A DNA stretch of 55,170 nt from Crocinitomicaceae bacterium (GTDB lineage Bacteria; Bacteroidota; Bacteroidia; Flavobacteriales_D; Parvicellaceae): the NCBI GenBank assembly GCA_002691605.1, contig NZID01000045.1, positions 2,567 through 57,736 on the forward strand, written 5' to 3'. Both the position numbers and the translations under genes were made by a program. The notes below the pieces were generated by a model. The model worked only from the letters and a program-made list of their open reading frames with translations. It was not told where the DNA came from and made no database searches. Shown one piece after another: positions 1 through 55,170 of the stretch. How positions within the stretch are numbered: position 1 is the stretch's first letter; each line of letters begins with the position of its first letter.

Positions 1-2662
1 TATAGGTCAAGGTTATTATGGTACTGTAACTCCAAATGTTATCAAAAGAAATATTTTGTGTAACCCAGGTTGGTATACAGCATACACACCTTATCAAGCG
101 GAAATAGCGCAAGGCAGACTAGAAGCTCTTTTAAATTTTCAAACCTTTGTGACCGATTTAACTGGTATGGAATTAGCAAATGCTTCACTTTTAGATGAAT
201 CTACAGCAGCTGCTGAATCAATGCTAATGTTTTATCACATGAGGACAAGATCTCAGGTAAAATCTAATGTAAATAAGTTTTTTGTTAGTGATGGTCTATT
301 TTTACAAACTAAAGAAGTATTAATTGCTAGAGCTGAACCTTTAGAAATTGAAATCATAACAGGCGATCCTGAAAAAATAGAATTAACCGATCAGTTTTTT
401 GGAGGTATTGTTCAATATCCTGATGCTTACGGAGAGATTTATGACTACAGTGAATTCACTTCTAAAGCTAAAACTTTAGAAATTCAGATTTCAGTTGTGG
501 CAGACATAATGAGTCTAGTTTTATTAAAAAGTCCCGGAAGTTGGGGCGCTGATGTTGTTGTTGGATCTACTCAAAGATTTGGAGTTCCTATGGGCTACGG
601 AGGACCTCATGCCGCCTTTTTTGCATGTAAAGAATCCCACAAGAGATACATTCCAGGAAGAATTATTGGAGTCTCTTTAGATGTACATGGAACCCCAGCA
701 TTAAGAATGGCACTTCAAACAAGAGAACAGCATATTAAAAGAGGAAAAGCAACTTCCAATATTTGTACTGCTCAAGCTCTTCTTGCAGTTATGGCCAGTA
801 TGTATGTAGTTTACCACGGACCTAAAGGTTTGAAAGAAATTGCTGAAACTATAGAGACTAAAACACTGAGATTAAAACAAGCATTAATTGAAAACGGCTT
901 TGAAGTTTCAAATTTAAACCAATTTGATACAATATGCTTTCAAGTCGATTCTTTGAAGGAGCTTAAAAGTTATCTGGAAAATAAAGAAATAAATATTGGT
1001 TACATAAATGATCATGCTACCATCTCTATTGACGAAACAACTTCCATATCTGACTTAAAATATTTAATTAACGCTCTTATTAAATTTAATAATCCTCATA
1101 AAGATTTAGAATTTAAAACCATTGAATCAAAAAGTACATTCCTTAAAAGAAGTTCAGCAATATTACAACAGAACATTTTTAATTCTTATCATTCTGAAAC
1201 TGAAATGATGAGATATATTAAAAAATTAGAAAATAAAGACCTCTCTTTAGTTCATGCAATGATATCCTTAGGCTCCTGTACTATGAAGCTAAATGCTGCT
1301 ACTGAAATGGAACCTATTACCTGGGCAAAATTTGCCAATCTGCATCCATTTACACCAGTTGACCAAACGGAAGGATATCAACAAATTTTTAATGAATTAG
1401 CCGAAGATCTTAGCGAAATAACTGGTTTTGATAAAGTTTCCCTTCAACCAAACAGTGGAGCTCAAGGAGAATACAGTGGTTTAATGGTTATTAGAGCGTA
1501 TCACATTTCTAATAATGAAGGTCATCGAAAAATTTGTCTAATTCCAACTAGTGCTCATGGAACTAATCCTGCTAGTGCAGTAATGGCAGGTATGGAGGTT
1601 GTTTTAATCAAATGTGATGAACTAGGAAATATAGATTTAAATGACCTTAAAAATAAAGTAAAAACCCATGCTGACAATCTTTCAGCGTTAATGGTTACTT
1701 ATCCTTCTACTCACGGAGTTTTTGAAGAAAATATCAAGGAAATCACTTCTATTATTCATCAATCAGGAGGACAAGTATATATGGATGGAGCCAATATGAA
1801 CGCTCAAGTAGGTCTAACATCTCCAGGTCTTATAGGTGCTGATGTTTGCCATTTAAACCTTCATAAAACTTTTGCGATACCTCATGGTGGTGGAGGTCCT
1901 GGAATGGGTCCTATTGGAGTAGCAAAACATTTATCCCCGTTTTTACCAAGTAATCCAATTATTAAAACAGGGGGAGAAAAGGGAATTAAAGCAATTAATG
2001 GTGCCCCTTGGGGAAGTGCATTAATTTTAATTATTTCTTATGGTTACATAAAACTTTTAGGTGCTGAAGGTTTAAAAAAATCTACTGAAATGGCTATTTT
2101 AAATGCAAATTATTTGAAAGCTAAATTGAAAAATTATTATAACGTACTTTATTGTGGACCAACTGGAAAAGTTGCACACGAAATGATTCTAGATTGTAGA
2201 TTATTTAAAAAAGAATCCTCTGTAGAAGTAGAAGATATAGCAAAAAGATTGATGGATTATGGATTTCATGCTCCTACAGTTAGTTTTCCAGTAGCAGGTA
2301 CTTTAATGATTGAACCTACTGAAAGTGAATCTTTAAACGAATTAAATAGATTTGCAGAGGCTATGATTAATATCAGAAAAGAAATTAACGAAATAAAGGA
2401 AGGTGTTTATGATATAGATAACAATGTATTAAAAAATGCTCCTCATACAGCCTACGAAGCAATTAATGAAAATTGGAATCACCCTTATTCTAGACAAAAG
2501 GCAGTATATCCAAATATCAATCAAGTAAATAATAAATTTTGGCCCCCAATCGGAAGAGTTGATAATGCCTATGGGGATAGAAATTTAATCTGTAATTGCC
2601 TTCCCTTGGAAAATTATGAAAAAAACATAGCAACTGTTTCCAATTTAAATGAAATATTATGA
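1..2662 (+). CDS. gcvP: Glycine dehydrogenase (decarboxylating), P-protein, 5' end outside window
   Basis: P-protein of the glycine cleavage system: PLP-dependent decarboxylation of glycine and transfer of aminomethyl to the lipoyl H-protein in the cytoplasm. The reading frame is open from base 2, so the gene begins before the window; the codons before base 56 (IGQGYYGTVTPNVIKRNI) match the conserved P-protein N-terminal region, so the TTG at 56 is not a real start. The PLP lysine lies in LNLHKTF (codon at 1865), followed by the glycine-rich loop HGGGGPGMGP. The C-terminal half and its end look complete. About 60-80 N-terminal residues are missing compared with the usual ~950. The stop overlaps the next start by 4 bases (ATGA). 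Identity is certain from family motifs. Confidence 0.97.
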   Translation, partial: IGQGYYGTVTPNVIKRNILCNPGWYTAYTPYQAEIAQGRLEALLNFQTFVTDLTGMELANASLLDESTAAAESMLMFYHMRTRSQVKSNVNKFFVSDGLFLQTKEVLIARAEPLEIEIITGDPEKIELTDQFFGGIVQYPDAYGEIYDYSEFTSKAKTLEIQISVVADIMSLVLLKSPGSWGADVVVGSTQRFGVPMGYGGPHAAFFACKESHKRYIPGRIIGVSLDVHGTPALRMALQTREQHIKRGKATSNICTAQALLAVMASMYVVYHGPKGLKEIAETIETKTLRLKQALIENGFEVSNLNQFDTICFQVDSLKELKSYLENKEINIGYINDHATISIDETTSISDLKYLINALIKFNNPHKDLEFKTIESKSTFLKRSSAILQQNIFNSYHSETEMMRYIKKLENKDLSLVHAMISLGSCTMKLNAATEMEPITWAKFANLHPFTPVDQTEGYQQIFNELAEDLSEITGFDKVSLQPNSGAQGEYSGLMVIRAYHISNNEGHRKICLIPTSAHGTNPASAVMAGMEVVLIKCDELGNIDLNDLKNKVKTHADNLSALMVTYPSTHGVFEENIKEITSIIHQSGGQVYMDGANMNAQVGLTSPGLIGADVCHLNLHKTFAIPHGGGGPGMGPIGVAKHLSPFLPSNPIIKTGGEKGIKAINGAPWGSALILIISYGYIKLLGAEGLKKSTEMAILNANYLKAKLKNYYNVLYCGPTGKVAHEMILDCRLFKKESSVEVEDIAKRLMDYGFHAPTVSFPVAGTLMIEPTESESLNELNRFAEAMINIRKEINEIKEGVYDIDNNVLKNAPHTAYEAINENWNHPYSRQKAVYPNINQVNNKFWPPIGRVDNAYGDRNLICNCLPLENYEKNIATVSNLNEIL

Positions 2663-4518
2663 AAACTCTAATTAAAATTTTTTTTTCCACTTTTATACTT
2701 TATAGTCAAACTTTTGGACAAGTTTTAAAAAGCAACTTTGACATACATAATAACAAACCCTTATCAAATTATCAATCTACATTAAATAAGTCTTCTGGAG
2801 ATACTATTATTTATAATACTTTTGATGATGTAAATGATTGGACTATTAGTGCAGCAAATTTACAAGGTCAATGGCAAATTGTAAGTACCACTCCACAATA
2901 TGTTGATCAATATGTGGGATCTATGGCATCCTCAAGTGCTAGTGATGGATTTGCTGTTTTTGATGGAATACAGCACTTAATTGCAGGATCAGTTGATTTT
3001 CAAGATGCAACTATAGAACTAAATGATACCATTGATCTGTCAAACTATCCTAGTGTTACTTTAGAATTTGAACAAAGATATAGAGCATTTAATTATGATA
3101 AAACTTATGTAGAATTGTCTACAGATTTTGGAACTACATGGACCCAAATTCAAATCAATGATCAAGTTGCTACAAATGATCCAGCTATTCAAGAATTAGT
3201 TGGTATAAATATTTCTTCTAATGTTGGAGGACAATCAAATGTCAAAATAAGGTTCAGGTGGATAAGTGATAGTGATGATAATTCTTATGGTTCAGGATAT
3301 GGGTGGTTAATTGATGACTTAAAAATAATTGTTCCTCCTGAGAATGATGTTCAAAACCTTTCTTCTTGGATCTACGGTGAAAACAGCTCAGGCGCTGAAT
3401 ATGGTAGAACTCCAATTGCACATACTGAACAAAATTACTTTGTTGGTGCATCAGTTTACAATTATGGATCCATGGCTCAAAATAATGTTACTGTTAACGG
3501 TGATTTTACAGGACCTACAAATTTTACTACATCTGCATCAATTAATTTAATTGAAAGCGATTCTACTAAAATAGTAGAAAGTTTAAATTCTGTATCGTTA
3601 TCTGTGGGAAATTATACTGGAGTAATTACGGTAACTTCATTTGGAGACACACTAGGATCTGGAAATTTTGATGATAATACATATTTAAGAAATTTTGAAA
3701 TTACAAATGATGTATACTCATTGGACGGAATAGGTAATCATCCTTCTGATTATGAATCAATCGGTTCATTAGGAAGTAATTCATGGACAAGTGCCGCAGA
3801 TGGATTGGTATGCGCTACCTTATATCCATTTAAACAACAAGAAGTTATTAATTCTGTAAGAGCCTATTTACAAAGTTCTTCTGTTGCTCAAAGTGAAGTA
3901 ATTTTGTATATTTTAGACTCTTTAAGTTTTATTAATGGATTATTTAGTAATTCATATTTTATTTCTGAACTTTACACAGTGACCCCACAAGACATTAGTA
4001 ATGGCTACATTGAAATACCTGTTGCTAATCTAACTGGCTGGGATCCATCAACAAACAGCTCATCGTGGGAAAATTTAACCCTACCTCCTGGAAGTTATTA
4101 TGCTGCTCTTGAACTTTACAGTGGCGGAAATACTTACGACATAAGAATTCTCGATGATAATACCGTAGCACAACCAGCGTGGTCAAGCGCAATTTGGTTT
4201 CCTGGAGATCAGGCATATACAAATGGAAACGCTTTTGCAATTAGAATGAACTTAGGTGCTAACGTTAATACTGAAGAAAATAATTTTATTAATTTGAAAT
4301 TATATCCTAATCCAGCCAAAAATTCAATCAATGTATTTATTGACAATAATCATTTTAGTGATTATGTTTTAATTGATTTTACTGGAAAAGTACTATTAAC
4401 CGGTCAATTTTTTAATTCCTTAAATTTAGATCTTAGTTCTTTTAAAGAAGGAGTATATTTTCTAAAAGTTACTAATCAACAAAATAAATTTGTCAGAAAA
4501 ATAACCATTAACAAGTAA
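2659..4518 (+). CDS. Secreted T9SS cargo protein, first of three related genes
   Basis: A 619-residue protein predicted to be exported by the Sec system and then by T9SS; its biochemical role is unknown. Residues 1-20 form a signal peptide ending TFG|Q. Residues ~50-225 look like a beta jelly-roll (repeated 'ELSTDFGTTW', 'GWLIDDLKI' patterns as in MAM/laminin-G-like folds), ~228-350 resemble a CARDB/Ig-like region, and ~350-535 form a module beginning NDVYSLDG that is shared with the next gene. Residues ~545-619 are a type A T9SS sorting domain (LKLYPNPAKN, then GVYFLKVT and a Lys-rich end). No catalytic motif was recognised. It starts inside the gcvP stop (ATGA), an unusual coupling of a secreted protein to a cytoplasmic enzyme. 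Surface adhesin or carbohydrate-binding roles are guesses. Confidence 0.85.
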   Translation: MKTLIKIFFSTFILYSQTFGQVLKSNFDIHNNKPLSNYQSTLNKSSGDTIIYNTFDDVNDWTISAANLQGQWQIVSTTPQYVDQYVGSMASSSASDGFAVFDGIQHLIAGSVDFQDATIELNDTIDLSNYPSVTLEFEQRYRAFNYDKTYVELSTDFGTTWTQIQINDQVATNDPAIQELVGINISSNVGGQSNVKIRFRWISDSDDNSYGSGYGWLIDDLKIIVPPENDVQNLSSWIYGENSSGAEYGRTPIAHTEQNYFVGASVYNYGSMAQNNVTVNGDFTGPTNFTTSASINLIESDSTKIVESLNSVSLSVGNYTGVITVTSFGDTLGSGNFDDNTYLRNFEITNDVYSLDGIGNHPSDYESIGSLGSNSWTSAADGLVCATLYPFKQQEVINSVRAYLQSSSVAQSEVILYILDSLSFINGLFSNSYFISELYTVTPQDISNGYIEIPVANLTGWDPSTNSSSWENLTLPPGSYYAALELYSGGNTYDIRILDDNTVAQPAWSSAIWFPGDQAYTNGNAFAIRMNLGANVNTEENNFINLKLYPNPAKNSINVFIDNNHFSDYVLIDFTGKVLLTGQFFNSLNLDLSSFKEGVYFLKVTNQQNKFVRKITINK

Positions 4519-4616
4519 ATTTTTTACAGAATTTGTTTAACATAAATAAATACAGAAACTTTAATACGTTTTTTTCTTATAATTATTTTTTCTTATTATT
4601 GTTTTAATAAACACAA

Positions 4617-6581
4617 ATGAAAATAATAATGAAAAAAATTTACTTATCAATTTTATGTGTATTAACTAGCTTTGCTTTTAGTGCGCAATCTTCTTCTAAT
4701 CAGCTTGCGAAAAAGCACGAAGTTATTTTAGAAAAAATTAAGCCAAATCTAGCCGCTCAACCTAAAGGAGTTGTTCTTTGGGAAAATCAATTTGATACTC
4801 CAAGCGACTGGATTACAGATAATAGCTGTACCTATTCTACTTATAATATTGTGGGGGGTTATGACTATGCAAATGGAACTTCAATTAGTTCTACATCTAC
4901 TTGTACTTCTCCAGGAACGGTTGCAATTGATCCAAATACTGGAAATACTGCTAATTGGAGATTTGAGACTGATGGCAACCTTATACCTGTAAGTGTATTA
5001 TCTCCATTTGCAGCAGCATCAACTTCAAATGGTTTTCTATTTATTGATTCAGATGCCACGGGTGGCGGTGATGGGGATGGAACACCCATTTTTGTAACAG
5101 CTACTATAGCTACGCCTATTGATTTAACAGGTGAAAATAGTGTAGTACTTTCTTTCTCACATAATTACAGATGGTGGCAAGATACTAGAGGGGTGAGAGT
5201 ATCTGGTGACAACGGTGCAAGTTGGGTTCAATATGAAATTACCAACAATTCGGGTTATCCAAATGATCAGAATTCTGGAAATCCAGAAATTACAAGCATT
5301 GATGTTTCCGCTGACGTTGGAGGTCAATCCCAAGTTTTGATACAATTTTATTATGAAGATAATGACTTCTGGGCTTGGTATTGGGCAGTTGATGATGTAA
5401 AGATTTCCAGAAAAGATTTAAACAATGTACAAAATAATGCAGCTTGGATTTATGGGGAATCAACAAATTTCGCAGAGTATGGAAGAACTCCATTAACACA
5501 AATGGATCAAGACTGGGTAGTTGGAGTTGAAGTTTCTAATGATGGAGTAAATGGGCAATCAAACGTTACATTATTAGCTGATTTTGGAACTTTTACTGCT
5601 ACTGCTTCGATGTCAGATACACTTTACGCAGACTCATCAAGTTATGTTGAAACTCTTACTGACTTATCAATGTTAGGAACTGGTGTTTACCAAGGGACTT
5701 ATACTGTAACCTCAGACTCTGACCAAGTAGGCGGTCCTAATTTTGTAGACAATGTTCAGGAGAGGAACTTTGAAATTACTACTGATGTCTATTCTTTAGA
5801 CGGAATTGATAATCACCCTGCTGGTACTCAAACATTAGGAGGATACGGAAGTTACACCTGGCCTACTGATGCTTCAGATGGTTTAATATGTGCTACAATG
5901 TATCCTTTTTTAAATAACGATACTATTAATTCTGTAAGAGCATATCTTACTTCAAGCACAGTAGCTGATGCAGAAGTTATTTTATATATAATTGATTCTA
6001 CAGGTTATATGAATGGTAATTTTGGAGCTGCTATTTTTACATCTGATTTATATATAGTTACTCCTAACGATGTTGCAAATGGATATATTGAGATTCCAGT
6101 TGGTTTTCAAAATGGAAATATTTTTGAAAGTTTGCCTGTAGTGGCAGGAAACTACTATGCATGTTTAGAACTTTATAGTGGAGGAGGTACTTTCGATATA
6201 GGTATTATTGATGATGCTACGGTTGTTCAACCAGCTTGGTCAAGTGCTATTTGGTATCCATTAGATCAAGCATATACCAATTCTAACTCATTTGCAATTA
6301 GACTAAATTTAGGAGATAATTCTATAGATTATACTGGTATCTCAGAAAACTTAAATACCATCCAAATTTATCCTAATCCGGCATCAAATTTTATTAATAT
6401 CTCTACTACAACAAGTGAATCTAGTGAATTAGTAATCAAAGATATGGCAGGAAAGGTTGTTCATACTGATAATTTTAACTTGAAAATTAATGTGAATACT
6501 GAGAATTTTGCCAAAGGAACTTACTTAATTGATGTCAAAAATACTCAAGGTATTTTCTCTAAGAAAATAACAATTAAATAA
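4617..6581 (+). CDS. Secreted T9SS cargo protein, paralogue of the preceding gene
   Basis: A 654-residue exported protein with the same order of parts as its upstream neighbour: signal peptide, jelly-roll-like region (two similar 'SGDNGASW' and 'WAVDDVKISRK' segments), Ig-like region, the DVYSLDG module at ~390-560, and a type A T9SS sorting domain from ~583 (IQIYPNPASN, ending KKITIK). The DVYSLDG modules align almost without gaps (INSVRAYL, EVILYI, QPAWSSAIW shared), so the two genes arose by tandem duplication. Two in-frame ATGs lie 12 bases apart; the second, at 4629, gives a more typical signal peptide (MKKIYLSILC) and may be the true start. A strong terminator follows at 6602. Function unknown. 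Confidence 0.85.
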   Translation: MKIIMKKIYLSILCVLTSFAFSAQSSSNQLAKKHEVILEKIKPNLAAQPKGVVLWENQFDTPSDWITDNSCTYSTYNIVGGYDYANGTSISSTSTCTSPGTVAIDPNTGNTANWRFETDGNLIPVSVLSPFAAASTSNGFLFIDSDATGGGDGDGTPIFVTATIATPIDLTGENSVVLSFSHNYRWWQDTRGVRVSGDNGASWVQYEITNNSGYPNDQNSGNPEITSIDVSADVGGQSQVLIQFYYEDNDFWAWYWAVDDVKISRKDLNNVQNNAAWIYGESTNFAEYGRTPLTQMDQDWVVGVEVSNDGVNGQSNVTLLADFGTFTATASMSDTLYADSSSYVETLTDLSMLGTGVYQGTYTVTSDSDQVGGPNFVDNVQERNFEITTDVYSLDGIDNHPAGTQTLGGYGSYTWPTDASDGLICATMYPFLNNDTINSVRAYLTSSTVADAEVILYIIDSTGYMNGNFGAAIFTSDLYIVTPNDVANGYIEIPVGFQNGNIFESLPVVAGNYYACLELYSGGGTFDIGIIDDATVVQPAWSSAIWYPLDQAYTNSNSFAIRLNLGDNSIDYTGISENLNTIQIYPNPASNFINISTTTSESSELVIKDMAGKVVHTDNFNLKINVNTENFAKGTYLIDVKNTQGIFSKKITIK

Positions 6582-6601
6582 GTATTTTAAACACTAATTT
6601 G

Positions 6602-6627
6602 AAAGGGGAGTAAACTCCCCTTTTTTT
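6602..6627 (+). terminator. Rho-independent terminator after the second cargo gene
   Basis: GGGGAG (6605-6610) and CTCCCC (6615-6620) form a perfect stem around a TAAA loop, extended by AAA/TTT, and run straight into seven T residues. It lies 20 bases after the stop at 6581, so the third cargo gene needs its own promoter or depends on readthrough. Confidence 0.9.
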
Positions 6628-6708
6628 ATTCTTTTAAGATTACAAAAATTTTATTTCATTAATAAAATTCATATATTTAACTAAAAATTAACAAATAAAA
6701 TACACAAT

Positions 6709-8427
6709 ATGAAAAAACTATTACTAAGTACATTCATCTTATTATTTACATGTATTAGCACTTATAGCCAAGGAACTATTGAGTTTACTGTTGAAGCTCC
6801 TGCTTCCATTGCGGGAGCATATGGATTTACATCAACTAATGATGTAGCCGGTTGGGGAAGTCCCGATTTAACAGATACCGCTAATGCTGTAATGGATACT
6901 TTAATGTTTGTAGAAGACGGAACTACAGGAACAAATCCTCAAGGAAATCCTATTTCTCAAGAAGGTTGTTTCCCTTTAACCAATGATTTAACTGGTAAAA
7001 TTGCCGTAATTTGGAGAAATACATGCCAATTTGGTGTTAAAATACAAAACGCCCAAAATGCTGGTGCAATAGCTGCTATTATTATCAATAGAGAACCAGG
7101 ATTGGTTAATATGGCACCTGGAGATAGTGGTGCAGTATGTACTATACCTGCAATTTTTGTTGAAGATGCAACTGGAGCAATTATTACTGCTGAAATGGCG
7201 AATGGTCCAGTTGTTGCTTTTATTGGCGCTAGAAACTTTGATAACAATTTATCAATCACTGCTGCAGACGTTATCAGACCAGAAGCTGCTTCTACACCTG
7301 CTGCTTATGCTCAGGACAATTCCGAATACGAAGTTCAAGTTGGAAGTTGGGTGGTTAACAAAGGTAATCTTGATGGTAATGCAATTTTAAATGCTAAAAT
7401 TACTACCTCAGGAGGTACGACTTTGTATGATCAATCTACGGCCTCTACGCCAATTTTAGCTGGCGACAGTGCTTATTTTTCATTACCAACATTTAGCCAA
7501 GCATCATATAGTACTGATATGTATAACATTACTTATTCAGTAGACACTACAGGCGATGAATTTCAAAGTGATAATTCAGTATCACAAGACTTTCATATTA
7601 GCAATACTAAGTATTCTAATGTGCCATTGGACTCCAATGAAAACATGATATTAAGTCCCTTTTACAGACCTAGTAATGCAACTGGTAGTGTTAGTGTATG
7701 TGCTCCTTTCGTCGATCCAAATGCCAGTAGAATGGCTGCTATGGGTTTAAGTTTTGCTGCAGTTTGTAGTGGTTGTGATCTTTCAAATAGATATTTCACT
7801 ACTTATCTTCATGAATGGGGAGACGTATTTACTGACCTAGACGATCCCAATGCAAATATAACTAGTATAAATACTATTGGAACAGGGGAATATACTTATC
7901 CAAATGATTCAGCGTACCAAGAAATATACGTGCCTTTTACAGATCCAGTTGACTTGTTAGATAACCAGAGATACTTGTTCTGTGTAAATACTTACGATGT
8001 TGATATTTATATTGGGTTCGACGATAACCTAGATTATAACCAAAATATAACGAATGTCTATAAACAACCTGTAAGTGTAGTTGAAAATAATGGGTCATGG
8101 TACATTACTGGATTTGGTAGTGATGTAACTGCAGGAATTTCAGTTGAACTGACCACTAATTTAAATATTGAAGATAAGCAACTTTCAAATGTAGATGCCT
8201 ATCCAAACCCAGCAACTAACGTGGTATCTATCCCTTTAAATGGATACAATGGTAAAGGAACAATTAAAATACTAGATGTCACTGGTAAATTAATTGCTAC
8301 TAAATCTGTTAATGCAAATAACTTAATTTCAGTAGATGTAACCGATATATCTAACGGAAATTACCTATTTGATTTGAACTTAGAAGATGGAAGATCTGCT
8401 AAACTCAACATAGTGATTAGTAAATAA
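6709..8427 (+). CDS. Secreted T9SS cargo protein with PA (protease-associated) domain
   Basis: A 572-residue exported protein. Residues 1-20 are a signal peptide (cleavage near TYS|Q). Residues ~65-165 match the protease-associated (PA) domain pattern: GKIAVIWRNTCQFGVKIQNA, then AGAIAAIIINREPG and a PAIFVEDATG segment. In families with this domain it often sits beside a peptidase, but no peptidase domain is present here. Residues ~190-295 are Ig-like. Residues ~300-480 are a divergent counterpart of the DVYSLDG-type module in the two upstream genes, here with an unusual Cys cluster (AAVCSGCD). Residues ~494-572 are a type A T9SS sorting domain (DAYPNPATN, GNYLFDL). It is flanked by terminators on both sides. 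Substrate and role are unknown. Confidence 0.85.
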   Translation: MKKLLLSTFILLFTCISTYSQGTIEFTVEAPASIAGAYGFTSTNDVAGWGSPDLTDTANAVMDTLMFVEDGTTGTNPQGNPISQEGCFPLTNDLTGKIAVIWRNTCQFGVKIQNAQNAGAIAAIIINREPGLVNMAPGDSGAVCTIPAIFVEDATGAIITAEMANGPVVAFIGARNFDNNLSITAADVIRPEAASTPAAYAQDNSEYEVQVGSWVVNKGNLDGNAILNAKITTSGGTTLYDQSTASTPILAGDSAYFSLPTFSQASYSTDMYNITYSVDTTGDEFQSDNSVSQDFHISNTKYSNVPLDSNENMILSPFYRPSNATGSVSVCAPFVDPNASRMAAMGLSFAAVCSGCDLSNRYFTTYLHEWGDVFTDLDDPNANITSINTIGTGEYTYPNDSAYQEIYVPFTDPVDLLDNQRYLFCVNTYDVDIYIGFDDNLDYNQNITNVYKQPVSVVENNGSWYITGFGSDVTAGISVELTTNLNIEDKQLSNVDAYPNPATNVVSIPLNGYNGKGTIKILDVTGKLIATKSVNANNLISVDVTDISNGNYLFDLNLEDGRSAKLNIVISK

Positions 8428-8450
8428 AACTATGAACTTAAATAATAATT

Positions 8451-8475
8451 AAAGGCCTCTATGGGGCCTTTTTTT
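8451..8475 (+). terminator. Rho-independent terminator between convergent genes
   Basis: AAAGGCC (8451-8457) pairs with GGCCTTT (8465-8471) around a 7-base loop and is followed by more T residues. It lies between the converging stops at 8427 and 8479. On the minus strand the stem is followed by a mixed A/T stretch, so termination of the mlaF transcript is possible but weaker. Confidence 0.8.
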
Positions 8476-8478
8476 GTA

Positions 8479-9225
8479 CTATTTTTTAATTTTTTGAAGG
8501 AATTTGGATACGTAAACAAAATCATGTAATTCTTTTACTTTTACGTCAAGTATTTCTTTTTTGTTACCCTCCCACATCTTTTCTCCACTGTCAATAAATA
8601 AAATATTGTCTCCAATTTCAAGTACAGAATTCATGTCATGAGTAATGACAATAGTGGTCATATTATATTCATCCGTAATCTCTTTTATTAAATCATCTAT
8701 AACAATAGCAGTAACTGGATCTAATCCAGAATTAGGCTCGTCACAAAATAAATATTTTGGTTGTAAAGAAATAGCACGAGCTATAGCAACCCTTTTTTGC
8801 ATACCACCACTAAGTTCAGATGGAAATAAATTATTTTTATTCAAAATATTAACCCTATTAAGACAAAAATTTACCCTTTCAAGAATTTCTTCATTTGAAA
8901 AGTTGGTAAACATTCTTAAGGGAAATGCAACATTTTCTTCAACATTTAAAGAATCAAAGAGAGCACTTGCTTGAAATAACATCCCAATTTCTTTTCTAAC
9001 CTCTTTTTTTTCTTTGGGTTTTAGATTTAGAAAACTTCTTTCATCATAAAAAACATCTCCATTATCAGGTTCAATTAAACCAACTATACATTTAGTTAAA
9101 ACAGATTTTCCAGAACCACTTTTACCAATAATTAAATTGGTTTTCCCCTTTTGAAATTTAAATGAAATATCTTTTAAAACTTTGTTTCCATTAAATGATT
9201 TAGATATATTATTAACTCTTATCAT
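8479..9225 (-). CDS. mlaF: ABC transporter ATP-binding protein, MlaF type
   Basis: Cytoplasmic ATPase (248 residues) of an Mla-type ABC complex that moves phospholipid between the inner and outer membranes. Walker A GKSGSGKS is at residues 34-41, the signature is LSGGMQKR, and Walker B is LFCDEPNSGLDP, followed by the H-loop VITHD. The 'SGGMQKRVAIARA' and 'EPNSGLDPVTA' wording is characteristic of the MlaF/YrbF branch rather than import ATPases. Its start overlaps the stop of the permease gene by 4 bases, so the two are co-translated. No MCE-domain (MlaD) gene is adjacent, so the substrate-binding partner must be elsewhere. The lipid substrate is inferred from the family. Confidence 0.88.
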   Translation of the reverse strand: MIRVNNISKSFNGNKVLKDISFKFQKGKTNLIIGKSGSGKSVLTKCIVGLIEPDNGDVFYDERSFLNLKPKEKKEVRKEIGMLFQASALFDSLNVEENVAFPLRMFTNFSNEEILERVNFCLNRVNILNKNNLFPSELSGGMQKRVAIARAISLQPKYLFCDEPNSGLDPVTAIVIDDLIKEITDEYNMTTIVITHDMNSVLEIGDNILFIDSGEKMWEGNKKEILDVKVKELHDFVYVSKFLQKIKK

Positions 9226-9968
9226 ATTAACATAAGTTGAGTTAAAATATAGTTAGCAAAAAGAATAAAAATACTGCTATAGACTACCGCATTGGTACTA
9301 GCTTTTCCTACTTCTAAAGCTCCTCCCTTTATATTTACATAATAGCCAAAGTAACTTGAAATACTGGTTATAAGAAACGCAAATACAATTGTTTTGGTTA
9401 ATGCGTATCTAATAAATACAAAATTGTCTTCAGAAAAAGATCTTATTCCTAAAATATATTGATTGACTGGAATAATTTCTGTAAAATAACAAACTAACCC
9501 TCCACCAAGGAAACCAAAAAACATACTATATATAATTACTATTGGAAAAATTAATAAAGAACCTAATATTTTAGGCCCTATTAGATAGCCTACTGAATTT
9601 ACACCCATAACTTCTAAAGCATCTACTTGCTCAGACAATTTCATTGTGCCCAATTCTGAAGCAATATTGGATCCTACCTTACCGGCTAAAATTAAAGATA
9701 TAATAGTTGGACAAAATTCTAGTAGCATCGATTGTTTTACTGTAAACCCTACAGTATAGTCTGGAATCCAGGCAGATTCTATAGCAGTAGCTGTCTGAAT
9801 AACTAAAACTGCTCCCATAAATGCAGACATTATAGAAACGATGAATAAAGAATTAATTCCTAGTTGAATTATTTCATCCAACAATCTTTTAAAATATGCT
9901 GCTATTTTTTCGGGTTTTTGAAAAATGTTATATAACATTATAATGTATTTCCCGAAATTATTAATCAT
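9222..9968 (-). CDS. mlaE: ABC transporter permease, MlaE type
   Basis: Inner-membrane permease (248 residues) partnering the downstream ATPase. It shows the MlaE family pattern: an amphipathic N terminus, a long hydrophobic segment with FMGAVLVIQTA, the conserved stretch LEFCPTIISLILAGKVGSNIASELGT, EQVDALEVMGVN, and hydrophobic C-terminal helices. Family members form a dimer that transports glycerophospholipids with MlaF and MlaD. Upstream lies a divergent spacer before the lipoprotein gene at 10052. Assignment to lipid transport rests on family membership. Confidence 0.88.
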   Translation of the reverse strand: MINNFGKYIIMLYNIFQKPEKIAAYFKRLLDEIIQLGINSLFIVSIMSAFMGAVLVIQTATAIESAWIPDYTVGFTVKQSMLLEFCPTIISLILAGKVGSNIASELGTMKLSEQVDALEVMGVNSVGYLIGPKILGSLLIFPIVIIYSMFFGFLGGGLVCYFTEIIPVNQYILGIRSFSEDNFVFIRYALTKTIVFAFLITSISSYFGYYVNIKGGALEVGKASTNAVVYSSIFILFANYILTQLMLI

Positions 9969-10051
9969 AAAAAATTTATAATAACCAAAATAAACAATAA
10001 TAATTGTGAATACATAAATGCAATCATTAATTTTATTGATTTAATAAGTTG

Positions 10052-10240
10052 ATGGATAAATATTTTACTTTAAAATATTCAGTTTTATTTGTTTTAATAC
10101 TTCTTTTAAGTAGTTGTAAGATATTAAAAAAAAAGAAAGATTGTGACTGCCCTGAGTGGAGCTATAATTTAAAAAATTACAAAACAAAGTTAATTAGTTT
10201 GAAAAAACATTTTTCACAAAGAGAAAAATATCCTATATGA
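10052..10240 (+). CDS. Very small lipoprotein, unknown function
   Basis: A 62-residue protein. A hydrophobic segment (VLFVLILLLSSC) ends in a lipobox, predicting lipid attachment to the Cys and a mature chain of only about 40 residues, rich in Lys and containing a KKDCDCPEW segment with two further cysteines. An in-frame TTG lies one codon upstream at 10049, but the ATG at 10052 is the likelier start. The stop overlaps the start of the cytidylyltransferase-like gene (ATGA), so the pair is translationally coupled. I recognise no named family. It could be an envelope anchor or a metal- or thiol-binding peptide; both are guesses. Confidence 0.65.
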   Translation: MDKYFTLKYSVLFVLILLLSSCKILKKKKDCDCPEWSYNLKNYKTKLISLKKHFSQREKYPI

Positions 10241-10659
10241 AAAAAAAAGCAATCATTGTAAGTGGATATTTTAATCCGATTCACAAAGGGCATTTAGAAT
10301 ACTTCAATAAAGCTAAAGAAAATTCTGACGAGCTATTCGTTATTGTGAATTCAGATTTACAAAGAGAACTTAAACGAAGTAAGGCTTTCCAAGACGAAGA
10401 GGAAAGAATGATTATTGTCAGCAATATTAAAGCTGTAGATAAAGCCATACTTTCAGTTGATAAAGACAGAACTGTATGTGCTACAATTGAAAAAATTGTA
10501 AATGAATATGGAAATGAATACGAATTGGCTTTTGCAAATGGAGGAGATCAAAATAATGATACTATTCCTGAGAAGCCTATATGCGAAAAACTAAATGTTC
10601 ATTTAATTGATGGATTAGGTGATAAAATACAATCTTCTAGCTGGCTACTAGGAAAATAA
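10237..10659 (+). CDS. Cytidylyltransferase-like (nucleotidyltransferase) protein
   Basis: A 140-residue soluble protein of the HxGH nucleotidyltransferase superfamily. The nucleotide-binding motif HKGH is at residues 16-19, after the first beta strand (AIIVSGYFNPI). Members join CTP or ATP to a phosphorylated substrate, for example glycerol-3-phosphate, heptose phosphate or pantetheine phosphate; the substrate here cannot be told from sequence. FANGGDQNND is a second conserved-looking loop. The usual C-terminal ISSTxxR-type motif appears only as IQSSSWLLGK, so catalysis may differ. It is coupled to the upstream mini-lipoprotein and converges on a 65-residue gene with no spacer. Confidence 0.75.
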   Translation: MKKKAIIVSGYFNPIHKGHLEYFNKAKENSDELFVIVNSDLQRELKRSKAFQDEEERMIIVSNIKAVDKAILSVDKDRTVCATIEKIVNEYGNEYELAFANGGDQNNDTIPEKPICEKLNVHLIDGLGDKIQSSSWLLGK

Positions 10660-10857
10660 TTAATTTGAATAATTATTGATAAAATATTCTTCCCTTTCAG
10701 CTTTTGACATATTCATCGTATTATCCATAAATTCATTTCTAGACTCCCTTGATTTAAAAACCCATATACATATAGAATCTTTACTGTGATATATTGCTTT
10801 TAGTTCATCATCAATGTAAGTTAGTTCTCTAGGGATTTTTGCCTTAACACAAATCAT
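10660..10857 (-). CDS. Small hypothetical protein at the end of the cell-shape operon
   Basis: A 65-residue soluble, charged protein (ends MSKAEREEYFINNYSN) with no recognised family. It starts with ATG 23 bases after the rodA stop on the same strand, and its amino-acid mix resembles a real protein rather than a shadow frame. Its stop directly abuts the stop of the convergent nucleotidyltransferase gene. It may be a passenger in the mre operon; no function is proposed. Confidence 0.5.
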   Translation of the reverse strand: MICVKAKIPRELTYIDDELKAIYHSKDSICIWVFKSRESRNEFMDNTMNMSKAEREEYFINNYSN

Positions 10858-10880
10858 GATTTAATTTTTATCTAATATTT

Positions 10881-12212
10881 TTATCTTAAAACAACTTTTC
10901 TTTCGGCATCTAATCTCAATAATAAGAAAATCATAAGACCAAAAGATAAAATTGCAGATCCCCCTTTACTAAAAAAAGGAAGAGGAATACCTATAACTGG
11001 AGCTAATCCAATTACCATCGCAATATTTATCATAAAGTGAAAAAATAGAATACTAGAAATACAATACCCATAAATTCTAGTAAACTTACTTCGCTGGCGC
11101 TCTGAAATAGTAATGATTCTAATAAGTGTAGCTAAATAAAGGATAATAAAAAATAGTGATCCAATAAAACCCCATTCTTCTGCTAATACACAAAATATAA
11201 AGTCCGTATTTTGTTCCGGAACATGTTTGTACTTGTCATTACTCAATGTTCCTTTTAAAAATCCTTTTCCAAAACTTTCTCCAGAACCAATTGCCGACAG
11301 AGCCTGATATATATTATACCCTGCCCCCTTTCTATCTTCTTTTATCCCAAACATGATTTGAAAACGGGTCCTGTGCCTTTCTTTAAAAATGGAGTCGTAA
11401 ACTACATTGATTCCTCCTGAAATGGATAAACCTAATATGCTTATAAATATTAGGCTTCTAATTTTTTGCTTTCTATATCTTGGGAGTACAAAATATCTGA
11501 TAATTAGAAAAGAAAATACAAAACCTATTATTAATAAAAAACCAAAAAATAAATTGCCTGACAATGGAAATTGACCAATATAAAAAATAGAATTAGAAGC
11601 TTTTAAAAAAATACCTACGATAGCAATTAAAATTGTAAAAAGAGCTATCAATAAAAAGTTCCCAGAAAGACCTTCTCTATACAAAACAAAAATAAAACAA
11701 CTAAAAACAAGCATAGTTCCTGGATCTGGTTGAAAAGCAATTAAAATAGAAGGGATCATTATCAGAAGAAAAGCTTTCAACTTGGTTTTGAAATCTTTGA
11801 ATTTAGAGCCAACGTCACTTAGCAATTTAGCTATTGCTAAACTCAAACCTAATTTTATAAACTCGGAAGGTTGAAAGGAAAAACCGCTGAAGTAAAACCA
11901 TGATCGAGCACCTTTTATTGGCGGCATAAATAATACAACTATTAACAATATTAGAACAAATCCATATAAATAGTAAGAACTATTTTTAATAAAATTTCCG
12001 TCTATAATTAATGCGAATAAACCCATTAAAATTGTTAATATTATCCATATTAATTGTTTTCCGTAAATCGTATTGAAAAAGAAATGTGGTAATTCACCCC
12101 CTTTGAAACTACTTGAATACATAATCAGATAACCCATCACAGATAAAACAAAATATAATAGAATAAGTGGCTTGTCAATATTTTTCCAAATTGATAAATT
12201 TCTATTTTTCAT
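10881..12212 (-). CDS. rodA: Rod-shape determining peptidoglycan polymerase RodA
   Basis: A 443-residue polytopic membrane protein of the SEDS family, which polymerises lipid II glycan strands during side-wall growth in partnership with PBP2. Family features are SGFSFQPSEFIKLGL, FQPDPGTML, the loop EQNTDFIFCVLAEEWGFIG, and the C-terminal SKGGSAILSFGLMIFLLLR. It starts right after the mrdA stop (adjacent bases 12212/12213), and RodA-PBP2 is the expected partner pair, which separates it from FtsW. A central segment (~200-270) has extra hydrophobic helices compared with E. coli RodA, as in many Bacteroidota relatives. Confidence 0.93.
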   Translation of the reverse strand: MKNRNLSIWKNIDKPLILLYFVLSVMGYLIMYSSSFKGGELPHFFFNTIYGKQLIWIILTILMGLFALIIDGNFIKNSSYYLYGFVLILLIVVLFMPPIKGARSWFYFSGFSFQPSEFIKLGLSLAIAKLLSDVGSKFKDFKTKLKAFLLIMIPSILIAFQPDPGTMLVFSCFIFVLYREGLSGNFLLIALFTILIAIVGIFLKASNSIFYIGQFPLSGNLFFGFLLIIGFVFSFLIIRYFVLPRYRKQKIRSLIFISILGLSISGGINVVYDSIFKERHRTRFQIMFGIKEDRKGAGYNIYQALSAIGSGESFGKGFLKGTLSNDKYKHVPEQNTDFIFCVLAEEWGFIGSLFFIILYLATLIRIITISERQRSKFTRIYGYCISSILFFHFMINIAMVIGLAPVIGIPLPFFSKGGSAILSFGLMIFLLLRLDAERKVVLR

Positions 12213-14048
12213 TTAGAATTTTGTATTTTTATCTAAAATTATTGCTTCTTGAATTCTTCTCACTTTATTTGTTGATTTTTCTGAAAGCCTCCCCTTGATA
12301 TATTTTTCCATCATTAACCCAGCAATTGGAGCAGCCCATTTACTTCCCCATGTTCCATATTCAACATAAACTGCTATCGCTATTTTAGGTTCATTCCTAG
12401 GAGCAAAAGATATAAAAACGGAATGATCGTTAAAATTTTTATTCTCCACAGTGCCAGTTTTACCGCAAACTTCAATACTGTCAATTCTAGCATTTCTACC
12501 TGTTCCATTATTAACCACTTCATTCATCGCGTTAATAATAATATTAAAATTATCTTCTGAAATGTTAGTGAAATGTTTTGTCTGAAATTTTTTCTTTAAT
12601 TCTTTATCCTCTATCTTTTTAATTATGTGAGGGGTATAATAAAATCCTTTATTAGCTATTATAGCCGCTAAATTTGCCATTTGTATAGGAGATACTCCAA
12701 TTTCTCCCTCACCGATGCTGTTTGAGTAAATAGTACTAAAAGCCCAACGTTTTTCCCCATACCATTGATCATAAAATTTAACATTAGGTATAAATCCGCT
12801 TTTTTCTTCAGGTAAGTCAATTCCTAAAGGACTACCAAAGCCAAATAATTTTACTTTATTTTCCCAGTTTTGAAGACCTTCCCTACTAGCTTGAAAAATA
12901 TTACCCTTGCTATTTTTCATAATAATACGTTTATATACCTGAAAAAAATAAGGATTACAACTATGCTTTATTGCTTTTAGAAGAGAGCTGGGACTTTCAT
13001 GGTCATGACAGCCTATTATACTTTTATTACAGGAAAATCCTGTTTTAGGGGTAATTACTTTTTCATCTAAAGCAATCAAAGCCTGTACAAGCTTGAAAAT
13101 GGAACCAGGTCTATATTTATCGTTATAAACTGGTCTATTAATTAATGGTTTTAGGGAATCGTTTTCTTTAAGAATTTTAAATTCATTCGAAAAATTTTTT
13201 CCGGTTAATAAAGTAGGATTGTAACTAGGAGCAGACACCATGGCTAATATTTCACCTGTCGAAGGCTCTATGGCAACAATTGATCCAATTTTGTTACTCA
13301 TTAAAATTTCTCCTAAAATTTGAAGTTCAGTATCTATTGTTACATAAAGACTATTACCTGCCTTAGCAGGAGTTTTATCAATGGTTTCTTTCTTATTACC
13401 AGCAAAATCTTTGAGATAGTTGATACTTCCCCTTTTACCTCTTAGGTATTTTTCATATTGACTTTCAAGACCGGTAATTCCTATAAAATCATTTTTAGAA
13501 TAAAAAAAATCTCCAGATTTTCTAGAAAATTCATACTGTTTTTCGTCAATTCTTCTTATATATCCTAATAGATGAGAAGCAATTGGTAAGGGGTAGCCTC
13601 TGTCTACCTTAGATTTTGCAAAAATTGCAGGTATCTGACCTATAAAAGGAGAAATTTTCGCGTGTTCTAATTGGGTAATTGAGGAGATAAAAACGGATGC
13701 TTTATAGGGAACATTATATCCACTGGATGCTTCATAAAGTATTTCTTCAAACTCAGCTTTACTTAATTTAAATAAATCGCAAATTAGGTTAGTATCTTTT
13801 TTACGGATTGCAATTGGTAATATATATAAATCATAAAGTGTTGCCGCGCCAACTAATAAATTATTATTTCTATCATAAATAAATCCTCTTGGTGGTTGGA
13901 GGTTTTCAGATGATAAACTAATCTTTTCAGCTCTTTCTGACCATTCGTTATTAATTATTTGTATGTACAACAGTCTGAATGAAAAAATAATTCCTACAGA
14001 AATTATAATTAAAATAATCACCCACCTTCTATTTTTAAAAGGATCCAT
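12213..14048 (-). CDS. mrdA: Penicillin-binding protein 2 (peptidoglycan transpeptidase)
   Basis: A class B PBP of 611 residues, anchored by one N-terminal helix (VIILIIISVGIIFSF), that cross-links peptidoglycan for elongation with RodA. The catalytic motifs are visible: SIFK with Ser316, YSNS near residue 425 as the SxN-type motif, and KTGT at about 530. The N-terminal dimerisation region carries PPRGFIYDRNNNLL. It overlaps mreD by one base and abuts rodA, so the operon is translated as a unit. Identity as PBP2 rather than FtsI follows from length, motif context and gene neighbours. Confidence 0.94.
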   Translation of the reverse strand: MDPFKNRRWVIILIIISVGIIFSFRLLYIQIINNEWSERAEKISLSSENLQPPRGFIYDRNNNLLVGAATLYDLYILPIAIRKKDTNLICDLFKLSKAEFEEILYEASSGYNVPYKASVFISSITQLEHAKISPFIGQIPAIFAKSKVDRGYPLPIASHLLGYIRRIDEKQYEFSRKSGDFFYSKNDFIGITGLESQYEKYLRGKRGSINYLKDFAGNKKETIDKTPAKAGNSLYVTIDTELQILGEILMSNKIGSIVAIEPSTGEILAMVSAPSYNPTLLTGKNFSNEFKILKENDSLKPLINRPVYNDKYRPGSIFKLVQALIALDEKVITPKTGFSCNKSIIGCHDHESPSSLLKAIKHSCNPYFFQVYKRIIMKNSKGNIFQASREGLQNWENKVKLFGFGSPLGIDLPEEKSGFIPNVKFYDQWYGEKRWAFSTIYSNSIGEGEIGVSPIQMANLAAIIANKGFYYTPHIIKKIEDKELKKKFQTKHFTNISEDNFNIIINAMNEVVNNGTGRNARIDSIEVCGKTGTVENKNFNDHSVFISFAPRNEPKIAIAVYVEYGTWGSKWAAPIAGLMMEKYIKGRLSEKSTNKVRRIQEAIILDKNTKF

Positions 14049-14563
14049 TATTTTTTATAAATAAAAATGTATTGTAGAAAGATTAGAAATAGTAAAGCAA
14101 CGATGGTGTTTATTAAGGATTTTAGAAATAAAGAGAAAAAGTTTTGAAATGAAAATTGCTCTAAAAGAAAAAATAATTGATGATAGAAGAATATAGAAAC
14201 TCCGAAAAACAATAAAAATCTAACGATTCCAATATTGAACATGTTAAGTTCTAATTCTTTTTCAAAATCTTCATTTGAAGAGATAAAATACAAAAATGTA
14301 GGTTTTAAATAAGCTACTAATAAAATAATAGCCGTATTAAGCCCTAGTGAATTTCTAAAAATATCGATTATTATTCCAAGAAAAAATGCAGTAATTAAAA
14401 GTTGGAACATAGAGGTATTTAGTCTCTGTTTTAAAACAAAAAAAGAAATAATTACAGGTGAAAAAAAAGAAGATAACTTTCCAAAGTCTAAAGCATCTAT
14501 AAAAAATATTTGAATAAATATAATTCCTAAAAACCAAAGAATATTTTTATAATCCAAGTTCAT
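14048..14563 (-). CDS. mreD: Rod-shape determining protein MreD
   Basis: A 171-residue, very hydrophobic protein with about five membrane segments and little sequence conservation, as is usual for MreD. It is named mainly from position between mreC and mrdA and from size. The segment FFLGIIIDIFRNSLGLNTAIILLVAYLKP shows the family's characteristic G...D...LG pattern. It overlaps mreC by 4 bases and mrdA by 1. It joins MreB filaments to the wall-synthesis complex in the inner membrane. Confidence 0.85.
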   Translation of the reverse strand: MNLDYKNILWFLGIIFIQIFFIDALDFGKLSSFFSPVIISFFVLKQRLNTSMFQLLITAFFLGIIIDIFRNSLGLNTAIILLVAYLKPTFLYFISSNEDFEKELELNMFNIGIVRFLLFFGVSIFFYHQLFFLLEQFSFQNFFSLFLKSLINTIVALLFLIFLQYIFIYKK

Positions 14564-15390
14564 TTATCTTCTAAATGATAGTTAAGTTCCTTTTTTGTGC
14601 TATTTTTTACAATAAATCCCACATTTAGTTTTGAAAAATCTTCTTCTAATTTTAACTTAATTAAAAGAGTTTGCTTTTCTAAATTTTTAGATACCTTTTC
14701 TACGCGACCCACTCTTATTCCTCTAGGGAAAATTCCTTCAGCTCCAGAAGTAATAAACAAGTCTTTTTCTTTAACTTCTGTATAAATGGGAATATTTTTT
14801 ATGAAAATATTATTAAAATTATTTTTTTCTGGGATCCATTCTAAATCTCCCCAACTATTTGTTTTCTTGTGGAGAACTTTAAGTCCAAAGTCTGGATTAA
14901 TCAACGGTCTAATAGTTGAATAATGATCACTTGTATTAGTAACGATTCCCAATATTCCTTTAGTTCCCATTAATCCCATTTTTAGACTTACACCACTTTT
15001 GGTTCCTGAGTTAATTATTAAGTTATTTTTAAAGAACTTAAATTGTGAATTAATGACCCTAACTTCTTTGAAAAAATAGTTTTTTTGATAGGTAGTGTCG
15101 TTAAACTTTAAAAACTTTTGACCTACAACCATTTCTTTATTTAGGAGTTGATTTTTAAGCTTAGCATTTTCTATTAGTAGCTCTTCATTAATCTCTTTTA
15201 ATGAAAAATAAGTACTTAAATTATAATGAAAATGATGTAAACTTGCGGAAAATCGATTACTTGAACTTAAGTAATTGTAATGGTGATAATTATTATTAGA
15301 ACTAAATAAAAAAAATAATGCTATAATTTCTAAAAACAAGAAAAAAATAAAATTCCTGTATTTTTGAATAAGCAGAATTATATTTTTCAT
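14560..15390 (-). CDS. mreC: Rod-shape determining protein MreC
   Basis: A 276-residue bitopic protein: a short cytoplasmic tail, one membrane helix at ~13-30, a coiled-coil stretch at ~62-88 (KEINEELLIENAKLKNQLL), then the double beta-barrel MreC domain with GTKSGVSLKMGLMGTKGILGIV and the C-terminal TSGAEGIFPRGIRVGRV motif. It works in the periplasm as a scaffold linking MreB to PBP2. The order mreB-mreC-mreD with 16 bases between mreB and mreC supports the call. The coiled-coil region is rich in His/Asn/Tyr, in line with low GC. Confidence 0.92.
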   Translation of the reverse strand: MKNIILLIQKYRNFIFFLFLEIIALFFLFSSNNNYHHYNYLSSSNRFSASLHHFHYNLSTYFSLKEINEELLIENAKLKNQLLNKEMVVGQKFLKFNDTTYQKNYFFKEVRVINSQFKFFKNNLIINSGTKSGVSLKMGLMGTKGILGIVTNTSDHYSTIRPLINPDFGLKVLHKKTNSWGDLEWIPEKNNFNNIFIKNIPIYTEVKEKDLFITSGAEGIFPRGIRVGRVEKVSKNLEKQTLLIKLKLEEDFSKLNVGFIVKNSTKKELNYHLEDK

Positions 15391-15406
15391 CTAAAAGTAT
15401 CTTATT

Positions 15407-16432
15407 CTATGCCTTTATTAAAAACTGATAGTTGTCGATATTTTTAAGTGCAATTCCAGTACCTCTTGCTACTGCCCTTAGAGGATCTTCAGCAATATGA
15501 ACTGGAAGTTTAGTTCTTGTAGAAATTCTTTTATCAAGGCCTCTTAGCATAGACCCTCCACCTGCTAAATATATTCCAGTTTTATAAATATCAGCAGAAA
15601 GTTCTGGCGGGGTCATTTCTAAAGCACTTAGAATTGCTTCTTCAATTTTAGAAATTGATTTATCTAAAGAATGAGCAATTTCTTTATAAGAAACATGAAT
15701 TTCTTTTGGAATTCCTGTCATTAGATCTCTTCCTCTTACCGCATAGTCATTTGGTGGATTTTCTAATTTATCAATAGCCGCGCCTACTTCAATTTTAATT
15801 TGTTCTGCTGTTCTTTCCCCAATCAATATATTGTGCTGCCTTCTCATATATTCTTCTATATCACTAGTGAAATCATCTCCTGCAACTCTTATTGACTTAT
15901 CACATACGATACCCCCTAAAGCAATAACTGCTATTTCGGATGTTCCTCCACCAATATCAATAATCATATTTCCCATTGGTTCTTCTACATCTACTCCAAT
16001 CCCAATTGCAGCAGCCATTGGCTCATGAATCAAATAAACTTCTTTACCTCCAGCATGCTCTGCAGAATCTTGTACAGCTCTCTTTTCTACTTCGGTAATT
16101 CCAGATGGAATACATATAACCATTCTCATTGTTGGTTGAATATATCTACTGCCTCCTTTCATCATTTTGATCATCCCTCTTATCATATGTTCCGCAGCCT
16201 GAAAATCTGCTATAACACCATCTTTTAAAGGTCTTATGGTTTTAATATTTTCGTGCGTTTTACCATGCATTTGTTGGGCTTTTCGACCAATTGCTATAAC
16301 ATTTCCAGTTGTTCTGTCCATGGCGACGATTGAAGGTTCATCAACCACAACTTTATCGTTATTAATAATTAAAGTATTGGCAGTACCTAAATCAATGGCA
16401 ACTTCTTGTGTAAATACATTGAACAAACCCAT
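15407..16432 (-). CDS. mreB: Rod-shape determining actin-like protein MreB
   Basis: A 341-residue actin-family ATPase that forms filaments under the inner membrane and guides wall synthesis. Visible motifs are phosphate-1 IDLGTANTL near the N terminus, phosphate-2 MIIDIGGGTSEIAV and adenosine-binding IYLAGGGSMLRG. Length and sequence are standard for MreB. It starts 9 bases after the purH stop, so it probably shares the purH promoter. Certain. Confidence 0.97.
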   Translation of the reverse strand: MGLFNVFTQEVAIDLGTANTLIINNDKVVVDEPSIVAMDRTTGNVIAIGRKAQQMHGKTHENIKTIRPLKDGVIADFQAAEHMIRGMIKMMKGGSRYIQPTMRMVICIPSGITEVEKRAVQDSAEHAGGKEVYLIHEPMAAAIGIGVDVEEPMGNMIIDIGGGTSEIAVIALGGIVCDKSIRVAGDDFTSDIEEYMRRQHNILIGERTAEQIKIEVGAAIDKLENPPNDYAVRGRDLMTGIPKEIHVSYKEIAHSLDKSISKIEEAILSALEMTPPELSADIYKTGIYLAGGGSMLRGLDKRISTRTKLPVHIAEDPLRAVARGTGIALKNIDNYQFLIKA

Positions 16433-16441
16433 ATTGTAAAT

Positions 16442-17935
16442 TTAATGTTTAAAATGTCTAATTCCAGTAAAAACCATACCTATTTTATTATTATTACAAT
16501 ATTCTATTGATAAATTATCTTTTAATGAACCTCCTGGTTGAATAACAGCACTGATACCTTCTTTACCAGCGATTTCAACACAATCTGGAAAGGGGAAAAA
16601 AGCATCTGATGCCATTACTGCATCTTTCAAATTGAATTTAAATGATTTTGCTTTATTAATTGCTTGGTGTAATGCATCAACCCTTGATGTTTGTCCTGTT
16701 CCACTAGCTAATAATTGTAAATTTTTAACCAAGACAATGGTATTAGACTTTGTATGCTTTGCTATTTTATTTGCAAAAACCATATCCTTCATTTGCCTCT
16801 CAGAGGGCTGGAAATTAGTTTTTAATTCAAAAGTTTTAATCTCTTCAGTCGCAAGGTCTCTTTGCTGAATTAATATTCCATTTAAGCACGATCTTTCAAT
16901 TTTTTCTGGAAAATAGGTGTGTTTTTGTTTTAGTATAATTCTATTTTTTTTGCTTTTTAATAATTCTAAAGCTTCCTTATCATATGCTGGAGCAATAACA
17001 ACTTCACAAAACAAAGTATTTATTTCAGAAGCAGTTTCTAAGTCAATTTCTAAGTTAGATATTAAAATTCCTCCAAAAGCAGAAACAGGATCTGCTTCTA
17101 AAGCAGCTAAATAAGCTTCTTTCACATTTGATTTAGAAGCAAAACCACAGGCATTATTGTGTTTTAAGATAGCAAATGTTGGTGGAGAACTTTCAAAATC
17201 TTGCATTAGCATAATGGCTGCATCTATATCCAATAAATTATTGTAAGATACTTGTTTGCCATGTAGTTGTGAAAAAACTTTTTCTAAATCCCCACTAAAC
17301 CATCCCTTTTGGTGAGGGTTTTCACCATATCTTAATTGATTTTTTTTGTTGAAATAGTCAAAAATGGCTTTATCGTATTTACTTGACACAGAAAAAGATT
17401 CCGTTGCAAAATACTTTCTTTCCTTAAGTGAGGTAGAAGCCATTCCCTTATTAAGGAAGATTTGACTTAACTCATTATAGTGCTCTTTTTTTGAAAGAAC
17501 TGTTACATCATTAAAATTTTTGGCTGCTGCTCTTATTAGCGAAATTCCACCAATATCAATTTTTTCAATAATTTCTTCTTCACTAGATCCTAAACTTACC
17601 GTTTTTTCGAAAGGATACAAATCAACAACCACAAGATCAATTTCTGGAATAGCATATTTCTCAATTTCATATTGATCGCTTTCAATTTTTCTTTGATTTA
17701 GAATTCCACCAAATACTTTAGGATGAAGAGTTTTAACCCTTCCTCCCAAAATCGAAGGGTATTCTGTCAAATTTTCCACTGGAACAACTTCAAATCCTAA
17801 GTTTTCAATGTATTTTTGAGTTCCACCAGTAGAATAGATTACAACATCGTTCTCATTTAATAAAGAAATCAATTGCTCTAAACCCTCCTTAGAAAAAACA
17901 GAAATTAAGGCACTTTTGATTTTTTTTTTCATCAT
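16442..17935 (-). CDS. purH: Bifunctional AICAR transformylase/IMP cyclohydrolase
   Basis: Catalyses the last two steps of IMP synthesis. Residues 1-~150 form the MGS-like IMP cyclohydrolase domain (STGGT, GGRVKTLHPKVFGGIL). The rest is the transformylase domain, with RYGENPHQ at ~199 and the catalytic Lys-His in KHNNACG at ~260, then SDAFFPFPD near the end. 497 residues is close to the family's usual ~510. Two adjacent ATGs (17935 and 17932) could both serve as start. It heads the cell-shape operon, an arrangement I believe is frequent in Flavobacteriales. No -7 box was found in the 100-base spacer upstream. Confidence 0.96.
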   Translation of the reverse strand: MMKKKIKSALISVFSKEGLEQLISLLNENDVVIYSTGGTQKYIENLGFEVVPVENLTEYPSILGGRVKTLHPKVFGGILNQRKIESDQYEIEKYAIPEIDLVVVDLYPFEKTVSLGSSEEEIIEKIDIGGISLIRAAAKNFNDVTVLSKKEHYNELSQIFLNKGMASTSLKERKYFATESFSVSSKYDKAIFDYFNKKNQLRYGENPHQKGWFSGDLEKVFSQLHGKQVSYNNLLDIDAAIMLMQDFESSPPTFAILKHNNACGFASKSNVKEAYLAALEADPVSAFGGILISNLEIDLETASEINTLFCEVVIAPAYDKEALELLKSKKNRIILKQKHTYFPEKIERSCLNGILIQQRDLATEEIKTFELKTNFQPSERQMKDMVFANKIAKHTKSNTIVLVKNLQLLASGTGQTSRVDALHQAINKAKSFKFNLKDAVMASDAFFPFPDCVEIAGKEGISAVIQPGGSLKDNLSIEYCNNNKIGMVFTGIRHFKH

Positions 17936-18036
17936 TCATTAAAAAGAATTATAATAGTGGGCAATTTTAACAACTATAAATTAATAAATAGCCTTATATT
18001 TTGTGATGTTAATAAATATACTCTATTTGTTTAAAA

Positions 18037-18579
18037 TTAGTTAGGATTTCTTATTTTCTTATACCACTTCACGGCAATAAATAAAATAAAACCAAATAGT
18101 ATAAATCCAATAGTCCCATATAATCCATCTAACTGATTTTTTAAGACAACAATAAAAATAATTGCTACTAGAAAAAGTGTTGCAACTTCGTTCCATATTC
18201 TTAATTGAATTGAAGTGAACTTAGAGGTGTTGTTTTTTTGTTTTAGATAAATTAAGTGACATAGTAAATGATAAATTACTAAAAGTAAAATAAATAAAAG
18301 CTTGATATGCATATAGGGAAGAGACAGGTAAAAAGGTTGAACATACAACATAGAAAACCCAAATATTAAAGTGAAAATCATTGCTGGCCAAGCAATAATA
18401 GTCCACAATCTTTTTTGCATTAATAAATATTGAGACTTGAACGCATTAGCATTTTCATGATGATTTGAATCTGATTCTGTATAATACACAAAAAGTCTTA
18501 CCATGTAAAACAAACCAGCAAACCAACTTACCATAAAAATTAGATGAAGTGCCTTAAAATATCCGAACCAATCAATCAT
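18037..18579 (-). CDS. hemJ: Protoporphyrinogen IX oxidase HemJ (CopD-like family)
   Basis: A 180-residue inner-membrane protein with about four helices. Its N terminus, FGYFKALHLIFMVSWFAGLFYMVRLFVY, is the HemJ signature, with the conserved His and Arg needed for oxidation of protoporphyrinogen IX. Annotated in many genomes simply as CopD family. hemL (22475) and hemH (41423) for the same pathway are also in this window but not in one operon. It is transcribed away from the foldase gene at 18686. Confidence 0.85.
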   Translation of the reverse strand: MIDWFGYFKALHLIFMVSWFAGLFYMVRLFVYYTESDSNHHENANAFKSQYLLMQKRLWTIIAWPAMIFTLIFGFSMLYVQPFYLSLPYMHIKLLFILLLVIYHLLCHLIYLKQKNNTSKFTSIQLRIWNEVATLFLVAIIFIVVLKNQLDGLYGTIGFILFGFILFIAVKWYKKIRNPN

Positions 18580-18603
18580 TATGTAAAAATATCAATTAAA
18601 CCC

Positions 18604-18636
18604 TTTGAATGGTAGACTAATTAAAAAGTAATTTTC
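18604..18636 (+). promoter_or_regulatory. Possible Bacteroidota-type promoter for the foldase gene
   Basis: TTTG at 18604-18607 and TAATTTTC at 18629-18636 are spaced by 21 bases. These match the -33 (TTG) element and, in 7 of 8 positions counting n, the -7 element TAnnTTTG. The ATG follows at 18686. This is a pattern match only. Confidence 0.35.
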
Positions 18637-18685
18637 ATATATCCTTATTCCATTGTATATTCGCGGACTTTTAACATTTACACAG

Positions 18686-20914
18686 ATGGCAATTATAGGA
18701 AAAATAAGAGAAAAATCAGGACTTTTAGTAACGATGGTTGGACTAGGTCTATTTCTATTCATCATACCTGTAAACGATTTATTACAACAATTTTCTGGTG
18801 GGGCTAACTCCACCCTAGGTTTATTTAACAACTCTGATATTGATGCCAATGATTGGAAATATTATAATAAAGAAAATATTTCTAGACGAAATTTAAGAAT
18901 GAATAATCTTAATTCTGGAGGTAATGGAAGCTTATCTAGTGATGAAGAAGATCAACTTAAAGTAACCACTTGGAATCAAATGATTTCTGACACTATTTAT
19001 TATTTTGAGTTAGCTGAAATTGGTTTAAATGTATCTGCAGACGAACTAAATCAGGGTTTATTAAATGGGGAGAATCCTCTACCATCTTCATTAAAAGATT
19101 TATTTGTAAATAATGGGTTATATGATAAAGATTCCTTTAATATATGGAAAACCAATAGAATCATTAATCAACCAGATAATCCTGAGTCTAAAAGAGAGCT
19201 TAAAACAAATATTGAGGATCCTTTAAAAAAGGAACGAAAAATTAATAAATATGGAGCCATGCTTAAAAATGGTATTTTAAATACTATTCAAGAAGCTAAA
19301 AAAGCTGCAAATGAAGATAAAATTTCCGCCAACATTAAATATGTATTTATTGATTATGAAAGTATAGCTGATTCGTTAATTAGTCTTAATGAAGAGGAGA
19401 AAAAAGCATTTTATAAAATTCATTCTAATGAAAAAATATGGGACCAAAGACAAAACTTAGTTTCTTATGATTACACTATTCTTAATTTTAAGCCATCCCC
19501 TATTGATATTACCAACTATACTGAAAGAATGGAGTCTCTCAAAGAAGATTTTAAGTCTTCAAAAAATGATTCTTTATTCGTAGCTAACTATTCTGAGACC
19601 ACCATGATGATTCAATCACCCTATGGTCCTAGACCAAGTGGTAATTTTACTGGTCAACCTTATAAGGGGGGAAAGTTTTCTTCATTTATAGACCAGAGAA
19701 TTAAAAATGGCAACAAAAACGATGTTATTGGGCCTTTCGTTAATGGGAATAAAATTCAATTGGTTAAAATTTATGAAACTGGAGATGAGGAGCAAGCTAA
19801 AGTGAGACATATACTTATAAATTCTAAGGAAGGAGATCTTAATGATGGTAAAAATAAAAAGTTAGCTGACAGCATACTATACGCAATAAGAAGAGATAGT
19901 AGTAAATTTAGCAGTTTAGTTAGCAAATATTCTGATGACCCTGGATCTGTTGCAAACGGTGGGGTTTATTCTTGGTTTCCAAAAGGGCAAATGGTTCCTG
20001 AATTTGAAGATTTTAGTTTTAATAAAAGAGTTGGTAGTTCGGGTGTTGTAAGAACTACCTATGGTTTTCATATTATTCAAGTTCTTGGAAGAAAAATAGG
20101 ATCTTTTAAGAAAATAGCTATAGTTGATGAGACCATACAAGTAAGTAAGACTACTCAAAATGAATTTTACGATTCTATAGCCCTTGCATTTTACTACAAA
20201 GCGGATTCAATGGGTTTTAATACTGCTGCCGATGAATATGGTTTTGAAGTAAAATCATCTGGATATGTCCCTTTGATTTATCCCAATAGAAGAACCTCAG
20301 GACTTTATGGTCCAGCAGAACTTAATAGAAATATGAATATAGCAAGATGGGCATTTAATAATAATATTGGAGATTTATTAGAGCCAGAATATATTTCCAA
20401 CAACCAATTAGTATTAGCTATTATTAAAGAAAAAATAAATGCGGATGAAAAGTCATTTGAAAACTTAAACACTTTAATGGAGCCTATTATGAAAAATAAT
20501 TTGAAAGCAAAATTTTATCAAACTAATTACAACTCTAAAATAAAATCTATGGAATCGATTGACTCTATTGCTAAAATAGTTTCTGCAAAAGTGGAAACTA
20601 AGGTAGTTAAGTATAGTGACATAAATATTGGAAATAAAACACAAGAATTGGCAGAACCTAAAGTAATGGCTTATATATTTAGTATGGATAATAATACTAT
20701 TTCACCAGTTATTGAAGGGAAAAAAGGTATTTACATTATTCAGAATACTTCAGTGAATAATAATTCTATTGTAAATGAAAACTCTATAATTCAAAAATCG
20801 GATTCCAAGCAAAAAGAAATTAGATCCCAAATTGAACAAGGTTATTATCCAGCATTATATAATTTTTATAATGTAAGAGACGATAGAGCAAAAAATATGA
20901 TTATAAACAATTAA
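18686..20914 (+). CDS. Periplasmic peptidyl-prolyl isomerase/chaperone, PpiD-SurA type
   Basis: A 742-residue membrane-anchored foldase for outer-membrane and secreted proteins. Residues 1-~35 (MAIIGKIREKSGLLVTMVGLGLFLFIIP) form a PpiD-like N-terminal anchor, followed by a SurA-type helical chaperone region. At ~370-475 lies a parvulin domain with KVRHILINSKEG, SDDPGSVANGGVYSWFPKGQMVPEFEDFSF and YGFHIIQV. A second, degenerate parvulin-like region may occupy ~480-620. An upstream in-frame TTG at 18653 would add 11 residues, but the ATG at 18686 fits the conserved N terminus. The 3' end overlaps the comM remnant by 4 bases on the other strand. Confidence 0.88.
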   Translation: MAIIGKIREKSGLLVTMVGLGLFLFIIPVNDLLQQFSGGANSTLGLFNNSDIDANDWKYYNKENISRRNLRMNNLNSGGNGSLSSDEEDQLKVTTWNQMISDTIYYFELAEIGLNVSADELNQGLLNGENPLPSSLKDLFVNNGLYDKDSFNIWKTNRIINQPDNPESKRELKTNIEDPLKKERKINKYGAMLKNGILNTIQEAKKAANEDKISANIKYVFIDYESIADSLISLNEEEKKAFYKIHSNEKIWDQRQNLVSYDYTILNFKPSPIDITNYTERMESLKEDFKSSKNDSLFVANYSETTMMIQSPYGPRPSGNFTGQPYKGGKFSSFIDQRIKNGNKNDVIGPFVNGNKIQLVKIYETGDEEQAKVRHILINSKEGDLNDGKNKKLADSILYAIRRDSSKFSSLVSKYSDDPGSVANGGVYSWFPKGQMVPEFEDFSFNKRVGSSGVVRTTYGFHIIQVLGRKIGSFKKIAIVDETIQVSKTTQNEFYDSIALAFYYKADSMGFNTAADEYGFEVKSSGYVPLIYPNRRTSGLYGPAELNRNMNIARWAFNNNIGDLLEPEYISNNQLVLAIIKEKINADEKSFENLNTLMEPIMKNNLKAKFYQTNYNSKIKSMESIDSIAKIVSAKVETKVVKYSDINIGNKTQELAEPKVMAYIFSMDNNTISPVIEGKKGIYIIQNTSVNNNSIVNENSIIQKSDSKQKEIRSQIEQGYYPALYNFYNVRDDRAKNMIINN

Positions 20915-22439
20915 TTAAAAAATTGTTTTAATTTTTCTAAACTCCTATACTGAATTGCTTCTGCAATATGATCTAGTACAATATTCTTACAACCATCTAA
21001 ATCTGCAATAGTTCTAGCTATTTTTTTAATTCGAGTAAAACTTCTTGCAGAAATATTCAAACTCTTTGATGCATTTCTCAAAAAAGATAAAGTTTTTTCA
21101 TTTAATTTACAATATTTCTTTAGTTGATAATTATCAAGATGAGCATTAATTCTTAGTTGTCTTTTAAATTGAATATTTCTTGCTTTTTGAACCCTATTTC
21201 TTATCATCTTGCTGTCTTCTTCTTCCGATTTCCTAATAGTTAATTCATCGATAGAAACAGATTCTACTTCAATCTGTAAATCAATTCTGTCTAATAAAGG
21301 CTGGCTTAGTTTCGATAAATATTGTTGTGTTTTATAAAAAGATTGCTTGGAATTACCTGAATCAAAGTATTCACCATTAGGAGTTGGATTCATAGCTGCA
21401 ACCAAAATTAAATTTGAAGGAAAATTAACTGTTCCAGAAGCTCTTAAATAGTAACTATTCCATCTTCTAAGGGTTGTCTTAAAACTTCTAAAACTTTTCT
21501 TTTAAACTCAGGTAATTCATCTAAAAAAAGAACTCCATTATGAGCTAAAGATATTTCTCCAGGTTTAGGATAAGACCCCCCTCCCACCAATGCGACATCT
21601 GAAATTGTATGATGTGGACTTCTAAATGGGGGTTGATAAATGAGTGAGTTCTTTTGGTTAAACTTTCCCATAAAAGAATAGATTTTAGTTGTTTCTAACA
21701 TTTCCGTCTCATTTAGTTTAGGGGGTATAGTTGTAATTCTTTTAGCCAACATAGATTTACCAGATCCTGGAGGACCTATTAATAGTATATTATGCCCTCC
21801 AGCAGCGGCAATTTCAATGGCTCTTTTGGCAATTTGTTGGCCTATTACTTCTGAAAAGTCCAAATTATATTGTTCTTTTTTCTTAAAAAAAGTTTTTTTA
21901 TAATTGATAATTTCTCTTTTGCCTTGAAAATGGAGTATTAATTCTTTTAAATTATTAGCGCCAATAATTTTAATTCCTTTCACTAATTGTGCTTCTTCCA
22001 AATTTGGCTCTGGAACAATAATCCCTTTCATTCCCATTTGTTTTGCTTTTATAGTCATCGAAAGTACTCCTTTAATAGGTCTTAATTTTCCATCGAGTGA
22101 AAGCTCTCCCATAACCACATGATCTTTAAAAAGTCCTTTTGGAATCTGTTCAGATGCACATAAAATTCCTAAGGCAATAGGTAAGTCGTAGGAACTCCCT
22201 TCTTTTTTCAAATCTGCAGGAGCAAGATTTATTATAATTTCTTTTACAGGAATTTTATAACCAATATTTTTTAGAGCAGCAACTATTCTAAAATGAGATT
22301 CTTTTACTGCATTGTCTGGAAGTCCTACTAGTAAAAATTTAGCACCTCTAGAAATATTAACCTCTACTTCGACTTTGTGACTTTCAATACCTTCCAGTGC
22401 GCAACCAGTTATTTTCTCTATCATACTTTTTTTTGACAA
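20911..22439 (-). pseudogene. comM: comM/yifB Mg-chelatase-like AAA ATPase, frameshifted
   Basis: ComM/YifB is an AAA+ helicase that helps integrate transforming DNA. The 5' part (22439-21444, 331 residues) has the N-terminal Lon-like domain and the chelatase ATPase with Walker A GPPGSGKS and Walker [11 protein letters not shown]. It stops after [11 protein letters not shown]. The family continues with ISRA; in the sequence the codons after ATT read TAA GAG CTT, and restoring one base at ~21444-21447 (ATT TCA AGA GCT) gives ISRASGTVNFPSN and joins perfectly to the second part (21405-20911), which holds VAAMNPTPNG, the arginine-bearing LLDRIDL and the C-terminal domain. The repaired length is 509 residues, normal for the family. 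Either a real one-base deletion or an assembly error. Confidence 0.88.
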
Positions 22440-22474
22440 AGAAATTAGGGGAAGTACCTAAATTATTTACGTTG

Positions 22475-23770
22475 TTAAATTTTTGAAATGATTTTTTCAA
22501 ATGATTTTATTGTGTGATCAATATCAGAATAACTTATTGCATCATTTAAAAAATAACTTTCATAAGCACTTGGAGGTAAATAAACCCCATTTGCTAACAT
22601 TCCATGAAAAAAGTTTTTAAAATAGGAATTATCTCCACTTTTTGCAGACTCAAAATCAATTACAGGGATATTGGTAAAATGTAAAGAAATCATTGATCCA
22701 ATGCTGTTAATGTAATACGGAAGTTGATTCGAATTTAAAATAGCTTCAAACCCCTTTCTTAAATATTTGGTCTTTTGATCCAAAGATTCGTAAATGTTTT
22801 TGTTTGCCTTTAAATGGGTTAACATAGCATACCCTGCAGACATAGCTATTGGATTTCCACTTAAAGTCCCAGCTTGATATACAGGACCATCAGGAGCAAG
22901 GAAATTCATTATTTCTTTTTTACCACCAAAAGCACCAACAGGCAACCCTCCTCCAATCACCTTTCCATAAGTGACTAAATCAGCATCAATACCCAAAACT
23001 TCCTGGGCTCCCCCTAATGCTAATCTAAATCCTGTCATTACTTCATCAAAAACTAGGACCGTATTATTTTGAGTACATAACTCTCTGATTTTAAAAATAA
23101 AATCACTTTGTGGTAAAACACATCCCATATTTCCTGCTATTGGTTCAATAATTAATGCAGCTATTTGATCTTTAAATTCCTTAAAGAGAGCCTCAACTTG
23201 TTCAATATTATTGTAATTGGCAAGAAGAGTATCTAAAGCCGTACCTTTAGTCACACCTGGACTATTGGGAACACCAAATGTAGATGCTCCACTACCAGCT
23301 TGAATGAGAAACGAATCTGAATGTCCATGATAACATCCTGCAAATTTTATGATTTTGTCTCGTTTTGTATATCCTCTAGCTAATCTAATTGCACTCATAC
23401 AGGCCTCTGTTCCGGAGTTCACAAACCTAACTTTATCGACGTTAGGTGCTAAAGAAGTAACTATAGAGGCCATTTTGGTTTCTAGTTCAGTAGGTATTCC
23501 GTAAGATGTACCATTTTCAACCTGATTTTTAACTGCTTTTAGTATTTCAGGATGAGCATGGCCTATTATCATAGGGCCCCAAGATGAAATAAAATCAATA
23601 TATCTATTTTGATCTTCGTCAAATAAATAAGCTCCTTTTGCTTTGTTTATAAAAACTGGAGTTCCACCAACAGATTGAAAAGCTCTTACCGGAGAGTTAA
23701 CCCCACCTGGTATTACTTTTTTAGCCTCTTCAAATAATTTTTTAGATCTTTCGTTTATCAGTTTAAACAT
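22475..23770 (-). CDS. hemL: Glutamate-1-semialdehyde 2,1-aminomutase
   Basis: A PLP-dependent cytoplasmic enzyme that converts glutamate-1-semialdehyde to 5-aminolevulinate, the C5 entry to heme. N-terminal [29 protein letters not shown], substrate-region [19 protein letters not shown], cofactor aspartate in [12 protein letters not shown], and the PLP lysine in [17 protein letters not shown] (~residue 267) all match. 431 residues is standard. It diverges from kynU and reads toward comM 35 bases downstream. Confidence 0.97.
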
Positions 23771-23795
23771 TTTAACTCTCTATATTTAATTCACT

Positions 23796-23803
23796 TATAT
23801 TTG
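23796..23803 (+). promoter_or_regulatory. Exact -7 box upstream of kynU
   Basis: TATATTTG matches the Bacteroidota TAnnTTTG element exactly and lies 29 bases before the GTG start of kynU, giving a plausible start point and a short leader. No good TTTG element is visible at the expected -33 distance, so the call is tentative. Confidence 0.4.
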
Positions 23804-23832
23804 TAAATAATTAATTTAAAGCGCCGAATATC

Positions 23833-25107
23833 GTGACTAATTGGGAATTTTCTTTAGACTGTGCAAGAAAACTTGATGAAAATGATGAATTAAGATCCTA
23901 CAGAAGCCATTTTTTTATACCTAATTTCTCTGGTAGAGAATCTATATACTTCACAGGAAATTCCTTAGGGCTTCAACCAAAAAAGGTTCAATCCTATATT
24001 CAAAAAGAGCTAGATGATTGGTCTAAATTTGGAGTCGAGGGACATGAAAAAGCTCAAATTCCATGGATTAATTATCATGAAATTTTCACGCATGACATTC
24101 AAAAAATAGTAGGTGCTAAAAAAAAAGAAGTCGTAGTTACTCACAGTTTAACAACTAACCTACACCTTTTGCTTGTTTCTTTTTACAGGCCAACTAAAAA
24201 AAGATTTAAGATTCTATGTGAAAAAAAAGCGTTTCCAAGTGACCAATATGCACTTCATAGTCAAATAGAATTACATAATCTGAATCCAAAAGATTGCCTT
24301 GATGAGATTGAACCAAGAAATGGGGAAGAAATTATAAGAAATGAAGATATTTTATCTAGAATTCAGGAAATAGGAGAAGAATTAGCTCTTATAATGATAG
24401 GAGGAGTAAATTATTATTCTGGTCAAGTTTTTGACATGAAAAACATCACTAAAAAAGGTCATGAAGTAGGGGCATTTGTAGGATTTGATCTTGCTCATGG
24501 TGTTGGAAATATACTACTTCATTTAAATGATTGGGAAGTAGATTTTGCTGCTTGGTGTTCTTACAAATATTTAAACTCAGGGCCAGGTGGTGTGAGTGGA
24601 ATGTATGTTAATGAAAGACATGTAGATAACCCTAAAATTTTTAGACTTGCAGGTTGGTGGGGACATAATAAAAAAGATAGATTTCAAATGCCGGACCAAT
24701 TCAATCCTATTCCAACTGCTGAAAGTTGGCAATTATCTAATGCCCCCGTATTATCTATGGCTGCTCATAAAGCCTCTTTAGACTTATTTACAGAAGTAGG
24801 AATGAAAAAACTAAGAAAGAAAAGTATCCTATTGACTAATTTTATGGAATTTATAATTGAAAATATAAATGAGAATTCATCATCACGTTTAGAAATAATA
24901 ACTCCCAAAAATATAAATCATAGAGGGTGTCAACTTTCAATTATTGCACATGGATTTGGAAAAGACTTATTTGAAGAGCTTTCTAAAAATCATATTGTAG
25001 TGGATTGGAGAGAGCCGAATGTAATTAGAGCAGCTCCAGTTCCATTCTATAATAACTTTGAAGAAATTTTCAGATTTGGAGAAATATTAAAAAATTACAT
25101 TAAATGA
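23833..25107 (+). CDS. kynU: Kynureninase
   Basis: A PLP enzyme that cleaves kynurenine or 3-hydroxykynurenine to anthranilate or 3-hydroxyanthranilate plus alanine. YFTGNSLGLQPKK near residue 40, GFDLAHGVGNILLHL and the PLP lysine at residue 245 in WCSYKYLNSGPGG are diagnostic; 424 residues is typical. The start is GTG, chosen because the conserved N terminus begins there and no ATG lies upstream in frame. It heads a seven-gene run with overlapping ends, including kmo, which makes its substrate. In Bacteroidota this pair often serves de novo NAD synthesis through quinolinate, but haaO is not in the window. Confidence 0.95.
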   Translation: MTNWEFSLDCARKLDENDELRSYRSHFFIPNFSGRESIYFTGNSLGLQPKKVQSYIQKELDDWSKFGVEGHEKAQIPWINYHEIFTHDIQKIVGAKKKEVVVTHSLTTNLHLLLVSFYRPTKKRFKILCEKKAFPSDQYALHSQIELHNLNPKDCLDEIEPRNGEEIIRNEDILSRIQEIGEELALIMIGGVNYYSGQVFDMKNITKKGHEVGAFVGFDLAHGVGNILLHLNDWEVDFAAWCSYKYLNSGPGGVSGMYVNERHVDNPKIFRLAGWWGHNKKDRFQMPDQFNPIPTAESWQLSNAPVLSMAAHKASLDLFTEVGMKKLRKKSILLTNFMEFIIENINENSSSRLEIITPKNINHRGCQLSIIAHGFGKDLFEELSKNHIVVDWREPNVIRAAPVPFYNNFEEIFRFGEILKNYIK

Positions 25108-25268
25108 ATATTAATCCTGAATCAAAAATTTCACTACTGGCTTTATCTGCGATTGTATTTGGACTCGTAGTTTGGAAAATTTCTAATAGCATTTTTTCAA
25201 AAAATATTAGAATACCAAAAAATAAATTTGATCAATCAGAATATCGTAAAAGATGGAAAAGAAAATAA
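25104..25268 (+). CDS. 54-residue single-span membrane protein between kynU and kmo
   Basis: A short gene that starts inside the kynU stop (ATGA at 25104) and ends 16 bases inside kmo. It encodes a short polar N terminus, one hydrophobic helix at ~9-24 (ISLLALSAIVFGLVVWK) and a Lys/Arg-rich tail ending RKRWKRK, so the tail should face the cytoplasm. Without this gene a 145-base hole would separate two otherwise tightly packed genes, and the frame is fully open. It could tether or stabilise the membrane-associated Kmo, but that is a guess from position only. No family recognised. Confidence 0.6.
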   Translation: MNINPESKISLLALSAIVFGLVVWKISNSIFSKNIRIPKNKFDQSEYRKRWKRK

Positions 25269-26590
25269 TTATTGTAGGAGCAGGGTTAGTGGGTTCATTA
25301 TGGGCAGTTTATATGAGAAAAGCTGGTTACAAAGTTGTGATTTATGAAAGGAGATCTGATATAAGAAAAGCGGAAATTAGTGCCGGTAAATCAATCAATT
25401 TAGCACTTTCTGAGAGAGGATGGAATTCACTAAAAGCTGCGGGTATTGATAAGGAGATCGAAAAAATTGCTATTCCTATGAGTGGAAGAATTATGCATAG
25501 TCAAGATGGAGAGTTAACCTATCAAGCATACGGGAAAGAAGAGGAAGCTATTTATTCAGTTTCAAGAGGACATTTAAACGCAATAATGATGAATCTTGCT
25601 GAAGAAAGAGGAAATTCTACAATACATTACAATCATCAATGTTTAGGGGCAGACTTAAAAAATGGAAAAATTACATTAAAAGACCTTCAAACAGGTGAGG
25701 TTTTCGAAGATCAAGCTGATGTTGTTTTTGCTGCTGACGGAGCTTATTCTGCAATTAGATATAACTCGATGCAAAAAGTAGATCGATTCAATTTTAGCCA
25801 ATTTTATGTCGAAGACGGATATAAAGAATTATTACTCCCAGCTGATAAAAATGGTAATTACCAAATTGAAAAAAATGCTTTGCACATCTGGCCAAGAGGA
25901 AGATTTATGCTTATCGCCTTACCAAATGAAGATGGTTCCTTTACTTGCACCCTATTTATGCCTTACGAAAATCATGAATATGCTTTTAATGATTTAGATA
26001 GCGATGAAAAAATAGATCAATTCTTTAAATCCGTATTTCCTGACTTTTATGCAATGATCCCCAACTTAATAGAAAATTGGCATCAAAATCCGTTGTCTTC
26101 AATGTCTATAACAAGATGTTACCCATGGACAATTGGAAAATTCGCTCTTTTAGGAGATTCCGCGCATTCAACAGTTCCTTTTTATGGCCAAGGAATGAAT
26201 GCAGGTTTCGAAGATTGTTTTGTAATGTGGAAATTATTTCAAAAACATGGTGAATGGGAAAAAACATTTGATGAATATCAAAAAATAAGAAAGCCTGATG
26301 GGGATGCTTTACAAGACTTATCACTAGATAATTATTATGTAATGAGAGATCATGTAGCTAATGAAAACTTTTTATTACAGAAAAAAATTGAAGCAAAAAT
26401 TCATAAAGACCATCCGGATAAATGGGTGCCACTTTACACTCAGGTTTCTTTCAGTAATATTAGATATTCAGATGCTTACAAAAATGGTAATGTACAAGAA
26501 AAAATCATGCAAGAAATAATGAAAATACCCAACATTAAAGAAATTTGGGATTCAAAAGAAATTGAAGAAAAAATAATATCTATGATATGA
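25253..26590 (+). CDS. kmo: Kynurenine 3-monooxygenase
   Basis: An FAD- and NADPH-dependent hydroxylase that turns kynurenine into 3-hydroxykynurenine. The N-terminal Rossmann motif GAGLVGSLWAVYMRKAGYKV with acidic end YERR, the VFAADGAYSAIR DG motif, and the second FAD motif FALLGDSAHSTVPFYGQGMNAGFEDC are all present. 445 residues is normal. The start lies inside the preceding 54-residue gene and the stop overlaps the next start by 4 bases. Together with kynU it makes 3-hydroxyanthranilate. Confidence 0.95.
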   Translation: MEKKIIIVGAGLVGSLWAVYMRKAGYKVVIYERRSDIRKAEISAGKSINLALSERGWNSLKAAGIDKEIEKIAIPMSGRIMHSQDGELTYQAYGKEEEAIYSVSRGHLNAIMMNLAEERGNSTIHYNHQCLGADLKNGKITLKDLQTGEVFEDQADVVFAADGAYSAIRYNSMQKVDRFNFSQFYVEDGYKELLLPADKNGNYQIEKNALHIWPRGRFMLIALPNEDGSFTCTLFMPYENHEYAFNDLDSDEKIDQFFKSVFPDFYAMIPNLIENWHQNPLSSMSITRCYPWTIGKFALLGDSAHSTVPFYGQGMNAGFEDCFVMWKLFQKHGEWEKTFDEYQKIRKPDGDALQDLSLDNYYVMRDHVANENFLLQKKIEAKIHKDHPDKWVPLYTQVSFSNIRYSDAYKNGNVQEKIMQEIMKIPNIKEIWDSKEIEEKIISMI

Positions 26591-27444
26591 GTTCAAGATT
26601 TTTTCTTTTACTATTTTTTCCCTTAACTTTTTCATTAGGTTTTTCTCAAAATACTATTAAAAATGGCACTTTTAGGGGTAATACAAAAAAAAATAAACTC
26701 TTTAAAAAATCAAATTCAAAACTTTTAAATAAAAAAGGAGAATTTACAATTCAATCAAGATCTAACAGTAGAGTAAAACAGTCATTAATAGATTTTAACG
26801 GGCAATATAGAATGCAACACATATATCTAAGTCCAGGTTTAACATTTATGTTTCCTCAAAATTTTGACAATTCTAATGATTATAAAAGAAGAGGAAGAAT
26901 GGGGTTTTTATTTGAAGCTGGAGCCTATTATATTTTTGAGAATGGAGGCAATATATTTAACTATTTAGATTACGGTCTTGGATTTAAAAGATTAGCTGGA
27001 AGTCAATTTATCAATGTTGGAGAAAAATCCATATTTAAACAAAACTATTTATCAGGAAATGTTAATTTAAATAATATTTGGCAACTTTCAGATAAAAAAT
27101 TTTTACAATCAAGTATAGGTGCCAATATGGATCTGAGGGTTTCACAATTTGAAGAACCTAAGCCATTAAATACAGATCAATTAATTTTTTCGTTTCATTT
27201 GAAAGTGGGATATGGTATTAAAATAAGTAAAACACTGTTTATTATTCCTACAGTAGAAACTCCAATGATAAATATAAAGAAATGGGAAGATGGAAAATCA
27301 ACTTATGGGATTTTTGATAGTAGATATAGGCCCATTTTGTTTAAATTAAGATTTATTTGGCTTAAAAATCTTGGCAAAGGGGATTGTCCACCTGTTCCTA
27401 CAAATCCAGATGACGAGATAAATAAAAGAAATTACATGCAATAA
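26587..27444 (+). CDS. Predicted outer-membrane beta-barrel protein, unknown
   Basis: A 285-residue exported protein with a signal peptide (RFFLLLFFPLTFSLGFSQ), a Lys/Asn-rich spacer at ~25-65, then alternating polar/aromatic strands (YLSPGLTFMFPQ, GFLFEAGAYYIFE, YLDYGLGFKRLAG, FSFHLKVGYGIKIS, PILFKLRFIWLK) typical of small outer-membrane barrels. A short tail after the last strand contains DCPPVPTNPDDEINKRNYMQ. I do not recognise a named family. It overlaps kmo by 4 bases and the thioesterase gene by one, so it is co-expressed with the kynurenine genes, but a link to that pathway is not shown. Confidence 0.7.
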   Translation: MSSRFFLLLFFPLTFSLGFSQNTIKNGTFRGNTKKNKLFKKSNSKLLNKKGEFTIQSRSNSRVKQSLIDFNGQYRMQHIYLSPGLTFMFPQNFDNSNDYKRRGRMGFLFEAGAYYIFENGGNIFNYLDYGLGFKRLAGSQFINVGEKSIFKQNYLSGNVNLNNIWQLSDKKFLQSSIGANMDLRVSQFEEPKPLNTDQLIFSFHLKVGYGIKISKTLFIIPTVETPMINIKKWEDGKSTYGIFDSRYRPILFKLRFIWLKNLGKGDCPPVPTNPDDEINKRNYMQ

Positions 27445-27968
27445 TGAAAAATACTCAAAAAAAAGCTTCTGAATCACTAGCTGTTCAAACAAAAATGGTT
27501 CTTCCCAATGATACTAATCCGCTAAATACGCTCTTTGGTGGTAGATTATTAGAATGGATGGATGAAATAGCTAGTATTTCTGCACACAAACATTGTGGAA
27601 GAGTGGTAGTGACCGCTTCAATCAATAATGTTTCTTTTAATGAACCGATTTTTGCAGGAGAAATTATATCATTAAATGCACAAGTTAGTAGAGCTTTCAA
27701 TTCTTCCATGGAAGTTTTTATAGATGTTTATGTAGAAAATAGTGATGGGACTAGGAGAAAATGTAATGAAGCTATATATAATTTTGTTGCTATTGACCAA
27801 AACAGAAACCCAATTAGTGTTCCTAACCTAATACCAGAAACACAAGTAGATAAAAAAAGATTTGATTCAGCCTTAAGAAGGAAACAATTAAGCCTAGTTT
27901 TAGCTGGGAAATTAAATCCAGAAGATGCCAAAGAACTAAAAAATGTGTTATTCCCTAATTTAAAATGA
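27444..27968 (+). CDS. Acyl-CoA thioesterase (hotdog fold)
   Basis: A 174-residue cytoplasmic hotdog-fold thioesterase of the YciA/BFIT-like group, hydrolysing acyl-CoA to fatty acid and CoA. Recognised from PNDTNPLNTLFGGRLLEWMDEIASISA with the catalytic Asp/Glu region, followed by the SINNVSFNEPIFAGEIISLNAQV strand set. The start ATG shares one base with the preceding stop (TAATG). Chain-length preference cannot be read from sequence. Confidence 0.88.
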   Translation: MKNTQKKASESLAVQTKMVLPNDTNPLNTLFGGRLLEWMDEIASISAHKHCGRVVVTASINNVSFNEPIFAGEIISLNAQVSRAFNSSMEVFIDVYVENSDGTRRKCNEAIYNFVAIDQNRNPISVPNLIPETQVDKKRFDSALRRKQLSLVLAGKLNPEDAKELKNVLFPNLK

Positions 27969-28567
27969 AGTCTCAATTTATTAATCCTATTTTTACTGAT
28001 GTAATCAATCTATATCATTTAACAGACAGTATAGATTCTGGTTTTGCTAATCCATACGAATTAAATACTTTAAAGAATCTCTTATTTGAAAAATGCTGGA
28101 TTGATACGGTTCAATGGCATCTAGAAGATATTATAAGAAAACCTGATTTGGATCCCAAAAAAGGATTAGAAATAAAACATAGAATTGATACATCTAATCA
28201 AAACAGGACTGATATAGTCGAGAAAATTGATGATTATTATTTTCATAAATATAAAGACATAAAATCAAAAGAAAACAGAATAAACACTGAAAGCCCTGGT
28301 TGGGTGGTAGATAGAATGTCCATATTGTGTTTAAAAATTTATCATATGAAAGAACAAGCCTTAAGAAAGGATGTAACAACTATTCATTTAAAGAATTGTG
28401 AAGAAAAATTATCTGTTTTACTAGAACAGCAACTAGATTTAAGTGGTGCCTTTGATGAACTTTTAGATGATTATGAAAATGGCTTTAAAAAAATGAAAGT
28501 TTACAGACAAATGAAAATGTACAATGACACCTCATTAAACCCAGAGCTTTATCGAAAGAAGAAATAA
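27965..28567 (+). CDS. DUF4254 family protein
   Basis: A 200-residue soluble, mostly helical protein. It matches the DUF4254 family of Bacteroidota: W-H-E-D pattern in TVQWHLEDIIRKPDLDP, followed by KHRIDTSNQNRTDIVEKIDDYY and PGWVVDRMSILCLKIYHMKEQ. The function of the family is unknown. It overlaps the thioesterase by 4 bases and is followed without a spacer by a glycosyltransferase 9 gene, its usual companion, which suggests a role in surface glycan assembly. Confidence 0.82.
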   Translation: MKSQFINPIFTDVINLYHLTDSIDSGFANPYELNTLKNLLFEKCWIDTVQWHLEDIIRKPDLDPKKGLEIKHRIDTSNQNRTDIVEKIDDYYFHKYKDIKSKENRINTESPGWVVDRMSILCLKIYHMKEQALRKDVTTIHLKNCEEKLSVLLEQQLDLSGAFDELLDDYENGFKKMKVYRQMKMYNDTSLNPELYRKKK

Positions 28568-28607
28568 CAAAAATATTTTACTAATAAGATTTTCTTCATT
28601 CGGTGAT

Positions 28608-29549
28608 GTGATTTTACTGAGACCAGTAGTAGATACTTTACTTAAAACTTATTCTGATGTGATTATTTGGATAGTAACTGATCAAAAAAACGAATCCTTA
28701 TTTAACCACGATCCTAGAATAAAATTTATCGGAGTTGATTTAAATAACAATATACTTCAAATATTAAGACAAATAAAAACAGCTTCAAACTTAACCTATT
28801 TTAATGGTATATATGACCTTCATAATGTAATTCGGTCGCAATTTATCCGCTTTTTTCTCAAAAATAAAACTCATAAAATAAGAGTTTATTTAAAAGAAAG
28901 ATCTAGAAAAAAAAAGATCGTTCAAAAGAAAATCAAATTAATACCACTTAAACACACAACAGAAAGATATTTAGATTGTTTGAAAGTAGATTTTCCTAAA
29001 ATTTCATTTAATAATATACTACAGTCCTTAAGTATCAAGATTAGGAAGGAGAAAATAATAGGTGTTGCTCCCTTTTCAGCACATAGCAGTAAACAATGGG
29101 AATTAGAGAACTATAATCATATTTTTGAAAAATATAATGACTACAAGATCAAGATATTTGCATTTGGAGAACAAGAAAAAATATTGGCTTCCAAAAAGTT
29201 CTCACAAAATGACCAAGTAGCAATTATTTCTGAGAAAATGGAGTTAAAAGAGCAAATAGAATTAATTAATAAATGTTGTGTTTTTATTTCTATGGATAGT
29301 GCAAATATGCATTTAGCTAGTTTAACTTCCACTCCAGTAGTTTCAGTTTGGGGACCCACTCACCCATTTTTAGGATTTGGACCGTTGTTTAACGACCATC
29401 TAATTGTTCAATTGAATGACTTGCAATGTAGACCGTGCAGTGTTTACGGAAAAATTAATAGTAATAACTTGGATTGTGCCAAAAAATCAATGACTGGTAT
29501 ATCTTCTAAAATGGTAATTGATAAATTGGAATTGGCTTTAAAAAATTAA
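28608..29549 (+). CDS. Glycosyltransferase family 9 (heptosyltransferase-like), start codon unclear
   Basis: An ADP-heptose:LPS heptosyltransferase-like GT9 enzyme for lipopolysaccharide or other surface sugars. The C-terminal nucleotide-sugar site is seen in FISMDSANMHLASLTSTPVVSVWGPTHPFLGFGP. The GTG given as start yields MILLRPVVDT, which lacks the first strand of the fold. The frame upstream, from ~28569, encodes KNILLIRFSSFGD, exactly the missing conserved N terminus, yet between the in-frame stop at 28536 and 28608 there is no ATG, GTG or TTG. Initiation at ATT 28575, another non-standard start, or a sequence error is required for a normal protein (~324 residues from 28575). Confidence 0.8.
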   Translation: MILLRPVVDTLLKTYSDVIIWIVTDQKNESLFNHDPRIKFIGVDLNNNILQILRQIKTASNLTYFNGIYDLHNVIRSQFIRFFLKNKTHKIRVYLKERSRKKKIVQKKIKLIPLKHTTERYLDCLKVDFPKISFNNILQSLSIKIRKEKIIGVAPFSAHSSKQWELENYNHIFEKYNDYKIKIFAFGEQEKILASKKFSQNDQVAIISEKMELKEQIELINKCCVFISMDSANMHLASLTSTPVVSVWGPTHPFLGFGPLFNDHLIVQLNDLQCRPCSVYGKINSNNLDCAKKSMTGISSKMVIDKLELALKN

Positions 29550-29797
29550 ACTTTTTCTAAAGAGAAATCAAAACTTTCCATAATTTGATTACAAAGTAAT
29601 TTTGTACAAGCTTGTTCCACTGTTTGCTTTGCCAAATTTTCATCTGCACTGTCAACAAACAAAGTAATATGTTTGCCTATTCTTACATTGCTAATATCGT
29701 TTATTCCTAAATTACCCATACTTTGACTAACCGCCTTTCCTTGAGGATCAAGAAGTGCTTCAAGGGGCATAATGTTAATACTTGCTTTGAATCTCAT
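29546..29797 (-). CDS. purS: Phosphoribosylformylglycinamidine synthase subunit PurS
   Basis: An 83-residue subunit that, in the three-part FGAM synthase, bridges PurL and PurQ in purine synthesis. MPLEALLDPQGKAVSQSMGNLGI and VRIGKHITLFVD are characteristic of PurS. purL and purQ are not in the window. It overlaps pssA by one base and converges on the glycosyltransferase with a 4-base tail overlap. Confidence 0.9.
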   Translation of the reverse strand: MRFKASINIMPLEALLDPQGKAVSQSMGNLGINDISNVRIGKHITLFVDSADENLAKQTVEQACTKLLCNQIMESFDFSLEKV

Positions 29798-30495
29798 TAA
29801 ATAAAATTAAAAATTATTGAAAATAATAAATACAAAAGTAGAACAATAGGTAGAATAAGTACAGCATATCCAAAAATTATTAATAATAAAATAGAAATAA
29901 TAGAAATAAATAGAAAACTAAAAATCAGTTTATTATCTCTAAATCTAAATTCTTTAAATTTAAATGCTAGGAATTTTATTTTTAAAAACATAAGGGAAGA
30001 ACCTACAACTACAATGAAAGGGAATAATTGTTTAATACTCTCAATTTGAAATTCTAAGAAAATGATAATTAAGCTAATGGTTAATAATGCAAACCCTGGA
30101 CTGGGAAGTCCAATAAAATAGCTCGTTTTTTCTTGCTTAGAATTAAATCTTGCAAGTCTTATTGCTGCAAAAACAGGGATCAAGCCTATCCATAAAAAAA
30201 GAAGAAGGTTGCTATTTAATAAAAGAAATGAAGTTTGGGAAATAATAAGATTATAAACAATTAAAGCAGGCGCAATTCCGAAAGTGATGAAATCTGCTAA
30301 AGAGTCTAGCTGAGCTCCTAAATTAGAAGTTACATTCAAAATGCGAGCAGTAAGTCCATCTAAAAAATCAAATATAGATGCAAGAATTATACTGTAGATA
30401 GCCATTTTTACGTTTAAACTAAATGCAAAATAAATCGACACCCACCCTAAAATCAAATTACACAGTGTCAGTAAATTTGGAATATGTTTTTTCAT
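29797..30495 (-). CDS. pssA: CDP-diacylglycerol--serine O-phosphatidyltransferase
   Basis: A 232-residue integral membrane enzyme making phosphatidylserine, the precursor of phosphatidylethanolamine. The CDP-alcohol phosphatidyltransferase motif D-G-x2-A-R-x8-G-x3-D-x3-D is complete at DGLTAR...GAQLDSLAD (~residues 46-68), followed by FITFGIAPALIVY. About six to seven hydrophobic helices follow. A serine rather than glycerol acceptor is inferred from overall type II PssA-like length and sequence. Confidence 0.9.
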   Translation of the reverse strand: MKKHIPNLLTLCNLILGWVSIYFAFSLNVKMAIYSIILASIFDFLDGLTARILNVTSNLGAQLDSLADFITFGIAPALIVYNLIISQTSFLLLNSNLLLFLWIGLIPVFAAIRLARFNSKQEKTSYFIGLPSPGFALLTISLIIIFLEFQIESIKQLFPFIVVVGSSLMFLKIKFLAFKFKEFRFRDNKLIFSFLFISIISILLLIIFGYAVLILPIVLLLYLLFSIIFNFI

Positions 30496-30588
30496 ATATT
30501 AAAAACTAAATTACTTTAAACTTCGTTTTGATAGATAGAATTACCTAAAAATTAGTCTTTACTTAGATAAATATCGTTAATTTTAATT

Positions 30589-31656
30589 GTGAAAAAAATA
30601 TTCCTAATCACCTTAGTTTTTATTTCTTTAGAATTCATAAGTCAGCTTAATACTCCAAAATACAGTAATGAATTTCTAAATATTGGAGTTGGGGCAAGAT
30701 CCTTAGCAATGTCTAATTCAGTAATTACTAGTACGCAAGGAGCGATGTCTGGATATTGGAACCCTGCTAACCTTTCTAATACCAAAAATGATATTCAAAT
30801 TGGTTTAATGCATGCTGAATATTTTGCTGGAATAGCTAAATATGATTTTGGAAGTATAGTGAAGAAAATAGACGATAAAAGCAGTTTTGGGTTTTCTTTT
30901 CTAAGATTTGGAGTAGATAATATTCCCAATACTACAGACTTAATTGATGCTCAAGGAAATTTAAATTACGACAGGATTACCTACTTTAGTGCAGCTGATA
31001 TGGCATTTACAGGAAGCTACGGGAAAAAAATCAGTGACTATCTTTCCATTGGCGGATCTGTAAAGATCATAAATAGAACTGCAGGAGATTTTGCTCAAGC
31101 ATGGGGATTTGGATTAGACCTTTCTACAACTTATCAAAAAAATAATTGGGGATTTGCCATTGTTGCTAGAGATGTAACATCTACCTTCAACGTATGGAAT
31201 TATCAGTTAACTGATGAGATGATTAATGTCTTTAATACAACGGGGAATGACCTTCCTCAAAATGGGCTTGAGCTGACTCTTCCTAGAATTATTTTAGGTA
31301 TAAATAAAAAATATCAATTGGAAGAAAATGTTTCTTTATTACTAGAATTTAACTCGGATTTAACTACAGACGGTCAAAGAAATACCTTAATATCTGCCAA
31401 TCCTTTTTCTTTAGACCCTCACTTAGGAGCAGAAGTAAACATAAAAAATATTGTTTATTTAAGGGGTGGAATTGGTAATATTCAAAAAACACCCGATTTA
31501 ACTGGAAAAATGATATATACCCTGCAGCCGAATTTAGGGTTAGGAATCAAAATAAAAGGGGTAGAAATAGAATATGCTCTCACAGACATTGGAGATGTTT
31601 CAATTGCAGAATACAGCAATATATTTTCATTAAAATTTAATTTAAATCCTGAATAA
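30589..31656 (+). CDS. porV2: T9SS-related outer-membrane protein, PorV2-like
   Basis: A 355-residue protein of the PorV/PorQ (UPF0164-like) family: predicted signal peptide, then the diagnostic FLNIGVGARSLAMSNSVITSTQGAMSGYWNPANLS, followed by beta-barrel strands up to the C-terminal aromatic-rich strand SLKFNLNPE. PorV binds T9SS cargo signal domains and shuttles them to the PorU sortase in the outer membrane. The gene is immediately upstream of a PorU-like peptidase, which is why I name it PorV2 rather than PorQ. Start is GTG at 30589. Confidence 0.82.
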   Translation: MKKIFLITLVFISLEFISQLNTPKYSNEFLNIGVGARSLAMSNSVITSTQGAMSGYWNPANLSNTKNDIQIGLMHAEYFAGIAKYDFGSIVKKIDDKSSFGFSFLRFGVDNIPNTTDLIDAQGNLNYDRITYFSAADMAFTGSYGKKISDYLSIGGSVKIINRTAGDFAQAWGFGLDLSTTYQKNNWGFAIVARDVTSTFNVWNYQLTDEMINVFNTTGNDLPQNGLELTLPRIILGINKKYQLEENVSLLLEFNSDLTTDGQRNTLISANPFSLDPHLGAEVNIKNIVYLRGGIGNIQKTPDLTGKMIYTLQPNLGLGIKIKGVEIEYALTDIGDVSIAEYSNIFSLKFNLNPE

Positions 31657-31657
31657 A

Positions 31658-34600
31658 TTGATTTTATTTAGAAAAATTATTTTATTCTTTTTATTCCTTG
31701 CCTCCCATTTTGATTTTTTTTCTCAGGGATTGGGAAATGAGTGGATTAATTTCAATCAACAATACTTTCATTTCCCAATTAGTAACTCTGGAATTCATCG
31801 AATTGAGTATAATGTTCTTAATAATTATTTATCTAACCTAGGTATTGACATTAGCAATATACCACACGGCCAATTCCAAATTTTTGGAAGAGAAAAAGAA
31901 GTTTCAATTTTAATTAAAGATCAAAACAATAATGGATTTCTAAATCAACAAGATTATATAGAATTTTACGCAGAAAAAAATGATGGGTGGCTCGATACTT
32001 TAGTTTATGATTCTGCTGTACATATTCCTGATTCATATTATAGTTTATTCAATGACACTATTAGATACTATTTTACTTGGAATAATAACAATAATAATAA
32101 AAGAACTATTGTAGAAACTGATACTAATTTCAATAACTATAATGCTACTAATTACTGCTGGAGAAATGAAGTATTAAAGTTTAACTCTAATTACTTATTG
32201 GGAAGACAGCAAAGTGGATTATCCAGCCCTAAATATGAAGAAGGTGAAGGTTGGGCAGGACCTAGTTTAACTAAAAACGGTTCAAATACAGAACAAATAA
32301 ATTCATTAAATAGTTTCAATAACGGTCCTAATAGCTTTGGGAAAATAAATATTATATCGGCCAATTCTTCTACTGTAAATGTAGATGGAAATAATCATAA
32401 CACCAAGGTGTATATAAATAATAATTTACTAATAGATTCTAGTTATTTTAATTATAAAACACTTCATTTAGAGTTCGACCTTCCTACTTCAAATATTAAT
32501 TCTAATACAGAATTTAAACACGAAATTTCAGATATTGGTCAAGGTACAGATTATCAGAATATTGCCTCAATTAACCTTTGTTATCCTCATACATTTGATT
32601 TCTCTCCTTATAATAAAATCCATTTTGGCATCCCATTTATTGCCAATCAAAAGCAACGAATAACAATTACCAATTTAACTAATTCATTAGGGAATATAAG
32701 GTTATATATTTTAGACGATATCAATAAAATAGTCCCCATTACAGCCCACAATAATTTTTGGGAAGTTGTTGTTCCAACTACAATAAATGACACTATTATT
32801 TGCTATTTAGATGGGGATTCAAATGCCTATTATGTGAATAAAGTTTCTCCGGTAAATAAATCTGGATATTTTAATAACTTTAATAACTACCAGCTTGATA
32901 GTGCATTTGTAATTGTTACTGAACAAAAACTTATTACTTCTTCTAGAACATATGCTTCATACAGAGCAGAAGAAATGGATACATTAGTGGTCGATATTGA
33001 AGAGCTATATCATCAATTTGCAAGTGGAATTTATAAAAATCCATTGAGTATTAGAAGATTCTTAAAATTTGCCATGCAAAACTGGCCTTCATGGCCTTCT
33101 CACTTATTTTTAATTGGAAAATCTGTAAGATTTAATGACGAAACTACTCCAGGCTCTAGAAAGGATTCTGTATCATATAATTTAAATTCCCTTCCCTCTT
33201 GGGGATATCCAAGTTCTGATAATCATATTGCTGTTGGGTTAGATCCTACAAAAAGAGGTTTTCCTATTCCCATTGGTAGACTGAGTGCAAAAGAGAATTC
33301 TTCGGTTTTAAAATATTTAAATAAAGTAATAGAATTAGAGACTTTTCAAGGTAATAACAGTAGTTATACTATTGAAAATAAGGCTTGGCAAAAAAATATT
33401 GCTCATTTTTCAGGTGGAAGCGATAGCTCTGAACAAGCATATATGAATAATAAGCTTCAAGAGTTTCAGGATATAATTGAAGACACTTCTTTTGGAGGAA
33501 ATGTCAAAAAATTTGGAAAAAATCCTTTTACTTCTATAATAGATCCACTTGAATTTCAAACGGTTCAAGAATTTTTAGAAGAAGGTATTTCATTAATGAC
33601 TTTTTTTGGACATGCATCTTCGGGATACGGGTTTAGTCAAAATATAGATCAACCTGAAAATTGGAATAATCAAGGAAAGTATCCTGTAGTGATAGGTTTA
33701 GGATGCTATTCTGGAGATGTTCACAATACGGATACTAATAGCTTTGCTGAACAAATTTTAAGACCAGAAAATAGTGGGGCAATAGGATTTATTTCTACTG
33801 CAAAACAAGGTTTTATTCCCTATATCAACCAATATGCAAAATATCTATATAAAATGATTGGGAAATATGGATATAATAAAAGTATAGGTCAACAAATGGT
33901 AATGACTATTGACTCTTTAGACTTAAATACCTCTACACTTACATGGGAACCAAAATTTGAAAGTAACTATAATGGCATGTCCCTACAGGGAGACCCAGCA
34001 GTTAAAGTAAATGCTCATTTACTTCCAGAACTATTAATTAATCCTCAAAATATATGGACTAACCCAAGAACAGTAGATTTATCTAAAAATAGTTTTGACT
34101 TAAAATTTGAAGTATATAACCTTGGTAAAGCGATTAACGATTCTATTTATATTGAAGTAAAACAAAATTTACCTAACGGAACGGATACGATATACTCTAA
34201 ATTTATTCCAGGAGTTCTAAATAAAGACACAGTCACTTTTAATATCATTAATCGTCCTGAAAATAGTATAGGTCGAAATATTTTTGAAATCACTATTGAT
34301 TTACCAATTTCAAATATTGAAGAAGCAGAAGATGAGACGAATAATAATACTGCAGAATATATAATAAATATTTCTTCTAACTCAATTATTCCAATTTGGC
34401 CTTATGATTTTAGTATTGTTGGAAACCAATTAGATACATTACGAGTTTCTACTATCAATCCTTTAGAACCTACAAATACTTATTATTTTGAAATTGATAC
34501 TACTATAAATTTCAATTCCCCGTTGCTTAAAACTCAGTCAATAATTTCATCTGGAGGAGTGGTAGAAGCGATTCCTAATAATTGGATAAATACCAATACT

Positions 34601-36862
34601 AACTCTTCAGATTCATTGTTTTTTACAGATAGTACCGTTTATTATTGGAGAACAAGACCAGATAGTTCTGTAGTTGATTGGAAATATAGATCTTTTCAAT
34701 ATATTGATAATGTATGGGGATGGTCACAAGCTCATTTTGATCAATTTAAAGACAATGAATTTTTAAATATTAAGTACGACACTACTATTAATCAATTTAG
34801 TTTTTTGCCCACTTTTAAAAGCATTACATGTAAGAATTATATTCAACATGTTGCTCTTGGTTCTGAATGGTCAGGCACCTACTGGGAAGTTAGTGGCGAT
34901 ATAGCTGATTATGGAGGATGGATAAAACCAGCTGTAATGATTGGAGTAGTAGATCCCAATTCTCTAAATTACTGGAGAACTCCCTTTATAGATAACTCAA
35001 CAAATCCGCCAACTATTCTAAATCCAAATCATTGCTTTGGTCAGCAAAACGGCGATCCTGGAGTTTGTGGAAATACCTCCTTAATAGGAAGATCTCGAGA
35101 ACATGGTTTTTTCATGTTTAGAAATGATGTAGCCTCGCAACTTGATTCTTTGGCTACATTTCTAGAAAATAAAATCCCAGATGGACACTTTATTATAGCA
35201 TATAGTTATATTCCAAATAACTATGGAGGAACATTACTATATAACAGCCCTTTATATACCAATTGGTCCAATGATTTAATTACTGCCTTTCAAAATTTAG
35301 GTGCTACTGGATTTACTAGTTCCTCTCAGCCAGATGACGGATTTATTTTTTTTTGTAAAAAGGGAGACCCTACTACAGCTATTGAAGTTCGATCAGATAC
35401 AATTTCACCTGGATTTGTTCCATCTCAACTTTTAGAGTTAAGTACAAGTGTTTCAAGTTCTTTAGAAAATGGAAAAATGACTACATCCAGTATAGGACCA
35501 TCCTATAATTGGAAAAATATTTATTGGGAACAAAGTGCCCTAGAATTACTTTCTGCTGATTCTTCAAGATTAAGAATTTTAGGACTAACCTCTCTATCTT
35601 CCTCACAAAAGAATTTATTAGTTGACACCCTGTTCACGAATCTTGATTCTATTATTAATTTACAAATAGATAGTAACTATAGATTCTTACAACTTGAAAT
35701 AGAAACTTCTGATGATTCACTCCTTACACCAGCTCAAGTATTGAGATGGCAAGTAACGTATGATCCTCTTCCCGAGTTAGCCGTTAATCCAAAAAAAGGC
35801 TGGTATTTAGACTCTAATTTAAGCCAACAAGGAGATTCTGTTTATTTTTCAATTGCCATAGAAAATGTATCCCCTTTTGATATGGACAGTCTTTTAGTCA
35901 ACTATAAAATTGAAAATCAAAATGGTATTATTAATATTCCTTATCCTAGAAAAGACTCTTTAAAATCAAGAGATTTACTTATTGATACTATTTCATTTTC
36001 AACTAGAAGTTTAATAGATGATTATTATTTGTGGATTACAGCTAATCCTATAATCAATAATAACAAAGACCAAGCTGAACAGTTTTATTTTAATAATTTA
36101 GCGCAAACTAAAATATCAGTATTAAAGGATAATACCAATCCAATATTAGATGTAACTTTTGACGGGGTCCATATTTTAAATAATGATATTGTTAGTCCCA
36201 ACCCCTTGATTGTTATAGAGTTAGATGATGAAAATCCATTTCTAGTTCTAAATGAAGATGTGGATACAACCAATTTTCAAATTGAAATAATGTCTCCAAA
36301 TTCCTCCAATTGGAAAAGAATTAATTTTTATAATAATTCAACCCCTAACCTCGATTGGTTCATTAATGAAGAAGAAAATAAATTTACCATTGAGTTTAAT
36401 CCAAATTTTACAGAAGATGGGATTTACAAGTTAAGAGTTCAAGGGCAAGATAAGTCTGGCAATTTGAGTGGGGATGAACCTTATCAAATACAATTTGAAG
36501 TAATTCAAGAGTCTACAATTAGTAATATTTATAACTATCCAAATCCTTTTTCAACAAAAACGTATTTTGCTTTTACACTTACTGGTAGCAAAATTCCCAA
36601 TAAATTAGATGTTCAGATTCTCAATATTAGAGGACGATTGATCAAACGGATATCTTTGCATGAAAGTCAGCTCCTAAAAATAGGTAACAATGTATCAGAA
36701 TATTATTGGGATGGAAAAGATGAATTTGGAGACCCTGTAGCAAATGGTATTTATCTATACCGAGTTATTTCAAAGATTGATAACCAATCTATTGAGCACA
36801 GAGAGACTGATGGAGATAAAGCATTTACGAATGGTATTGGTAAAATGTATTTAATTAGATAA
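31658..36862 (+). CDS. porU2: T9SS sortase-like C25 peptidase, PorU2-like
   Basis: A 1734-residue cell-surface protein of the gingipain (C25) fold. Catalytic His652 is in FFGHASS and Cys683 in GLGCYSG. Before them is an N-terminal pro/Ig region; after them are Ig-like, coiled and beta domains, and the end (NIYNYPNPF... GDPVANGIYLYRVISK) resembles FlgD/T9SS-type sorting segments rather than a plain PorU end. PorU removes T9SS sorting domains and attaches cargo to lipid; classical PorU is ~1100-1300 residues, so this is the long PorU2 type. It starts with TTG one base after the porV2 stop; MILFRKIILFFLFLAS is a signal peptide. The last 12 bases overlap the acyltransferase gene on the other strand. 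Confidence 0.82.
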   Translation: MILFRKIILFFLFLASHFDFFSQGLGNEWINFNQQYFHFPISNSGIHRIEYNVLNNYLSNLGIDISNIPHGQFQIFGREKEVSILIKDQNNNGFLNQQDYIEFYAEKNDGWLDTLVYDSAVHIPDSYYSLFNDTIRYYFTWNNNNNNKRTIVETDTNFNNYNATNYCWRNEVLKFNSNYLLGRQQSGLSSPKYEEGEGWAGPSLTKNGSNTEQINSLNSFNNGPNSFGKINIISANSSTVNVDGNNHNTKVYINNNLLIDSSYFNYKTLHLEFDLPTSNINSNTEFKHEISDIGQGTDYQNIASINLCYPHTFDFSPYNKIHFGIPFIANQKQRITITNLTNSLGNIRLYILDDINKIVPITAHNNFWEVVVPTTINDTIICYLDGDSNAYYVNKVSPVNKSGYFNNFNNYQLDSAFVIVTEQKLITSSRTYASYRAEEMDTLVVDIEELYHQFASGIYKNPLSIRRFLKFAMQNWPSWPSHLFLIGKSVRFNDETTPGSRKDSVSYNLNSLPSWGYPSSDNHIAVGLDPTKRGFPIPIGRLSAKENSSVLKYLNKVIELETFQGNNSSYTIENKAWQKNIAHFSGGSDSSEQAYMNNKLQEFQDIIEDTSFGGNVKKFGKNPFTSIIDPLEFQTVQEFLEEGISLMTFFGHASSGYGFSQNIDQPENWNNQGKYPVVIGLGCYSGDVHNTDTNSFAEQILRPENSGAIGFISTAKQGFIPYINQYAKYLYKMIGKYGYNKSIGQQMVMTIDSLDLNTSTLTWEPKFESNYNGMSLQGDPAVKVNAHLLPELLINPQNIWTNPRTVDLSKNSFDLKFEVYNLGKAINDSIYIEVKQNLPNGTDTIYSKFIPGVLNKDTVTFNIINRPENSIGRNIFEITIDLPISNIEEAEDETNNNTAEYIINISSNSIIPIWPYDFSIVGNQLDTLRVSTINPLEPTNTYYFEIDTTINFNSPLLKTQSIISSGGVVEAIPNNWINTNTNSSDSLFFTDSTVYYWRTRPDSSVVDWKYRSFQYIDNVWGWSQAHFDQFKDNEFLNIKYDTTINQFSFLPTFKSITCKNYIQHVALGSEWSGTYWEVSGDIADYGGWIKPAVMIGVVDPNSLNYWRTPFIDNSTNPPTILNPNHCFGQQNGDPGVCGNTSLIGRSREHGFFMFRNDVASQLDSLATFLENKIPDGHFIIAYSYIPNNYGGTLLYNSPLYTNWSNDLITAFQNLGATGFTSSSQPDDGFIFFCKKGDPTTAIEVRSDTISPGFVPSQLLELSTSVSSSLENGKMTTSSIGPSYNWKNIYWEQSALELLSADSSRLRILGLTSLSSSQKNLLVDTLFTNLDSIINLQIDSNYRFLQLEIETSDDSLLTPAQVLRWQVTYDPLPELAVNPKKGWYLDSNLSQQGDSVYFSIAIENVSPFDMDSLLVNYKIENQNGIINIPYPRKDSLKSRDLLIDTISFSTRSLIDDYYLWITANPIINNNKDQAEQFYFNNLAQTKISVLKDNTNPILDVTFDGVHILNNDIVSPNPLIVIELDDENPFLVLNEDVDTTNFQIEIMSPNSSNWKRINFYNNSTPNLDWFINEEENKFTIEFNPNFTEDGIYKLRVQGQDKSGNLSGDEPYQIQFEVIQESTISNIYNYPNPFSTKTYFAFTLTGSKIPNKLDVQILNIRGRLIKRISLHESQLLKIGNNVSEYYWDGKDEFGDPVANGIYLYRVISKIDNQSIEHRETDGDKAFTNGIGKMYLIR

Positions 36863-37969
36863 AGTATATCTAGTTTTTAATTTTAAAAACTTCAACTCAT
36901 AGTATTGGTAGCTTATGTAAGAAATAAATATGGTTGAAATCAAAATTAAAATGGGATAAATAATAATATTAAAAAGTAAGGATTGATTTAAATTTAACTT
37001 TAAAATAATTGCAATAATCAGTCCATGGTAGCAGTACAAACCAAAAGATATTTTTCCAAAAAAATCAAAGAATTGTATACTTGAAAATTTAATAATTGAA
37101 TTCCTACAATAGGATTGTTCCAATATTATAAGAGCAAAAAAAATAGAAAATACCAACCTTTGGATAATTATAAAAAAATTAATTTTCCAAAGGATTGGTG
37201 CAAATAAAAATATTAAAAGCATAAAAGCATACAAGAAAATCACTTTATTTTTAGAAAGTTGTTGTATAAGCAAGAAAGTTTTATCTTTTTTAAATGCAGA
37301 AATAGCAATTAAAGATCCCACTCCAAAATTTCCTAAAGTACTTAAAGTATTAAAATTTAAATTTAAAGGGCTATTCAAATAATAGAATCTAAAAATTAAA
37401 GAAATTAAAATTAGTCCAAGAGAAATTTTAGTCAAATGATTATTAAACCATTTCAAAATGATCGCCCAAAAAATATAAAATTGCTCTTCTACGGAAATAG
37501 ACCATAAAAAGACCATGAAAAATAAAAATTCATAACCATTTTCAATAATGTCAAAATTTAAAATGAAAAATACAAAACTCCAAAACGAAGGAAGTGGGTT
37601 AATTTGATGATTAAAATAAGTTTCTGTATAAAAGATGAAGTAGCCTAAAAAAACTACTAAAAAGTAAAGCGGCCAGATTCTAAGAGTGCGCCTTATTAGA
37701 AAATTATTAAAACTAAAACCATTACTGAATTGAAGTTCTTCCAAGGCTTTCCATGTAATTAAAAAACTGGAAAGAACAAAAAAAGAGTCTAAAGATATAA
37801 AGCCAAGAATTTTTCCATAATCATGAAAAACAGTATAAATTGGAGATTTAACAATTTCTAAATTGTTACTAAAAAAAACATGTCCAAAAAAAATCCCTAA
37901 AAATCCGATAAATCTTAAAGAATTAAGTTCTATAAAATATTTACTCTTATGATTATATTTATCTAACAT
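36851..37969 (-). CDS. Acyltransferase family 3 membrane protein (OafA/YrhL type)
   Basis: A 372-residue polytopic inner-membrane protein with ~10 helices. LNSLRFIGFLGIFFGHVFF carries the conserved Arg and His of the family, SLDSFFVLSSFLITW corresponds to the usual GFFVLSGFL motif, and WSISVEEQFYIFW is the conserved mid segment. Relatives add acetyl or other acyl groups to O-antigen, peptidoglycan or exopolysaccharide. Here SS replaces the usual SG in the third motif. Acceptor unknown; position gives no clear partner, but the region is rich in envelope genes. Confidence 0.88.
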   Translation of the reverse strand: MLDKYNHKSKYFIELNSLRFIGFLGIFFGHVFFSNNLEIVKSPIYTVFHDYGKILGFISLDSFFVLSSFLITWKALEELQFSNGFSFNNFLIRRTLRIWPLYFLVVFLGYFIFYTETYFNHQINPLPSFWSFVFFILNFDIIENGYEFLFFMVFLWSISVEEQFYIFWAIILKWFNNHLTKISLGLILISLIFRFYYLNSPLNLNFNTLSTLGNFGVGSLIAISAFKKDKTFLLIQQLSKNKVIFLYAFMLLIFLFAPILWKINFFIIIQRLVFSIFFALIILEQSYCRNSIIKFSSIQFFDFFGKISFGLYCYHGLIIAIILKLNLNQSLLFNIIIYPILILISTIFISYISYQYYELKFLKLKTRYTLSN

Positions 37970-38023
37970 TTAAACTTTAATAACATTAAACTTATAACTT
38001 AATTTTAAAATATCCGATTTTAA

Positions 38024-38791
38024 ATGTTTATTGACACCCACACTCATATTTATCTAGAAGATTTTAAAGAAGACAGAAATAAAATTATTTCAGAATGTAT
38101 CGAAAATTATGTAAATAAATTATTGCTTCCGAATATTGATTCTACTACCATTAACGATGTTATTAAATTATCGTTAGACAATAAAAACATTTGTTATCCT
38201 ATGGTGGGACTTCACCCTTGCTCGGTAAAAAATAATTTTGAAAAAGAACTCGCCATTTTGAAACCTTATGTTAAAAATTATAGCCCTGTAGCAATTGGCG
38301 AAACGGGTATTGATTTGTTCTGGGATAAGACTACGCTTGAAATTCAACAAAAAGCATTTAAAGAGCAAATTTGTTGGGCTAAAGAATTTAATTTACCTAT
38401 TGTAATTCATGCTAGGAACTCCTATAAAGAGATTTTTAAAATTTTAGATGAAGAAAATTCTTCTTCACTAAGTGGTGTCTTTCATTGTTTTTCAAGTACA
38501 TTAAAAGATGCACAGCACATATTAGAGTATGGAAATTTCAAATTTGGAATTGGAGGTGTTGTAACATTTAAAAATAGTGGTTTAGATAAAATAGTTAAAG
38601 AAATTGATATAGAAAATATTTTATTAGAAACAGATGCTCCATATTTAACACCAGTGCCATTTAGGGGGAAGAGAAATAAAAGTAGCTACGTCACTCTAAT
38701 TGCTAATAAACTTTCAGATATTTACCAAATAAGTATTGAAGAAATTGGGAAAATCACTACAAAAAATGCTGAAAATATTTTCAACTTATAA
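38024..38791 (+). CDS. tatD: TatD-family metal-dependent hydrolase (DNase)
   Basis: A 255-residue TIM-barrel hydrolase. Metal ligands are seen in DTHTHIY, GETGIDLFWD, IHAR, HCFSS and LLETDAPYLTPVPFRGKRN, the full TatD set. Family enzymes act as 3'-5' exonucleases or D-amino-acyl-tRNA editors; which applies is not visible. The next gene probably starts 26 bases before this stop. Confidence 0.92.
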   Translation: MFIDTHTHIYLEDFKEDRNKIISECIENYVNKLLLPNIDSTTINDVIKLSLDNKNICYPMVGLHPCSVKNNFEKELAILKPYVKNYSPVAIGETGIDLFWDKTTLEIQQKAFKEQICWAKEFNLPIVIHARNSYKEIFKILDEENSSSLSGVFHCFSSTLKDAQHILEYGNFKFGIGGVVTFKNSGLDKIVKEIDIENILLETDAPYLTPVPFRGKRNKSSYVTLIANKLSDIYQISIEEIGKITTKNAENIFNL

Positions 38792-39980
38792 ATTGCTAAT
38801 TCTTTTATTAATTCTTCCTTTTACAATAATTGGTAAAAATATTGATCTTTCCAAAAATGCAAATAAAACTCAAATTAGTATACTTACTTGTGATCCTGGC
38901 AATGAAATTTACTCACTTTTTGGACATAGTGCTCTAAGGATTTTAAATACAGAAGATCAAATAGACTTAGTAGTTAACTGGGGATTATTTCAGTTTTCAG
39001 AAAATCAATTTGACTTTGGTTATGACTTTGCAAAAGGTAGACTCAACTATTACATGGGTATTCAACCAATGTCTAACTTCATTTCCGAGTATTCTAGAAA
39101 AAAAAGAGGAGTTAGAGAACAGGTCCTAAATTTAAATAAAGAAGAAAAATTAAAACTATTAACTTTGGTTATTGAAAATTATCAACCCGAAAATAGAAAT
39201 TACCAATATGAGTTTTTTTATGATAATTGTTCTTCAAGAATAAGAGATTTATTAGTCAACGTTTACGGAAAAAATTTACTATTTGACCATTCTGAATTAG
39301 CTAATAAATATACATTCAGAGAAATCATTCATACTTATTTGAAATATACCCCTTGGTTAGAATTAGGAATAGATCTCGTATTAGGAAAAAAAATTGATGT
39401 TCTAGTAAGCAATAATAATCTCATGTTTTTACCCGACAAAGTGGAATCCATATTAGCTAAAAGTTTGGTGCAATCTGGATCAGAGAAAAAAAATATTGTT
39501 CTTTCCAAATCAATCGTTATTGAGTCTAATATTTTGAAAAAAGATGAAGAAAATATAGTTTTATATAGCTGGGCAGTGTTTTTTGTTACCTTAGTTTTAC
39601 TCTATATTAAAGATGAAAAATTAATTTTCACTTGGTCTATAATCAATCTGACATTATTAGTTCTTCTAGCAATAATATTGATTTTCATGTGGGTAGGAAC
39701 TGATCACCAAGCTACTAAACTCAATTTTAATTTATTGTGGAGTAGTCCACTTCATTTTATTTTAATCTACAGTATTTTGAAGAAGAGGTGGAATAAGTTC
39801 ACTTATTGGTTTTTGATATTTTCTCTTTTCATGATTTTTACAACTATCTTATTTTGGTTTGCACTTATTCAAGAATTTAATCCATTTGTTAAGCCTATTA
39901 TTCTTCAATTAGCACTTATTTATTACTATTATTTTAAAAAGTGTAAAAATCATATGAATCTTAATAAAACACATGGTTGA
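38766..39980 (+). CDS. DUF4105 (Lnb-type) lipoprotein N-acyltransferase candidate
   Basis: A 404-residue membrane protein. After a signal or anchor helix (~8-23) comes a periplasmic DUF4105 domain with TCDPGNEIYSLFGHSALRI (His54) and FFYDNCSSRIRDLL (Cys155), then about five helices at ~265-395. The DUF4105 domain corresponds to the N-terminal periplasmic domain of Lnb, reported as the enzyme that N-acylates lipoproteins in Bacteroides; the His/Cys pair would be the likely catalytic residues, which is my inference. The ATG at 38766 gives a normal signal; an in-frame ATG at 38736 would prepend ten residues. It overlaps tatD by 26 bases. Confidence 0.78.
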   Translation: MLKIFSTYKLLILLLILPFTIIGKNIDLSKNANKTQISILTCDPGNEIYSLFGHSALRILNTEDQIDLVVNWGLFQFSENQFDFGYDFAKGRLNYYMGIQPMSNFISEYSRKKRGVREQVLNLNKEEKLKLLTLVIENYQPENRNYQYEFFYDNCSSRIRDLLVNVYGKNLLFDHSELANKYTFREIIHTYLKYTPWLELGIDLVLGKKIDVLVSNNNLMFLPDKVESILAKSLVQSGSEKKNIVLSKSIVIESNILKKDEENIVLYSWAVFFVTLVLLYIKDEKLIFTWSIINLTLLVLLAIILIFMWVGTDHQATKLNFNLLWSSPLHFILIYSILKKRWNKFTYWFLIFSLFMIFTTILFWFALIQEFNPFVKPIILQLALIYYYYFKKCKNHMNLNKTHG

Positions 39981-40019
39981 TTCAATCCATAATGTTTAAA
40001 TTAGTCTTTTAAAATTTTA

Positions 40020-41420
40020 ATGATGGAAAAATTCGATGTTATTGTTATTGGTTCAGGACCTGGTGGTTATGTAGCTGCTATAAGATGTGCACAGTTAGGC
40101 TTATCTACTGCAATAGTTGAAAAATATAATACCCTTGGTGGAACTTGTTTAAATGTAGGATGTATACCGTCAAAAGCATTGTTAGACTCAAGTGAACATT
40201 TCAAAACAGCTTTACATGACTTTGACAAACATGGAATAGATATAAATACCCCTAAAGTAAATCTTCCTAAGATGATGGCTAGGAAACAAGAAGTTATTAG
40301 TCAAACTTGTGATGGTGTTCAATATTTAATGGATAAAAATAAAATAAAAGTATTTCATGGAATGGGATCATTTAAAGATAAAAACATTGTTAATATAGAT
40401 GGTGAAAAGAAAGAGAGCATCTATGGAGAAAAAATAATTATAGCAACTGGGTCTAAACCCAATTTTTTTCCAGGAATGGTGCCAGATAAAAATAGAATCA
40501 TCACCTCTACTGAAGCCCTATCTTTAAAAGAAGTTCCTAAACATTTAATTATTATAGGAGGAGGAGTGATTGGCTTAGAGTTAGGATCGGTATATGGAAG
40601 ACTGGGGTCTGAAGTAACAGTTGTTGAATTTCAAGATGGTCTTCTTCCTACAATGGATAAAACTCTTGGTAAAGAATTAATGAAGATTTTAAAAAAAGAA
40701 GGATTTAAATTTTTATTCAATCATGCTGTTCAAAAAGTAAACGCGGTTGAGGGAGGTGTTCAATTAGATGTCAAAAATAAAAAAGAGGAGATAATTTCAA
40801 TAGAAGGTGATTATTGCTTAGTTGCAGTTGGAAGAAAAGCTTATACTGATCAACTAGGATTGGAAAACATAGGTATTGAAACCGATAAAGCAGGAAGAAT
40901 TGTAACCGATAATAATTTAATGACATCTGAAAATAATGTTTATGCGATTGGAGATGTTGTTAAAGGAGCAATGTTAGCTCATAAAGCAGAAGAAGAAGGT
41001 GTTTTTGTTGCAGAACATATAGCTAACCAAAAACCCCATATTGATTATAATTTAGTACCAGGAGTTGTTTATACCTGGCCGGAAGTAGCATCAGTTGGAA
41101 AAACTGAACAAGAACTATTAGAGTCTAATGTAGATTTTAAAATTGGTCAATTTCCAATTAGAGCATTAGGAAGAGCAAGAGCATCTATGGATATTCAGGG
41201 ATTAATAAAAATCATTTCTGACTCAAATAATGATGAAGTTTTAGGGGTTCATATGATTGCTCCTAGAGCAGCTGATCTTATAATGGAGGCTGTTGTAGCA
41301 ATGGAGTATAGAGCTAGTGCAGAAGATATTGCAAGAATTTGTCATCCACACCCAACATATAGTGAAGCTGTAAAAGAAGCTGCACTATCTGCAACTGAAA
41401 ATAGACCTTTACATATTTAA
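40020..41420 (+). CDS. lpdA: Dihydrolipoyl dehydrogenase
   Basis: FAD-dependent E3 enzyme that reoxidises dihydrolipoamide for pyruvate/2-oxoglutarate dehydrogenase and the glycine cleavage system (the same system as gcvP at the window start). FAD motif GSGPGGYVAAIRCAQLG, redox-active Cys43/Cys48 in GGTCLNVGCIPSK, NAD motif IIGGGVIGLELGSVYGRLGSEVTVVE, and the C-terminal HPHPTYSEAVKEAAL with the catalytic His-Glu pair are complete. 466 residues is normal. Two adjacent ATGs (40020, 40023). Confidence 0.97.
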   Translation: MMEKFDVIVIGSGPGGYVAAIRCAQLGLSTAIVEKYNTLGGTCLNVGCIPSKALLDSSEHFKTALHDFDKHGIDINTPKVNLPKMMARKQEVISQTCDGVQYLMDKNKIKVFHGMGSFKDKNIVNIDGEKKESIYGEKIIIATGSKPNFFPGMVPDKNRIITSTEALSLKEVPKHLIIIGGGVIGLELGSVYGRLGSEVTVVEFQDGLLPTMDKTLGKELMKILKKEGFKFLFNHAVQKVNAVEGGVQLDVKNKKEEIISIEGDYCLVAVGRKAYTDQLGLENIGIETDKAGRIVTDNNLMTSENNVYAIGDVVKGAMLAHKAEEEGVFVAEHIANQKPHIDYNLVPGVVYTWPEVASVGKTEQELLESNVDFKIGQFPIRALGRARASMDIQGLIKIISDSNNDEVLGVHMIAPRAADLIMEAVVAMEYRASAEDIARICHPHPTYSEAVKEAALSATENRPLHI

Positions 41421-41422
41421 GG

Positions 41423-42451
41423 ATGAGTAGTAAAAAAACTGGAGTACTTTTAATTAATCTTGGGACTCCCGATAGTCCAAAAGTAAGAGATGTTAGAAAA
41501 TATCTAAGAGAATTTTTGAATGACCCAAGAGTGATTGATGTCAATCCTATTCTAAGAATGATCTTGGTAAATGGGATAATCGTCCCAACAAGAGGGCCAA
41601 AATCTGCTAAAGAATATAAAAAATTATTTAAAATCGGTAACGGAGCTTCTCCTCTTTTAACATACGGTTTGAATCTTACTGAAAAAGTAAGAAAAATATC
41701 ACACAACCAGTTTGAAACTCATCTCGCTATGCGATATGGTAACCCTAGTATGGATAAAGTTCTTGCTGAAATGCGACTAAAAAACTATGATCAAATCATT
41801 ATTTTTCCTCTATATCCTCAATATGCATCTGCAACCACAGGATCTATTACAGAAAAAGCTTTCAAAATTATAAGTAAATGGTGGGCCATACCAGAAATTA
41901 AAATCATAGGACAATTTTACGATGATTATCGATATTTAGAGTGTGTTAAAAATAGAACGGAGGAGTTTGATTTGAGCAGTTATGATCATATTCTTTTTTC
42001 TTATCATGGTATTCCAGAAAGGCATGTAGATAAAATTTATTTAGATGGTAAGCCTTGCAAAGATCACAATTGTGAAAAAGAAGTCAATCATACCAACAAG
42101 TTATGTTATAAAGCTACTTGTTTTGGAACTTCAAGACATTTAGCAAAAATACTTCAACTAAAAGAGAATCAATATAGCACTACTTTCCAATCGAGACTGG
42201 GAAGAAATCCATGGTTACAACCATACACTGACCAAACAGTAGAAAAACTTGGGAAAAAAGGAATGAAAAAAGTCTTGGTATTTTCTCCTGCCTTTGTTGC
42301 TGACTGTTTGGAAACCATTTTAGAAATTAGTGAGGAAAATCAAGAAATTTTTGAGGAAAACGGGGGAGAGAAGTTAGATTTAGTCCCCTCACTTAATGAT
42401 GGTGAAGACTGGGCAAAATGTGTCTATAAAATAATTCAAGATTATATTTAA
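41423..42451 (+). CDS. hemH: Ferrochelatase
   Basis: A 342-residue enzyme inserting Fe2+ into protoporphyrin IX. LINLGTPDSPKVRDVRKYLREFLNDPRVID at the N terminus, the active-site His195 in FSYHGIPERH, and later FQSRLGRNPWLQPYTD and SPAFVADCLETILEI are diagnostic. Three bases separate it from lpdA, so they are probably co-transcribed. It completes heme after HemJ and would supply the cytochrome oxidase genes at the right end. Confidence 0.96.
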   Translation: MSSKKTGVLLINLGTPDSPKVRDVRKYLREFLNDPRVIDVNPILRMILVNGIIVPTRGPKSAKEYKKLFKIGNGASPLLTYGLNLTEKVRKISHNQFETHLAMRYGNPSMDKVLAEMRLKNYDQIIIFPLYPQYASATTGSITEKAFKIISKWWAIPEIKIIGQFYDDYRYLECVKNRTEEFDLSSYDHILFSYHGIPERHVDKIYLDGKPCKDHNCEKEVNHTNKLCYKATCFGTSRHLAKILQLKENQYSTTFQSRLGRNPWLQPYTDQTVEKLGKKGMKKVLVFSPAFVADCLETILEISEENQEIFEENGGEKLDLVPSLNDGEDWAKCVYKIIQDYI

Positions 42452-42459
42452 ATATTGAT

Positions 42460-43566
42460 TTGGAAGTCTTTTTTAAAGATCAATTATATACGGGAAGTAA
42501 ATCTACTTGGTATTCTAAAGAAAACAATGAAAATTTACTTTCTGATTTTCAAAAATTTTTAGATGCAAATCATGGAGAACATATTTTATGTTTTTTTTCT
42601 TATGATTTAAAAAATAATATTGAAAAATTAAAATCATCTAATTTAAATGATATCCAATTCCCACAACTATTTTGCTTTACACCAGAAAAAATTAAAAAAA
42701 CCAGCTCTATAAAGAGTGAGATAACAGCCTCCAAAGCAATAGATTTTAAAGCAGAAATCAGTAAAAAAAATTATCTGGAAAATGTTGAAAAAATTAAAAA
42801 TCATATTCAAAAAGGCGACTTTTATGAAGCCAATTATTGCTATCAATGGAAAGCCAAAAGTAAACTTCTCCAACCCAAAGCTATTTTTAATAAATTGAAA
42901 CAATTAACTCAGGCCCCATATGGGTTTTATGCTGATCTAGAAAATCATTACGTAATTTCTGCAAGTCCAGAATTATATATTAAAAAAAGAAATAATAAAA
43001 TCTATTCTAGTCCCATAAAGGGAACACAAAGAAAAGACAAGGATCCTAAGAAAGATAGATTATTAAAAAAACAGCTAGAAAATAGCTTAAAAGATCAAGC
43101 TGAAAATAATATGATTGTTGACTTGGTAAGAAATGACCTAAGTAGAATAGCAAAAAAATGTTCGGTCAAGGTAGAGGAGCTAAGAAAAGTATATTCATTT
43201 AGAAATATCCATCAAATGATTTCTACCATTTCATGTGAAATTTCAGAAAATATTAAAGTTTCAGATATTTTAAAAGCTACATTTCCAATGGGTTCTATGA
43301 CAGGAGCTCCAAAAATTAAGGTTATGGAAATTATGGAAAAATATGAGAAGTCCAAAAGAGGTTTATATTCTGGATCTTTTGGAATAATATATCCTAATGG
43401 TGATTTTGATTTTAATGTAATAATTAGAACATTAATTTATAATAAAGCAAATCATTTATTATCTTTTCATGTAGGTGGAGCTATAACAATAAATAGTTCT
43501 CCAGAATTAGAATATGAAGAAACATTAATTAAAGCAGATGCACTATTTAAGGCATGTCAAACCTAG
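42460..43566 (+). CDS. pabB: Aminodeoxychorismate synthase component I (chorismate-binding)
   Basis: A 368-residue chorismate-utilising enzyme for the folate precursor 4-amino-4-deoxychorismate. The conserved C-terminal core is present: IQKGDFYEANYCYQW, SASPELY, SSPIKGTQRKDKDPKKD, MIVDLVRNDLSR, FPMGSMTGAPKIKVMEIMEKYE and GLYSGSFG. Being shorter than TrpE and having PIKGTQ, which in PabB carries the catalytic Lys, favours PabB over TrpE or MenF. The start is TTG at 42460. It overlaps tilS by 13 bases. Confidence 0.88.
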   Translation: MEVFFKDQLYTGSKSTWYSKENNENLLSDFQKFLDANHGEHILCFFSYDLKNNIEKLKSSNLNDIQFPQLFCFTPEKIKKTSSIKSEITASKAIDFKAEISKKNYLENVEKIKNHIQKGDFYEANYCYQWKAKSKLLQPKAIFNKLKQLTQAPYGFYADLENHYVISASPELYIKKRNNKIYSSPIKGTQRKDKDPKKDRLLKKQLENSLKDQAENNMIVDLVRNDLSRIAKKCSVKVEELRKVYSFRNIHQMISTISCEISENIKVSDILKATFPMGSMTGAPKIKVMEIMEKYEKSKRGLYSGSFGIIYPNGDFDFNVIIRTLIYNKANHLLSFHVGGAITINSSPELEYEETLIKADALFKACQT

Positions 43567-44768
43567 ATTATTACATAAATAAGTATTTAAACTTCTTTAA
43601 CCATCATAAGATAAATTTAAAAAGTAATTTTTTAATTGGTGTCTCTGGCGGATTAGATTCTATGGCACTGTTGGATTTAAGTTTTAAAACTGGTTTGAAA
43701 ATTTCTGTAGCTCATGTTAATTATCAACTTCGTGGTTCAGAAAACAACCGAGAAATAAAAATAATTGAAGAGTATTGCCAAGAAAGAAAAATTAATTTTT
43801 TTATTAAAACCACAGAAATAAATAAAAATAAAAATCTCCAAAATGAAGCAAGAATTGTTAGATATCAATTTTTTAATGAGCTAATTAATCAAGAGGAATT
43901 AGACTATATTATTACTGCTCATCACCAAAATGATAATCATGAAACGTTTTTATTTAATGCATTTAGAGGCAATGGAATTAATAGTTTAAAAGGAATTCAA
44001 AAAATTAATACTATTATTTTAAGACCTGGGCTTGAATTTTCAAAAAAGGAATTGGAAGAGTATGCGCAATTAAATACTATTAATTTTAACATTGATAGCA
44101 GTAATCTAACTTCAAAATATGATAGAAACTTTATAAGAAATAAACTTTTAAAATTAGTAAGCACCCAATTTCCAAATTACGAAAAGGCTCTTTCCAATAC
44201 TATAAAATACTTAAATGAAGATTATTTACTTTTAAACTATTTGGTTAAAGAAAAACTAGAAAAGTATATTTCTGAAGAAAAAAATTACGTAAAAATTCAA
44301 TATGACTACACTATTCCATCTTATTTTTGGACTCATTATTTAAGGAGATATGGGTTTAAAAATCATCAGATCTCAAAATGGATAGAAGCCCCTTCTCAGC
44401 CTGGAAAATATATTGAAAGTGCAAATTTTCAACTTTTAAATGATAGAAATTATTGGCTTTTAAGACCCAAAAAAATGGAAAAAAATGACTTAAAAGAATA
44501 TTATCTAAATGAAAATCAAGCCATAGACTATCCTATATTTTTGTCTGGAAAGATTTCAAAAACAAGAAATATTAAAACTAGAAGTCTAAATTTTGAAAAT
44601 GTAGATTATTCTAAACTTAAATTTCCTCTGTTAATAAGAAAATGGAGAAAAGGAGATAAAATTCAACCTCTTGGAATGAAAGGATCTAAAAAAATAAGTG
44701 ATTATTTGACTGAAAGAAAAGTTCCTCTTTTTGAAAAAAAAAAATATTTATGTTCTTATTTCAAATGA
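43554..44768 (+). CDS. tilS: tRNA(Ile)-lysidine synthase, C terminus frameshifted at an A11 tract
   Basis: TilS modifies the CAU anticodon of tRNA-Ile2 with lysine, an essential step for reading AUA. The N-type ATP-pyrophosphatase motif SGGLDS is at 31-36, with AHVNYQLRG and NDNHETFLFNAFRGNG after it. The C-terminal domain (RKWRKGDKIQPLGMKGSKKISDYL) runs into GAAAAAAAAAAA (11 A, 44734-44744), after which the frame reads KYLCSYFK and stops. One A fewer gives KNIYVLISNEDIIWVIGYVISE and a stop at 44862, the expected TilS end and a total of 435 residues. So either the tract has one A too many (assembly error or slippage variant) or polymerase/ribosome slippage makes the full protein. Confidence 0.9.
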   Translation: MSNLDYYINKYLNFFNHHKINLKSNFLIGVSGGLDSMALLDLSFKTGLKISVAHVNYQLRGSENNREIKIIEEYCQERKINFFIKTTEINKNKNLQNEARIVRYQFFNELINQEELDYIITAHHQNDNHETFLFNAFRGNGINSLKGIQKINTIILRPGLEFSKKELEEYAQLNTINFNIDSSNLTSKYDRNFIRNKLLKLVSTQFPNYEKALSNTIKYLNEDYLLLNYLVKEKLEKYISEEKNYVKIQYDYTIPSYFWTHYLRRYGFKNHQISKWIEAPSQPGKYIESANFQLLNDRNYWLLRPKKMEKNDLKEYYLNENQAIDYPIFLSGKISKTRNIKTRSLNFENVDYSKLKFPLLIRKWRKGDKIQPLGMKGSKKISDYLTERKVPLFEKKKYLCSYFK

Positions 44769-44894
44769 AGATATTATTTGGGTAATTGGATATGTGATCA
44801 GCGAAAAAGTCAAAATTCGTGAAAAATCAAAAATCTATTATCACTTATTATATCAAGAATAGTTCTTTTTTATTGTTTTTTAATAACTTTTTTC

Positions 44895-44917
44895 GTTATT
44901 GAGCGTTAAGCAATAAC
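44895..44917. repeat. Inverted repeat between tilS and dsbD
   Basis: GTTATTG (44895-44901) and CAATAAC (44911-44917) are perfect inverted arms around nine bases. A further AATAAC at 44882-44887 can pair with the GTTATT arm instead, so two exclusive hairpins or an operator-like dyad are possible. No T run follows, which argues against a simple terminator. It lies 21 bases upstream of the predicted -33 box of dsbD. Confidence 0.5.
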
Positions 44918-44937
44918 ACACATTATCCAATTATTTG

Positions 44938-44967
44938 TTGATTGGTTGGAATAACATTGTAAATTTG
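44938..44967 (+). promoter_or_regulatory. Bacteroidota-type promoter for dsbD
   Basis: TTG at 44938-44940 and an exact TAnnTTTG element, TAAATTTG, at 44960-44967 are separated by 19 bases, the usual spacing. The dsbD ATG is at 44982, which would give a very short leader. This is one of the two clearest promoter matches in the window. Confidence 0.6.
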
Positions 44968-44981
44968 ATCAAATTTTTTAG

Positions 44982-47039
44982 ATGTACTTAAAAAAATTAC
45001 TTGTATTTTTTATTGGATTACTCTTTCTTTTCTCCGGTAAGAACATTGTTTCCCAAGAGATGGAGTTTCCGGAAGATAAAGTACACTATATTATATCAGC
45101 CGAACAAAATGGCTGTGAAGTAACGATAAAAGCCTCCATAGAAATTGATGACGACTGGCACATAAATGCAGCTAATTTACCCCCTGAAAGTTTTTCAATT
45201 CCTACTGATTTATATATTGACACTTCTTCCAACTATATTTTAGATGATAAAATAAGTGAACCAGAATTTCATCATGTTTATGATGAAATTGCCAAAGAAG
45301 ATCTGTATTTACACAGCGGGCAACTTACTATTTCAAGAAAATTATATGTAAATACACAAGGTGATTTTACCGTTAAAGGGTTTTTTACTTTCCAGACTTG
45401 TGATGACAATCATTGTCTTCCTCCCTACGACGGCCCTTTTGAATTAGCTGTTAAAGGATGTAATTTTGAAGAATTTGAAATTCCAGAAATCTCAAAAGAA
45501 AATGATATTGTTATCGTAGAGGAGAGTCCAGAGTTAACTAAATCTGAAGAAGTAGATGGATTTGAAAACGAAATTTTAGATAATTCCAATGAAGAAAAAT
45601 CCGAAAAAAAATCTTTATTAGTTATTTTCTTTCTATCATTTTTAAGTGGATTTGCTGCTCTTTTAACTCCATGCGTTTTTCCAATGATACCAATGACTGT
45701 AAGTTTTTTCACCAAACAATCTCAAAATAAAACAGCTGGTATTAGAAATGCTATTTTATATGGTATAAGTATAATTATTATCTATGTTCTTTTGGGGACT
45801 ATAATTACAGCCATTTTTGGTGCTAGCTTTTTAAATTCACTTTCTACCAATGTCTATTTTAATTTATTTTTCTTTCTTCTCCTTGTAGTATTTGCTATTT
45901 CATTTCTAGGGGCATTTGATATCAATCTTCCAAATACGTGGGTTACCAAGGCTGATTCAGCCTCTAATAAAGGAGGATTTTTAGGTATCTTTTTTATGGC
46001 TTTTACTCTTGCTTTAGTTTCTTTTTCCTGTACTGGCCCCATAGTTGGAACATTATTAGTCGAATCTGCTACAATTGGTGGTATTGGACCCTTTATAGGT
46101 ATGTTTGGTTTTTCACTAGCGTTAGCACTTCCATTTGCATTATTTGCAGCTTTTCCGGGATGGTTAAATTCATTGCCAAAATCAGGTGGGTGGTTGAATA
46201 CAGTGAAAGTATTTTTAGGTTTTTTAGAACTGGCCTTAGCTTTTAAATTTCTTTCCAATGCTGATTTAGTAGTCCAAGGACACTTTCTTGAAAGAGAACT
46301 ATTTATAGCTATATGGGTAGGTATATTCTTTATTTTAGCATTATATTTATTTGGTTTTATAAGATTGCCCAATGATAGCCCTATTGAATCACTTTCTGTT
46401 GGTAGAACTATTTTAGCTACTTCCGTATTAATTTTTGTTTTTTATATTTTTCCTGGATTGTGGGGAGCCCCTTTAAATTTAATTAGCGGATTTCCACCTC
46501 CAATGAATTACAGTGAATCGCCCAATGGTTTAGGTTTAGCAAAAACGGGTACGGGATCTCATTCTACTGAGAATACACACAATGGACCCCAAGGACTTCC
46601 TGTATTTCATGATCTTAATGAAGGATTGGCTTATGCTCAAAAAAACAATAAACCCACTTTCTTAGATTTTACAGGACATGCATGTGTAAATTGCAGAAAA
46701 ATGGAAGAAAAAGTTTGGGGAGAAAAAGGGGTTTTAAATATTTTAAGAGATAGTGTTGTTATTGTTTCTTTATATGTAGATGATAAAAGACCTTTACCTG
46801 AAAATGAGCATGCTGAGGTTGAAATTGCTCCTGGAAAAATAATTAATGTAACCACTATTGGGGATAAATGGAGTGCCTATCAAGCCAAAAAATACAAGGC
46901 ATTATCTCAACCATACTATAGAATGTTAGATAAGAATGGAAAAGATTTATCTAATGGATCCGCTGATTATATTAATCATGGTAATAAAGAAGATTTTATT
47001 TCTTGGCTTAGAGAGGGGTTAAAGGAGTTCAAAACCTAA
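44982..47039 (+). CDS. dsbD: Thiol:disulfide interchange protein DsbD
   Basis: A 685-residue inner-membrane protein passing electrons from cytoplasmic thioredoxin to periplasmic partners. Residues 1-~25 are a signal peptide; ~30-165 form the DsbD-alpha domain with the Cys pair TCDDNHC; ~205-500 are eight helices of the CcdA-like core with TPCVFPMIPMTVSFF and the second membrane Cys in VSFSCTGPIVG; ~530-685 form a thioredoxin-like gamma domain with HACVNCRKM. All three redox Cys pairs are therefore present. It is followed after 3 bases by a stand-alone alpha-like domain gene. Confidence 0.93.
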   Translation: MYLKKLLVFFIGLLFLFSGKNIVSQEMEFPEDKVHYIISAEQNGCEVTIKASIEIDDDWHINAANLPPESFSIPTDLYIDTSSNYILDDKISEPEFHHVYDEIAKEDLYLHSGQLTISRKLYVNTQGDFTVKGFFTFQTCDDNHCLPPYDGPFELAVKGCNFEEFEIPEISKENDIVIVEESPELTKSEEVDGFENEILDNSNEEKSEKKSLLVIFFLSFLSGFAALLTPCVFPMIPMTVSFFTKQSQNKTAGIRNAILYGISIIIIYVLLGTIITAIFGASFLNSLSTNVYFNLFFFLLLVVFAISFLGAFDINLPNTWVTKADSASNKGGFLGIFFMAFTLALVSFSCTGPIVGTLLVESATIGGIGPFIGMFGFSLALALPFALFAAFPGWLNSLPKSGGWLNTVKVFLGFLELALAFKFLSNADLVVQGHFLERELFIAIWVGIFFILALYLFGFIRLPNDSPIESLSVGRTILATSVLIFVFYIFPGLWGAPLNLISGFPPPMNYSESPNGLGLAKTGTGSHSTENTHNGPQGLPVFHDLNEGLAYAQKNNKPTFLDFTGHACVNCRKMEEKVWGEKGVLNILRDSVVIVSLYVDDKRPLPENEHAEVEIAPGKIINVTTIGDKWSAYQAKKYKALSQPYYRMLDKNGKDLSNGSADYINHGNKEDFISWLREGLKEFKT

Positions 47040-47042
47040 TAA

Positions 47043-47486
47043 GTGCAATCCTTTATTCTTTTTTATTTATTATTTTTTTTCTCGATTTCAAATTTTTCTC
47101 AAAGTCCTGTTACATGGAAAGTTAGTTTTCAAAAAAATGAGAATATTATTTCTTTTGATGCTAAAATTGATAATAATTGGCATCTATATGCTGTTGAGTT
47201 ACCGTCTCCTAATCAAGGCCCGCTCCCAACAAAGTTTCACTTTAATTCAAGTAATAATTTTTCTCTTATAGGTAAAATTCAAGAACAAAAGCCTCAGATT
47301 AAGTACGATGAAAATTTTGGAGTGAAAATTGCTTATTTTGAAAATAAAACAACCTTTAAGCAAAAAATTGGGATTCATAAAGATTGTTTACAAATTTCAG
47401 GGTTTATAGAATACATGACTTGCAACGATAAAACTTGTTATCCATATAAATTTGAGTTTAAGACAATGATTAATCCTCCAAATTAG
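47043..47486 (+). CDS. Stand-alone DsbD N-terminal (alpha) domain protein
   Basis: A 147-residue secreted protein: signal peptide ([17 protein letters not shown]) and an immunoglobulin-like DsbD-alpha domain with [26 protein letters not shown] and the redox pair [11 protein letters not shown] (C-x4-C, the same spacing as in the full-length DsbD next door). Starts with GTG at 47043, three bases after the dsbD stop. It probably arose by duplication of the alpha domain and may serve as an extra electron acceptor from the DsbD core; that is an inference. The 3' end overlaps metH by 17 bases on the other strand. Confidence 0.82.
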
Positions 47487-50184
47487 GTGAAAGCCACTTT
47501 TTCATAATTGAAACATCCATTTTTTTTCTTTTGGATAAATCTTCTACTTGATCTATTTTGATCTTCCCTAATCCAAAATATTTAGCTTCAGGATGACTAA
47601 AGTACCAGCCAGAAACTGAAGCCGCAGGATACATTGCTAAAGATTCTGTTAATGTAACTCCAACATTTTTTTCTGCATCTAAAAGCTTAAAAATAGTATT
47701 CTTTTCAGTGTGATCAGGACAAGCTGGATAACCAGGTGCTGGTCTTATTCCTGTATATTTTTCTTTTATTAAATCTTCATTAGAATATTTCTCATCACTT
47801 GCGTATCCCCAATCATATTTTCTAATCTTTTCATGTAAAAATTCAGCTGCTGCTTCGGCCATTCTATCTGCCAAAGCTTTTATCATAATGGAGTTATAAT
47901 CATCCATTTCGTCTTGGAATTTTTTAGAAATAGCTTCAATGTCTTTTCCCGCTGTTACTACAAAAGCCCCAATAAAATCTTTTTTACCAGATGATTTAGG
48001 AGCTATGAAATCAGCTAAAGAAATATTATACCCTTTGGAAGATTTTTTTGATTGTTGTCTTAAACAATGAGATATCGCAATTATTTTACCATTTTTATCC
48101 AATATTAATATATCGTCATCAACAGAGTAGGCTTCCCAAAAACCAAAAACTGCCCTTACTTCTAACCAGTTTTCATCCAAAGCCTTTATTAGCATTTTTT
48201 TAGCATCTTTAAATAATTTTTGCGCTTCATTACCAACAATTTCATCGTTAAGTATTTTAGGATATCTTCCATAAAGTTCCCAAGTTTGAAAAAACGGAGT
48301 CCAGTCAATGTAAGAAGCTATTTCTTTTGGTGATAGATTTTGGATGAGATGAACCCCTTGTTTTTTAGGAGATACAACTTGGTAGCTATCCCAAGTTATC
48401 GGAAATTTATTTTTTCTAGCTTGAACAATACTTAAATAAGATTTTTGACTTTTTTTCTTAAAATGATAATCTCTCAGAGTTTGATATTCTTTTTCAATTT
48501 TTTCAATAAACTCATACTTTTTATCACTAAGTAAATTACCTGCTACTGGAACAGATCTTGAAGCATCTAAGACATGTATAGTAGTGCTAGACGGCAATTC
48601 TTTTTCAATTTTAACCGCAGTATGAACCCTAGAAGTAGTGGCACCTCCAATTAATAAAGGAATGTGGATGTTATTTTTTTCCATTTCTCTTGCTACATCT
48701 ATCATCTCATCTAATGATGGGGTAATTAAGCCACTTAATCCAATAATATCTACCTGATGATCTTTGGCTTCTTTAATTATTTTATCTGCACTTACCATTA
48801 CCCCTAAATCAATAATTTCGTAATGATTGCAACCAAGAACAACACCGACTATATTTTTTCCTATATCGTGCACATCTCCTTTAACAGTGGCTAATAAAAT
48901 TTTGCCCTTACTTTGTACTTTTCCCCCTTTTTCTTTTTCTATAAATGGTGTTAAATAAGCAACTGCTTTTTTCATTACTCTTGCAGATTTAACTACTTGA
49001 GGAAGAAACATTTTCCCTTCTCCAAATAAATCCCCTACGGTATTCATTCCATTCATTAATGGGCCTTCTATTACTTCAATTGGTTTTGAAGCCTTAATTC
49101 TTACCTCTTCAACGTCTTCAATAATAAATTCTGTGATGCCTTTGATTAAAGAATATTCTAATCGCCTTTCAACAGACTCAGATCTCCATTCAGCTTTTTT
49201 GACTTCACTTTTTATACCTCCCTTTATATTTTGAGCAAACGAAAGTAACTCTTCTGTCGCATTTTCAGTTCTATTGAAAAGTACGTCTTCTACTTTGTTA
49301 AGTAAATCTTTAGGAATGTCATCATAAATTTCTAACATAGAAGGATTCACTATGCCCATGTCCATCCCTTCATTAATAGCATGGTAAAGAAAAGCTGAGT
49401 GCATTGCTTCTCTTACTGTATTATTTCCTCTGAAGGAGAAAGAAACATTACTTACGCCTCCACTAATATGTGCTGCAGGAAGGTTTTCTCTTATCCATCT
49501 AGTAGCTTTAAAAAAATCTATTGCATTATTTTTATGTTCTTCCATTCCTGTAGCAACTGGAAAAACATTAGGATCAAAAATGATATCCTGAGGTGGAAAT
49601 TTCACTTCTTTTACTAAAATATTATAAGATCTTTCGCAGATTTCTATTCTTCTTTCATAAGAATCTGCTTGCCCTTGCTCATCAAAAGCCATCACAATTA
49701 CAGCAGCTCCAAATTGCTTAATTAATTGCCCCTGTTTAATAAATTGAGCTTCTCCTTCCTTCAACGAAATTGAATTTACTACTCCTTTTCCTTGAATACA
49801 TTTTAACCCTGCTTCAATAATATTCCATTTTGAAGAGTCAATCATAACCGGAACTCTAGAGATATCAGGCTCAGCTGCTATGAGATTTAAAAACCTCACC
49901 ATGGACTCTTGACCATTTAACATGCCTTCATCCATATTAATGTCAATTATTTGTGCTCCTCCTTCCACTTGCTCTCTTGCAACATCTATAGCTTCATCAA
50001 ATTTTTCTTCTTTAATTAATCTTAAAAATTTTCTAGATCCAGTAACATTAGTTCTTTCTCCAACATTTACAAAATTAAGTTGGGGACTGAAAACCAATGG
50101 TTCCAACCCGCTTAATTTCATAAAAGGAAATTCTTTCCACTTAAACTGATATTTTCCTTTATATGGTTGTAAAATACTATCCAT
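47470..50184 (-). CDS. metH: Methionine synthase, B12-dependent: folate, cobalamin and activation domains
   Basis: The 904-residue larger part of a two-gene MetH. Residues ~30-300 form the pterin-binding (methyltetrahydrofolate) domain ([41 protein letters not shown]). ~320-420 is the cobalamin cap region, ~430-570 the B12-binding domain with the cobalt-ligand motif DVHDIGKNI and [11 protein letters not shown], and ~590-900 the AdoMet-dependent activation domain with [15 protein letters not shown]. It begins two bases after the homocysteine-domain gene in another frame, so the split is not a simple stop mutation. Regulation by the SAM-I riboswitch upstream follows. Confidence 0.95.
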
Positions 50185-50186
50185 TA

Positions 50187-51179
50187 CTAATCCATTTTTC
50201 TTGGTAAATATTGATCTGCTAACTCGGCAATAGCCTTTATATGGCTAGGCGTAGTTCCACAACAACCGCCAATTATATTAATTAAGTTATCTTCTAAGAA
50301 TAATTTAATTTGTTTTACCATTTTTTCAGGTGTTTCATCATATTCTCCAAATTCATTTGGAAGCCCTGCATTAGGGTGAGCACTAATTAAAAAAGAAGAT
50401 TTTTTAGCTAATATCTTTAAATAGGGGTGCATATCTGCAGCTCCCAATGCGCAATTTAGTCCGATACTAAATAAATGGAAATGGGACATAGATATCAAAA
50501 AAGCTTCTGTTGTTTGACCGCTTAAAGTTCTTCCACTTGCATCAGTAATCGTTCCTGAAACCATCACTGGAATTGACGATTTTTTTTGATTAAAGACCTC
50601 ATCAATTGCAAATAAAGCTGCTTTTGCATTTAAAGTATCAAATACTGTTTCAACTAAAAGTAAATCTACTCCGCCATCCATAAGTGCCGTAATTTGTTCT
50701 TGGTATGCTAAATTTAATTTATCAAATGAAGTGTTTCTAAACCCAGGATCATTCACATCTGGTGAAATGGATGCTGTTCGGTTGGTAGGACCTATTGATC
50801 CAGCAACAAATCTTGGTTTATGAGGTTCATTTTCTGTAAATTTTAAAGCTACCTCCCTAGCAATTTTAGCACTTTGAAAATTAATATCGTAAGTAAATTT
50901 TTCTAACCCATAATCAGATTGGGCAATATTAGTTCCTGAAAAAGTATTGGTTTCGATAATATCTGCACCAGCTTCAAAATACGCATTATGAATGTCTTTA
51001 ATAATATCTGGCCTTGTTAAACTTAATAAATCATTATTTCCTTTTAGTGGACTGTCATGGTTTTCAAACCAATTTTTTCTAAAATCGGCTTCTCCCAATT
51101 TATAGCGCTGGATCATAGTACCCATAGCGCCATCTAAAACCAATATTTTATTTTTAGCAATACTTAATATATCTTTCAT
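50187..51179 (-). CDS. metH: Methionine synthase, homocysteine-binding part
   Basis: A 330-residue homocysteine S-methyltransferase domain, equal to the N-terminal module of MetH, which binds zinc and homocysteine. [12 protein letters not shown] opens the barrel; zinc cysteines are in GLNCALG and [12 protein letters not shown]. The start is the ATG at 51179, because translation from 51269 would begin in the riboswitch and cross its terminator hairpin. It works with the downstream 904-residue part; I believe this two-gene form is widespread in Flavobacteriales. It is controlled by the riboswitch and terminator at 51188-51329. Confidence 0.94.
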
Positions 51180-51187
51180 GTTACTCC

Positions 51188-51216
51188 AAAAAAAAATCTC
51201 TTTCATTGAAAGAGAT
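51188..51216 (-). terminator. Riboswitch-controlled terminator before metH
   Basis: On the minus strand ATCTCTTTC and GAAAGAGAT form a 9-base-pair perfect stem with a 3-base loop, followed by a run of T residues (A9 on the plus strand at 51188-51196), ending nine bases before the metH start. It is the expression platform of the SAM-I riboswitch: CTCTT in its first arm is complementary to AAGAG at the 3' side of the aptamer P1 stem, giving a possible antiterminator. Confidence 0.85.
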
Positions 51217-51237
51217 CGAATAGTAAATTCTTCAACT

Positions 51238-51329
51238 CTTATCTTGATATAAATATCTGGAATTAGCACCTACCTCATGGGGGTTGCTAAGGTTTCAAAG
51301 GGCCATTTCCCTCCACCTTTCTTGATAAG
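51238..51329 (-). promoter_or_regulatory. SAM-I (S-box) riboswitch aptamer
   Basis: The minus strand carries the SAM-I core in order: CTTATCAAGAAAGGTGGAGG, GAAACCTTAGCAACC and AGGTGCTAATTCC. P1 is closed by CTTATC (51324-51329) with GATAAG (51238-51243), P4 by GATAT/ATATC. Binding of S-adenosylmethionine should stabilise P1 and release the terminator at 51188, switching off methionine synthase when SAM is plentiful. The sequence match to the S-box consensus is unmistakable. Confidence 0.93.
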
Positions 51330-51345
51330 TTTAAAAGAACTTTTA

Positions 51346-51375
51346 CAAATATATGTAATACAAGATTATTAACAA
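51346..51375 (-). promoter_or_regulatory. Promoter upstream of the SAM-I riboswitch
   Basis: On the minus strand TATATTTG (51346-51353) matches TAnnTTTG exactly, and TTG (51373-51375) lies 19 bases upstream of it, matching the -33 element. The predicted transcription start falls just before the aptamer, so promoter, aptamer and terminator are consistently placed. Confidence 0.65.
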
Positions 51376-51383
51376 GTTAAAGT

Positions 51384-51626
51384 TTAAGTATTAACTTTAA
51401 ATGACTTATAAATTTTAAAAAGTTTTTTTCTAAAAAGAAAAAATAATATGATGTAAGGGATAATCATAAGAAATAATATTCCAGTATTTAAACCATTACC
51501 TACCGTTAAATCTTCACTATTACTATTAATTATTTGTGCTCTACAAGTAGAACAACCTTGAGAAAATAAATTGAATCTAATAAATATAAATGAAAATAAT
51601 AGCGCTATTTTATATATGTACTTCAT
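51384..51626 (-). CDS. Small CxxC membrane protein at the end of the cox operon
   Basis: An 80-residue protein: signal peptide (IYKIALLFSFIFIRFNLFSQ), then GCSTCRAQ with a CxxC pair, a short polar stretch containing VGNGLNTGI, and one C-terminal membrane helix (ILFLMIIPYIILFFLF) with a Lys-rich end. The ATG at 51626 overlaps the DUF420 stop by 4 bases; a longer frame from 51686 would lie inside that gene and lose the signal peptide. I have seen this type of protein beside cytochrome oxidase genes in Flavobacteriales, but no function is established that I know of. Possible copper or thiol role. Confidence 0.7.
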   Translation of the reverse strand: MKYIYKIALLFSFIFIRFNLFSQGCSTCRAQIINSNSEDLTVGNGLNTGILFLMIIPYIILFFLFRKKLFKIYKSFKVNT

Positions 51627-52171
51627 GAATAATAAGGTGATATTAGAATGAAAACAATAACCCCTGTAACAGCGACATAGAGCCATACAGGATATACATA
51701 CCTAGCTAATTTTTTGTGCTTTCCGAACTCGGCAATAGAAGCTCTGTAAGCTGTATATAAAATAAAAGGTAAGGATAATCCCGCTAAAATAATATGAGAA
51801 ATTAGAATTAGATAGTATATAGTTTTAATACTCCCTTTACCTAAAAATACTGTACTTTCAGCTAAAAGATGGTGAGCTATATAGGATAAAAGAAAAAGTA
51901 CGGATAAAATTATGGATAATTTCATTACTCTTTTGTGAAGTAGATATTTCTTTGATTTTACGAAAACTAAACCGAGAATGAGTAATATGGAAACTGTAGC
52001 GTTAATCAGAGCATTAAATTTTGCGAAAATATGAGGATCAAAATTTATTTCAATATTCAAATTTAGTTCATGTAAAATAACAACAGCTAAAAAAACAATC
52101 GCAGAGACAGAAATAATAAAAATGTTGGCTTTTTTATCGTTTTTAGTAATGGAGGCTGATGGTAAACTCAT
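51623..52171 (-). CDS. DUF420 family membrane protein (cytochrome oxidase assembly context)
   Basis: A 182-residue protein with about five membrane helices. The DUF420 pattern with conserved His residues is seen in FNALINATVSILLILGLVFVKSKKYLLHKRVMKLS, SYIAHHLLAE and KHKKLARYVYPVWLYVAVTGV. Members related to CtaM assist heme-copper oxidase assembly. Position between SCO and a CxxC protein, downstream of subunits III and IV, supports a role in oxidase maturation. Overlaps the next gene by 4 bases. Confidence 0.85.
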   Translation of the reverse strand: MSLPSASITKNDKKANIFIISVSAIVFLAVVILHELNLNIEINFDPHIFAKFNALINATVSILLILGLVFVKSKKYLLHKRVMKLSIILSVLFLLSYIAHHLLAESTVFLGKGSIKTIYYLILISHIILAGLSLPFILYTAYRASIAEFGKHKKLARYVYPVWLYVAVTGVIVFILISPYYS

Positions 52172-52231
52172 ATATTATTTTTGCTAAAATTAAAGTAAAA
52201 TTTATTTCAAAATAAAATTTAAATATGAAAC

Positions 52232-53428
52232 TTACATAAGTGATTTAATATGTTCAACAATAATTGGAATATTTGCTGAATCCGTTCCGTCATAATAACC
52301 TCTAATTCTATGTTTTTGGTCTACTAAAATTAATTTTTCTGAATGTAGAAATCCACCTGGGGCCAGAGCATCTTCTTGATTAGGAACTAAAAACCCATTT
52401 ACTCCTAATTGATAGATCGTATTTTGATCTCCAGTAATCAAATTCCAATTATTCGTGTTTAAATTATAAGATTTAGCATATTCATTGAGTCTTTGCGTAG
52501 AATCTCTTTTAGGGTCAACGGTAAAGGACAGTAATTCCACATTATCAAAACATTTTTTATTTAAAGCCTTTTGAATCTTTTTCATGTTAACAGTCATCTT
52601 TGGACAAATCGTGGGACAATGAGTAAAAAAGAAATCAACTAAATGAACTTTATTGTTTAAGTTATCTGAACTTACTTTTACTCCACTCTGATTCATAAAT
52701 GACCAATAAGGGATTTGGTGATATATGGTATCTTTATCTATAGAAGAATCGAAATCTTTATTTCCATAAATAGGCAAAACAGAAAGTTTCTTTTCCCTTT
52801 GTTCCTCCTGAATTAATAAACTAATCTCCTTAGTAATTCTTCTTATTTCACCAAAATTATAAGTAAGATATTTTCCTCTTATATTTTGATTTTTATCTAC
52901 TAATAAGGTCATAAGATGAGCTTGTTTATCAAACCCATAAATAGTGTCTTTATTTTTCCAAGGATTTCCTTTTTCAAAACTATTATCAAAAAAAGGGATA
53001 TACTTTGTCGAAGTCATAATCCATTTATTACTATTTATCTTATTGTAATTTCTAAATTCTTTAATTCTTTCATTAATATCTGATAAAGTATCAATAAAAG
53101 AGGTTACTACTATTACATCTTCGAATCCTTTATTTTCGACTAATTCGTTGTAAATTTTAATTTTAAACCATTCAAGTCTAAAAGGACACTTTTCAAACTC
53201 TGTTGGACAATTAACTGATAAAAAATTATATAAAACTATTTTATCATTCCAATCACAAGATGAAATAGTTTGGTTATTTATATCGATTATATTAAAAGGT
53301 TGATCTATACTCCCAAAGTTGGGTTGAGACTTATATTCTGTATCACCAGAAAGTAAAAATGCTAGAGAGGCGAGAAAGCCTCCAAATATTAAACCCAATA
53401 TTAAAAACCCCTTTCTTCTAGAGATCAC
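52232..53428 (-). CDS. SCO-family copper chaperone with two tandem domains
   Basis: A 398-residue membrane-anchored protein (helix ~8-26). The C-terminal half (~225-398) is a classic SCO domain for CuA insertion, with Cys271/Cys275 in HCPTICPKM and His362 in FLHSEKLILVD. The N-terminal half (~40-210) is a second, divergent copy: its cysteines are Cys74 and Cys81 in NCPTEFEKCP (six residues apart instead of three) and its His171 sits in a similar QAHLMTLLVDKNQNIRGKY context. Typical SCO proteins are ~200-240 residues. The N-terminal copy may bind copper differently or reduce thiols. It follows subunit IV by five bases in the cox operon. Confidence 0.88.
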   Translation of the reverse strand: MISRRKGFLILGLIFGGFLASLAFLLSGDTEYKSQPNFGSIDQPFNIIDINNQTISSCDWNDKIVLYNFLSVNCPTEFEKCPFRLEWFKIKIYNELVENKGFEDVIVVTSFIDTLSDINERIKEFRNYNKINSNKWIMTSTKYIPFFDNSFEKGNPWKNKDTIYGFDKQAHLMTLLVDKNQNIRGKYLTYNFGEIRRITKEISLLIQEEQREKKLSVLPIYGNKDFDSSIDKDTIYHQIPYWSFMNQSGVKVSSDNLNNKVHLVDFFFTHCPTICPKMTVNMKKIQKALNKKCFDNVELLSFTVDPKRDSTQRLNEYAKSYNLNTNNWNLITGDQNTIYQLGVNGFLVPNQEDALAPGGFLHSEKLILVDQKHRIRGYYDGTDSANIPIIVEHIKSLM

Positions 53429-53433
53429 TTATT

Positions 53434-53838
53434 CTAAGGGTTGATGCTATTAGCACCTTCAAAAACTTCGTGCCAATAACTAGATTCTGTAAGACATATA
53501 AAAATGAGATACATAATAAATAAAATATAAGGAGCTAAGATAACCCATTTGAAATTTTTTCTTTCATCTCCTAAATGCATGAAAACTAAGACGATATATG
53601 CAGCTTTAACTATGGTTAATACTAAGAAACCTATCTTAACATATGGCCAAAGTGCATTATCAGCACCCGAAGTATCATATTGTTTTATAAATGCTCCAAT
53701 TAGAACTTCTACTACCGTAATAAGTGTGAGAATTCCCGTTACTTTCCAAATTTTCTTTCTTATTTCAGCACCATGATTTTCATCATGATTAGCTGCAACA
53801 GAATATTTATGATCGTGAATTAAATCGTCTCTTTCCAT
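53434..53838 (-). CDS. Cytochrome c oxidase subunit IV family protein
   Basis: A 134-residue small subunit of an aa3/caa3-type oxidase. A His-rich N-terminal tail (HDHKYSVAANHDENHG) precedes three membrane helices (ILTLITVVEVLIGAF, VKIGFLVLTIVKAAYIVLVFMHLGDE, ILAPYILFIMYLIFICLTE), with the family's KAAYIVLVFMHLGDE signature. It follows subunit III by 10 bases. It likely stabilises the catalytic core rather than carrying cofactors. Confidence 0.88.
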   Translation of the reverse strand: MERDDLIHDHKYSVAANHDENHGAEIRKKIWKVTGILTLITVVEVLIGAFIKQYDTSGADNALWPYVKIGFLVLTIVKAAYIVLVFMHLGDERKNFKWVILAPYILFIMYLIFICLTESSYWHEVFEGANSINP

Positions 53839-53848
53839 TTAAATAAAA

Positions 53849-54661
53849 TTATAATAGGTAAAAGAATGTGAATACAAATACCCATACTAAATCAACAAAG
53901 TGCCAATATAGGCCAACTTTTTCAACCATTTCGTAATGTCCGCGTTTATCGTAAACCCCTTTCACCACATTTATCAAAATAATTAAATTAAAGACTACTC
54001 CAGAGAAAACATGAAAACCATGAAACCCAGTAATAAAAAAGAAAAAATTAGCATATTGAGGGACTAGAGGAGCATATTCATTCTCAATTAGGTTTGCACC
54101 TTGCATTGAAGCTGTAGCATTTTCTAATAAAGCAACAGCTTCAGCTCCTACTATTGAAACTCCCCTGCCCATATTTAAAATAAGATTATTAGAGGAGTCA
54201 TAATCAACTACAGCCCATCCCTGGGAAGTTAAAATAGATCCAAAATGTGTTCCATGAATAAAATGATACCATTCCCATGCTTGGGATCCTACAAAAAAGA
54301 ATCCTCCAATAACTGTTAGCAATAACCATTTGATAACTCCTTTTTTGTCTAAACGATGTGCTGCTTCTACCGCTAAAACCATAGTTACTGAACTAACTAT
54401 TAAAATAAAGGTCATTAAAGCAACATACAAGAGCGGGAAACCATTACCAAGGAAGGGCATAGCATTAAAAGTTTCTTCACCTATAGGCCAAGATGGAGCT
54501 TGATGTCTGGCAAAACCATAAGCAGTTAATAATCCTCCAAATGTTAAAGCATCAGAGACTAAAAACATCCACATCCATTGTTTCCCGTATGAAATTCTGA
54601 AAGGTGAACCATCACCACCCCAAAGTTCTGATCTGCTAATATTTTCTGTGTGTCCAGCCAT
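53849..54661 (-). CDS. ctaE: Cytochrome c oxidase subunit III
   Basis: A 270-residue subunit with seven predicted helices. WGGDGSPFRISYGKQWMWMFLVSDALTFGG begins the first helices; QAWEWYHFIHG and FFFITGFHGFHVFSGVVFNLI, then YWHFVDLVWVFVFTFFYLL, are the conserved subunit III C-terminal motifs. An extra-membrane insert lies at ~140-190. A second subunit III-like gene lies directly upstream, so the oxidase has two such subunits, as in other Bacteroidota. Confidence 0.93.
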   Translation of the reverse strand: MAGHTENISRSELWGGDGSPFRISYGKQWMWMFLVSDALTFGGLLTAYGFARHQAPSWPIGEETFNAMPFLGNGFPLLYVALMTFILIVSSVTMVLAVEAAHRLDKKGVIKWLLLTVIGGFFFVGSQAWEWYHFIHGTHFGSILTSQGWAVVDYDSSNNLILNMGRGVSIVGAEAVALLENATASMQGANLIENEYAPLVPQYANFFFFITGFHGFHVFSGVVFNLIILINVVKGVYDKRGHYEMVEKVGLYWHFVDLVWVFVFTFFYLL

Positions 54662-54702
54662 TTAATTACTTTTTTTACTTTTTTAGAAACTCAGATACAA
54701 GT

Positions 54703-55170
54703 TTAATTAATATATTCTAAAAATACATACAAGTAAAGCCATAAAAGACCAACAAAATGCCAAAAAACTCCAATAGCTTTTAATCCGGCTGTATTTTCTG
54801 AATTATAATAACCCTTATTGGCCCTAATTGTAACTATTAAAATACCAGATAAAGACAATATTAAATGTAAAAAATGTATAATGGTTAGTACCCAAACAAA
54901 ACTGCTTGAAACATTGGAAGTTTGGTAAAATTCAGCATATTGATTGGGATTTAGTTCCTCTTTCGTTCTTTCCCAAAAGTTATTTTGAATATGAATATTT
55001 ATTCCTGATTTTAATCGGAAGAACCCATCAAAATTATCTACTAAGTTGTTATTTAAATAGACTTGACCATTTTTAATTGAATATTCTTTTCCAGATTGAA
55101 ATACTTTTTGAGTAATTGCATTTTTTTCTAAATCCGTTAATTCTTTAGCTGGGAAAAAGAGCTTTTTTTT
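54703..55170 (-). CDS. Cytochrome c oxidase subunit III-like protein, 5' end outside window
   Basis: The last 155 codons of a gene that begins beyond the right edge. The visible part has a soluble stretch (FPAKELTDLEKNAITQKVFQ, with QVYLNNNLVDNFDGFFRL), then helices with SSFVWVLTIIHFLHLILSLSGIL and GVFWHFVGLLWLYLYVFLEY, the subunit III C-terminal pattern (W-H-F-V-G/D-x-x-W). The soluble insert is longer than in the neighbouring subunit III. It ends 41 bases before the next gene and belongs to the same operon. Confidence 0.85.
   Translation of the reverse strand, partial: KKKLFFPAKELTDLEKNAITQKVFQSGKEYSIKNGQVYLNNNLVDNFDGFFRLKSGINIHIQNNFWERTKEELNPNQYAEFYQTSNVSSSFVWVLTIIHFLHLILSLSGILIVTIRANKGYYNSENTAGLKAIGVFWHFVGLLWLYLYVFLEYIN

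Follow-up and report, generated by a model that had tools for sequence, protein, structure and literature searches.

Loss of the tilS reading frame at an A11 tract in the draft genome of a marine bacterium, and further genes apparently broken at long A/T tracts

Introduction

For Buchnera and Blochmannia, the original paper on transcriptional slippage that rescues frameshifts in poly(A) tracts is reportedly one by Tamas from 2008. According to passages of a paper on Blochmannia vafer, eight genes, among them dnaX, dnaG, and pth, are shifted within homopolymers in this bacterium, and full-length transcripts were put at 30% in earlier work cited there (PMC3017870), while a section of a review gives 12–50% corrected transcripts in endosymbionts (PMC5009743). 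In Buchnera, homopolymers accounted for 151 of 157 insertions and for 16 of 57 deletions, without any case of a restored frame, as far as the relevant section of PMC5574713 goes. An excerpt of PMC6260861 cites multiple insertions as the main outcome at A11 of E. coli lacZ and at A10 of Buchnera mur, and deletions as the favoured outcome when E. coli RNA polymerase transcribes A11 in vitro. An assembly flaw and slippage rescue are both known kinds of event.

The gene considered here, tilS of an uncultured marine bacterium, codes for a tRNA-modification enzyme (tRNA-Ile lysidine synthetase) and is out of frame at a tract of 11 A. Similarly to Buchnera and Blochmannia, several genes of an AT-rich genome, some of them important, are shifted at long A tracts, and the sequence downstream of the tract is intact in tilS; unlike them, the bacterium is represented by a marine metagenome-assembled genome (MAG) of 2.2 Mb, not by an insect endosymbiont, the tract is missing in ten congeners, and the case is known from assembled DNA alone. 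With homopolymer indels of metagenome assemblies it shares the longest homopolymers being hit, the unevenness between assemblies, and the involvement of genes expected to be needed, but here runs of 9 are without lesion in 820 kb. The literature searched yielded no account of poly(A) frameshifts rescued by slippage in marine or free-living Bacteroidota.

The tilS gene split at the A11 tract

The window, i.e., the whole stretch of DNA that was analysed (55,170 nucleotides, C26:2567–57736), comes from a draft genome (G000) of 2,236,066 bases in 92 contigs, 85.6% complete. The features of tilS are:

43554..44768, plus strand: tilS in the assembled frame, PP-loop domain and first half of TilS_C (TIGR02432, PF01171, and PF11734 matches)
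44734..44744, plus strand: A11 tract, loss of reading frame (sequence; at most A7 here in ten congeners)
44746..44862, plus strand: remaining TilS C-terminal domain in the other frame, stop at 44860–44862 (weak PF11734 match, congener alignment, codon usage)

Read directly, the sequence passes from G44733 through A44734–A44744 (11 A) into TATTTATG, and the open reading frame as assembled (43554–44768, stop codon at 44766–44768) codes for 404 amino acids with the C-terminal end ...FEKKKYLCSYFK. The identity of the gene given in the initial annotation holds: the N-terminal piece matches TIGR02432 (TilS_N) with 171.8 bits against a curated cut-off of 93.6 (NCBIfam) and PF01171 with 176.5 bits (cut-off 27, Pfam). 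The locus resembles TilS in its PP-loop domain, in the GVSGGLDSM motif, and in half of TilS_C being in frame, and differs in having its C-terminal domain divided between two frames. No single frame holds a complete TilS_C domain (PF11734); positions 3–35 of its 74 are matched in the 404-amino acid frame with 21.1 bits, just below the cut-off of 22, and positions 42–68 in the other frame (44746–44859) with 14.2 bits (E 0.028), a match weak by itself, yet following on from the first. The NCBIfam profiles gave no match for the piece at 44746–44859.

Codon usage in the 404-amino acid frame scores 0.30 before the tract. After it, the frame ending at 44860–44862 is coding-like (mean log-odds 0.18 over 39 codons), and neither the 404-amino acid frame (−0.01) nor the third frame (−0.05) is. 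In the other frame, IYVLISNEDIIWVIGYVISEKVKI... can be aligned with the C-terminal end of congener TilS. Since the two TilS_C halves, codon usage, and the congener alignment all fit a continuation across the tract, the split is genuine in the sequence and not due to chance, and tilS combines an indel in a long A tract (at least about 9) with an intact downstream frame. The initial annotation had claimed that tilS runs out of frame at this tract and that one A fewer restores the full protein; the former is confirmed by the sequence, the split PF11734 match, and codon usage, and the latter holds as well. About one A or T run of 11 is expected in 55 kb at 30% GC under an independent-base model; the long run itself is ordinary, and the breaking of a gene is the unusual part.

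The second-longest run of the window, T10 at 17920–17929, coincides with the beginning of an open reading frame on the minus strand (L102) and was not counted as breaking it. Among solved structures, the 464-residue TilS chain 3a2k_A aligned weakly (14.9 bits, residues 375–423) with the second part of the 404-amino acid frame, and this match was set aside.

Requirement for TilS

According to the initial annotation, a second intact tilS would remove the need for slippage, but a search of the 85.6%-complete draft with the TilS protein gave one match and no second copy. Another PP-loop match (C44, 281 amino acids) was not returned by that search.

The tRNA search of the draft, in which 150 of the 170 candidates from a first look were scored, gave 24 matches, including two tRNAs with the CAU anticodon, L056 and L065, both typed as Met by ARAGORN. 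The acceptor stem of the former is GGGCCCA/TGGGCCC, with the pairs C4–G69 and C5–G68, and an identical copy is carried by congener G007, whose other CAU tRNA resembles an initiator. By the identity rules concerning C4–G69 and C5–G68, we provisionally take the L056 tRNA to be tRNA-Ile2. A third CAU tRNA (the initiator) was not found in the 85.6%-complete draft. No tRNA-Ile(UAU) was present among the 24 matches of the draft (150 of 170 candidates scored) or in G007 (22 of 30 loci scanned, the other eight lying inside these; 150 of 198 candidates scored), and AUA accounts for 460 of the 15,860 codons in the long open reading frames of the window. TilS should be required in this bacterium because the Ile2-like CAU tRNA is kept, no tRNA-Ile(UAU) was found, and AUA codons are common. 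We infer from the single tilS, the Ile2-like tRNA, and AUA usage that the essentiality argument made earlier, linking TilS to CAU-anticodon tRNA-Ile2, applies here.

The site in related genomes

The same site in ten congeners reads EKENIY, ERRNTY, NKNNVF, or similar. Where the tilS considered here has A11, they carry an interrupted A-rich stretch, whose longest A run is seven in G007 and at most five in the other nine, with none of eight or more. In nine of the ten tilS is uninterrupted and codes for 437–442 amino acids. The comparison with related genomes, recommended in the initial annotation, thus found the tract conserved in 0 of 10 congeners and the same frameshift kept in none of them, and gave no indication that slippage is programmed here. 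Because it is absent at the site in all ten, the long A tract is a property of this species rather than a conserved programmed site.

The family was surveyed with a query that stops short of the tract, and in 35 of 39 genomes tilS was matched without a break within an open frame of 430–490 amino acids. The four exceptions are the genome considered here, G007 with its own lesion elsewhere, and the partial matches of G011, starting 8 bases from a contig end, and of G029, spanning query residues 223–390 only. In G007 (6 contigs) tilS is also broken, the frame moving by one within short A runs (L013, ca. 2418–2440, minus strand); this lesion lies near residue 90, in the catalytic domain, and is separate from the A11 site. 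No other assembly of the species was found in a contig search that gave nine relatives with 28–53% identity and may leave out near records. An exact 21-base pattern had no match among viral contigs.

Other genes apparently broken at long tracts in the draft

The draft holds 69 distinct A/T tracts of at least 10. All 69 were seen and 67 classed after application of a duplicate rule; a gene seems to be broken at 10 of the tracts, and 18 lie within a gene without loss of frame. The ten genes sharing this type of lesion, kept by eye (8 of 10 also by a uniform rule, 4 of 10 without domain evidence), are:

L003, A11: tilS (split TilS_C, codon usage)
L081, A11: FemAB-like gene (weak FemAB-like match in the second half)
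L096, A11: tail of an H+-pyrophosphatase gene (geometry and codon usage)
L099, A13: NACHT/TPR gene (geometry by eye)
L108, A10: gene of unknown family (geometry and codon usage)
L111, A10: ClpC-type gene (Clp_N, then the AAA part; Pfam)
L117, A12: HTTM/gamma-carboxylase-type gene (PF05090 3–136 and 135–256)
L119, A10: RluA-type gene (PF00849 1–98 and 99–151)
L121, A10: gene of unknown family (geometry by eye)
L132, T11: EamA transporter gene (EamA on both sides, the first half just under the cut-off)

The nine loci besides tilS lie on contigs C4, C19, C21, C36, C44, C52, C54, C58, and C71, and the breaks at L096, L099, L108, and L121 are less sure. With nine further genes that look broken at A/T tracts of at least 10, the cause is more likely general (an error in tract length, unfixed alleles, or a general tolerance of slippage) than special to tilS.

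A codon-score rule listed 13 candidates in the draft, of which six were kept (L003, L081, L096, L108, L111, and L119), while inspection by eye removed L086, L087, L088, L092, L127, and L131 as too short or as the start or end of a gene. It listed L117 only for a wrong-strand pair and left L099, L121, and L132 unlisted; these four were added from a separate look at the tracts for broken genes. Eight of ten candidates of the uniform rule were kept, L088 and L131 being dropped as probable gene starts. This rule is blind where the downstream frame is open for at least 25 codons upstream, and so misses L099 and, in congener G002, L194; L121 is also unlisted. A codon-usage scan for frame switches over 429,736 bases gave 34 overlapping pairs without ATG, of which by eye only tilS was convincing.

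Run length and sequencing noise

Shorter runs were scanned in 820,587 bases of the draft (the window and 40 further stretches). A/T runs of exactly 9 lie in frame in 69 cases, are shifted in none, and are neither in 34, and the corresponding numbers for G/C runs of 6–8 are 31, 0, and 4. Generally homopolymer-noisy sequencing was ruled out by these clean runs; because the shorter runs are clean, the sequencing is not generally poor at homopolymers. Clean runs of 9 are unlike the pattern expected of 454, Ion Torrent, or unpolished nanopore reads. Flagged A/T runs of 6, 7, and 8 number 34, 14, and 9, respectively, the last beside 319 runs of 8 in frame. Most of the flagged runs of 6–8, judged from one-line printouts, look like gene junctions, at least one (L210:15855, a run of 8) not being so placed. 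Apparent gene breaks begin at runs of 10.

Other assemblies and ambiguous bases

The census was extended to six congeners (G001, G006, G008, and G010 were left out), in which 41 tracts of G005, 31 of 37 of G002, 30 of 50 of G007, 30 of 38 of G003, 30 of 35 of G004, and 29 of 37 of G009 were examined. The G005 and G002 lists were read by eye, 16 tracts in detail, and those of G003, G004, G007, and G009 were taken as flagged by the rules, so lesions in these four may be missed. Dropped candidates comprise L171 and L174 (G005; L174 is a gene junction with ATG), L202 and L028 (G002), L230 (G007), and L274 (G003); L174, L028, and L230 were classed under both headings and are in neither count. Shifted and in-frame tracts number 3 and 13 in G002, 0 and 14 in G005, 0 and 10 in G007, 0 and 7 in G003, 0 and 8 in G009, and 1 and 5 in G004. 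Three of the four congener shifts are thus located in G002, an assembly with scattered N like the draft studied here:

L201:1143–2175, A10–A11: dihydroorotate dehydrogenase gene, pyrD type (PF01180 3–148 and 153–289)
L039:998–1745, A10–A11: trmB-type gene (PF02390 2–110 and 108–171)
L194:3–2151, A10–A11: Omp85-type gene (POTRA and Omp85 matches in the second piece only)

The fourth, in G004 (L315, ca. 1492–1510), is an A19 tract out of frame in a gene that by eye resembles one for a sigma factor.

Scattered N amount to 166 per 100 kb of fetched loci in the draft, 130 in G002, and 481 in G003, with none in G004, G005, G007, and G009; such scattered single N are read as blended strain variants. 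The draft, with 10 shifted and 18 in-frame tracts, differs from the six congeners together, with 4 and 57 from part of the tracts in five of them (p 0.001; under the uniform rule 8 and 18 vs. 3 and 57, p 0.002), and so do the three assemblies with N (13 and 38) from the four without (1 and 37; Fisher p 0.003), all these p values taking the tracts as independent and comparing groups chosen after the data were seen. The link between lesions and assembly type is suggestive. G003, which has the most N of all, has 0 shifted and 7 in-frame tracts (30 of 38 examined). Within the draft, 18 of 63 loci hold N, and these contain 2 of the 10 shifted genes, the other 8 lying in N-free stretches; strain merging as a direct cause was set aside for this absence of enrichment. 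The window has no N anywhere, so tilS itself shows no trace of merged strains. Clusters of N resembling merged strain variants were observed in contigs of the draft, one at C26:2237–2566 (L215), just outside the window, and others at L211, L217, and L218.

In the draft and G002, 12 of 13 shifts leave one base too many, the exception being L099, and the shift at L315 of G004 goes the opposite way to this majority. The excess is partly expected, as only tracts of at least 10 were examined, and this bias weakens shift direction as evidence.

Explanations for the loss of frame

The initial annotation had offered two explanations, a wrong A count in the assembly and transcriptional slippage. They remain the right pair, and a general cause is favoured over a tilS-specific one. 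We lean towards a tract-length error or an unfixed variant in the metagenome consensus, with the lesion probably not fixed in the living population. tilS would be an ordinary, needed gene of this bacterium, whose C-terminal coding region in this species would happen to hold a long, slippery A tract. The homopolymer length would have been set wrongly, or an unfixed tract-length variant would have entered the consensus, in a strain-blending metagenome assembly, and most of the cell population would have the in-frame tract length and the full protein of about 435 residues. A wrong or unfixed length would explain why needed genes are hit (the ClpC type, the RluA type, and tilS, and in G002 the pyrD, trmB, and Omp85 types, are expected to matter), why the downstream half of tilS shows no decay in congener alignment and codon usage, why it is the longest tracts that are affected, and why assemblies are not alike. 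This explanation is weakened by the location of tilS in clean sequence, by the N-free surroundings of 8 of the 10 shifted loci, and by G003 with the most N yet no shifted gene. Another weak point is that a short-read consensus is usually right at A10–A11. From the scattered N and congener G002 we would guess that the draft was produced by a pipeline like that outlined in part of PMC5769542.

Needed genes being hit, the undecayed downstream half of tilS, and the choice of the longest tracts would also be explained if A11 were real and fixed and RNA polymerase slipped on long A tracts, transcripts with one A fewer or two more restoring the frame in tilS and likewise in the other poly-A-shifted genes. 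This is a tenable, though less probable, explanation. It fits a break inside an uninterrupted A11, the 69 in-frame runs of 9 without any shifted gene in 820 kb, the ten affected genes with important ones among them, and the 8 of 10 shifted loci in N-free stretches, and it has precedents in the eight homopolymer-shifted genes of Blochmannia vafer (a passage of PMC3017870) and the 12–50% corrected transcripts of endosymbionts (a section of PMC5009743). It is opposed by the absence of the tract in all ten congeners and by the four N-free congener assemblies, with 1 shifted tract (A19) and 37 in frame. Moreover, 12 of 13 shifts with one base too many would call for transcripts one base shorter or two longer, and in vivo homopolymer slippage is mostly insertion (sections of PMC5574713 and PMC6260861). 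However, this argument from direction is not strong, because the A11 results cited in an excerpt of PMC6260861 go both ways, E. coli RNA polymerase on A11 in vitro being cited as favouring deletions.

We think it unlikely that the frameshift is real and that the 404-residue protein is made, either as a weakened but working TilS or as a sign of recent loss of function. The catalytic PP-loop domain is complete, type II TilS enzymes without CTD2 exist (part of PMC12514573), and tilS of G007 is also broken by a shift of one elsewhere; nevertheless, the TilS considered here has TilS_C and is cut inside it (positions 3–35 of 74 kept), the CAU tRNA is kept and AUA codons are common, and the downstream half is undecayed. 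Truncation is unlikely to be harmless by itself because half of TilS_C is lost and CTD2 residues are essential for lysidinylation in a type I enzyme, according to the same part of PMC12514573. Programmed ribosomal frameshifting on the A tract is very improbable in spite of the A-rich slippery sequence, since the common −1 shift is of no help, entering the third frame with its stop at 44783, so that +1 or −2 would be needed, and the tract is not conserved.

Significance

If the favoured tract-length error or unfixed variant is correct, tracts of at least 10 A can make needed genes look dead in AT-rich marine MAGs, and a single assembly can hold about ten false pseudogenes. It is a rather doubtful prospect that a MED-G20-group marine bacterium, taken as free-living, lives off transcriptional slippage, with about ten genes, several of them important, permanently shifted at A tracts of 10–13. 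Were it true, a reliance so far described for insect endosymbionts would be met here with tilS among the affected genes, and decoding would depend on polymerase infidelity, because tilS is needed for AUA decoding. The poly(A) phenomenon of Buchnera and Blochmannia would then extend to a probably free-living organism with a 2.2-Mb draft genome, and genome-wide reliance on RNA polymerase slippage outside endosymbiosis would become testable.
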